Shown in pieces: positions 1 to 32,357 of a stretch of 32,357 nucleotides of DNA. The notes beneath the pieces were generated by a model. That model was not told the DNA's origin and made no database searches. It was given only the letters and a program-made list of their open reading frames with translations. Source of the stretch: a virus. Location of the stretch: the IMG/VR virus record IMGVR_UViG_3300037296_000022, positions 1 to 32,357 of that record; one strand, written 5' to 3'. Each line of letters starts with the position of its first letter. Position 1 is the stretch's first letter. Both the position numbers and the translations under genes were made by a program.

Positions 1-105
1 GAAAAGCCTCGTGGCCGTGGTCGCGGTCGTGACCGTGATGAAGAGGAAGATGAGCCTAAGTCTTCCCGCCGCCGCCGCAGCACCCGCGACGACGACATTG
101 CATAA
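1..105 (+). CDS. C-terminal end of a charged protein, possibly single-strand DNA-binding (partial)
   Basis: The reading frame is open from the first base and stops with TAA at 103-105. The start lies outside the window. The 34 visible residues begin with an Arg-Gly repeat (RGRGRGRDRD), continue with an acidic run (EEEDE) and a basic run (RRRR), and end in RDDDIA. Arg/Gly tracts and an acidic C-terminal tip ending near a hydrophobic residue are typical of single-strand DNA-binding proteins, and such a gene often precedes a phage DNA polymerase. The function is inferred only from this tail and the neighbouring gene; no folded domain is visible. A terminator follows directly, so this gene probably closes its own transcript. 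Confidence 0.55.
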   Translation, partial: EKPRGRGRGRDRDEEEDEPKSSRRRRSTRDDDIA

Positions 106-111
106 AAGATT

Positions 112-131
112 GGCCCCTTCGGGGGCCTTTC
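112..131 (+). terminator. Rho-independent terminator with UUCG loop
   Basis: A perfect 6-bp stem (GGCCCC/GGGGCC) closes a TTCG tetraloop and is followed by TTTCT. It lies 6 bases after the stop codon of the upstream partial gene and 20 bases before the polymerase start. The T-run is short, so termination may be incomplete. Confidence 0.7.
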
Positions 132-150
132 TAACCTCTGAGGAATGATC

Positions 151-2094
151 ATGGCCCGCAAGAAACAACGCCTAGTTTGCGACGTTGAGATATATATCAA
201 CTATTTTTTATGCGCCTTCCGTGACATTGACACGGGGGAAGAGTTCGGCGTTGAGACCACATGGGATCCGCTATCCAAAAAAGACCGTCTTTTTCTGCGT
301 GATACGATGCGCGGCAACACCATCATCACTTTTAACGGCATTAACTTCGACATGCTCATCATCACGATGGCCATCGCTGGTTCTGACACTGCTGCCATGA
401 AGGAAGCTGCCAGTCGAATCATCGAAGATCAGGTGAAATACTGGGAACTTGAGAAAGAATACAAAGTCAAGGTGCCCCGCGATCTGGACCACATTGACCT
501 CATCGAAGTCGCCCCCGGCAGTGCCAGCTTGAAGATCTATAACGGTCGGATTCATGGACGCCGGATGCAAGATCTACCCATCGAACATAGCGCCACCCTC
601 ACCCGCGCTGAGATCGACGCGACCTATGATTATTGCTTCAATGACCTTGATGCCACTCAGGGTTTATTCAACGCCCTCTCATCTGAGTTGGAACTGCGCA
701 CCGCGTTGACAATGGAATACGGGATCGACCTTCGGTCTAAGTCTGATGCTCAGGTTGCTGAGGCGATCATCCAACAGCAGGTCACAAAGATCATCGGTGT
801 TGCGCCCAAGCGGCCCACCGTGTCCGTTGGCACCAAATACGAATACAGCATCCCCGACTTCATCCAATTTCGCCACCCGGTCATGGTTGAGATGCTTGAG
901 AAGGTCCGCCATGCAAAGTTCAAGGTGAACAAGGCCGGTCGTGTCGATCTTCCTGAGGAATTGGAACAGAAGATCCACCTCGGCCATAGCACATATCAGA
1001 TGGGTATCGGGGGTTTGCACTCGACCGAAAAATCTCAGTCCATCACCCGCCGCCCGCGTTGGAAGCTGCGTGACTCGGACGTGACATCCTATTACCCACG
1101 TATCATCATTAACCAGCGCCTCAGCCCTAAGCACATGGGTGGCCCCTTCCTGCGTGTCTACAAGGGCATCGTGGACCGGCGGGTTGAGGCCAAGGCCAAG
1201 GTGAAAGAGATTGAGATCGAACTGAAGACCGCCGGTGGAAACTACGCCGCAGAACTCAATGATGCGCTGCGCCGGGAACAGACCGCTGCGGACGGCGGCA
1301 AGATCATGGTGAACGGATCCTTCGGCAAGTTCGGCTCAAAATACGCCAAGATCTATTCGCCAGACCTTCTCATCCAGACCACCGTGACCGGCCAGCTTGC
1401 CTTGCTGATGCTCATTGAGTGGATGGAAGAGGAAGGCATCAGCATTGTCTCGGCCAACACGGACGGCATCGTGGCCCACTTCCCAGATGAGATGGAAGAT
1501 CTCTACCATGAGATCATCAAAGACTGGGAAAAGCAGACCGGCTTCAACATGGAATTTACAGACTATGCTGGCCTGTATTCCCGTGACGTGAACAGCTACG
1601 TCGCCATCTATGACAATGGTAAGGTCAAGACCAAAGGGGCCTTCAGCACCGGCACACTTCAGGTCAATCCCGTGTCCGAGATCTCGATTTTGGCTTTCGT
1701 GGAATACCTGAAGAACGGGACACCTTTCGCCCAGACCATCCGTGGATGCACCGACATCCGCAAGTTCGTCACCGTCCGCACCGTCAACGGCGGGGCGCTG
1801 CATGGCGACATTCATATGCCTAACAAGATTGTGGGCCTTCACGGTAAATACCTCGGAAAAGCTGTCCGGTGGTATTATAGCACCTCACGGGAATCCTGCA
1901 TGTTCTACAAAAAGCCCAACACCACGGGCAATCATAACAAGGTCCCCATGAGTGAGGGTGCATGGCCGATGATGACCATGCCTGATGAGTTCCCGCAGGA
2001 CATCGACTACCAGTATTATTTCAACCAGTGCATCGAATTTCTGTATGATGTGGGCTACATCACGGACGTGACGGGAAACCGGAAAGTTGCTTGA
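151..2094 (+). CDS. Family B DNA polymerase with 3'-5' exonuclease
   Basis: This protein of 647 residues copies phage DNA and proofreads it. The exonuclease motifs are present: D11-x-E13 (Exo I), N62-xxx-F66-D67 (Exo II) and Y161-xxx-D165 (Exo III). Polymerase motif A is DVTSYYP with D310. Motif B is KIMVNGSFG (384-392). Motif C is ANTDGI (435-440) with D438, and a KTKG motif lies at 493-496. In motif C the first Asp of the usual DTD is Asn. The length is short for cellular family B enzymes and closer to compact phage forms. An ATG also exists at 145, but GAGGA at 140-144 leaves no spacing to it and 6 bases to ATG 151, so 151 is preferred. The end overlaps the nuclease gene by 8 bases. Confidence 0.92.
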   Translation: MARKKQRLVCDVEIYINYFLCAFRDIDTGEEFGVETTWDPLSKKDRLFLRDTMRGNTIITFNGINFDMLIITMAIAGSDTAAMKEAASRIIEDQVKYWELEKEYKVKVPRDLDHIDLIEVAPGSASLKIYNGRIHGRRMQDLPIEHSATLTRAEIDATYDYCFNDLDATQGLFNALSSELELRTALTMEYGIDLRSKSDAQVAEAIIQQQVTKIIGVAPKRPTVSVGTKYEYSIPDFIQFRHPVMVEMLEKVRHAKFKVNKAGRVDLPEELEQKIHLGHSTYQMGIGGLHSTEKSQSITRRPRWKLRDSDVTSYYPRIIINQRLSPKHMGGPFLRVYKGIVDRRVEAKAKVKEIEIELKTAGGNYAAELNDALRREQTAADGGKIMVNGSFGKFGSKYAKIYSPDLLIQTTVTGQLALLMLIEWMEEEGISIVSANTDGIVAHFPDEMEDLYHEIIKDWEKQTGFNMEFTDYAGLYSRDVNSYVAIYDNGKVKTKGAFSTGTLQVNPVSEISILAFVEYLKNGTPFAQTIRGCTDIRKFVTVRTVNGGALHGDIHMPNKIVGLHGKYLGKAVRWYYSTSRESCMFYKKPNTTGNHNKVPMSEGAWPMMTMPDEFPQDIDYQYYFNQCIEFLYDVGYITDVTGNRKVA

Positions 2095-2374
2095 ATCCTA
2101 CGTTGTCAGTGAGGTGGTCAAGTTCGCTGAGGCCAAGGGTTGGCTACACCGCAAGGTGGTCTATGTCGGTCGGCACGGCGCACCTGATGATTGGTTCTTC
2201 AAGGGGAAGGCCCGTCTGATCATCATTGAGTTCAAAAGGCCCGGTGAAGAGCCTAAGGTTCACCAATGGCGTGAGATCAACCGGTTGCGCGATCGGGGCT
2301 TTGATGTCTATGTGATTGACGACATCGAAGCTGGAAAGGCACTATTCGGATGGGACTTCAGCGATCTGATCTAA
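2087..2374 (+). CDS. VRR-NUC domain nuclease
   Basis: This 95-residue protein is a stand-alone VRR-NUC domain, a member of the PD-(D/E)XK nuclease superfamily often encoded beside phage helicases. The core motif is visible as HGAPDDWFF followed by the strand IIIEFKRPGE, giving the catalytic pattern P-D...E-x-K, with a downstream HQ pair (KVHQW). It starts with TTG inside the polymerase gene (8-base overlap), with GGAAAG just upstream. It overlaps the helicase gene by 25 bases. Co-translation of polymerase, nuclease and helicase suggests a joint role in replication, recombination or processing of branched DNA. The exact substrate cannot be read from the sequence. Confidence 0.88.
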   Translation: MLESYVVSEVVKFAEAKGWLHRKVVYVGRHGAPDDWFFKGKARLIIIEFKRPGEEPKVHQWREINRLRDRGFDVYVIDDIEAGKALFGWDFSDLI

Positions 2375-3852
2375 GGGAATATCAGGACTACTTCGCCCGC
2401 AAGATCGTGGAAGAAGAGGCGCTGATCCTTGGCCTGCCAATGGGTGCCGGTAAGACGGTATCCACGCTGACCGCGATCTCTGATCTGCTGGACGCCGGTG
2501 AGGTGAGCAAGGTCCTTGTCGTCGCCCCCAAGAACGTCGCCGCCGCCACATGGCCGGATGAGGTGGATGAATGGGATCACCTGAAGCATCTTCAATGGAC
2601 CCTACTGCGGGTTGAGGATGATGATGACATTTTGATTCCGGCCCGCAAGGATGCCTATGAGGACGGTCGCAATGTGATCGGCCTGACACCCGCTGAAGCT
2701 GCCCGCTTTGCCAACCGGCGTAAGAACGCCATCAAGGAATGGACCCGCCAAGGTCTAGCCATTGATGACAAGCCCATCCACTTCATCAATAAGGAAGCCC
2801 TACCTTGGCTTTGGGAGTTCTTCGGTCGCGGTAAAGAGTGGCCCTATGACATGTTCGTCGTGGATGAGGCCAGCATGTTCAAGAACGCAAAGATGCGGAC
2901 CCCAAAGAAGGACATCACCCGTTATGGGGTGGCCGTGAAGGCCCGCAAATACCACAAAAAGGTGGTGGAACTGACCGGCACCCCTGCGCCAAAGGGCCTG
3001 ATTAACCTCTTCGGTTTGGCAAAGGTCGCGGACGGCGGCGAACGCCTCGGGGATAGCCTCTATCAATACAAGCAGCGGTATTTCGACACCGACTATATGG
3101 GCTGGAATCTAAAGCCTAAGGACTGGGCCGAAGAAGCCATCTTGGACAAGCTGAGCGACATCATGTTCACGATGGATGAGGCTGACTGCGCCAAGCTGCC
3201 CCCGCGCATCGACAACCCGATCAAGATCCGCTTGCCTAAGAAAATCATGGAACGCTACCGCGAATTTGAGCGGACGATGGTGTCGATGGACTATGATGTT
3301 GAGGCGGTGAACAAGGGTGTTCTCAGCGGCAAGCTGCTGCAATTCGCCAACGGCTCAATGTATAACGAAGACCGCGACGATGTGTGGATCCACGACGAAA
3401 AGCTGGAAGCCCTTGAGACCGTCATTGATGAGGCCAACGGTGCCCCGGTGCTGGTCGCATATTCCTACAAGTTCGACCTCAACCGCATCCTGAAGAAGTA
3501 TAAGAAGGCATCCGTCTTCGGCGTTGGTGATGTGCGCAAGATGAAGCGGGATTGGAATGAGGGGCGCATCGACCTCATGCTGGCCCACCCGGCGTCCATC
3601 GGCCACGGTCAGAACATCCAGAAGGGTGGGAACATCTCTTGCTGGTATGGGCTGACTCCCGACCTCGAACTCTATCAGCAGTTCAATAAACGGCTTCACC
3701 GCGACGGTCAGACTGCCAACGTCGTTTGGAACCATCACCTCATCGCTGAGGACACCCATGATGAGAAGATGCTTCCCCTGCTGGGTGAGCGCGGCACAAC
3801 TCAGGACCGGATCATGCGGGCCTTGATGGTTCACTTCAAAAACCAGCGGTGA
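2350..3852 (+). CDS. SNF2/DEAD-like superfamily 2 helicase
   Basis: A 500-residue ATP-dependent DNA helicase or translocase. A Q-like element (LREYQDYF) lies at residues 8-15 and Walker A MGAGKT at 31-36. Motif II is DEAS at 172-175 and motif III is LTGTPAP near 208. The C-terminal RecA-like lobe carries GHGQN and motif VI (NKRLHRDGQ, Arg448 and Arg451 region), which is characteristic of SNF2-type proteins. It is probably the replicative or recombination helicase working with the adjoining polymerase and VRR-NUC nuclease. The start ATG at 2350 lies inside the nuclease gene, after GGAAAGG. It is followed by a 46-base gap that holds an inverted repeat, so the replication transcript may end or be regulated here. 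Confidence 0.92.
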   Translation: MGLQRSDLREYQDYFARKIVEEEALILGLPMGAGKTVSTLTAISDLLDAGEVSKVLVVAPKNVAAATWPDEVDEWDHLKHLQWTLLRVEDDDDILIPARKDAYEDGRNVIGLTPAEAARFANRRKNAIKEWTRQGLAIDDKPIHFINKEALPWLWEFFGRGKEWPYDMFVVDEASMFKNAKMRTPKKDITRYGVAVKARKYHKKVVELTGTPAPKGLINLFGLAKVADGGERLGDSLYQYKQRYFDTDYMGWNLKPKDWAEEAILDKLSDIMFTMDEADCAKLPPRIDNPIKIRLPKKIMERYREFERTMVSMDYDVEAVNKGVLSGKLLQFANGSMYNEDRDDVWIHDEKLEALETVIDEANGAPVLVAYSYKFDLNRILKKYKKASVFGVGDVRKMKRDWNEGRIDLMLAHPASIGHGQNIQKGGNISCWYGLTPDLELYQQFNKRLHRDGQTANVVWNHHLIAEDTHDEKMLPLLGERGTTQDRIMRALMVHFKNQR

Positions 3853-3864
3853 CACACTCTGACT

Positions 3865-3904
3865 TGTCATGGCACACCTCGACCTTTAGAGATGTCTCAT
3901 GACA
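3865..3904. promoter_or_regulatory. Inverted repeat over the start of the AlpA-like gene
   Basis: TGTCATG (3865-3871) and CATGACA (3898-3904) form a perfect 7-bp inverted repeat with 26 bases between them. The right arm contains the start codon of the AlpA-like gene. The site sits in the only gap between the replication and packaging genes, so it could be an operator for that DNA-binding protein. No convincing -35/-10 pair was found, and the role is inferred. Confidence 0.35.
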
Positions 3905-4093
3905 CATCAATTCCTCAGGATTGCCGATGTTCTGGGTTTGATCCCAGTCAGCCGGTCAACATTTCACCGCATGGTCCGGTCGGGTGAGTTCCCCGCCGCC
4001 GTTGATATGGGTGGGGTCAAGATGTGGCCCGCCTCGGACGTTGACAAATTCATGCAGACCAAAATCAAAGAACGGGACGCTCAAAATGTCTGA
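3899..4093 (+). CDS. AlpA/MerR-like helix-turn-helix DNA-binding protein
   Basis: This 64-residue protein fits the AlpA/excisionase-like winged helix-turn-helix family. The N-terminal half reads LRIADVLGL, then SRSTFHRMVRSGEFP (recognition helix and the typical GEFP turn). A wing strand follows, then MWPASDVDKFM, equivalent to the family's W-x-x-x-[DE]-[IV] end. It probably binds DNA as a transcription regulator of the packaging/late operon, or it helps recognise DNA for packaging, since it directly precedes the terminase and overlaps it by 8 bases. The ribosome site is weak (AGAG about 7 bases upstream). The inverted repeat around its start suggests autoregulation. Confidence 0.8.
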   Translation: MTHQFLRIADVLGLIPVSRSTFHRMVRSGEFPAAVDMGGVKMWPASDVDKFMQTKIKERDAQNV

Positions 4094-4670
4094 TGACGCT
4101 GATGACAACACAATGGTATCCACCGCAGGCGGTGTGAATACTTCATGGTTGGCGGCGTCCTTTCGTCTGTCAAAAGCTACCGTGGAACGCCGCCTCGCCC
4201 CACTGGCACCCATTGGCCACAATTCCAATAATCGCCCCCTTTATGACATCCCTGAGGCCGCTGCCTATCTAGTTAAGCCCCGCAACATCGAACGCCTGCT
4301 GTTGGATCTGAAGCCCGCCGATCTGCCTGACTCAATGCGTGAGTCCTTCTGGACGGCCAAGCTGAAGGAACAGCAGTATCGGTTGAAGGCTGGTGAACTC
4401 TGGGAAACCAATGATGTCATTGAGGTCTTCAGCAGCACTCTGAAGGGTGTCCGTGAGAAGCTGCAAATTGTCCCTGACACTGCGGGCCGCGCCCTCGGGC
4501 TGTCCATCGCTCAGGTGAAGGCTATGACACAGATCATGGACTCGGTGCAGGACAGTATTCACCGTGAGATCATCCATCTTGAGAGCCTTCAGTCTACACC
4601 GAACGTCCTGATCTCGGATCCTGATGTGAAGTCCTCAATATCATTCCGTGACCATGAGGACGTGATCTGA
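4086..4670 (+). CDS. terS: Terminase small subunit (Nu1-like, DUF1441 type)
   Basis: This 194-residue protein is the likely DNA-recognition subunit of the packaging motor. The N-terminal part holds a helix-turn-helix-like segment (SWLAASFRLSKATVERRL, about residues 19-36) followed by GRP-like and YDIPEAAAYL stretches, as in Nu1-type proteins. The C-terminal half is helical and probably mediates oligomerisation and contact with the large subunit. The frame extends further upstream, but ATG 4086 gives the usual short overlap with the AlpA-like gene and starts an acidic leader (MSDDADD). The stop overlaps the large subunit start as TGATG. The assignment rests on sequence character plus position next to an unambiguous large subunit. 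Confidence 0.82.
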   Translation: MSDDADDNTMVSTAGGVNTSWLAASFRLSKATVERRLAPLAPIGHNSNNRPLYDIPEAAAYLVKPRNIERLLLDLKPADLPDSMRESFWTAKLKEQQYRLKAGELWETNDVIEVFSSTLKGVREKLQIVPDTAGRALGLSIAQVKAMTQIMDSVQDSIHREIIHLESLQSTPNVLISDPDVKSSISFRDHEDVI

Positions 4671-6757
4671 TGCGCTATCAATCCATTGAGTCCATGTTGC
4701 TCAGCACCGCCGCAGCAATTCGGCCCCCTGAGCGTCTGAGCGTGTCTGAGGCCGCAGAAAAATACCGCATCGTGAACAACCCCGGCAGTTATGTCGGCCC
4801 GTGGATGAACAGCACCGCGCCGTATCTGGTTGAGATCATGGACACGCTACAATCCACCGATGTGACCGCCGTGATCTTCGCGGGACCGGCCCGCTGCGGC
4901 AAGTCGGACATCTTTTTCAACTGGTTGGAATACACCGCCATCTGTGACCCCGCAGACATGATGGTCGTCCACATGAAGCAGGCCACGGCCCGTGACTGGT
5001 CCATCGGTGATCTTCGCAAGACTTTCCGGTCAAACCCGGCGCTGAATGATTGCGTCGTGCCCGGTCGCCAGAACATGAACGTCCACGATGTCCACTTCAT
5101 GTCTGGGATGCGCCTGCTGGTGAAATGGCCCACCATCACCGAACTCTCGGGTAAGACGGTGCCCCGCGTCTGGTTCATGGACTATGACCGGATGGACAAC
5201 GACATTGACCAAGAGGGTCCACCCTTTGACCTTGGCCGTAAGCGGACCCAGACCTTCGGGCGCTATGGCATGACCGTCGCTGAGGCATCACCGGGCTATG
5301 AGGTTGAGAAGGCCGGTTGGCGCGGTGACACGCCCCATGAGGCACCGCCCACAAAGGGGATCCTGTCTCTATACAATCGCGGGGACCGGCGGCGTCTTTA
5401 TTGGTTCTGTGCGGGCTGTTCTGAGCCGTTTGAGCCTGACATGAAGCACATGAATTATCCTGATTTACAGGACCACATGTCTGCGGCGATGCAGGCCACA
5501 ATGGATTGCCCCGCCTGCGGGTTTAAGCACACCCATGAGGCAGGCACCGGCCAACCCGGCAAGCACGGTCTGAATCTGACCGCCCGCTGGGTGCCCGATG
5601 GTATGACCCTGATGCCTGATGGTGAGATGATTGGCACACCGGCCCGCTCAGACATCGCATCGTTCTGGTTGAAAGGTCCTGCCGCCGCGTTCGCCACATG
5701 GCAGGAATTGGTTTTCAAATACCTGAAGGCTATGGAAACCTATGAGAAGACCGGTGACGCCGGTGCCCTCAAGGCCACGATCAACCTTGACCAAGGCTTG
5801 CCCTACACGCCCATCGCCCTGAGCGGGGATCTTCTGCCTGAGATGCTGGAAGACCGCGCTGACCCCATGACCGAACATGGCTTTGTGGCACCGGACATTC
5901 GCTACCTCATCGCGTCGATCGACGTTCAGAAAAACCACTTCGTCGTTCAGGTGATGGGCGTGAAGCGGGACGGTGATGTCGTGATCGTGGACCGATACAG
6001 CATCAAGCAATCTCGCCGCCGGTCGGACGATGACTCGAGCCAATTCCTATGGGTCAATCCTGCCACCTATCTTGAAGATTGGCAGATCCTCATCGAAGAG
6101 GTCATTGAGAAGTCCTATGAATTGGATGACGGCACCGGTCGCCACATGATGATCAAGGCCATCGGTTGTGACTCCGGTGGTAAAGAGGGTGTGACGGTCA
6201 AAGCCTATGAGTTCTGGCGCTACCTGCGCGATGAGCATGGGGGTGATCACCATCTGCGCTTCCAGCTTGTGAAGGGTGCCTCGAACAAGGAAGCCCCACG
6301 GGTCCGAATCACATACCCTGATGCTGAACGGCAGGACCGGAAAGCTGCGGCCCGTGGACAGGTGCCGGTGATGATGATCAACACCAACATCTTGAAGGAC
6401 ATGGTTTACGCCATGCTAATGCGGACAGAGCCGGGTGGTGGCATGGTCACATACCCCAACTGGTTGCCGTCGTGGTTTTACTCGGAATTGGTGGCGGAAA
6501 ACCGGACGGCCAAAGGTTGGGAAAAGCCCAGCAGCAGCACTCGGAACGAAGCCTTCGACCTTATGGTCTATGCAATGGCCGTCGCCCTACATCAACGGTT
6601 CGGCAACCTCGAAAACATCGACTGGGATAGCCCGCCGATCTGGGCTGAAGACTGGGATCAAAACAGCATGGTCTTCTCGCCGTCTGATGAATTGCGCCCC
6701 TATGAGGCCAAGGCACCGACCTATGATCTGGCCGCGCTGGGTGAGGGGTTGGGGTGA
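4670..6757 (+). CDS. terL: Terminase large subunit, lambda GpA family
   Basis: This 695-residue ATPase-nuclease cuts concatemers and drives DNA into the prohead. Walker A is GPARCGKS at residues 72-79, and the Walker B region is VWFMDYD with D171/D173. A zinc-finger-like pair of CxxC motifs (C247/C250 and C280/C283) follows the ATPase, as in the GpA family. The RNase-H-like nuclease domain has Asp at 418 (ASIDVQ), 501 (GCDSGG) and 630 (FDLMVY). The length is close to lambda gpA (641). Translation is coupled to the small subunit by TGATG. A 67-base gap follows before the gpW gene. Confidence 0.95.
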   Translation: MRYQSIESMLLSTAAAIRPPERLSVSEAAEKYRIVNNPGSYVGPWMNSTAPYLVEIMDTLQSTDVTAVIFAGPARCGKSDIFFNWLEYTAICDPADMMVVHMKQATARDWSIGDLRKTFRSNPALNDCVVPGRQNMNVHDVHFMSGMRLLVKWPTITELSGKTVPRVWFMDYDRMDNDIDQEGPPFDLGRKRTQTFGRYGMTVAEASPGYEVEKAGWRGDTPHEAPPTKGILSLYNRGDRRRLYWFCAGCSEPFEPDMKHMNYPDLQDHMSAAMQATMDCPACGFKHTHEAGTGQPGKHGLNLTARWVPDGMTLMPDGEMIGTPARSDIASFWLKGPAAAFATWQELVFKYLKAMETYEKTGDAGALKATINLDQGLPYTPIALSGDLLPEMLEDRADPMTEHGFVAPDIRYLIASIDVQKNHFVVQVMGVKRDGDVVIVDRYSIKQSRRRSDDDSSQFLWVNPATYLEDWQILIEEVIEKSYELDDGTGRHMMIKAIGCDSGGKEGVTVKAYEFWRYLRDEHGGDHHLRFQLVKGASNKEAPRVRITYPDAERQDRKAAARGQVPVMMINTNILKDMVYAMLMRTEPGGGMVTYPNWLPSWFYSELVAENRTAKGWEKPSSSTRNEAFDLMVYAMAVALHQRFGNLENIDWDSPPIWAEDWDQNSMVFSPSDELRPYEAKAPTYDLAALGEGLG

Positions 6758-6824
6758 GATCCCCAGCTTCCATTTATTTGAGGCTCATGTTATCCGTGAC
6801 TGGATTTTGATAGGACCCCCGCTC

Positions 6825-7067
6825 ATGACACAAGATGAATGTATCGCGCTGAAGGCCCGCATTGACCGTCTGGAAAAGGCATATGAGGACGTTGTGTCGG
6901 GTAACAGCGCCCGCGTTCTGGTTGACCAAAACGGTGAGCGGATCGAATTTACCTCTGCCAACGCGCCCCGCCTCTACACCTACATCCACGGGCTGAAGAA
7001 AGATTATGGTTCTTCCTGTGAACTGAAACCCGCCGCTTCTGAAGGCCCAATGAGGTTCATGTTTTAA
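6825..7067 (+). CDS. Head-tail joining protein gpW
   Basis: An 80-residue gpW-family protein, which in lambda stabilises packaged DNA at the head vertex and forms the platform for tail attachment. It matches lambda W through the N-terminal helix (ALKARIDRLEKAYEDVV), the central strands (RVLVDQNGERIEFT) and the second helix with LYTYI. It also has a short C-terminal tail ending in a hydrophobic group (MRFMF), as lambda W does. ATG 6825 follows AGGA at 6812-6815. The open frame extends far upstream through the terminase gene, but that extension is a shadow frame. The stop overlaps the portal start by one base (TAATG), the same A-W-B order as lambda. Confidence 0.9.
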   Translation: MTQDECIALKARIDRLEKAYEDVVSGNSARVLVDQNGERIEFTSANAPRLYTYIHGLKKDYGSSCELKPAASEGPMRFMF

Positions 7068-8758
7068 TGAAAAAACCATCCTTCCTTTCCCGTGATCCAG
7101 CCATGCAAGATATGGTCGGCATCACCCCGTTGAATGACACTCAGGCTATGGTCGGCGGTGCCTATGAAGGTGCTGACCGCTTCTCGCGGGAACTGGCCTT
7201 GTGGGATCCATCCGCCGGATCTGCTGATGATGACATCCTGCCAGACAAGGATATGCTGGACTCGCGGTCCCGTGACCTCATGCGCAATGACGCCTATGCG
7301 CGGTCGGGCCTTGAAGGCCGCAAGGACTCCATCGTCGGGGACATGTTTGCCCTGAACTCTGAGCCGTCTGTTCCGGTCCTGAAGGCGCAGAACAAGGCTA
7401 TGGATGAGGTCTGGTCTGAAGAGTTTCAGATTGAGGTGGAAAGCCTTTTCACCATCTGGGCTGAGTCACCCCGCAACTGGATTGATGCCGCTCGGCACCT
7501 GAATTTCACAGAGATGGTTCGCCTTGTCGTCGGCCTTGAGATGATGACCGGTGAGGTCCTGACTTCGGTGGAATGGATTAACACTGCTGACCGTCCGTTC
7601 AAGACGGCTTTCCAGATGATTGACACCGACCGTCTGCGCAATCCGCCCATGATCGGCACCCGCAAATATCTGCGCGGCGGCGTCCAGAAGAACTTCCGTG
7701 GTGAAGCACTGGGCTACCATGTCCGCAACCATCACCCACAGGATATGTTCGCCCAACGGGCAGATGACTTCCGGTATGTGCGCAAATACAAGGAAAGCGG
7801 TCGCCCTCAGATGATCCACATCTTTGAGCAAACGCGCCCTGACCAAACACGCGGCGTCGGCGCAATGACTGCGGCCCTGAAAGAAACCCGACTCGGATCC
7901 AAGTTCCGCGACATCATGCTTCAGAACGCCATCGTCAACGCCACCTATGCGGCCACCATCGAGTCTGAGATGGACCCCACCAAGATCTTTGAGACCTTGG
8001 GTGCAGGCAAAGGCAATGACGACATCGGCAGTCTGGTCGGCAAGTATGGCGCGGGCTTCCTCGGCGCGGTCGGTGAGTATCAGAAGAACGCCAAGAACAG
8101 CACCCTGAACGGTGTGCGTATCCCTCACCTCTTCCCCGGCACCAAGCTGAACCTACATTCACCGGGCCAAGGCGGGCCGCTGGGCACTGAGTTTGAGGCA
8201 TCCATTCTGCGTTACCTCGCCGCCAACTTCGGCACCAGCTATGAGCAACTGTCGCGGGACTTCTCAAAGACGAACTATTCGTCCCTGCGCGGTGCCCTGA
8301 ATGAAGTTGACAAGCACATGCGGTCCCGCAAACGGGCCGTGGCCGACAAGTTCGCCAACATCGTTTTCATGTGCTTCTTGGAAGAGGCCATCGCCCACGG
8401 CGACATCACATCCTTACCCCGCAACGCCCCGCTGTTTTGGGACGGCATGAACCGCGAAGCCTACTCAAACGCTTCATGGATTGGTGCTGGTCGCGGCGAG
8501 ATTGACTCCCTGAAAGAAACTCAGGCATCTGTCCTGAAGATCAAGTATGGTCTATCCACACGGTCTGATGAACTTGCTAAGCAGGGCAAAGATTGGCGGC
8601 GCAGTTTCGTGCAGCTTGCACGGGAAGAGGGTGAGGCCGATCGTCTTGGTTTGGATTTCACTGAAGACGACAAAATGATGAACGCTTCAACGGGTGCGCC
8701 CCGTGAAAAGGAAGGATCCGAAGATGACGGTAGCAAAGGGACAAGCGACGATGATTGA
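7067..8758 (+). CDS. Portal protein, lambda gpB family
   Basis: This 563-residue protein is expected to form the twelve-subunit portal ring at one capsid vertex. Family signs are the N-terminal region with SRDLMRNDAYARSGLE and DSIVGD, and a long central domain with NFTEMVRLVVGLEMMTGE. GTEFEASILRYLAANFGTSYEQLSRD and the NYSSLRGALNE helix follow, typical of lambda-type portals. The C-terminus is acidic and Gly/Ser/Asp-rich (SEDDGSKGTSDDD). It starts coupled to gpW and overlaps the next gene by 35 bases, as portal and protease often do. Confidence 0.93.
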   Translation: MKKPSFLSRDPAMQDMVGITPLNDTQAMVGGAYEGADRFSRELALWDPSAGSADDDILPDKDMLDSRSRDLMRNDAYARSGLEGRKDSIVGDMFALNSEPSVPVLKAQNKAMDEVWSEEFQIEVESLFTIWAESPRNWIDAARHLNFTEMVRLVVGLEMMTGEVLTSVEWINTADRPFKTAFQMIDTDRLRNPPMIGTRKYLRGGVQKNFRGEALGYHVRNHHPQDMFAQRADDFRYVRKYKESGRPQMIHIFEQTRPDQTRGVGAMTAALKETRLGSKFRDIMLQNAIVNATYAATIESEMDPTKIFETLGAGKGNDDIGSLVGKYGAGFLGAVGEYQKNAKNSTLNGVRIPHLFPGTKLNLHSPGQGGPLGTEFEASILRYLAANFGTSYEQLSRDFSKTNYSSLRGALNEVDKHMRSRKRAVADKFANIVFMCFLEEAIAHGDITSLPRNAPLFWDGMNREAYSNASWIGAGRGEIDSLKETQASVLKIKYGLSTRSDELAKQGKDWRRSFVQLAREEGEADRLGLDFTEDDKMMNASTGAPREKEGSEDDGSKGTSDDD

Positions 8759-10133
8759 TTCAATCCTCGCCCGCTTTGGGGACCAACGGCCAACCTTGAT
8801 CGGTAATGATCAGGTTGAGGAATTTATGGGTCACATGCGGGCAATGGCGGGGGATGAAAAGATCCTTGAGGCCATGTCGTCCGAGTATGCGGTGGATCCG
8901 AACTTCTGGTTGTCTTCGGACAACTGGATGTCGCGCTTTCGCCCATACACCGTGAAAGAGGGCATCTTACACATCCCCGTTAAGGGTGTGCTTTGCCATG
9001 ACATGCCTTGGCAGTTTGGATCCTATGCCACCGGATACGAATACATCTGGCAAGCGTTCGTCCGTGGTCTGGAAGATGATGGTGTCAAAGGTGTCGCCCT
9101 AGCAATCCATTCCCCCGGCGGCGACGTAGCGGGCAACTATGATCTGGTTGACAAGATGTATGCCCGCAAGGGTGAGAAGCCTGTCACTGCCTTCGCAGCA
9201 GAAGGCGCATATTCCGCCGCATACAACATCGCGTCTGTTGCGGATAAGGTCGTCGTTACCCGCACGGGCGGCGTCGGATCTATTGGTGTCCTGACAATGC
9301 ACATGGATTATTCCAAGATGCTTGAGAACGTCGGGATGAAAGTGACGATGGTGAGCGCCCCAAAAGGTGGTCACAAGACAGAGCGCCAACCCTACGTCGC
9401 GCTGTCACCCGATGCTGAAGCGCGGATGCAGGCCCGCGTTGATGAACTATACGAGATGTTCGTCGCATCTGTGTCGCGGAATCGCGGTATGGACGCAGCA
9501 GCAATTCGTGATACAAAAGCGTTGACGTTCGGCGCGACCGAAGCGGTGTCCCTTGGGCTTGCCGACTCGATCGCATCGTTCGAGGATGCGCTGTCTGCGT
9601 TTTCGACTGAACTTGAAACTTACAACGAAGAGGAAGATCAGATGGCAACCCCCGCTGATAAAACCACCGCAACCGCAGCCGCAACTGCTGAAGCAGAAGC
9701 ACTGAAAACCCAAGCGTTTGCCGAAGGCAAAGCTGAAGGTATCAAAGAAGGCATGAGCGCCGCCAAAACCCGCATCACGGCCATCACCGGTTCTGATGTC
9801 GGCAAGGCCCGCCCTAAGGCCGCTGCTTCTGCTGCGATGAACACCGACATGGATGCTGAATCCGCCGTCGCGTTCCTCGCAACGCTGGACGAAGAAAAGA
9901 CCGAAGCTACTGCGCCGGTCGCACCAGTTACCGATGACAAGACCGATGCGAAGAACACCGCTCAAGGCGGCAAGAACTTCGACTCCTTCATGTCCACGAA
10001 CAACCCCAATTTGGGCGGCGGCGACGACGAAGAAGCCGACAAAGGCGCTGGCGCGAACTCTGGCGAACTGGAAGGTTCGGCACTGGCCCGCGCTGCCGGT
10101 ATGGGCGGTTTCCGCAAGCAACCAGCTTCCTGA
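8724..10133 (+). CDS. Head maturation protease (S49 family) with C-terminal scaffold domain
   Basis: This 469-residue protein corresponds to lambda gpC. The protease part (about residues 1-300) is S49/SppA-like. The likely nucleophile is Ser164 in GAYSAAYN and the general base is Lys218 in GGHKTERQPY, with a preceding SPGGDVAGNYD segment. From about residue 307 the sequence becomes Ala/Glu/Lys/Asp-rich and low-complexity, typical of a scaffold. An upstream GTG at 8694 is possible, but AGGA at 8713-8716 sits 7 bases before ATG 8724, so that start is preferred. The enzyme probably cleaves scaffold and portal inside the prohead. A nested in-frame start at 9642 yields free scaffold. Confidence 0.92.
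   Translation: MTVAKGQATMIDSILARFGDQRPTLIGNDQVEEFMGHMRAMAGDEKILEAMSSEYAVDPNFWLSSDNWMSRFRPYTVKEGILHIPVKGVLCHDMPWQFGSYATGYEYIWQAFVRGLEDDGVKGVALAIHSPGGDVAGNYDLVDKMYARKGEKPVTAFAAEGAYSAAYNIASVADKVVVTRTGGVGSIGVLTMHMDYSKMLENVGMKVTMVSAPKGGHKTERQPYVALSPDAEARMQARVDELYEMFVASVSRNRGMDAAAIRDTKALTFGATEAVSLGLADSIASFEDALSAFSTELETYNEEEDQMATPADKTTATAAATAEAEALKTQAFAEGKAEGIKEGMSAAKTRITAITGSDVGKARPKAAASAAMNTDMDAESAVAFLATLDEEKTEATAPVAPVTDDKTDAKNTAQGGKNFDSFMSTNNPNLGGGDDEEADKGAGANSGELEGSALARAAGMGGFRKQPAS
9642..10133 (+). CDS. Nested capsid scaffold protein (Nu3-like), in frame with the protease
   Basis: ATG 9642 lies in the protease frame and is preceded by AGAGGA at 9629-9634, with 7 bases spacing, one of the better ribosome sites in the window. 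Translation from here gives 163 residues equal to the protease C-terminus. It begins MATPADK, with an Ala/Glu-rich helix, then a Gly/Asp/Glu-rich linker and a short end containing AGMGGFRK. Lambda makes its scaffold Nu3 from exactly such an internal start within C. The scaffold would be made in excess over the protease and would direct capsid assembly before being degraded. The start is inferred from sequence only. Confidence 0.75.
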   Translation: MATPADKTTATAAATAEAEALKTQAFAEGKAEGIKEGMSAAKTRITAITGSDVGKARPKAAASAAMNTDMDAESAVAFLATLDEEKTEATAPVAPVTDDKTDAKNTAQGGKNFDSFMSTNNPNLGGGDDEEADKGAGANSGELEGSALARAAGMGGFRKQPAS

Positions 10134-10149
10134 TAAGCTGACTTGAGAA

Positions 10150-10184
10150 TTAGATGGGGCCGTGATAACTATGGCCCCATCTAA
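10150..10184 (+). other. Perfect 12-bp hairpin between protease and decoration genes
   Basis: TTAGATGGGGCC (10150-10161) pairs perfectly with GGCCCCATCTAA (10173-10184) around an 11-base loop. No T-run follows (GATCCATC), so it is not a standard terminator. It ends 17 bases before the ribosome site of the decoration gene. It may protect or process mRNA or act as a weak terminator. Confidence 0.6.
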
Positions 10185-10214
10185 GATCCATCAACCAATA
10201 TGAGGATGCCTGAC

Positions 10215-10640
10215 ATGGCTGACCAAAAAATTCCATATCCTGAAGTCGGCCTTGCAGCTTTCGAGCAGTTGGACAACTTCACGGCCAACCTGCTGCTGTC
10301 CGGTAGCTGGCCTATTCTGTCCCCCGGCTACCCGCTGACCGTAAAGGCTGATGAAGTGCTTGAGATGTTCGAGGTCGTCGGCCTTGATGCAAACAGCAAG
10401 CTGGTGCCCGCGACCATCGACACTGTGACACCAGCAAACAGCATCCAAGCCGTCGGCGTCATGACACAAGCTGTCACGGGCAATGCCTTCGGCACCACGA
10501 CTGTTCCGGTCTTCCTGTCGGGTTGCTTTAACCCCGATGCGTTGGTCTGGGATGCGTCCTTCACCGACATGGCGTCCAAACTGGCCGCTTTCATGGGCGC
10601 ACCGTCCCCCACCCAGATCTTGATGCGTGAACGCGGTTAA
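10215..10640 (+). CDS. Head decoration protein, lambda gpD-like
   Basis: A 141-residue protein of the gpD type, which trims the three-fold axes of the expanded capsid and stabilises it. The C-terminal half (TTVPVFLSGCFNPDALVWDASF) lines up with the lambda D strand-turn that carries KSGTFRYEDVLWP. The preceding IQAVGVMTQAV matches the family core. ATG codons also exist at 10200 and 10206, but GAGG at 10202-10205 is correctly spaced (9 bases) only for ATG 10215. It sits between protease/scaffold and major capsid protein, exactly as in lambda. The upstream hairpin may affect its mRNA level. Confidence 0.88.
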   Translation: MADQKIPYPEVGLAAFEQLDNFTANLLLSGSWPILSPGYPLTVKADEVLEMFEVVGLDANSKLVPATIDTVTPANSIQAVGVMTQAVTGNAFGTTTVPVFLSGCFNPDALVWDASFTDMASKLAAFMGAPSPTQILMRERG

Positions 10641-10682
10641 TCCCGCCTCACCCTCATCCTGAAGCAGAAAGAAAGACTGAAA

Positions 10683-11774
10683 ATGCCAAACCCTTACAAC
10701 ACTTGGGACATGCGCAAATCGCTGGGCGTGATGCGCGACGTTCAACCCATCTCGACCTACTGGATGGACTTGATGTTCCCCAACCTTCAGATCAACTCTG
10801 AGAACGAGTGGATCGACTTCGAGAAGCTGCCTGCCGCCGCCCGCAAGATGGCACCGTTCGTGCGCCCTCTGGGTTCCGGTAAGCCGATCTACGAAGACCG
10901 CAGCACCGGTTTCCGCTTCAAGCCAGCTTACATCAAGCTGAAAGACGCGATCGACCCTGTTGCACCTCTGGTGAAGCGCCCCGGCCTTGACGCGACGATG
11001 CTGGACATGTCGTCCATCACGCCGAATCAGCGCCGTGAACTGCTGCGCGGTGCCATGACTGTTCAGCACGTCAATGCGATTGAACAGACTTGGGAATGGA
11101 TGGCCGCACGGGCTTCCATCGACGCAAAGGTCACAATCGAAGGCGAAGAATACCCCGCCGTCGAACTGGACTTCCGCCGGAACGCCAACCACACCGTCAC
11201 CAAGACGGCTGGTAACTTCTGGGGTGATGCAGGCGTGTCGATCTTTGACGACATCCAGCTTTACTGTGACCGGATGTGGGACTCTGAATTTGGCGGCTTC
11301 CCGACACGCATGACCTTCGGGTCCAAGGTCTGGGGTGCTATCCGTCAAGACGACGAGATGATGAAGCACATGGACACCAACGTCCGTGGCGAACGCGCCA
11401 CCATCGAACGCGGCCTGATCGGCTCGGACGATGCAATCAAGGTTGGTGAACTGGTCGTCGGCGGTGCATCTGGCGCAGTCATTGAGATGTGGTTGTATCG
11501 TGGCACCTACACCGACTATGACACGAAGGTTGAAACGCCAATGCTGGCCCCGAACAAGGTTGTCTTCACCGGCACCGCTGAGAAGTTCATGGGCTACCGC
11601 TGCTTTGGCGCGATCATCGACCCTTACGCCGATTACCAACCGCTGGACATCTTCCCGCGCAACTGGATGGAAACCGGTGATCCCGCAGTGGAATACCTGC
11701 TTCACCAATCGGCCCCACTGTTCGTTCCGATCAACCCGAACGTGACACTGACTGCCGAAGTCACCGCGCTGTAA
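10683..11774 (+). CDS. Major capsid protein, lambda gpE family (HK97 fold)
   Basis: This 363-residue protein builds the icosahedral shell. Family features are the N-terminal MRDVQPISTYWMDLMFP, the central PFVRPLGSGK and GFRFKPAYIKLKDAIDP region, and an ELLRGAMTV helix. A C-terminal stretch FMGYRCFGAIIDPYADYQP and an end rich in PLFVPINPN are also typical of Phage_cap_E proteins. No separate delta domain is visible, consistent with a distinct scaffold protein. The start ATG 10683 follows a purine-rich leader. A strong hairpin terminator begins 12 bases after the stop, so head genes downstream are probably expressed less than this one. Confidence 0.93.
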   Translation: MPNPYNTWDMRKSLGVMRDVQPISTYWMDLMFPNLQINSENEWIDFEKLPAAARKMAPFVRPLGSGKPIYEDRSTGFRFKPAYIKLKDAIDPVAPLVKRPGLDATMLDMSSITPNQRRELLRGAMTVQHVNAIEQTWEWMAARASIDAKVTIEGEEYPAVELDFRRNANHTVTKTAGNFWGDAGVSIFDDIQLYCDRMWDSEFGGFPTRMTFGSKVWGAIRQDDEMMKHMDTNVRGERATIERGLIGSDDAIKVGELVVGGASGAVIEMWLYRGTYTDYDTKVETPMLAPNKVVFTGTAEKFMGYRCFGAIIDPYADYQPLDIFPRNWMETGDPAVEYLLHQSAPLFVPINPNVTLTAEVTAL

Positions 11775-11785
11775 TTATCAGCCTG

Positions 11786-11810
11786 AGCCGCCCCTTCGGG
11801 GGCGGCTTAT
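11786..11810 (+). terminator. Terminator hairpin after the major capsid gene
   Basis: AGCCGCCCC (11786-11794) pairs perfectly with GGGGCGGCT (11799-11807) around a TTCG tetraloop, followed by TATCTG. The stem is very stable but the T-tract is short, so read-through into the connector genes is expected. It has the same UUCG design as the terminator at 112-131. Confidence 0.7.
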
Positions 11811-11846
11811 CTGCCCGTCCGAAACCCCATAAACCGGAGACATGAG

Positions 11847-12221
11847 ATGTCCGATACAACCCAACTTATGGCCGTCAACGCCATCGAATACACCAACCCG
11901 ATGACCGAAAAGCGTGACAACGCTAAGGCCGGTGAGCCGTTCGAGATCGACTCGGAGATTGGCAAGCAACTGAAAGATAGCGGCGCGGCCCGCGAATTGA
12001 CCGAAGGCGAGATTGCGCTGTTCGAGAAGCAGCAGGCTTTGGCTGAAAAGCAACTTACGGCTTCCAAGGCGAAGACCGCTGCCAAGACTAAGGCGACTCC
12101 TGCCGCCAAGGCCACGGCGACAAAGGCCAACGATGCTGCTGCAAAGGCAAAAGCTGAAGCTGATCAAGCTGAAGCCGATGCTGCCGCTGCAAAGGCCAAG
12201 AAAGACAACGACGTAGTATGA
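11847..12221 (+). CDS. FI-like head accessory protein with Ala/Lys-rich tail
   Basis: A 124-residue protein in two parts. Residues 1-55 form a small domain (MAVNAIEY, then KAGEPFEIDSEIGKQLKDSGAARELT). The spacing of hydrophobic residues and the PFEID.../GAAREL pattern resemble the C-terminal capsid-binding part of lambda gpFI. From about residue 65 to the end it is an Ala/Lys/Asp helix (KAKAEADQAEADAAAAKAK), probably a coiled coil. The position immediately after the capsid gene is that of lambda FI, which helps the terminase dock on the prohead. The FI assignment is an inference from position and weak similarity. ATG 11847 follows GGAGA by 6 bases, and the stop overlaps the next start as ATGA. 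Confidence 0.6.
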   Translation: MSDTTQLMAVNAIEYTNPMTEKRDNAKAGEPFEIDSEIGKQLKDSGAARELTEGEIALFEKQQALAEKQLTASKAKTAAKTKATPAAKATATKANDAAAKAKAEADQAEADAAAAKAKKDNDVV

Positions 12222-12604
12222 CCCGTTTCCGCGATAAAATGCGGATTGGTCGCCGGATCCTTCACCAGAAGATGGGGGATCCGGCCTTCTACTTTCCGTG
12301 GCCGCTTGATCCTGCTGCTGAGCCTGTTCCCTGTCGGGTTCGGGTTCATGAGCGTTTCGGCGTCCTCGGTGATCAGAAGGGCACCAGCTTCAACTATGCT
12401 GAGGTTGCTGGGAATACCCCTTCTGCGATATTCCAGATTGATGAAGTCCTGCCCCGGCGCGGCTTCTGTTTTACCATCCCCGGCGGCGTAGCTTACCGGG
12501 TTGATACGGTTGACCCACCTGATGATGAAACCGTCAAGGCTTACATCGTTCGCCTGACTGAAGCTGAATCAGCAGGTATGCCGGTCCCACCAGAAGATCC
12601 ATAA
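12218..12604 (+). CDS. Head-tail joining protein, FII-like
   Basis: A 128-residue protein in the position of lambda FII, which caps the connector after gpW and provides the tail attachment site. The C-terminal two thirds fit the family shape: a strand ending in IFQIDEVLPRRGFCFTIPGG, then AYRVDTVDPPDDE, comparable to the RRGD...WVDRVSPDD segment of lambda FII. The start overlaps the upstream gene by ATGA, and the stop overlaps the next by one base (TAATG). The assignment rests on position and this motif; the N-terminal 35 residues are not recognised. Confidence 0.72.
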   Translation: MTRFRDKMRIGRRILHQKMGDPAFYFPWPLDPAAEPVPCRVRVHERFGVLGDQKGTSFNYAEVAGNTPSAIFQIDEVLPRRGFCFTIPGGVAYRVDTVDPPDDETVKAYIVRLTEAESAGMPVPPEDP

Positions 12605-13218
12605 TGGCCCGTGATCGTGATCTGATCATCGGGCTTTCAGGCATTGATGAACTCATCGCGGGCCTTGAGGGTCCAGCATTTGAGCGCAAGCTGGCCGGTG
12701 TCCTGCGCATGGCCGTGAACGGCACCGCAAGCTACGCCCACTCGACCGCCCGAGATCAGATGATGTCTGAGGTCAACTTCCCCGCAGGATACCTCAGAGG
12801 GTCATCCTCGCGCCTGAACATCAGTCAGAAGGCCAGCGACGATAATCTTGAGGCCATCATCACCGGTCGGGCTGAGGCCACATCCCTCGCCCGCTTTGTC
12901 ACGTCCAGCAGCAGGGCCGGTGGCGTCAATGTGCAGACCCTCAAGGGGGGTGGTCCCAAGAACATCAAGGGTGGCTTCCTGATACCGCTGCGTAAGGGCG
13001 CAACCGACCTCGGGAACAAGGGTCTGGCGGTCAGAACGGACGGATCCAAGCCCCGTGGTGCCTACAAACCCAAGCTGCTTGGTGACGGCCTATGGCTTCT
13101 GTATGGCCCCAGCGTTGATCAGGTGTTCAATGCGGTGAAGGATGATATACAGGACCGTGTTCAGGACAAGCTGACCACCGAATTTAACCGCCTCTGGGAT
13201 TGGAAGTTCTCATCATGA
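12604..13218 (+). CDS. Minor tail protein, lambda gpZ-like
   Basis: A 204-residue protein of the gpZ type, thought to sit at the head-proximal end of the tail and help connect tail to head. The N-terminal helix region (ELIAGLEGPAFERKLAGVLRMAVN) and the FPAGYLRGSSSRLNISQK segment are typical. They are followed by a Gly/Lys-rich stretch (TLKGGGPKNIKGGF) and LLYGPSVDQVFNAVKDDI near the C-terminus. It lies between the FII-like and U-like genes, as in lambda. Start and stop overlap the neighbours by 1 and 4 bases, indicating coupled translation. Confidence 0.82.
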   Translation: MARDRDLIIGLSGIDELIAGLEGPAFERKLAGVLRMAVNGTASYAHSTARDQMMSEVNFPAGYLRGSSSRLNISQKASDDNLEAIITGRAEATSLARFVTSSSRAGGVNVQTLKGGGPKNIKGGFLIPLRKGATDLGNKGLAVRTDGSKPRGAYKPKLLGDGLWLLYGPSVDQVFNAVKDDIQDRVQDKLTTEFNRLWDWKFSS

Positions 13219-13754
13219 TTCCCCCTATCATCAAGACCTTTGACCAACCGTTCCGAGTCCGCGTCATCCTTGCTTTGGAAGCCGCCTTGGAAGAGATCAG
13301 CATCGCTGATGGTTACAGCAAAGACATGGCGGGGGCGGTGCTATGGGGCCGCGTTCGCTATGATGAGCAAGATCCCCTGCCCATGATCTCATTGCTTGAG
13401 CCGCCGGTCCCGCCAGAATGGTCAAACTCCCTCGGACCTAAGGTTGTGGGTGAGGGCAACTGGCCGCTGCTGGTCCAAGGTTTCGTCAAGGATGATTTTG
13501 CCCGCCCAACAGAAGAAGCCTACTTCCTAGCTGCTGATGCCAAACGTCGCCTTGCCATAGAAAAGCAGCGCGATCGCGGCCAAGACATCTTCGGCATGGG
13601 TCCCCGCAATAACAACGGTAGCGGCAACGCGGTGCTGGACATGTTCATCGGATCCGAAGTTATCCGGCCATCGGACGAACAATCCGGCAAGGCTTTTTTC
13701 TGGTTGCCGCTCACGCTCAAGATCGCTGAAAACCATCTTCAACCTTACAGCTAG
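13215..13754 (+). CDS. Tail terminator / completion protein (gpU position)
   Basis: A 179-residue protein between the gpZ-like gene and the tail tube gene, where lambda encodes U, the ring that stops tail tube growth and joins the head. It has an N-terminal helix (VRVILALEAALEEISI) and strands around RVRYDEQDPLPMISLLEPP. A Gly/Asn loop (NNNGSGN) and a final strand (FFWLPLTLKIAENH), reminiscent of the ending of small tail terminators, follow. A TTG at 13200 is possible upstream, but ATG 13215 gives the ATGA overlap used throughout this operon. The function is inferred mainly from position and length. Confidence 0.65.
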   Translation: MIPPIIKTFDQPFRVRVILALEAALEEISIADGYSKDMAGAVLWGRVRYDEQDPLPMISLLEPPVPPEWSNSLGPKVVGEGNWPLLVQGFVKDDFARPTEEAYFLAADAKRRLAIEKQRDRGQDIFGMGPRNNNGSGNAVLDMFIGSEVIRPSDEQSGKAFFWLPLTLKIAENHLQPYS

Positions 13755-13756
13755 AT

Positions 13757-13774
13757 GCGCAGCAAGATCTGCGC
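13757..13774 (+). other. Small perfect hairpin before the tail tube gene
   Basis: GCGCAG (13757-13762) pairs with CTGCGC (13769-13774) around a 6-base loop, 2 bases after the stop of the U-like gene. An AT-rich stretch follows without a T-run. It lies in the 58-base gap before the highly expressed tail tube gene and may process or stabilise that mRNA. Confidence 0.4.
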
Positions 13775-13812
13775 TATAGATTAACCGCATATGCAATCCA
13801 ACGGAGTCCATC

Positions 13813-14595
13813 ATGACACAACCTCTTAACAACTACGTCCTTGGTCGTGGTGAAGTCTGGTTCGATCAATACGCACCGGGCACACTGACCAAGACCGGCG
13901 AACTCTATCTGGGCAACACGCCTGAGTGGAATGTCAGCGCCGAAGCCGACATGCTTGACCACTTCGGTTCCGACCGTGGCATCCGTGAAAAAGATGCGTC
14001 TGAAACGCTTCAGGTGAACCGCACCGGTTCCGTGATCACGGACAATATCTCGGCGCAGAACGTCGCCTATTTCTTCTTCGGCACCACGGATCCATTCACC
14101 GTCGCCGGTGGCGCTATCGCTGCTGAATCCTACGGTCCCGTCACTCTTGGCCGCAGCTATCAGCTTGGCGTGACATCGACCAATCCGGTCGGCGTTCAGC
14201 AAGTGTCGCTGGTCAGCGTGACCGATGTAGGTGGCACAACCACCTACGTTGAAGGCGAAGGCAACGATTACGTCGTGGATCTGGCCCTCGGTCGCATCCA
14301 GATCTTGGAAGGTGGTGCCATCACCGCCGCTGAGATGCTTGAGATCAGCTACACCGTGACCGGTTATACGGTTGAGCGCGTGATCTCTGGCGGCAAGCCA
14401 ATCGAAGGCGCATTGCGCTACATCGAATATAACCCTGCCGGTAAGTCCCGCATCTGGGTTATGCCCCGCGTGAAGCTGTCGCCAAACGGCGATTACAACC
14501 TCAAAGGCGACGACTGGCAACAGATCCCGCTGAATGTGGAAGTGCTAAAGCTGGGTGCTTTGGAAGCCATCTACATCGACGGCCAAGCAGTCTGA
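13813..14595 (+). CDS. Major tail tube protein
   Basis: This 260-residue protein is expected to stack as hexameric rings to form the tail tube. It is a beta-rich protein with the N-terminal segment NYVLGRGEVWFDQYAPGTLT and GELYLGNTPEWNVSAEADMLDHF. It then has a repetitive-strand middle part, ending in SPNGDYNLKGDDWQQIPLNVEVLK, all typical of Chi-like and lambda V-like tube proteins. It sits directly before the tail chaperone and tape measure genes. GGAG at 13802-13805 serves ATG 13813. It has its own leader region with a hairpin rather than a coupled start, consistent with a need for high copy number. Confidence 0.88.
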   Translation: MTQPLNNYVLGRGEVWFDQYAPGTLTKTGELYLGNTPEWNVSAEADMLDHFGSDRGIREKDASETLQVNRTGSVITDNISAQNVAYFFFGTTDPFTVAGGAIAAESYGPVTLGRSYQLGVTSTNPVGVQQVSLVSVTDVGGTTTYVEGEGNDYVVDLALGRIQILEGGAITAAEMLEISYTVTGYTVERVISGGKPIEGALRYIEYNPAGKSRIWVMPRVKLSPNGDYNLKGDDWQQIPLNVEVLKLGALEAIYIDGQAV

Positions 14596-14632
14596 TGATA
14601 GGGTGAAGTCCTAACCCGAATCGGAGAATGAT

Positions 14633-15085
14633 TTGTCTGGACTTCACCTCATCAAATTGCCCACGAAAACGATCAAGGTCTCGCACACTTCTGATTTTAG
14701 TGTGCGGGGCCTTTCCTTGCCCGACATCCTGTCCTTGGTGGCAGTTTACCGCGATGATGCGACCATCATCTTCGACAAGTTCGCTGAAACCCAAGAGGTC
14801 AGCATGGACATTGTGTTCGAGGTTATTGCGATGGCACCTCAACTTGTCGCCCTGTTGATCAACCTTGCTGCCGATGGTGATGAAGCAAGCCTTGAGATTG
14901 CCCGAACACTGCCCGTTCAGGTGCAGGCTGATGCACTTGAGGCCATCGCAACGCTAACCTTCGACGCTGAAGGTGGGCCAAAAAAGCTGATAGAGACAGT
15001 CGTTCGCATGATGGGCGGACTAACTCAAGCAAGCGCAGCGATTGGCGACTCGATGACTTCATCCGGTCCCAACAGCAGCAAGTAA
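14633..15085 (+). CDS. Tail assembly chaperone G (zero-frame product)
   Basis: A 150-residue protein between the tail tube and tape measure genes, the position of lambda G. It begins with TTG at 14633, served by GGAG at 14623-14626 (6 bases spacing). The sequence is helical and Ala/Leu-rich in the middle (MAPQLVALLINLAAD). It ends in a Ser-rich tail (TSSGPNSSK). G coats the tape measure protein and recruits tube subunits during tail assembly. A slippery heptamer at 14980-14986, about 33 codons before the stop, diverts some ribosomes into the -1 frame to make GT. No ATG-based alternative start is better placed. Confidence 0.85.
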   Translation: MSGLHLIKLPTKTIKVSHTSDFSVRGLSLPDILSLVAVYRDDATIIFDKFAETQEVSMDIVFEVIAMAPQLVALLINLAADGDEASLEIARTLPVQVQADALEAIATLTFDAEGGPKKLIETVVRMMGGLTQASAAIGDSMTSSGPNSSK

Positions 15086-15288
15086 GTTACCTGATCTATA
15101 AAGGTCATGTGGACGCCCGACACTACACCCTCGGGATGCTCAACGTCCACATGGCATGGGTTTCAGAGTTTGTTTCATCCGAAGTGGTGACGCAGGCTGT
15201 GATGACCCAAGGGGCTGTCTCTTCCACCACCTCGAAGCCGGGCCTAAAGGCTTTCAAGAGCATGATCGCCAAACTCACGGGCGGCTAG
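14633..15288 (+). CDS. Tail assembly chaperone GT, -1 frameshift fusion product
   Basis: After reading AAG at 14984-14986 the ribosome can slip back one base. It then continues from 14986 in the -1 frame, which is open without a stop to TAG at 15286-15288. The product would have 118 residues shared with G plus 100 new ones, 218 in total. The T part begins ADRDSRSHDG, contains QQQQVSYLIYKGHVDARHY and ends FKSMIAKLTGG. It fills the otherwise empty space before the tape measure gene and has no good start of its own. In lambda, GT is made in a small fixed ratio to G and binds the tape measure. The same role is inferred here. Confidence 0.82.
14980..14986 (+). promoter_or_regulatory. Programmed -1 ribosomal frameshift site A AAA AAG
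   Basis: In the G frame the codons read CCA AAA AAG, giving the X XXY YYZ heptamer A AAA AAG, identical to that of Escherichia coli dnaX. The -1 frame is open from here to 15286. A Shine-Dalgarno-like AAGGTGG lies just upstream (14970-14976) and might stimulate slipping. No strong downstream stem was found by eye. Confidence 0.85.
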
Positions 15289-15325
15289 ATGTATGACCCA
15301 GCCTATGGTATCTGGGTCATACATC
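15288..15325 (+). other. Perfect 14-bp hairpin between GT stop and tape measure start
   Basis: GATGTATGACCCAG (15288-15301) pairs perfectly with CTGGGTCATACATC (15312-15325) around a 10-base loop. The first base is the last base of the GT stop codon. The structure ends 5 bases before the ribosome site of the tape measure gene. No T-run follows, so it is unlikely to be a standard terminator. It may limit tape measure translation or set mRNA processing. Confidence 0.65.
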
Positions 15326-15344
15326 AATCGTGAGGACATCCCCC

Positions 15345-18300
15345 GTGGCAAATAAAGACGTAAATCTCACGATCACGGCCCGTAACGCCGCGACCAAAAC
15401 CATCAAATCTGTTGGTGATGCCCTCAAGGATATGCGGACTGCCCAGAAGCAGGCCAATGCGGAAAATACCGGCGGCACCCAGTCGGTCAAGAACATGGCC
15501 GGTGCCTATGGTGAACTGGTCGGTCAGGTGCGCCGCCTGAAGGCCATCGCGGATGTCAGCAAGAATGTGAACAGCGCCGCCGCCGCCGTGGAACGCCTTG
15601 GGGCCGCAAACAAGAATTTGGCAACCGACCAAAAGAAGGTGGCCGACAACCTCGCAAAAGCCAAGGTTGAGACTGACGCAGTTCGCGCATCCCAGAAGGG
15701 TGTAAACGCTGAACTGACCGCGCAGAACGCCGCGCTTGCTGAGGCAAAAGCCCTCAAGACCCAGATGAAAAAAGATCTGGTCCAAGAGGAACGGCTATAC
15801 AAGAAAATCAGCACCGCCGCAGCAAAGGCTCAGCAGGGAGATGGTTTTGGTCAACCTGCAATCAAGTCGGCTGAACTGTTTCAGGCTGACAACGTAGGTG
15901 ATCAGCGCATCGCCCTGATGAAAGTTCAGGCGACGATCGACAACCTGACCAACAGCACCAAGAAACTGAAGACTGAGCAATCTGCCCTCACCACTACGTC
16001 CAGCAAGGCTACTGCCGCTGAGACAAAGTTGAACGGTGAATACACCAAGTTGACCGGCACCCTTCAAGCCAACACCCGCGCCCTCGCAGAAGGTCGGGCC
16101 GAACTCGATCGCATCCAAGATGCTGCCGCCCGTCTGGGTGTTGCTGGTGGTATGGGGGATCTGGTTGCCAACCAAGAGAAGCTGAAGGTCGCCACCCGCG
16201 AAGTCACGGCTGAGATGGAACGGCTGGGCAGTGTCCAAGCCGCGCTGAATCGCTTTGACGCCGGTGGTGCCAACTTCACAGATCCAAAGACTGCTGCTGC
16301 CATCAAGGCTCAGCGTGAAGAGATCAATAAGGCCCGTGTAGCCTATGAACTGCTGACCGCAGAACATACCCGTTTGTCTGCTTCGGCCCGCGCAGTCCTT
16401 GCCCCTCAGTCCGCTGCTGCCAAAGCCGCCCGTGAAGTGGGTAACGCCGCCGCCGCAGCAAAACGTGAACTGGCTGACCAAATTGAGGTCATGAACCGGA
16501 TCCCCGGCAGTGCTGGCAATATCGGTAAGAGTCTGAATGGTCTGTTCCGTGGATACAACACAGAGGGGCGCACCGCGCTTTCGCTGACCCAACGTATCCG
16601 CGCTGAGGTCATCAGCCTTGCACTGGCCTACGGCGGCTTACATGAGGCCATCCGCCTGATGTCTGAGGTGGTGGACGCCTATCGGACAATGGAAGCTGCT
16701 ACCAACCGCATCATGGTCGTGGTTGAGGGGGATACCCGGCGCACCGCAGATGAACTCGGCTTCCTGTCCCGCATGGCATCGCGCCTTGGTGTGGACTTCG
16801 GTGTCCTGTCTGATGAGTATTCCAAGTTCGCCGTCGCGGCCAATTCCGCCGGTTACAGCATGGAGTCCACCCGTAAGATCTTCACGGCGGTTTCTGAAGC
16901 TGGTCGCGTGAACAAGCTGTCCACGGAACAGATGTCTGGTGCGTTCCTCGCATTTACCCAGATCATTCAGAAGGGCAAGTTCTCGGCTGAAGAGGTCACT
17001 AGGCAGTTGTCCGAGAGACTGCCGGGGGCTACGGCTATCCTCGCCAAAGCGATGTTTGGATCTGCTGATGCGGTGGACCAACTCTTTGACGCGATGAAGA
17101 AGGGTGAGTTGCTGGCGACTGAGGAAAATCTGCTGAAATATGCAGATGGTCTGAATGAGAAGTTCGGCCCTCAGCTTTCCAAGTCACTGCGCACCACCAC
17201 AACCCTCATCGGCCAATTCACCAATGAGTTGTTCCAAGCCAAGCTGCGCATTGGTGAAGGTGGGTTCATTGATGCCCTGAACGTCGCCCTTGAAGAGATG
17301 ATCACTTATTTCAAGAGCCGTGAAGGTCGTGACTTCTTCCTCGCCATCGGTGCCGGTATGGGCAAAGTGGTTGAGATGGTCCCGTTTTTGGTTCAGAATT
17401 TTGATACCATCATCAACCTGATTAAGACCTTCGTGGCCTTCAAGATGGCTCAGTGGTTGTTCAATACTGCCCTCGCCTTCACCGCCCTCGGGCGTGAAAC
17501 GCTAAAGATGCGGACCATGATGGGTCTGGCGGTAACTTCTATGAAGACCGGTGAGGGGGCGATGTATTCGCTGGGCCGCGCCGCTCATGCGACCCGTGCA
17601 GCACTACTCGCAATTCCCGGTGGTCTTGCCATTGCCGCTATCACAACAGGCATCAGCTACCTGATGGGTAACTGGTCCGCTGGCGTCACTGAGATCAATA
17701 GCGGAGTCGATGAGCATCAGCGCATCATGGGTGAGATCCTAAAAGCCTATGAGGACGCCAAGGATAAAGCTGGGGAATGGAAAGAGGCACTGCCCGACAC
17801 GGTTGACGGTGAAGATCTTGCCGCCAACTTCGTCCGTCAACTTGCTACAGCAGAACGTGATTTCACTGACCTTGTGAACAATGGTTTCCAAGTTGGTCTG
17901 AGCCGCAAGAACTTCTTCAGCGACATCTCGGGTCAAGTCCGTGATGAGATCTTTGCGATGACCGCAGAACTCAAAAAGACTGGGGATCTCGACGCCTATA
18001 TCACGAAGTTGGAAGAACTTGCCGCGACAACGGCAAACCTGAAAATGCGCGAAGTCGTCATCGGGCTTATTGATACGGCCCAAGAGGCAAAGTCGTCTTC
18101 TGAGCGTATGGGTGAAGCCGCAGTTGCGGCAAACGAATATGGCGTTGAGATCGACGGCGTAGCTGAAGCTGCTGAAAAGTTTGGCCGCACCCTTGAGGAC
18201 ATGACCGTCGCCGCTGAGGCTAACGTAGCTGCCCTTGATGACTCTGGTGAGAAGGCTGAAAAATACGCCGAACTCATGGATGAGGTTGGTTCAAAAATCA

Positions 18301-20180
18301 AAGGTGTTGCTGAAGAACTTGAACTGCTTTCTGAGATCAAAGCCCTTGATGAAATGCTTGTTCAACTGGTTGCCAATGCAAACGGTTTGGATGAGGTTGC
18401 TGCGGCCTTCCTTCGTGTCCGTGCGGCACAAGACCAACTGCGGACTGATGCCATCGTGGTGCCGTCTGCTGACTCCTTTGAGAGTGAATATGTCCGTCGC
18501 GCCGCAGCAGGTTCGGGTTCTAAAGAAGAAGAACTGGTTCGGGCCGTCACTGCGTTGGCCGAAAAGATGGGTGTCGCCGCTGAGGATCTTCTGACTGCCA
18601 TCTCATATGAGACTGGGGGTGATCCAACTAACACTCGCGCCGGTAGCAACAATGTCACGTCCCAAGGTAAGCACTTCGGTCTCATTCAGTTTGGTGATGG
18701 GCCGGGTGCTGCTGGTGAACGCTATGGTGTGACCCGTGACTCGAGCATCACCGAACAGGTGATTGCTGCCGGTAACTATCTGTCTGATGCAGGCATCAAA
18801 GCTGGTGACGGCCTGAAGCGCATCTATGCTGCCATCAACACGGGCACCCCAGATGGTGGCGGTCGGACTGATGAAAATAACGGCGGCGCACCGGGCACCT
18901 CGGATGAAAAAGTTGACAACCAGATGGAAGGGCACCGTAACCGTGCCAAGGGCCTGCTTGCTGCTTATGGTGGTCTTGTCCAAGAGGTTGAAGATCTTGC
19001 TGAGGCTGAGAAGGACGCCGCTGAGGACCGTGCCAAGGTTCTTGAGGACGGTCGCGCTTCAACCGCTGAAACCATCGCAGAAGGTGCCTTTGCCATTGAG
19101 CAACAGGACCTAATCAATGCGGGTAAGGACCGCCAAGCTGCAATCGAAGATGCTATCCGCAGTGCAAAGGCTGAGGATCCCGCAATCTCTGAAGCTGAGT
19201 TGGCAAGCATCACCGCTCAGACCGCAGCACTCTATGATAAAGAAAATGCACTGACTGCTGAGGAAGCCCGTAAGAAGAAAATTGAGGAAGTCGATAAGGC
19301 ACTGAATGACCTAGAGTCCCAACGGAACTCTCTGATTCAGCAGCGTGATGCGCTGAAGGCTCAGGGGGACATTGCTGGTGCCAATGAGATTGACTCTGAG
19401 ATCGTCGCCATCACCGCCGCGCTGGACGCTGCCTATGACGCCGCTGTCAAGTTCTGGGAAGCCCTCGGGGGTGAAGGATCTCTTGCGGCCATTGAGGCGC
19501 TGAAAGCATCCAAACTTGAGATCGTGGCAACCGGCCAAGCCGCGCTGTTCACCGCTGAGGAATTGAACACATCTATCGCGGATGGTCTGACCTCAACGCT
19601 GTCCGCCGGTATGTCCAAGCTGGCCCAATACTTCACCGACTTCCAAGCCTATCAGGAAGAGGGTGTAAGCGTTTTCCAAGCGATGCGAACAGCCTTCCTT
19701 CAGTTTGCTGCGGACTTCCTGATCAAGATTGGTCAGATGATCGTCAAGCAACTCATCCTGAACGCCCTGAAGTCGGCGCTGGGTGGTGCCACGGGTGGCG
19801 TAGGTGGTCTCATCGCGGGTGCCATCGGCAAGGTGCTTCATACCGGCGGAATCGCGGGTGCGGCTGGCGGCACAAGCCGTTCGGTGTCCCCTGCAAACTA
19901 CATCGGCGCTTCCCGCTACCACGGCGGCGGCATCGCGGGTCTGAAGCCTGATGAGGTGCCTGCCATCCTTCAGAAAGGTGAAGAGGTCCTAACGGCCAAT
20001 GATGATCGACACCGCAAGAACGGGGGTGGTAAGAACGGGACACGCCCAATGAGAATCGTCAACGCCATCGACGGCCCAAGTTTCCTTGAAGCCGCCCTTG
20101 GTGACACCGCCGGTGAAGAGATCTTCATCAATAAGGTCCGGTCCATGAAGTCCGCGATCAAAGCAGCACTTGAGGTCTAA
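15345..20180 (+). CDS. Tape measure protein with embedded lytic transglycosylase-like domain
   Basis: A 1611-residue protein that sets tail length and is ejected with the DNA. The first ~400 residues are Ala/Lys/Glu-rich coiled coil. The tape measure N-terminal domain spans about 417-650, with QIIQKGKFSAEEV and RQLSERLPGA near 553. Hydrophobic segments lie near 692-716 and 751-776. Around 1080-1130 a lysozyme-like module has ISYETGG with Glu1089 as likely catalytic acid, then HFGLIQFG near 1112. More coiled coil follows. The C-terminus has the usual YHGGGIAGLKPDEVPAILQK and EEVLT. Start: GTG 15345 after TGAGGA (15331-15336, 8 bases) is preferred to GTG 15330. It is the longest gene of the window. 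Confidence 0.93.
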   Translation: MANKDVNLTITARNAATKTIKSVGDALKDMRTAQKQANAENTGGTQSVKNMAGAYGELVGQVRRLKAIADVSKNVNSAAAAVERLGAANKNLATDQKKVADNLAKAKVETDAVRASQKGVNAELTAQNAALAEAKALKTQMKKDLVQEERLYKKISTAAAKAQQGDGFGQPAIKSAELFQADNVGDQRIALMKVQATIDNLTNSTKKLKTEQSALTTTSSKATAAETKLNGEYTKLTGTLQANTRALAEGRAELDRIQDAAARLGVAGGMGDLVANQEKLKVATREVTAEMERLGSVQAALNRFDAGGANFTDPKTAAAIKAQREEINKARVAYELLTAEHTRLSASARAVLAPQSAAAKAAREVGNAAAAAKRELADQIEVMNRIPGSAGNIGKSLNGLFRGYNTEGRTALSLTQRIRAEVISLALAYGGLHEAIRLMSEVVDAYRTMEAATNRIMVVVEGDTRRTADELGFLSRMASRLGVDFGVLSDEYSKFAVAANSAGYSMESTRKIFTAVSEAGRVNKLSTEQMSGAFLAFTQIIQKGKFSAEEVTRQLSERLPGATAILAKAMFGSADAVDQLFDAMKKGELLATEENLLKYADGLNEKFGPQLSKSLRTTTTLIGQFTNELFQAKLRIGEGGFIDALNVALEEMITYFKSREGRDFFLAIGAGMGKVVEMVPFLVQNFDTIINLIKTFVAFKMAQWLFNTALAFTALGRETLKMRTMMGLAVTSMKTGEGAMYSLGRAAHATRAALLAIPGGLAIAAITTGISYLMGNWSAGVTEINSGVDEHQRIMGEILKAYEDAKDKAGEWKEALPDTVDGEDLAANFVRQLATAERDFTDLVNNGFQVGLSRKNFFSDISGQVRDEIFAMTAELKKTGDLDAYITKLEELAATTANLKMREVVIGLIDTAQEAKSSSERMGEAAVAANEYGVEIDGVAEAAEKFGRTLEDMTVAAEANVAALDDSGEKAEKYAELMDEVGSKIKGVAEELELLSEIKALDEMLVQLVANANGLDEVAAAFLRVRAAQDQLRTDAIVVPSADSFESEYVRRAAAGSGSKEEELVRAVTALAEKMGVAAEDLLTAISYETGGDPTNTRAGSNNVTSQGKHFGLIQFGDGPGAAGERYGVTRDSSITEQVIAAGNYLSDAGIKAGDGLKRIYAAINTGTPDGGGRTDENNGGAPGTSDEKVDNQMEGHRNRAKGLLAAYGGLVQEVEDLAEAEKDAAEDRAKVLEDGRASTAETIAEGAFAIEQQDLINAGKDRQAAIEDAIRSAKAEDPAISEAELASITAQTAALYDKENALTAEEARKKKIEEVDKALNDLESQRNSLIQQRDALKAQGDIAGANEIDSEIVAITAALDAAYDAAVKFWEALGGEGSLAAIEALKASKLEIVATGQAALFTAEELNTSIADGLTSTLSAGMSKLAQYFTDFQAYQEEGVSVFQAMRTAFLQFAADFLIKIGQMIVKQLILNALKSALGGATGGVGGLIAGAIGKVLHTGGIAGAAGGTSRSVSPANYIGASRYHGGGIAGLKPDEVPAILQKGEEVLTANDDRHRKNGGGKNGTRPMRIVNAIDGPSFLEAALGDTAGEEIFINKVRSMKSAIKAALEV

Positions 20181-21926
20181 ATGGATAGAGTCCCCCGCCG
20201 GGTTGGCACCATCGTCGCACCTTTCCCGAACTGGTCATCGCCGGTTCGGGAAGAGTATGAATTTAAAACCCACGTCCACACTTCCTACAATGGCACTGAG
20301 CAACGGGAGTCTATGCGCCAGACACCCCGCGCCGCCTTTGAGTTCTCAGCAGATAGCTTTCGTGCCCTCGCCCGCCGGATCACCGCCGACATGAAGGAGT
20401 GGCCCGTCAACGGCCTGTATGTGCTGCCCGTGTCATGGCGCAAGGCCCTGATGGCATCGGACATGACCGGCGGAACAAATGTGATCGGCCTTGACCGTCG
20501 TGCCCCGTGGTGGATGCGTCCCGGCACTAAGCTGGTGCTTGAGCGGTATGACCTTCAGGAAGTGGTTGAGATCGAGTCGGTCGGCACCTTCAGCGTCACC
20601 CTTGTGGATGCGCCAACTGAGCCTTTCTACATTGGTGACAGTGTGAGCCTCGGGCGGGATGTTCGCTATGAATCATCGGTTAGCCTAAAGGCGTTGACCG
20701 ACCAACACCGCAGCGCCCAACTTCGTTTCAATGTGGATCCCGGCAGTATTGATTATACTGGATTGCAGGCTGATGCCCGCTTCCATGAGGGGTATGAGGT
20801 TTTCCTGACAAAGCCCAACTGGGCCGGTGGGATTGAAGCTGAATTTGATGACGGTCGTGACACCGTAGATAGTGGCGTCGGCCGCATTTTTGTTGAGCGT
20901 TATCAAGAGTTTACAACTCACGTTCAGAGCATGAACTTCACGTTATTCAACCGTGAGGATGTCGATAATCTTCTGGGCTTCTTCATGCGTAAGCAGGGGA
21001 TGCGCTTGCCGTTCTATGTGCCCAGCCATCAAGAGGATGCTGAGTATGCCACCGGTGGGGTGAAGAACACGAAAACTCTCACGGTCATCGGCTCGGACTT
21101 TTTCAATGCCTACAAGGGTGATGAAACCTATAACCATTTGGCAATTCAATTTGATACTGGGTGCTGGCAATTCAACCGCATCAATAACATGGCCCTTCTC
21201 GCCAATGGTAACACCCAGCTAACAATGGCTGACAACTGGGAAGACAATGTAAAGTCTGGTCATAAGATCAGCTTTGCTTTCTTCGCCCGCCTGATGTCGG
21301 ACACCATCGTCGTGAATTGGCTTACTGATGAGAAGGCTGAGATCGCCTTATCGTTCAAGACGCTACCCTCAAATTATCTAAATAATGGGGCACTGCTTGG
21401 ATATTGCACTCGGGCAATTCTTAATACCCCTGCTTTAAATCAGCACAATGGTGCTTGGAATCCTGATGAGCGTTCTTATTACTACGCTTCAATCAAACTG
21501 TCTGATGCCGGTCTTTCACTGTCTGCAATCGACCGTGGTAAAGGATGGGCATATGGGGAAACATCAGGTGTATCTAAAATGTATTCCCCCACCTTGATCA
21601 ACTATTACGGTAACGATAACGGGGCATGGGGCGCTGGTTTTGAGTTCGGATTTTTTGTAAATTACAATGACACCATTTCAATAAATAGAGTTGACGCTGC
21701 ATACCCTCATGCGAATTTCACATACGGTAACTCGGGTGATCCTAATGGTGGTTTTTGGAACATAAAGCACCAAACAAAAATCCCTGTAGGTGCGCGGTGG
21801 GCTAAGTGTCGATTTGAAACGCAAGGTGATCCATTTGGGACGCTCAGCAAATTGAAAAACAGCTTCAGGCTTTGCACAAATCCTTGGGGACCCGGCTATG
21901 ATATTAGGAATTTAATATGTCCGTAG
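20181..21926 (+). CDS. Distal tail protein (Dit position) with extra C-terminal domain
   Basis: A 581-residue protein encoded immediately after the tape measure, where gene transfer agents and many siphophages encode the distal tail ring. Residues 1-398 are well packed in high-GC codons. They include PFPNWSSPVREEYEF, RRAPWWMRPGTKL and an HVQSMNFTLFNREDVDNLLGF stretch. They end in VNWLTDEKAEIALSFKTLP, which looks like the natural end of the family. Residues 399-581 are an extra Gly/Asn/Tyr-rich, beta-looking domain coded by distinctly AT-richer DNA, ending PGYDIRNLICP. This add-on is probably a surface-binding module. No characterised enzyme motif was seen. The stop overlaps the hub gene by 10 bases. 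Confidence 0.72.
   Translation: MDRVPRRVGTIVAPFPNWSSPVREEYEFKTHVHTSYNGTEQRESMRQTPRAAFEFSADSFRALARRITADMKEWPVNGLYVLPVSWRKALMASDMTGGTNVIGLDRRAPWWMRPGTKLVLERYDLQEVVEIESVGTFSVTLVDAPTEPFYIGDSVSLGRDVRYESSVSLKALTDQHRSAQLRFNVDPGSIDYTGLQADARFHEGYEVFLTKPNWAGGIEAEFDDGRDTVDSGVGRIFVERYQEFTTHVQSMNFTLFNREDVDNLLGFFMRKQGMRLPFYVPSHQEDAEYATGGVKNTKTLTVIGSDFFNAYKGDETYNHLAIQFDTGCWQFNRINNMALLANGNTQLTMADNWEDNVKSGHKISFAFFARLMSDTIVVNWLTDEKAEIALSFKTLPSNYLNNGALLGYCTRAILNTPALNQHNGAWNPDERSYYYASIKLSDAGLSLSAIDRGKGWAYGETSGVSKMYSPTLINYYGNDNGAWGAGFEFGFFVNYNDTISINRVDAAYPHANFTYGNSGDPNGGFWNIKHQTKIPVGARWAKCRFETQGDPFGTLSKLKNSFRLCTNPWGPGYDIRNLICP
21375..21926 (+). other. Low-GC segment encoding the accessory domain of the distal tail protein
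   Basis: By hand count the 60-base rows from 21361 to 21780 hold about 37-48 % GC, while a row from the same gene near 20401 holds about 67 %. The change begins at the point where the conserved protein core appears to end. Such a sharp local drop within one open gene suggests acquisition of the domain by recombination. Confidence 0.6.
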
Positions 21927-22777
21927 AAGATTATGAACTGTCCATTGATCGTGGTCAGCCCGCAGAACTATTCGAGTTCAAATACGGTGACGCTGAGGAT
22001 CAAGTGCATCGCTATACCAATGCCGACAAGATCGTGACCTTGGCTGGGAAAAATTATCTTCCCATCAGCATTACCCATGAGAGCATCAAATCCAAAGGTC
22101 GCGGTGAAGCCGTAGAGACAAAGATCACGGTGCCTGCCGATAGTGACATCTCTATGATGTTTCGGGGCACCGTCCCCCGCAGGGTGATCACGGTAAAGAT
22201 TTACAAGGGTCACATCACCAAGGCTGATGATCCCCTCTATTGGGCGGGCACTGCCGGTGGTGTGTTCCAAGCCCACTGGTTCGGTCGCATCACTGAGCAT
22301 AGCCGCAAGAGAGCGTCTGGTATCATCACATGCACCACCCTTGGTGCCGGTATGCGCCGCCCAGCACTCGGGATGTTCTATCAACGGGGATGCCAACACG
22401 TCCTCTATGGCAATCGCTGCGGTGCTGTGAAGGAAGATTTCGCCCATCCTGCGGTGTTCAGCACCACAACCTCAACTCGGGTGCTGCTGGATGCTGGATG
22501 GAATGGTGCCAGATCGCCGTCTGAGTTCATCGGTGGTCTTCTGGAATGGGAAGGTGAGTTCGGCCCAGATCGCGTCACCATCCTTGGGGCCAGTCTCACG
22601 GGAGTCCGCACCGATGCGACCGTCCGTGACATCGCACCGGGCCATGCCATGATTGCCTACCCCGGCTGTGATCATACGCTGGATAGTTGCAAAGGTCGCT
22701 TTGATAACATCTACAATTTTGGCGGACATCCATACATCCCGCTGAACAATCCCGTGAACAAAAACAACCATACCTGA
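21917..22777 (+). CDS. Tail hub protein, DUF2163/BR0599 family, probable Fe-S binder
   Basis: A 286-residue protein matching the hub protein of gene transfer agents (g13 type) and equivalent in position to lambda gpL. Four conserved cysteines are seen: C159 and C168 in GCQHVLYGNRC, and C251 and C258 in GCDHTLDSC. The family's closing motif (RFDNIYNFGGHPYIP) follows. Lambda gpL and the agent hub protein bind an iron-sulfur cluster through such cysteines, so a cluster is expected here, though not shown. The hub lies between the distal tail ring and the tip protein. AGGA at 21906-21909 serves ATG 21917, inside the previous gene. Confidence 0.88.
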   Translation: MSVEDYELSIDRGQPAELFEFKYGDAEDQVHRYTNADKIVTLAGKNYLPISITHESIKSKGRGEAVETKITVPADSDISMMFRGTVPRRVITVKIYKGHITKADDPLYWAGTAGGVFQAHWFGRITEHSRKRASGIITCTTLGAGMRRPALGMFYQRGCQHVLYGNRCGAVKEDFAHPAVFSTTTSTRVLLDAGWNGARSPSEFIGGLLEWEGEFGPDRVTILGASLTGVRTDATVRDIAPGHAMIAYPGCDHTLDSCKGRFDNIYNFGGHPYIPLNNPVNKNNHT

Positions 22778-22785
22778 GGTCTGAT

Positions 22786-23031
22786 ATGCCATTTCCCTTC
22801 GTCGCTGCCCTGCTAGTCGGCCTTGGCTTCATCGCTATCGGCTACATGCTGATGCCTAAACCTAAGGCTGAAAAGCCCAAGACGGTTGATGACCTTCAGG
22901 ACCCAACCGCAGAAGCGGGACGCCCTATTCCGGTCATCTTCGGATCTATGGATGTAAAGGGCCTCAATGTGATCTACTACGGGGACAAATCAATCGTGAA
23001 CCGTCAATCTGGATCTGGTGGTAAAAAATGA
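22786..23031 (+). CDS. Small tail-tip protein with N-terminal membrane segment
   Basis: An 81-residue protein between hub and tip genes. Residues 4-23 (PFVAALLVGLGFIAIGYMLM) form one hydrophobic helix. A Pro/Lys linker (PKPKAEKPK) follows, and then AGRPIPVIFGSMDVKGLNVIYYGD. The last motif is common in small phage proteins encoded beside J-like tip proteins, and related text is found near the N-terminus of some tip proteins. It may help the tip insert in the cell envelope, but the function is not known. The stop overlaps the next start by ATGA. Confidence 0.7.
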   Translation: MPFPFVAALLVGLGFIAIGYMLMPKPKAEKPKTVDDLQDPTAEAGRPIPVIFGSMDVKGLNVIYYGDKSIVNRQSGSGGKK

Positions 23032-23243
23032 CCGACATGCTTACCCTCAATGACTGCCGTGAGATCGGCTTCTGCGCCGCAGGTTGTCGCCGCCGCTGCA
23101 ATGAACTGGGCTTGGACACTCGCGCCTTCTTTCGGGATGGCGGTCTTCCAATAGATCAACTGCGGGCATACGATGACGCCGACATTCAGCGGGCCATTTT
23201 GGTTGCTGAGAAGCGAATCGCAGCAGAAAAGGCGGATGAATAA
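23028..23243 (+). CDS. Small conserved tail-module protein of unknown function
   Basis: A 71-residue, soluble-looking protein. It starts MLTLNDCREIGFCAAGCRRRCNELGL and continues TRAFFRDGGLPIDQLRAYDDADIQRAILVAEKR. The pattern of an N-terminal helix with GFCAxG followed by L-D-x-R-x-F-x-R-D-G-[GI] occurs in small phage proteins placed just before the tip gene. It may be a chaperone or a small tip component. Four cysteines (C8, C15, C19, C23 by count) could bind metal, though spacing does not fit a known finger. It overlaps both neighbours (ATGA and TAATG), so it is clearly a translated gene of the tip operon. Confidence 0.7.
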   Translation: MTDMLTLNDCREIGFCAAGCRRRCNELGLDTRAFFRDGGLPIDQLRAYDDADIQRAILVAEKRIAAEKADE

Positions 23244-25714
23244 TGGGTGGTGGTAAGGGTGGTCAGAAGGTTGAAGTCTATGACTTCTTAATGTCTCTGG
23301 ACTATGCGATTTGCCACGGGCCGATCGACTCGTTGAACGCTATCGTGGTGAAGGACAAGATCGCTTGGCAGGTGCCGGTCATGCAGAACGCAACCGTCGC
23401 TATCAGTGAGAAGGAACTGTTCGGCGGTGATGATGCCGAAGGTGGCATGGTTGGCCGCATGGAAGTGTATCTCGGCGGCTGGAATCAAAACGCAACACCC
23501 GAATTAGCCGCCCGCTTCGGACTCCCTCAAAGTGAGGCTGTTGGTTATCGCGGCTTGGCGCACCTCTTCTTTAGGGGTGGTCTGTCTGCTGCAAACACAA
23601 GTGATTATGATCACAGTGGTGACGATGGCGGGATGACTGTTGAGGATGCCGCCCGCCTTGTTCTCGGCAAGATGGGCATGATGGGTGCAATCATGCTTCA
23701 GGTCCTCGGGCCGGGGGCGCAATACGGATTCAAATGGACCACAAACAATCCTTATCTTCCCCCGCCGGTGCCTCATGTCAGCCGCCGCCCTCGGGGCCTG
23801 TCCGCTGATGGCTGGATCTGGCCCATCATCAAACGTGAAAACGGTGAGTTCGTCCAATCAACCACCCGGCTGAATGACGACGACGATCGCACACTCAACC
23901 GGCGCAAATGCCCTGATGCCAATCCGGCACACATGCTTTACGAACTGATGACCAATGAGGAATGGGGTAAGGGTGATCCTGAGGATGCTTTTAACAAGGC
24001 GTCCTATTTGGCTTGTGCGGCCACCCTGAAGGCTGAGATGTTCGGCCTGTCGATGATGCTCAGTGGTCAGGATGCTATTGAAAACTTTTCGTCTGAGATA
24101 TTGGATCACATCAAGGGGATGCAGTATCAGGATCCCACGACGGGTCTTTGGACAATGCGTTTGATCCGTGACGATTATGTCAAATCTGAACTGAAGATCT
24201 TCGGGCCGCACAACGCCGATGCCACCGTTCGCCGCCGCACATGGTCAGAAGTGATCAACCAGATCCGCGTCACATACACTGAGCCTTTTTCTGAAGAAGA
24301 AGAGGCGGTGACGGTTGAGAATTTGTCAGCGGTCGCCATCCAGCAGGGCATCGTTTCGGAAACCCGCGATTATTATGGGGTGCGCAATAAGTTCCTCGCC
24401 CGCACCATCGCTGAACGGGATCTGGCAGAAGCAAGCCGCCTTCTTACCACAGTCAAGATGACCGTCGATCGTGAAGGTTTTGATCTCACGCCCGGTGATT
24501 GCATAGTGTTCACATGGCCTGAGGAAGACATTGTTGAGATGGTTTGCCGGATCAATGAAATTGACTGGGGATCCACTACTGACCGCACCATCGACATTGA
24601 AATGACTGAGGATGTCTACTCAACACCCAAGATGGATTTCACTGAGCCTCAGGAAGAACAGTTTGTCGAGACAGGTGACAAGCCTGAGAAGGCCGATCAC
24701 ATCTTCATCACGGGCATCCCGTTTCCACTGATGAGCCGTAACGGATTCAGCCTGACTGAGATTGACGCCAACTACCCTCAGTCCAGCGCCATGTTCTTCG
24801 TGAACGATGATCAGATGTCGATCATTGATGTCGTCGCAACAGCAACCGTTGTGGATGCCAATGGTGACACAAGTCTCGGGCAAGTTTCCAAGTTCCCACC
24901 ATCGGTCACATCGACCCTTGGTATCAACCTTGTGCCTGAGGTCCGCAGTGAGATCTCGGCGGGCCTACTAGAAGGTATGTTACGGGCTGACCCTGAGGTC
25001 GGGGATCTCTTCATGATCGAAGGGTCCGGTTCTCAGGAATGGTTGATGGTGGACGCCTTCAACAGCGCCAATGAGACTTGGTGGGTCATCCGTGGCCTCT
25101 GGGATACCGTGCCTCAGACTTGGACGCCCACGGCCCGCGTTTGGGGGGTCAACGGGACTCTGACCAATACAGATGGCCGTGAGATCTTCTATCTCGACAA
25201 CCTGACCTATTACATGCGCCCTCGCACCCGTGAAGGCCGTCTTGCCCGCACATCGGCTGATGCTACGGCCTACACGGTCCAGCGGCGCATCCATGCCCCG
25301 TTCCGCCCTGCCAACACGCAGATCAACGGCAAGGGCTTCGGCGGTCAGCAATACTTGGCGGGCACATACCCGGCGGCAATCCCTGTCACATGGAACAATC
25401 GTAACCGGGGGGCTGAGGACGCGGTTGCTAAGAAGTGGAACGCGGCCACAATCACACCTGAGGTCGGCCAGACTACCCGCATCAAAATGATGGACGCATC
25501 ATCGGGCGCGGTTGAATTTGTCTATGACGGACTCACCGGCACTAGCTTCAACCTCAACCCTAATGACTTCGTGACCTATCGCTTCTATGATGTGGGCTTC
25601 TATTCGGTTCGTGACGGTATCGAGTCCATCCAAGGATCCAAACGCTTCCTTGATATTGAACGCCTCGGATGGGGTAACAACTTCGGCTACGATTGGAATG
25701 AAAATGACGGATAA
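23243..25714 (+). CDS. Tail tip attachment protein, gpJ-like
   Basis: An 823-residue protein, the main tail tip component that contacts the host. The N-terminus has the family sign SLDYAICHGPIDSLNAIVVKDKIAW. It is followed by GYRGLAHLFFRGG and NPYLPPPVPHVSRRPRG, both typical of J/Phage-tail_3 proteins. The middle part carries NPAHMLYELMTNEEWG, then beta-rich domains, and the C-terminus is a strand-rich module (FVYDGLTGTSFNLNPNDFVTYRF). Proteins of this class form the trimeric hub-spike and can determine receptor specificity. It is shorter than lambda J (1132), and the missing distal domains may be supplied by the separate fibre genes that follow. Confidence 0.9.
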   Translation: MGGGKGGQKVEVYDFLMSLDYAICHGPIDSLNAIVVKDKIAWQVPVMQNATVAISEKELFGGDDAEGGMVGRMEVYLGGWNQNATPELAARFGLPQSEAVGYRGLAHLFFRGGLSAANTSDYDHSGDDGGMTVEDAARLVLGKMGMMGAIMLQVLGPGAQYGFKWTTNNPYLPPPVPHVSRRPRGLSADGWIWPIIKRENGEFVQSTTRLNDDDDRTLNRRKCPDANPAHMLYELMTNEEWGKGDPEDAFNKASYLACAATLKAEMFGLSMMLSGQDAIENFSSEILDHIKGMQYQDPTTGLWTMRLIRDDYVKSELKIFGPHNADATVRRRTWSEVINQIRVTYTEPFSEEEEAVTVENLSAVAIQQGIVSETRDYYGVRNKFLARTIAERDLAEASRLLTTVKMTVDREGFDLTPGDCIVFTWPEEDIVEMVCRINEIDWGSTTDRTIDIEMTEDVYSTPKMDFTEPQEEQFVETGDKPEKADHIFITGIPFPLMSRNGFSLTEIDANYPQSSAMFFVNDDQMSIIDVVATATVVDANGDTSLGQVSKFPPSVTSTLGINLVPEVRSEISAGLLEGMLRADPEVGDLFMIEGSGSQEWLMVDAFNSANETWWVIRGLWDTVPQTWTPTARVWGVNGTLTNTDGREIFYLDNLTYYMRPRTREGRLARTSADATAYTVQRRIHAPFRPANTQINGKGFGGQQYLAGTYPAAIPVTWNNRNRGAEDAVAKKWNAATITPEVGQTTRIKMMDASSGAVEFVYDGLTGTSFNLNPNDFVTYRFYDVGFYSVRDGIESIQGSKRFLDIERLGWGNNFGYDWNENDG

Positions 25715-25880
25715 AATTGGCGGCATTAGCAGCACTCGAATGTATAGTGCCAACTCAAGCATCCTGACAACATCGCCCCGTAACCGCACCGGATCAGAAG
25801 GACCACCTGTTTCGGCAGGGTGGGATCTGAACTGGAATAATTACTGGAACGGTGATACTGAGATACCCAATGATTCATAA
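25704..25880 (+). CDS. Small unknown protein following the tip gene
   Basis: A 58-residue polypeptide starting inside the end of the tip gene (11-base overlap), with GGA at 25695-25697 six bases upstream. An ATG at 25698 in the same frame is the alternative. The sequence is Ser/Asn/Gly-rich and ends in WDLNWNNYWNGDTEIPNDS. It is not recognised, and no domain or membrane segment is visible. It may be a small tail-associated protein, as it is co-directional and tightly spaced between tip and fibre genes. Its weak ribosome site and short length keep confidence moderate. Confidence 0.5.
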   Translation: MTDKIGGISSTRMYSANSSILTTSPRNRTGSEGPPVSAGWDLNWNNYWNGDTEIPNDS

Positions 25881-25894
25881 ATGGAGAACACCCA

Positions 25895-26572
25895 ATGGCT
25901 GGTGAACGCGCATTACCGGGAGTCGGCCTAAAGGCGGGCTGGACACTTGGTTCTAACGGCTACGGTCCTGACATCGAACGGAACTTCCAAACGATTTCAG
26001 CAATCCTTCAGGGAAAGGTGAAGTCGCGCAATGCGGCCCTGCCAGCATCCCCAACTGTCGGTGATATTTACATTGTCAAAAGTGATGATGGCACCAATCC
26101 CAACAAGATCGCAATTTGGGATTCATACAACGGCGGTGCCCTTGCTTGGCAATATCTTACGCCGCAGGCCGGATGGTCCATCTACATCGCAGATGAAGGG
26201 GCCAACGTCGTATGGAACGGCACCGCTTGGCGTCCTCAGGGCGGATATGACATCAGCACTTTTGTCTCAGGTTCGTTCCTCGCAAGTGAGAGTGTTCAGC
26301 GTCATGTGGCGGCTCGGGCGTTTAACATTCCTGCATCCCTTAGTGGAACTACGGTTGCCGCAATGGTCGCCACCACAGCGACTTTCGCCCTGTCTGTGAA
26401 AAAGAACGGGACTTCTTTTGGCACGATCACCTTTAATAGCAACGGTTCGATTGCCCTCTCAGGCTCGTCAACCAACTTCGCTGCGGGTGACGTGTTGAGC
26501 ATTGAAGCCCCAGCAACGCCCGACACGACACTCTCTAATGTTTCCATTACTCTGAAAGGGAAACTGGTATGA
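25895..26572 (+). CDS. DUF2793-type tail fibre protein
   Basis: A 225-residue protein with two parts. Residues about 10-117 resemble DUF2793 proteins of alphaproteobacterial phages and gene transfer agents. They show the stretch LPASPTVGDIYIV, then IAIWDSYNGGALAWQYLTPQ and GWSIYIADEGANVVWNGTAW. Residues 125-225 form a beta-sandwich-like fibre tip domain, with VARAFNIPASLSG-like text, KKNGTSFGTITF and FAAGDVLSIEAP. It probably belongs to the host-adsorption apparatus. GGAG at 25883-25886 lies 8 bases before ATG 25895, and the stop overlaps the next start as ATGA. Confidence 0.82.
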   Translation: MAGERALPGVGLKAGWTLGSNGYGPDIERNFQTISAILQGKVKSRNAALPASPTVGDIYIVKSDDGTNPNKIAIWDSYNGGALAWQYLTPQAGWSIYIADEGANVVWNGTAWRPQGGYDISTFVSGSFLASESVQRHVAARAFNIPASLSGTTVAAMVATTATFALSVKKNGTSFGTITFNSNGSIALSGSSTNFAAGDVLSIEAPATPDTTLSNVSITLKGKLV

Positions 26573-27543
26573 CCATCCTATTCGCAGCTAACTCAGCAGC
26601 AGCTTTTGACTATTCGCAAAGTCTGGAACGCAGCACCAACTCTAACTTTCGGGACACTACAAACGGTGCTGGTGGGGGTGTATTAGGTGTGCCTAGTAAC
26701 ACGGGATTTGCACAACGGGACTTAGAGAATCCAATCATGGAAGGTTGGCTTCATGGTATGTTTCACCTCCCAACGCCCATCGTGGCCAGCAACCGACCGT
26801 TTTTGGTTTTTTATGATCAGAACGGTCAAACGCTGTTTTCGATCTTACGTAACGATCAGAACACATACGCCCAAATCAACACTGGTCCGTCTACCACAGT
26901 GAACGGCCCAAACGGCCAATTCTCTTCAGCGGCCCTTATAGCTTTGGACATCAACTTCAAGCTACACGCGACGACGGGCTTCATTAAGATTTATGCCAGC
27001 AACATTCTAATCGCCAGCTACTCGGGTAACACTGAGTTCTTCGGTTCTGGTGGTGTGGCGGCTTTTCGGATCAAAGAATACTCGCAGTATTCTACGGGCT
27101 GGTTTTCTGAGATCATTTTCGCGGACGAAGACACTCGCGGCATGAAGGTCAAGACCATGTTCGGTGACGCGGTTGGAACTGACTCGGGCTTCACTGGCAC
27201 TTTCAGTGATGTTTCAGGCTCACTTCTACATCAGGACACAACCGCCCTAACGACTGAAACGGCGGATGTCATCACCACGTTCAACTTGGCCGCACCACCC
27301 GTCCCATCGACTTCCATCAAGGGCGTCTTTGTGAGTGTGCGCGGATCACGCGGCACTACCGGACCTCAGGCCATTAATGCGGCCCTGCGGACAGGCGGTG
27401 TGACTTACCACTCAGCAAACAAACCCCTTGACGCAATCCTGAAGTCTCGGGTGTTTACCTTCCCCACTAATCCGGGAACGGGCCTCGCATGGACGACGGC
27501 GGAACTTACGGCCCTTGAGGCAGGCGTTCGGAGTCGGGCATGA
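26569..27543 (+). CDS. Lectin-like tail fibre / receptor-binding protein
   Basis: A 324-residue beta-rich protein. Residues about 1-185 look like a concanavalin-like (LamG-type) jelly roll, with strands such as WLHGMFHLPTPI, FLVFYDQNGQTLFSILR and FKLHATTGFIKIYASNILIASY. The GWFSEIIFADEDTRGMKVKTM segment is typical of fibre proteins of marine and alphaproteobacterial phages. The C-terminal part (KGVFVSVRGSRGTTGPQ to WTTAELTALEAGVRSRA) also recurs in those proteins. It probably binds a surface polysaccharide. GC content is near 50 %, lower than the head genes, as expected for variable host-range genes. It is coupled to both neighbours by ATGA overlaps. Confidence 0.8.
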   Translation: MTILFAANSAAAFDYSQSLERSTNSNFRDTTNGAGGGVLGVPSNTGFAQRDLENPIMEGWLHGMFHLPTPIVASNRPFLVFYDQNGQTLFSILRNDQNTYAQINTGPSTTVNGPNGQFSSAALIALDINFKLHATTGFIKIYASNILIASYSGNTEFFGSGGVAAFRIKEYSQYSTGWFSEIIFADEDTRGMKVKTMFGDAVGTDSGFTGTFSDVSGSLLHQDTTALTTETADVITTFNLAAPPVPSTSIKGVFVSVRGSRGTTGPQAINAALRTGGVTYHSANKPLDAILKSRVFTFPTNPGTGLAWTTAELTALEAGVRSRA

Positions 27544-27758
27544 CATCAACTGTAAATCAAGTTGAAACCACCTATGTCACTGGGACACCCAATAAGTCGC
27601 GGGTGTCCCAGTTGGAAACTGCATATGTCAGTGGCACCCCAAACCTGAATCGAGCCACTCAAATAGAGGTGGTCTATGTTATGATGGATCCATCATTTGG
27701 GACTAAGGCCCGCCGCGTGACTTCGCTCATGGTCGGTGACATCGGCTCAGCCATTTAA
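27540..27758 (+). CDS. Small tail protein with three short internal repeats
   Basis: A 72-residue protein built from three adjacent copies of a ~17-residue unit: VNQVETTYVTGTPNKS, RVSQLETAYVSGTPNLN and RATQIEVVYVMMDPS. A short C-terminal end follows (VTSLMVGDIGSAI). Each unit has a Q-[VLI]-E-x-x-Y-V core, which suggests alternating beta-strands of a fibre. Comparable small repeat proteins are found beside lectin-like fibre genes in other phages. Translation is coupled to the fibre gene by ATGA. A 12-bp perfect inverted repeat lies inside the gene. The function is inferred from context only. Confidence 0.7.
   Translation: MTSTVNQVETTYVTGTPNKSRVSQLETAYVSGTPNLNRATQIEVVYVMMDPSFGTKARRVTSLMVGDIGSAI
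27579..27612 (+). repeat. Perfect 12-bp inverted repeat inside the repeat-protein gene
   Basis: ACTGGGACACCC (27579-27590) and GGGTGTCCCAGT (27601-27612) flank a 10-base loop. The arms fall in the first and second protein repeat units but in opposite orientation, so the match is not a simple by-product of the protein repeat. In RNA it would form a strong hairpin within the coding region. Confidence 0.65.
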
Positions 27759-27772
27759 TCAAGGAACAGAAT

Positions 27773-28147
27773 ATGCGAACGCCAACCTATGAAGTGAACA
27801 ACCTCGACTGGACCGAAGTTGCTTCAGGTGCAACCAGCGTGACAGTCCAACTGCTGAGCAACGGGCCGGTCTACTTGATCGCAACCGATGCTACGGGCTT
27901 TGAAGCATATCCCGCCCCCAATGAGCGCGGCATGATGATGTCTCGCACCGGCCCAGATCCCGTCGCCATCTCGGTAAATGACATCCCTAAAGGTGGGACA
28001 GTTTGGTTGCGATCGACGCAATCCGATGAAAGCAATACCGTCGCGGTCCTAACTGTCGGTGAAGTTGATTTTGGCGGCGGTGGTTTTGGCGGCGGTAGCG
28101 GCGGCGATGGTAGCGGTAATGATGGACCTATTGGAGATGCAGGATGA
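27773..28147 (+). CDS. Small beta-rich protein with glycine-rich C-terminus
   Basis: A 124-residue protein with a beta-looking body (NLDWTEVASGATSVTVQLLS, then VYLIATDATGFEAYP and GGTVWLRSTQSDESNTVAV). Its C-terminal tail is almost only Gly, Ser, Asp and Asn (FGGGGFGGGSGGDGSGN). The body resembles small phage proteins thought to decorate fibres or the virion. The flexible tail could be a linker. AAGGA at 27761-27765 serves ATG 27773, and the stop overlaps the endolysin start by ATGA. Its role is unknown. Confidence 0.65.
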   Translation: MRTPTYEVNNLDWTEVASGATSVTVQLLSNGPVYLIATDATGFEAYPAPNERGMMMSRTGPDPVAISVNDIPKGGTVWLRSTQSDESNTVAVLTVGEVDFGGGGFGGGSGGDGSGNDGPIGDAG

Positions 28148-29040
28148 TCAAATACGGTGATTTTGTCGGGCCTGCAAAAGCCCTTGAGTCCGTGGACTTC
28201 ACCCGCATCGGTCATGGTATCGGTGTGGGTGAAGATGAGATCCATGCGTTCGCTGATGTGGAAGCAGGGGGTAAGCCGTTTGATAGCTTCAATCGGCCAG
28301 CGATGCTTTTTGAGCCGCACAAATTCTATGCCTTCACCTCGGGTGCAATCCGCCAAACGGCTGTTGAACAGGGTTTGGCCTATCCAAATTGGATGCCGGG
28401 TAATTACCCTTCGGACTCCTATCCCCGCCTTTACGCCGCCTTTAAACTCGCACCTGAAGCTGCTTTACGGGCTTGTTCTTGGGGTGCAGGGCAGATCCTT
28501 GGTGACAACCATCGCATGATCGGCTTCACTAGCGTTTATCAAATGGTAAACGCTTTCTGTGAGGATGCTGATGCACACATCAAGGGTATGGCCGACTTCA
28601 TCGTCGCCGCAGGTATTGATGATGAACTGCGCAACATCGCCTTCCTTGACCGGCCCACCACGGCAACAGACTGCATCCCAATCGTCATTGTCTACAACGG
28701 CCCCGGCTACAAATCGAACAACTATCACACCAAGCTGGCCCAGCGTCACAACTTCTGGCGCGGGATCCCTGATACGTTGTTCAGTGAGGAAGAAGCAGGC
28801 TTCCAGATCATGGCGGTGGGGAGTGTCGGCGCTAAGGTCAAGACGGCGCAGGAGTCATTGCTGATGCTGGGTCATGACCCCAAGGGGATTGACGGTAAGT
28901 TCGGCGGTAACACTCGGGCCGCAGTCATGGGCTTCCAATCGAAAGCGGTCGTCCCTGTCACCGGCATCATCGACCTCGACACCTATCAGCGTCTTGTGAA
29001 GGCCGCGAATCCGATGATGACATGTGGACCAATCGCATGA
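28144..29040 (+). CDS. Endolysin: N-acetylmuramidase with peptidoglycan-binding domain
   Basis: A 298-residue lysis enzyme. Residues 1-215 match the DUF3380 N-acetylmuramidase family: the likely catalytic Glu40 lies in ADVEAGGKPFDSF. RPAMLFEPHKF and ALRACSWGAGQILG (substrate cleft), NIAFLDRP and IVYNGPGY follow. Residues about 232-288 form a PG_binding_1 domain (VKTAQESLLMLGHDPKGIDG, then NTRAAVMGFQ and TGIIDLDTYQRL). No signal peptide is present, so it would depend on a holin for release. It cuts the glycan strand of the host cell wall. It opens the lysis cassette, with ATGA overlaps on both sides. Confidence 0.93.
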   Translation: MIKYGDFVGPAKALESVDFTRIGHGIGVGEDEIHAFADVEAGGKPFDSFNRPAMLFEPHKFYAFTSGAIRQTAVEQGLAYPNWMPGNYPSDSYPRLYAAFKLAPEAALRACSWGAGQILGDNHRMIGFTSVYQMVNAFCEDADAHIKGMADFIVAAGIDDELRNIAFLDRPTTATDCIPIVIVYNGPGYKSNNYHTKLAQRHNFWRGIPDTLFSEEEAGFQIMAVGSVGAKVKTAQESLLMLGHDPKGIDGKFGGNTRAAVMGFQSKAVVPVTGIIDLDTYQRLVKAANPMMTCGPIA

Positions 29041-29381
29041 TACGACTTTTGACATCCCCGATAGCCCGCGCAATCGCCCTGCTGGTCATCGGGGGTGCCA
29101 TCATCCTCGGTGTTCAGATGCGGTCGTATCAGAGCGGATATGCCGCAGGGCGGGCCAACATCGAGTCTCAGGTGGCCTCGGCCCGCGATGAAGAGCGGGA
29201 ACGGATGGCTGGTGTTGTGCGTTTGACGGTGGAAAGGGCGAACCAACGGGCTGATGCAGCAAGCGTCCGCGCCCTCGAACTCAAGGACAAGACCGATGAA
29301 CTTCTATCCGAAGTCGCCAAGCAGAACCTTTCCTGCGCTTTGCCTGATGATCTTGTCCGCCGGTTGCGGGACATCCAGTAA
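29037..29381 (+). CDS. Rz: Inner-membrane spanin subunit (Rz-like)
   Basis: A 114-residue protein with an N-terminal signal anchor (ARAIALLVIGGAIILGV, residues about 10-26). A charged helical periplasmic part follows (RANIESQVASARDEERERM to ALELKDKTDELLSEVAK), as in Rz-type inner-membrane spanins. The outer-membrane partner gene begins inside it in the +1 frame. An ATG at 29022 is available, but ATG 29037 gives the ATGA overlap with the endolysin stop. Rz and Rz1 together fuse inner and outer membranes at the last step of lysis, so the host is Gram-negative. Confidence 0.85.
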   Translation: MIRLLTSPIARAIALLVIGGAIILGVQMRSYQSGYAAGRANIESQVASARDEERERMAGVVRLTVERANQRADAASVRALELKDKTDELLSEVAKQNLSCALPDDLVRRLRDIQ

Positions 29382-29586
29382 CCTTCAGATCCAATCCGAA
29401 CGGCCCGACCTTCCACCCCTGCCAGATCGAATTGTGCAGGGGTGCCCTGATATTCCCATCACCGGTGACGCGATCACTGATCTAGTTAAGCATCGCCAAG
29501 GTTACGCAGGGTGTAAAACCCTGCAACGGGAAGGTGTAGACTTCTATTCGGATTTAATGTCCGGTATAGAAGGGGCTAAATCATGA
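29296..29586 (+). CDS. Rz1: Outer-membrane spanin lipoprotein (Rz1-like)
   Basis: A 96-residue lipoprotein in the +1 frame relative to Rz, overlapping it by 86 bases. Residues 1-24 form a lipoprotein signal (FPALCLMILSAGC) with lipobox LSAGC and lipid-carrying Cys24. A proline-rich stretch (RPDLPPLPDR) follows, typical of Rz1, and three further cysteines or polar segments lie toward the C-terminus. AAGGA at 29283-29287 gives 8 bases spacing to ATG 29296. The frame is open earlier, but the signal peptide decides this start. It pairs with Rz across the periplasm. The end overlaps the next gene by ATGA. Confidence 0.88.
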   Translation: MNFYPKSPSRTFPALCLMILSAGCGTSSNLQIQSERPDLPPLPDRIVQGCPDIPITGDAITDLVKHRQGYAGCKTLQREGVDFYSDLMSGIEGAKS

Positions 29587-29948
29587 CCTTCGCGGAACAG
29601 GAACCTGCCCGAATGGATTATCAATACCTACCCGCGATCATGACTGCCATTACAGGCATCTTCATTACATTCGGCGCTGGGGCCAAATGGATGATCAGTC
29701 GCCAAGACGCCAAGGCCCAGATAGAGCGTGAACGGCAAGACTCCGAACGCATGAAATTGGAACTCATGATGACCCAGCGCATCGCATCCCTTGAGACAAC
29801 CATCGGTGCCCAGAAGGAAGAGATCGACCGTATGCGCGGCCAGATCGCATCCTATTCCCGCCACGTCGGTGTTCTTGAAGGTATCCTTGTCGCCAAGGGC
29901 ATTGAAGTTCCTCGGGTGCCGGGGGCGCTGATTAATGACCACCCATAA
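29583..29948 (+). CDS. Single-pass membrane protein with coiled coil; holin candidate
   Basis: A 121-residue protein with one hydrophobic segment (PAIMTAITGIFITFGAGAKWMI, residues about 17-38). A strongly charged helix of about 60 residues follows (KAQIERERQDSERMKLEL to EEIDRMRGQI), and then a Pro/Val end. The endolysin needs a holin, and this is one of only two membrane proteins in the cassette, so it is a fair holin or anti-holin candidate. One membrane span with a long cytoplasmic or periplasmic coiled coil is unusual for classical holins, so a structural or regulatory role is also possible. ATGA coupling to Rz1. A second in-frame ATG lies at codon 11. Confidence 0.6.
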   Translation: MTFAEQEPARMDYQYLPAIMTAITGIFITFGAGAKWMISRQDAKAQIERERQDSERMKLELMMTQRIASLETTIGAQKEEIDRMRGQIASYSRHVGVLEGILVAKGIEVPRVPGALINDHP

Positions 29949-30504
29949 GCCCCGAGATGCAAATCGAGTCCTGAACATGATGCTGGTGCCCGCTGTTGCC
30001 ATATTCGTTGTCAGCTTGGGCGTCACCACGAACACTATCGTAAAAATGAATGAAGCTGCCATCGAACGGTATCTGAAGCCCGCAATATCAGACTTCACAT
30101 TTCGTGATTGGGAACAGGCTGAAGATGGCACATGGTCGGCGGTGATGTATATCTACAAGCATCGTGCTGAATGTATCTATGTAAAAGATCAGATCCCGAC
30201 CGTGAATAGTGTCACCGTGGATGGCACCTTCGTGGAATCTCTGGTTGAATTTATTGATGATGAAAGCCCCGGCAACAGTCGGAATGTTGGATGGCAACGC
30301 CTCGACAATCGGGTGAGCATCACCAGCAAAGACTTCATCGCCGGTATGGTCCTGAGTGGATCTTTCGCTCACAACTGCGGCAAGATGATCCCAACCGTTA
30401 CGCCCTTCGACGGCATCGTGATCGGGGTGGACATGGATTATCCGGCGTTCGTCCTAGATTGGATGAACGCCGGTATGGTTGGAAGCCCCGCCGACTATCG
30501 CTGA
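29935..30504 (+). CDS. Membrane-anchored periplasmic protein of unknown function
   Basis: A 189-residue protein. One N-terminal membrane helix (MMLVPAVAIFVVSLGVTTNTIV, about 15-36) is preceded by a short basic segment (HKPRDANR), so the bulk should face the periplasm. The rest looks beta-rich and contains two cysteines (in RAECIYV and AHNCGKM) that could form a disulfide. It ends the late operon and overlaps the preceding gene by 14 bases. It may modulate lysis or alter the infected cell surface. I do not recognise the family. Its stop overlaps the end of an opposing gene by 10 bases. Confidence 0.65.
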   Translation: MTTHKPRDANRVLNMMLVPAVAIFVVSLGVTTNTIVKMNEAAIERYLKPAISDFTFRDWEQAEDGTWSAVMYIYKHRAECIYVKDQIPTVNSVTVDGTFVESLVEFIDDESPGNSRNVGWQRLDNRVSITSKDFIAGMVLSGSFAHNCGKMIPTVTPFDGIVIGVDMDYPAFVLDWMNAGMVGSPADYR

Positions 30505-30719
30505 GGCTGATGATAGAAGTGGGTAAAGTCTTCGTCACCGTGGCGATCGTGACAATGCCCATGCTGAGTTAAGAAGATGTTGCGCATGAATTGGAACGCG
30601 GGGTGCCATGCCTCGCGTTCTTCGTCTGTCAGGCTATGTGTCAGCCCCTCACCCATCTCGACCAACTCGCCGCAGCGGTAGCATTTGCCGCTATACTGAT
30701 TGGTGCGGTGCTGGATCAT
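30495..30719 (-). CDS. Small zinc-ribbon protein
   Basis: A 74-residue protein, last gene of the minus-strand operon. The N-terminal part contains SGKCYRCGELVEMGEG, a CxxC knuckle with the typical G-x-G turn seen in many small phage zinc-ribbon proteins. The second metal half is less clear, but the C-terminal part is rich in His and has one further Cys (QHGHCHDRHGDEDFTHFYH) that could complete a site. The ATG at 30719 overlaps the upstream stop as ATGA. A longer frame exists but is not needed. It might bind DNA, RNA or protein; its role is unknown. Confidence 0.65.
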   Translation of the reverse strand: MIQHRTNQYSGKCYRCGELVEMGEGLTHSLTDEEREAWHPAFQFMRNIFLTQHGHCHDRHGDEDFTHFYHQPQR

Positions 30720-30928
30720 AGAGTCACACCCACATAGATCGCTGTGCCAATAACGCAGGTCCAATAGATGATGCGGAATAGGCTTGCCAGCATCGGGGTC
30801 TTTTTCTTGAACTCTTCCCGATCGCAGTTCGGTGGCAGGGTATCGTTCGTGTCAAAAGTCTTGCCACAGTCATTGCAAATTCTGGTGTCACCGAAGACAT
30901 CGACGTTTCCATGTGGGCTGTATTCCAT
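30716..30928 (-). CDS. Small zinc-finger-like protein with C-terminal membrane helix
   Basis: A 70-residue protein. The N-terminal half has a CxxC pair and a third cysteine (ICNDCGKTF, then PPNCDREEF), suggesting an incomplete or dimer-shared zinc site. The C-terminal half (SLFRIIYWTCVIGTAIYVGVTL) is one hydrophobic membrane helix. This places a metal-binding head in the cytoplasm at the membrane. It is coupled to the methyltransferase stop (TGATG) and to the next gene (ATGA). Not recognised; possibly an early host-takeover protein. Confidence 0.65.
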   Translation of the reverse strand: MEYSPHGNVDVFGDTRICNDCGKTFDTNDTLPPNCDREEFKKKTPMLASLFRIIYWTCVIGTAIYVGVTL

Positions 30929-31674
30929 CAGATCAATCCTTCATCTGCTGCTGTTAGCGTCCGTCGTGGACGGTGGGATTCCATACGCTGTTTGGCAATG
31001 TTATAGTATAACACATCCGCCTCGACGCCAATGAATTGACGCCCGCAGTCGATAGCGGCAACGCCCGTGGATCCGGCACCCATGAAGAGGTCAAACACCA
31101 CATCACCGGGCTTGGATGAGTTTTCGATATAGGTCTTCATCAGGCTGACCGGCTTAGCAGTCGGGTGGGGTTTAGGGGAAGTTGGGTTCGGCCAATCAAG
31201 CGGGTGATCACCGAAGACCGCCGCCGTCTTGCTGCCCTTATTCATAATCGAAAAGGCGGGACCTTTGCGCATGAACAGGGTGTATTCGACGTTCTTCATA
31301 TACCAGCGGTTGGGCGTCACGTTGTTCTTGATCCACGGCAGAAGATTGTGGACCTCAAAACCTTCCCGCTGAACGACATCCAGCAGGCCGTCACGCAGGC
31401 CCAACAGGTTGCACATCATGTAGACATGGGCCTGAGGCTTCAGGACGCGCCACAGATCGGGCAGGTATTCTTCGGGCGGGATGTCGTTCATCTCGAACAC
31501 CCGGCCATCGTTCTTGGTGAGCATACCGCCGGGGCGTTCCCAGTTACCGGACTCACCATCGTTCGACCCGCCCGAGATCGTCGGGTAGGGTGGATCAAAA
31601 ACGGCGAGATCTACGGACTCATCGGGCATATCCAGAAGGTGGGACATGATGTCGGTGTTAAAGATCTGAAACAT
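30928..31674 (-). CDS. DNA methyltransferase, beta class, probably adenine-N6
   Basis: A 248-residue S-adenosylmethionine-dependent methyltransferase. Motif IV (FDPPYPT, D27-Y30) comes before motif I (FDLFMGAGSTG, residues 194-204), so the order is that of the beta class. DPPY points to adenine as target. HPTAKPVSLMK (170-180) and GVEADVLYYNIAKQRM (216-231) are typical supporting elements. No target-recognition information can be read. It probably protects phage DNA from host restriction or alters regulation; a CcrM-like GANTC target is one possibility in an alphaproteobacterial host. AAGGA lies 6 bases before ATG 31674, overlapping the preceding TAA. No cognate endonuclease is visible nearby. 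Confidence 0.9.
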   Translation of the reverse strand: MFQIFNTDIMSHLLDMPDESVDLAVFDPPYPTISGGSNDGESGNWERPGGMLTKNDGRVFEMNDIPPEEYLPDLWRVLKPQAHVYMMCNLLGLRDGLLDVVQREGFEVHNLLPWIKNNVTPNRWYMKNVEYTLFMRKGPAFSIMNKGSKTAAVFGDHPLDWPNPTSPKPHPTAKPVSLMKTYIENSSKPGDVVFDLFMGAGSTGVAAIDCGRQFIGVEADVLYYNIAKQRMESHRPRRTLTAADEGLI

Positions 31675-31682
31675 GGTGGTCC

Positions 31683-31943
31683 TTAGATAAAGTCGTCGGT
31701 GCAGGGCCGCTTGGCCATATGTGCCTCAATGGCGACGATTGAATTGAAGGCGCTGGTGAAAGCGGCACCGGGGGAATCACCCTTTCCAAAGCGATATGGT
31801 GAGATCCCCATCCTATCCGCATAGATCGCGCAATAGAAGGATGTGCCCTCACCAAAATCCCCGATCACCACCTTCGTCAACCAACCGGCCTTCATCAACC
31901 GGTCGTAAAGCTGGATGAACGGCTTCAGGTCAGATGACATCAT
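31683..31943 (-). CDS. Small protein of unknown function, paralogue of its upstream neighbour
   Basis: An 86-residue protein with no known domain. It contains VVIGDFGEG, then FYCAIYADRMGISPYRFGK. The pattern G-D...C-A-[IV]-[YF]-x-D-x-x-G-x-x-P-x-R-F matches the neighbouring gene at nearly equal positions (C38, D43, G46, P49, R51, F52), so the two are probably paralogues. It ends in TDDFI. Start codons ATG ATG at 31943/31940 lie inside the upstream gene, giving a 14-base overlap; the longer open frame above this is not needed. It is coupled between that neighbour and the methyltransferase. Confidence 0.6.
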   Translation of the reverse strand: MMSSDLKPFIQLYDRLMKAGWLTKVVIGDFGEGTSFYCAIYADRMGISPYRFGKGDSPGAAFTSAFNSIVAIEAHMAKRPCTDDFI

Positions 31944-32220
31944 CGTCGCGCCGCCGTGCCTTTGCCTTGGGTGCGGGTTTGGCCGGTTCGGCATCCAGAT
32001 CCGCCGCCATCGCTGACGGAATGGATGTCAGGATGTTCTCAAGGACAGTGGACGCCTCGCCCGAGTTCGAGAAGCGCATCGGGTGTTCACCGAAGGCATC
32101 ATGGAAAACGGCACATTGCACCTTGCCAGACTCACGATCGCCGGTCAGGACGATCGTGGTGCCAAGGGATCCGGCAAATAGGCCATCAAGCATTGCGCCG
32201 ATATTTGGTTTGCGGGCCAT
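31930..32220 (-). CDS. Small protein of unknown function with basic and acidic tail, paralogue of the next gene
   Basis: A 96-residue protein. The body has MLDGLFAGSLGTTIVLTGDRESGKVQ and then CAVFHDAFGEHPMRFS, sharing the G-D...C-A-V-F-x-D...G...P-x-R-F pattern with the gene downstream. The C-terminus is Lys/Ala/Arg-rich (KPAPKAKARR) and ends DDDVI, a basic-then-acidic tail like that of the partial gene at the left edge of the window. A GGGGA ribosome site precedes ATG 32220 by about 8 bases. No membrane segment or known domain was found. It may be an early protein that modifies host functions, but that is only a guess from its position. Confidence 0.6.
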   Translation of the reverse strand: MARKPNIGAMLDGLFAGSLGTTIVLTGDRESGKVQCAVFHDAFGEHPMRFSNSGEASTVLENILTSIPSAMAADLDAEPAKPAPKAKARRRDDDVI

Positions 32221-32225
32221 CAGGT

Positions 32226-32357
32226 TTATTCCCCTGTCTCGTGGTAGGTCGGGATTTTACGCCCTCGCGCCGTGCCACCGGTATTGAATTTTGCCAATCG
32301 TCCTGCAATCCGTTCCATGCCACCCATGAAGCTGCGGGCCGGATGCTGAAACATGTC
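32226..32357 (-). CDS. C-terminal end of an unknown gene (partial)
   Basis: The minus-strand frame is open from the right edge of the window to TAA at 32228-32226. The 43 visible residues include MFQHPARSFMGGMERIAGRLAKF, with a C-terminus TARGRKIPTYHETGE. It is short, basic and helical in part. An ATG two codons from the edge could even be the true start, which would make it a 42-residue protein. It lies 5 bases upstream of the next gene of the same operon. Not recognised. Confidence 0.45.
   Translation of the reverse strand, partial: DMFQHPARSFMGGMERIAGRLAKFNTGGTARGRKIPTYHETGE

Follow-up and report, generated by a model that had tools for sequence, protein, structure and literature searches.

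The question raised by this locus is whether a gene for a tail assembly chaperone, here called G, is also translated into a longer protein, GT, by ribosomes that slip into the -1 frame, as in phage lambda. The window, by which we mean the whole stretch of DNA analysed, is an IMG/VR virus record of 32,357 bases, and all features described below lie on its plus strand. A preliminary description had proposed a G/GT tail chaperone pair made by a -1 frameshift, and the family profiles, the position conserved in 141 loci, the lack of a start for T and the codon-level constraint on T agree with it; a programmed -1 ribosomal frameshift, with G of 150 aa and GT of 218 aa as its products, is, judged from sequence, very likely the correct reading.

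Gene G (14633–15085) runs from a TTG start to a TAA stop and encodes a 150 aa tail assembly chaperone, or pre-tape measure protein. It belongs to Pfam PF23789 (Pre_tape_measure, E=1.4e-40, scoring 139 bits where the curated cut-off is 27), matches phrog_5260 (E=7.5e-39), and has fold matches in BFVD to tail proteins and chaperones; searching PDB with the G model returned no match at E <= 0.001. A likely Shine-Dalgarno sequence, GGAG (14623–14626), lies 6 nt ahead of the TTG, and both elements are identical in Loktanella phage pCB2051-A and present in the relative L175. Phage pCB2051-A (Casjensviridae, Broinstvirus), which was isolated on a Loktanella, is the nearest match of the window among phage records (85.6% identity over 98% of a 5-kb query). 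Upstream of G, in the place expected of its neighbour, lies the gene of a major tail protein with an Ig-like domain (13813–14595; phrog_807, E=1.8e-65), and downstream of T follows the tape measure gene (15330–20180; phrog_2335, E=3.7e-280; Pfam TMP_3, 2.1e-21), so that the order major tail protein, G, T and tape measure is that of a G/GT pair. By the start annotated in pCB2051-A, GTG 15345 is a more likely tape measure start than GTG 15330.

The heptamer A AAA AAG (14980–14986, read as CCA AAA AAG) stands in the frame of G near its 3' end, and the -1 frame is open onward from it; the aligned position is conserved in relatives. This T frame is free of stops from 14971, after a TGA, to a TAG ending at 15288. 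The part read after the shift, 14986–15288, comprises 100 codons and the TAG, the 99 bases 14987–15085 also encoding the end of G in the 0 frame. Since the -1 frame from base 14986 holds 100 codons, the predicted fusion has 218 residues, with the junction GGPKK-ADR; frames and translation agree exactly with what the preliminary description had given. The arrangement exceeds chance expectation: the sequence AAAAAAG occurs three times on the plus strand of the window, and in ten other genes of the window a -1 frame open for 100 codons follows only 0.58% of in-frame positions. No family of Pfam or NCBIfam matched T; it matches phrog_9221 (E=1.4e-11) and phrog_11703 (E=2.5e-15). The latter spans both frames, G corresponding to its positions 3–129 and T to 136–232, and one database profile therefore already covers the two.

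We compared the site with relatives drawn from annotated phage records and from metagenomic and genomic loci, with identical sequences removed; profiles derived from alignments A1 and A2 served to locate G and T. The gathering of the loci relied in part on a DNA-level pattern of the T motif; neither the -1 relation nor the heptamer was part of the selection. T lies in the -1 frame for 141 of 143 G rows and at every one of the 141 distinct loci in the alignment of the site, counts that do not equal independent events because of the T-motif-based gathering and the related sequences in the set. In the two remaining rows, L034 and one fragment of L052, T is in the +1 frame, and indels seem to have damaged both; L052 is present again as a -1 fragment. 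In L034, a Chi-like record, the apparent indels (about 2500–2765) lie in the last part of G and within T and are probably homopolymer sequencing errors.

As to the heptamer itself, whose conservation in relatives had been proposed as a check, a canonical XXXYYYZ stands at the aligned codon in 120 of the 141 sites; elsewhere, 52 of the 22,503 in-frame positions examined have one (0.23%). AAAAAAG is the commonest form (54 sites, among them the nearest relatives pCB2051-A and L175), followed by AAAAAAA (30), GGAAAAG (15), GGGAAAC (12), GGGAAAG and AAAAAAC (7 each), GGGAAAA (5) and others (11). Relatives that lacked the heptamer and had a separate T start had been named as evidence that would count against a frameshift. 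Relatives without a canonical heptamer, such as Ruegeria phage V18, in fact keep T in the -1 frame, and this test therefore fails to refute the frameshift. The range of heptamers also bears on the idea that RNA polymerase, not the ribosome, slips on the A run and so produces a fusion mRNA. A runs can slip in transcription and there are six consecutive A here, but transcriptional realignment is cited for runs of more than seven A (PMC3711429), and relatives carry GGGAAAG, GGGAAAC or GGAAAAG at the same position, where there is no long homopolymer; we consider this origin of the fusion very improbable.

G GAA AAG, found at 15 of the 141 sites (L016, L017, L018, L095, L119, L189 and others, including the Ruegeria phages V16 and V18 and the Rhodobacter RcCWillis phages), is not of the XXXYYYZ type. 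Here the tRNA-Glu in the P site would have to pair anew with GGA, the middle pair being G-U, and G-U re-pairing has been raised for other odd motifs (PMC10885494). No paper on frameshifting at GGAAAAG in phage tail genes came up in a literature search.

In several records of relatives, G and T are annotated as one joined feature or labelled a 'frameshift' product. Others annotate a short separate ORF in the T frame, and T might accordingly be a gene of its own, starting for example at GTG 15109 or ATG 15136 and coupled to the stop of G, from which GTG 15109 is only 24 nt away. This, however, would leave the slippery heptamer at the same codon of those 120 sites unexplained. Moreover, the -1 frame has no ATG, GTG or TTG from the site to 15109, and in both the window and pCB2051-A none precedes the conserved core of T, into which GTG 15109 would cut. 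The GH..A motif of this core was found in 139 rows, and between site and core the -1 frame lacks all three start codons in 115 of them and ATG in 132. T is thus a conserved domain in the -1 frame without a start of its own, and a separate T gene is highly unlikely.

The comparison with pCB2051-A (LOKG_00032; about 81% identity in G and 89% in T) points to selection on the T protein. In the region that encodes T only, 25 changes fall on T codon positions 1, 2 and 3 as 5, 4 and 16, and the residue is changed in only 7 of 68 codons; the dual-coded overlap has 10 changes in 99 bases and the G-only part 65 in 345. This codon-position pattern is that of a protein-coding frame, and by this measure T is under protein-level constraint. 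Such constraint is not expected of a -1 ORF arising from a sequencing error or gene decay, a reading that might suggest itself for a metagenomic contig when two relatives (L034 and L052) look indel-damaged at this place. The same arrangement occurs in the isolate pCB2051-A and at the other aligned loci, and the isolate relatives refute error or decay, to which we give practically no credence. The record of pCB2051-A has the identical heptamer and the identical TTG start and differs from our reading in that T is unannotated. The T extension (3476–3679 in L004, the pCB2051-A locus) is also missing from several other Casjensviridae records. Our reading corrects the annotation of this nearest isolate phage, whose record lacks T.

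On the programmed frameshift reading, most ribosomes would translate G to its own stop (14633–15085) and yield the 150 aa chaperone. In a minority, the two tRNA-Lys, the P-site one on AAA and the A-site one on AAG, would move back by one base and both re-pair with AAA, and these ribosomes would go on in the -1 frame to 15288, giving the 218 aa fusion. The reading frames, the conserved site, the conserved T domain without a start and the gene order are shown by the sequences; we infer that slippage takes place, how often it does so, and that the products act as chaperones. If the lambda model applies, the adjacently encoded tape measure protein would be coated by many G and few GT molecules, with the major tail protein recruited by the T part, and neither G nor GT would stay in the virion.

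What might promote slippage at this heptamer was considered on the side of the host and on that of the RNA. In E. coli, A AAA AAG owes its slipperiness to tRNA-Lys(UUU) being the only lysine tRNA. We searched 61 genomes from the family to which Roseovarius litorisediminis belongs, a likely host family, with anticodon-arm patterns for tRNA-Lys(UUU) and tRNA-Lys(CUU), which were found in 54 and 5 genomes, respectively. ARAGORN confirms two of the CUU matches (G035 and G005), a third (G036) has the right shape but is not called, and two look spurious. From these counts the sole-UUU condition therefore usually holds in this family, a statement that allows for the 7 of 61 genomes missed by the UUU pattern and that concerns a likely host family of the window.

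On the side of the RNA, no significant downstream stem was detected in the window (z = -0.06 over 80 nt, -1.6 to +0.05 over other lengths), in line with the earlier remark that no strong stem is evident; a dnaX-type hairpin is thus not seen, folding of the pCB2051-A sequence does not predict the window's best short stem, and Rfam gave no match. The site is preceded by GAAGGTGG, whose Shine-Dalgarno-like duplex energy of -7.8 is weaker than the mean of synonymous shuffles (-8.9), and across the 141 sites upstream Shine-Dalgarno-like pairing was not enriched over such shuffles (p = 0.45). Downstream folding energy at the 141 sites is slightly below that of the upstream control (mean z of -0.78 vs -0.13). 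The gain is concentrated at heptamers ending in C (GGGAAAC -2.26 and AAAAAAC -2.25 vs AAAAAAG -0.61; mean z values that ignore kinship). C-ending loci with stronger stems include L006, L176, L178-L180 and L182 and, with GGGAAAC, L080, L117, L142 and L148; among the AAAAAAC sites, those grouped around Rhizobium phage X2_30 show a clear stem some 6 nt past the heptamer. Apart from the slippery site, a perfect long hairpin, GATGTATGACCCAG...CTGGGTCATACATC, extends from the stop codon of T to just ahead of the tape measure gene (15288–15325). It is identical in pCB2051-A, absent in L175 and lacks a T run, and it could be a regulatory or processing hairpin.

We put forward, tentatively and as rather doubtful, that the choice of heptamer in this phage group tracks stimulators and the lysine tRNAs of the host, with A6G used on a sole tRNA-Lys(UUU) without a strong stem, C-ending heptamers with stronger stems, and the non-canonical G GAA AAG through middle G-U re-pairing. 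If so, the family would offer a natural set of variants in which to test how the G:GT ratio is kept up with different signals. The 141 aligned sites are more useful than the single site because one gene family makes the same shift with several heptamers.

Among known systems, phage lambda shares with the window the gene order, a -1 shift close to where G ends and the short and long chaperone, but its heptamer is GGGAAAG and no sequence homology of the window G to lambda G is apparent. The lambda G:GT molar ratio is about 30:1, and the roles of both proteins have been reviewed (PMC5009743). A BFVD match of G to N15 GT was weak (E=0.49) and was discarded as evidence of kinship. E. coli dnaX has the same heptamer, A AAA AAG; it differs in that a Shine-Dalgarno stimulator and a hairpin bring about a shift about half the time (PMC3711429), neither element being above chance in the window, and in that its shifted product is truncated, not extended. 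For two tail chaperone genes tested experimentally, a shift of 6-7% was reported (PMC3711429). The preliminary description had regarded a dnaX heptamer as unusual here, a view that does not hold given its frequency in the phage group. For this very gene pair, AAAAAAG was predicted in 2012 in AH2, a phage that belongs with pCB2051-A to one family (PMC3483164), and the same source, citing Xu et al. 2004, lists VT1-Sakai, psiM2, PVL, PV83, ul36 and a Borrelia prophage, which are unrelated phages, as further users; it has also been proposed for Paenibacillus phages (PMC6003738). Burkholderia phage AH2 (Casjensviridae, Ahduovirus), with gp55/gp56, has a homologous G (about 37% identity), the T domain and, at the corresponding codon, A AAA AAG, the pair likewise standing ahead of the tape measure gene; it differs in its host, Burkholderia cenocepacia, and in the downstream stem-loop that its authors draw (PMC3483164), the window having no significant one. 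With the AH2 prediction and the other users in print, the window site is thus an unremarkable orthologue of something already described, of low novelty, carrying the usual slippery site of its phage family and adding one more documented case of a textbook mechanism.
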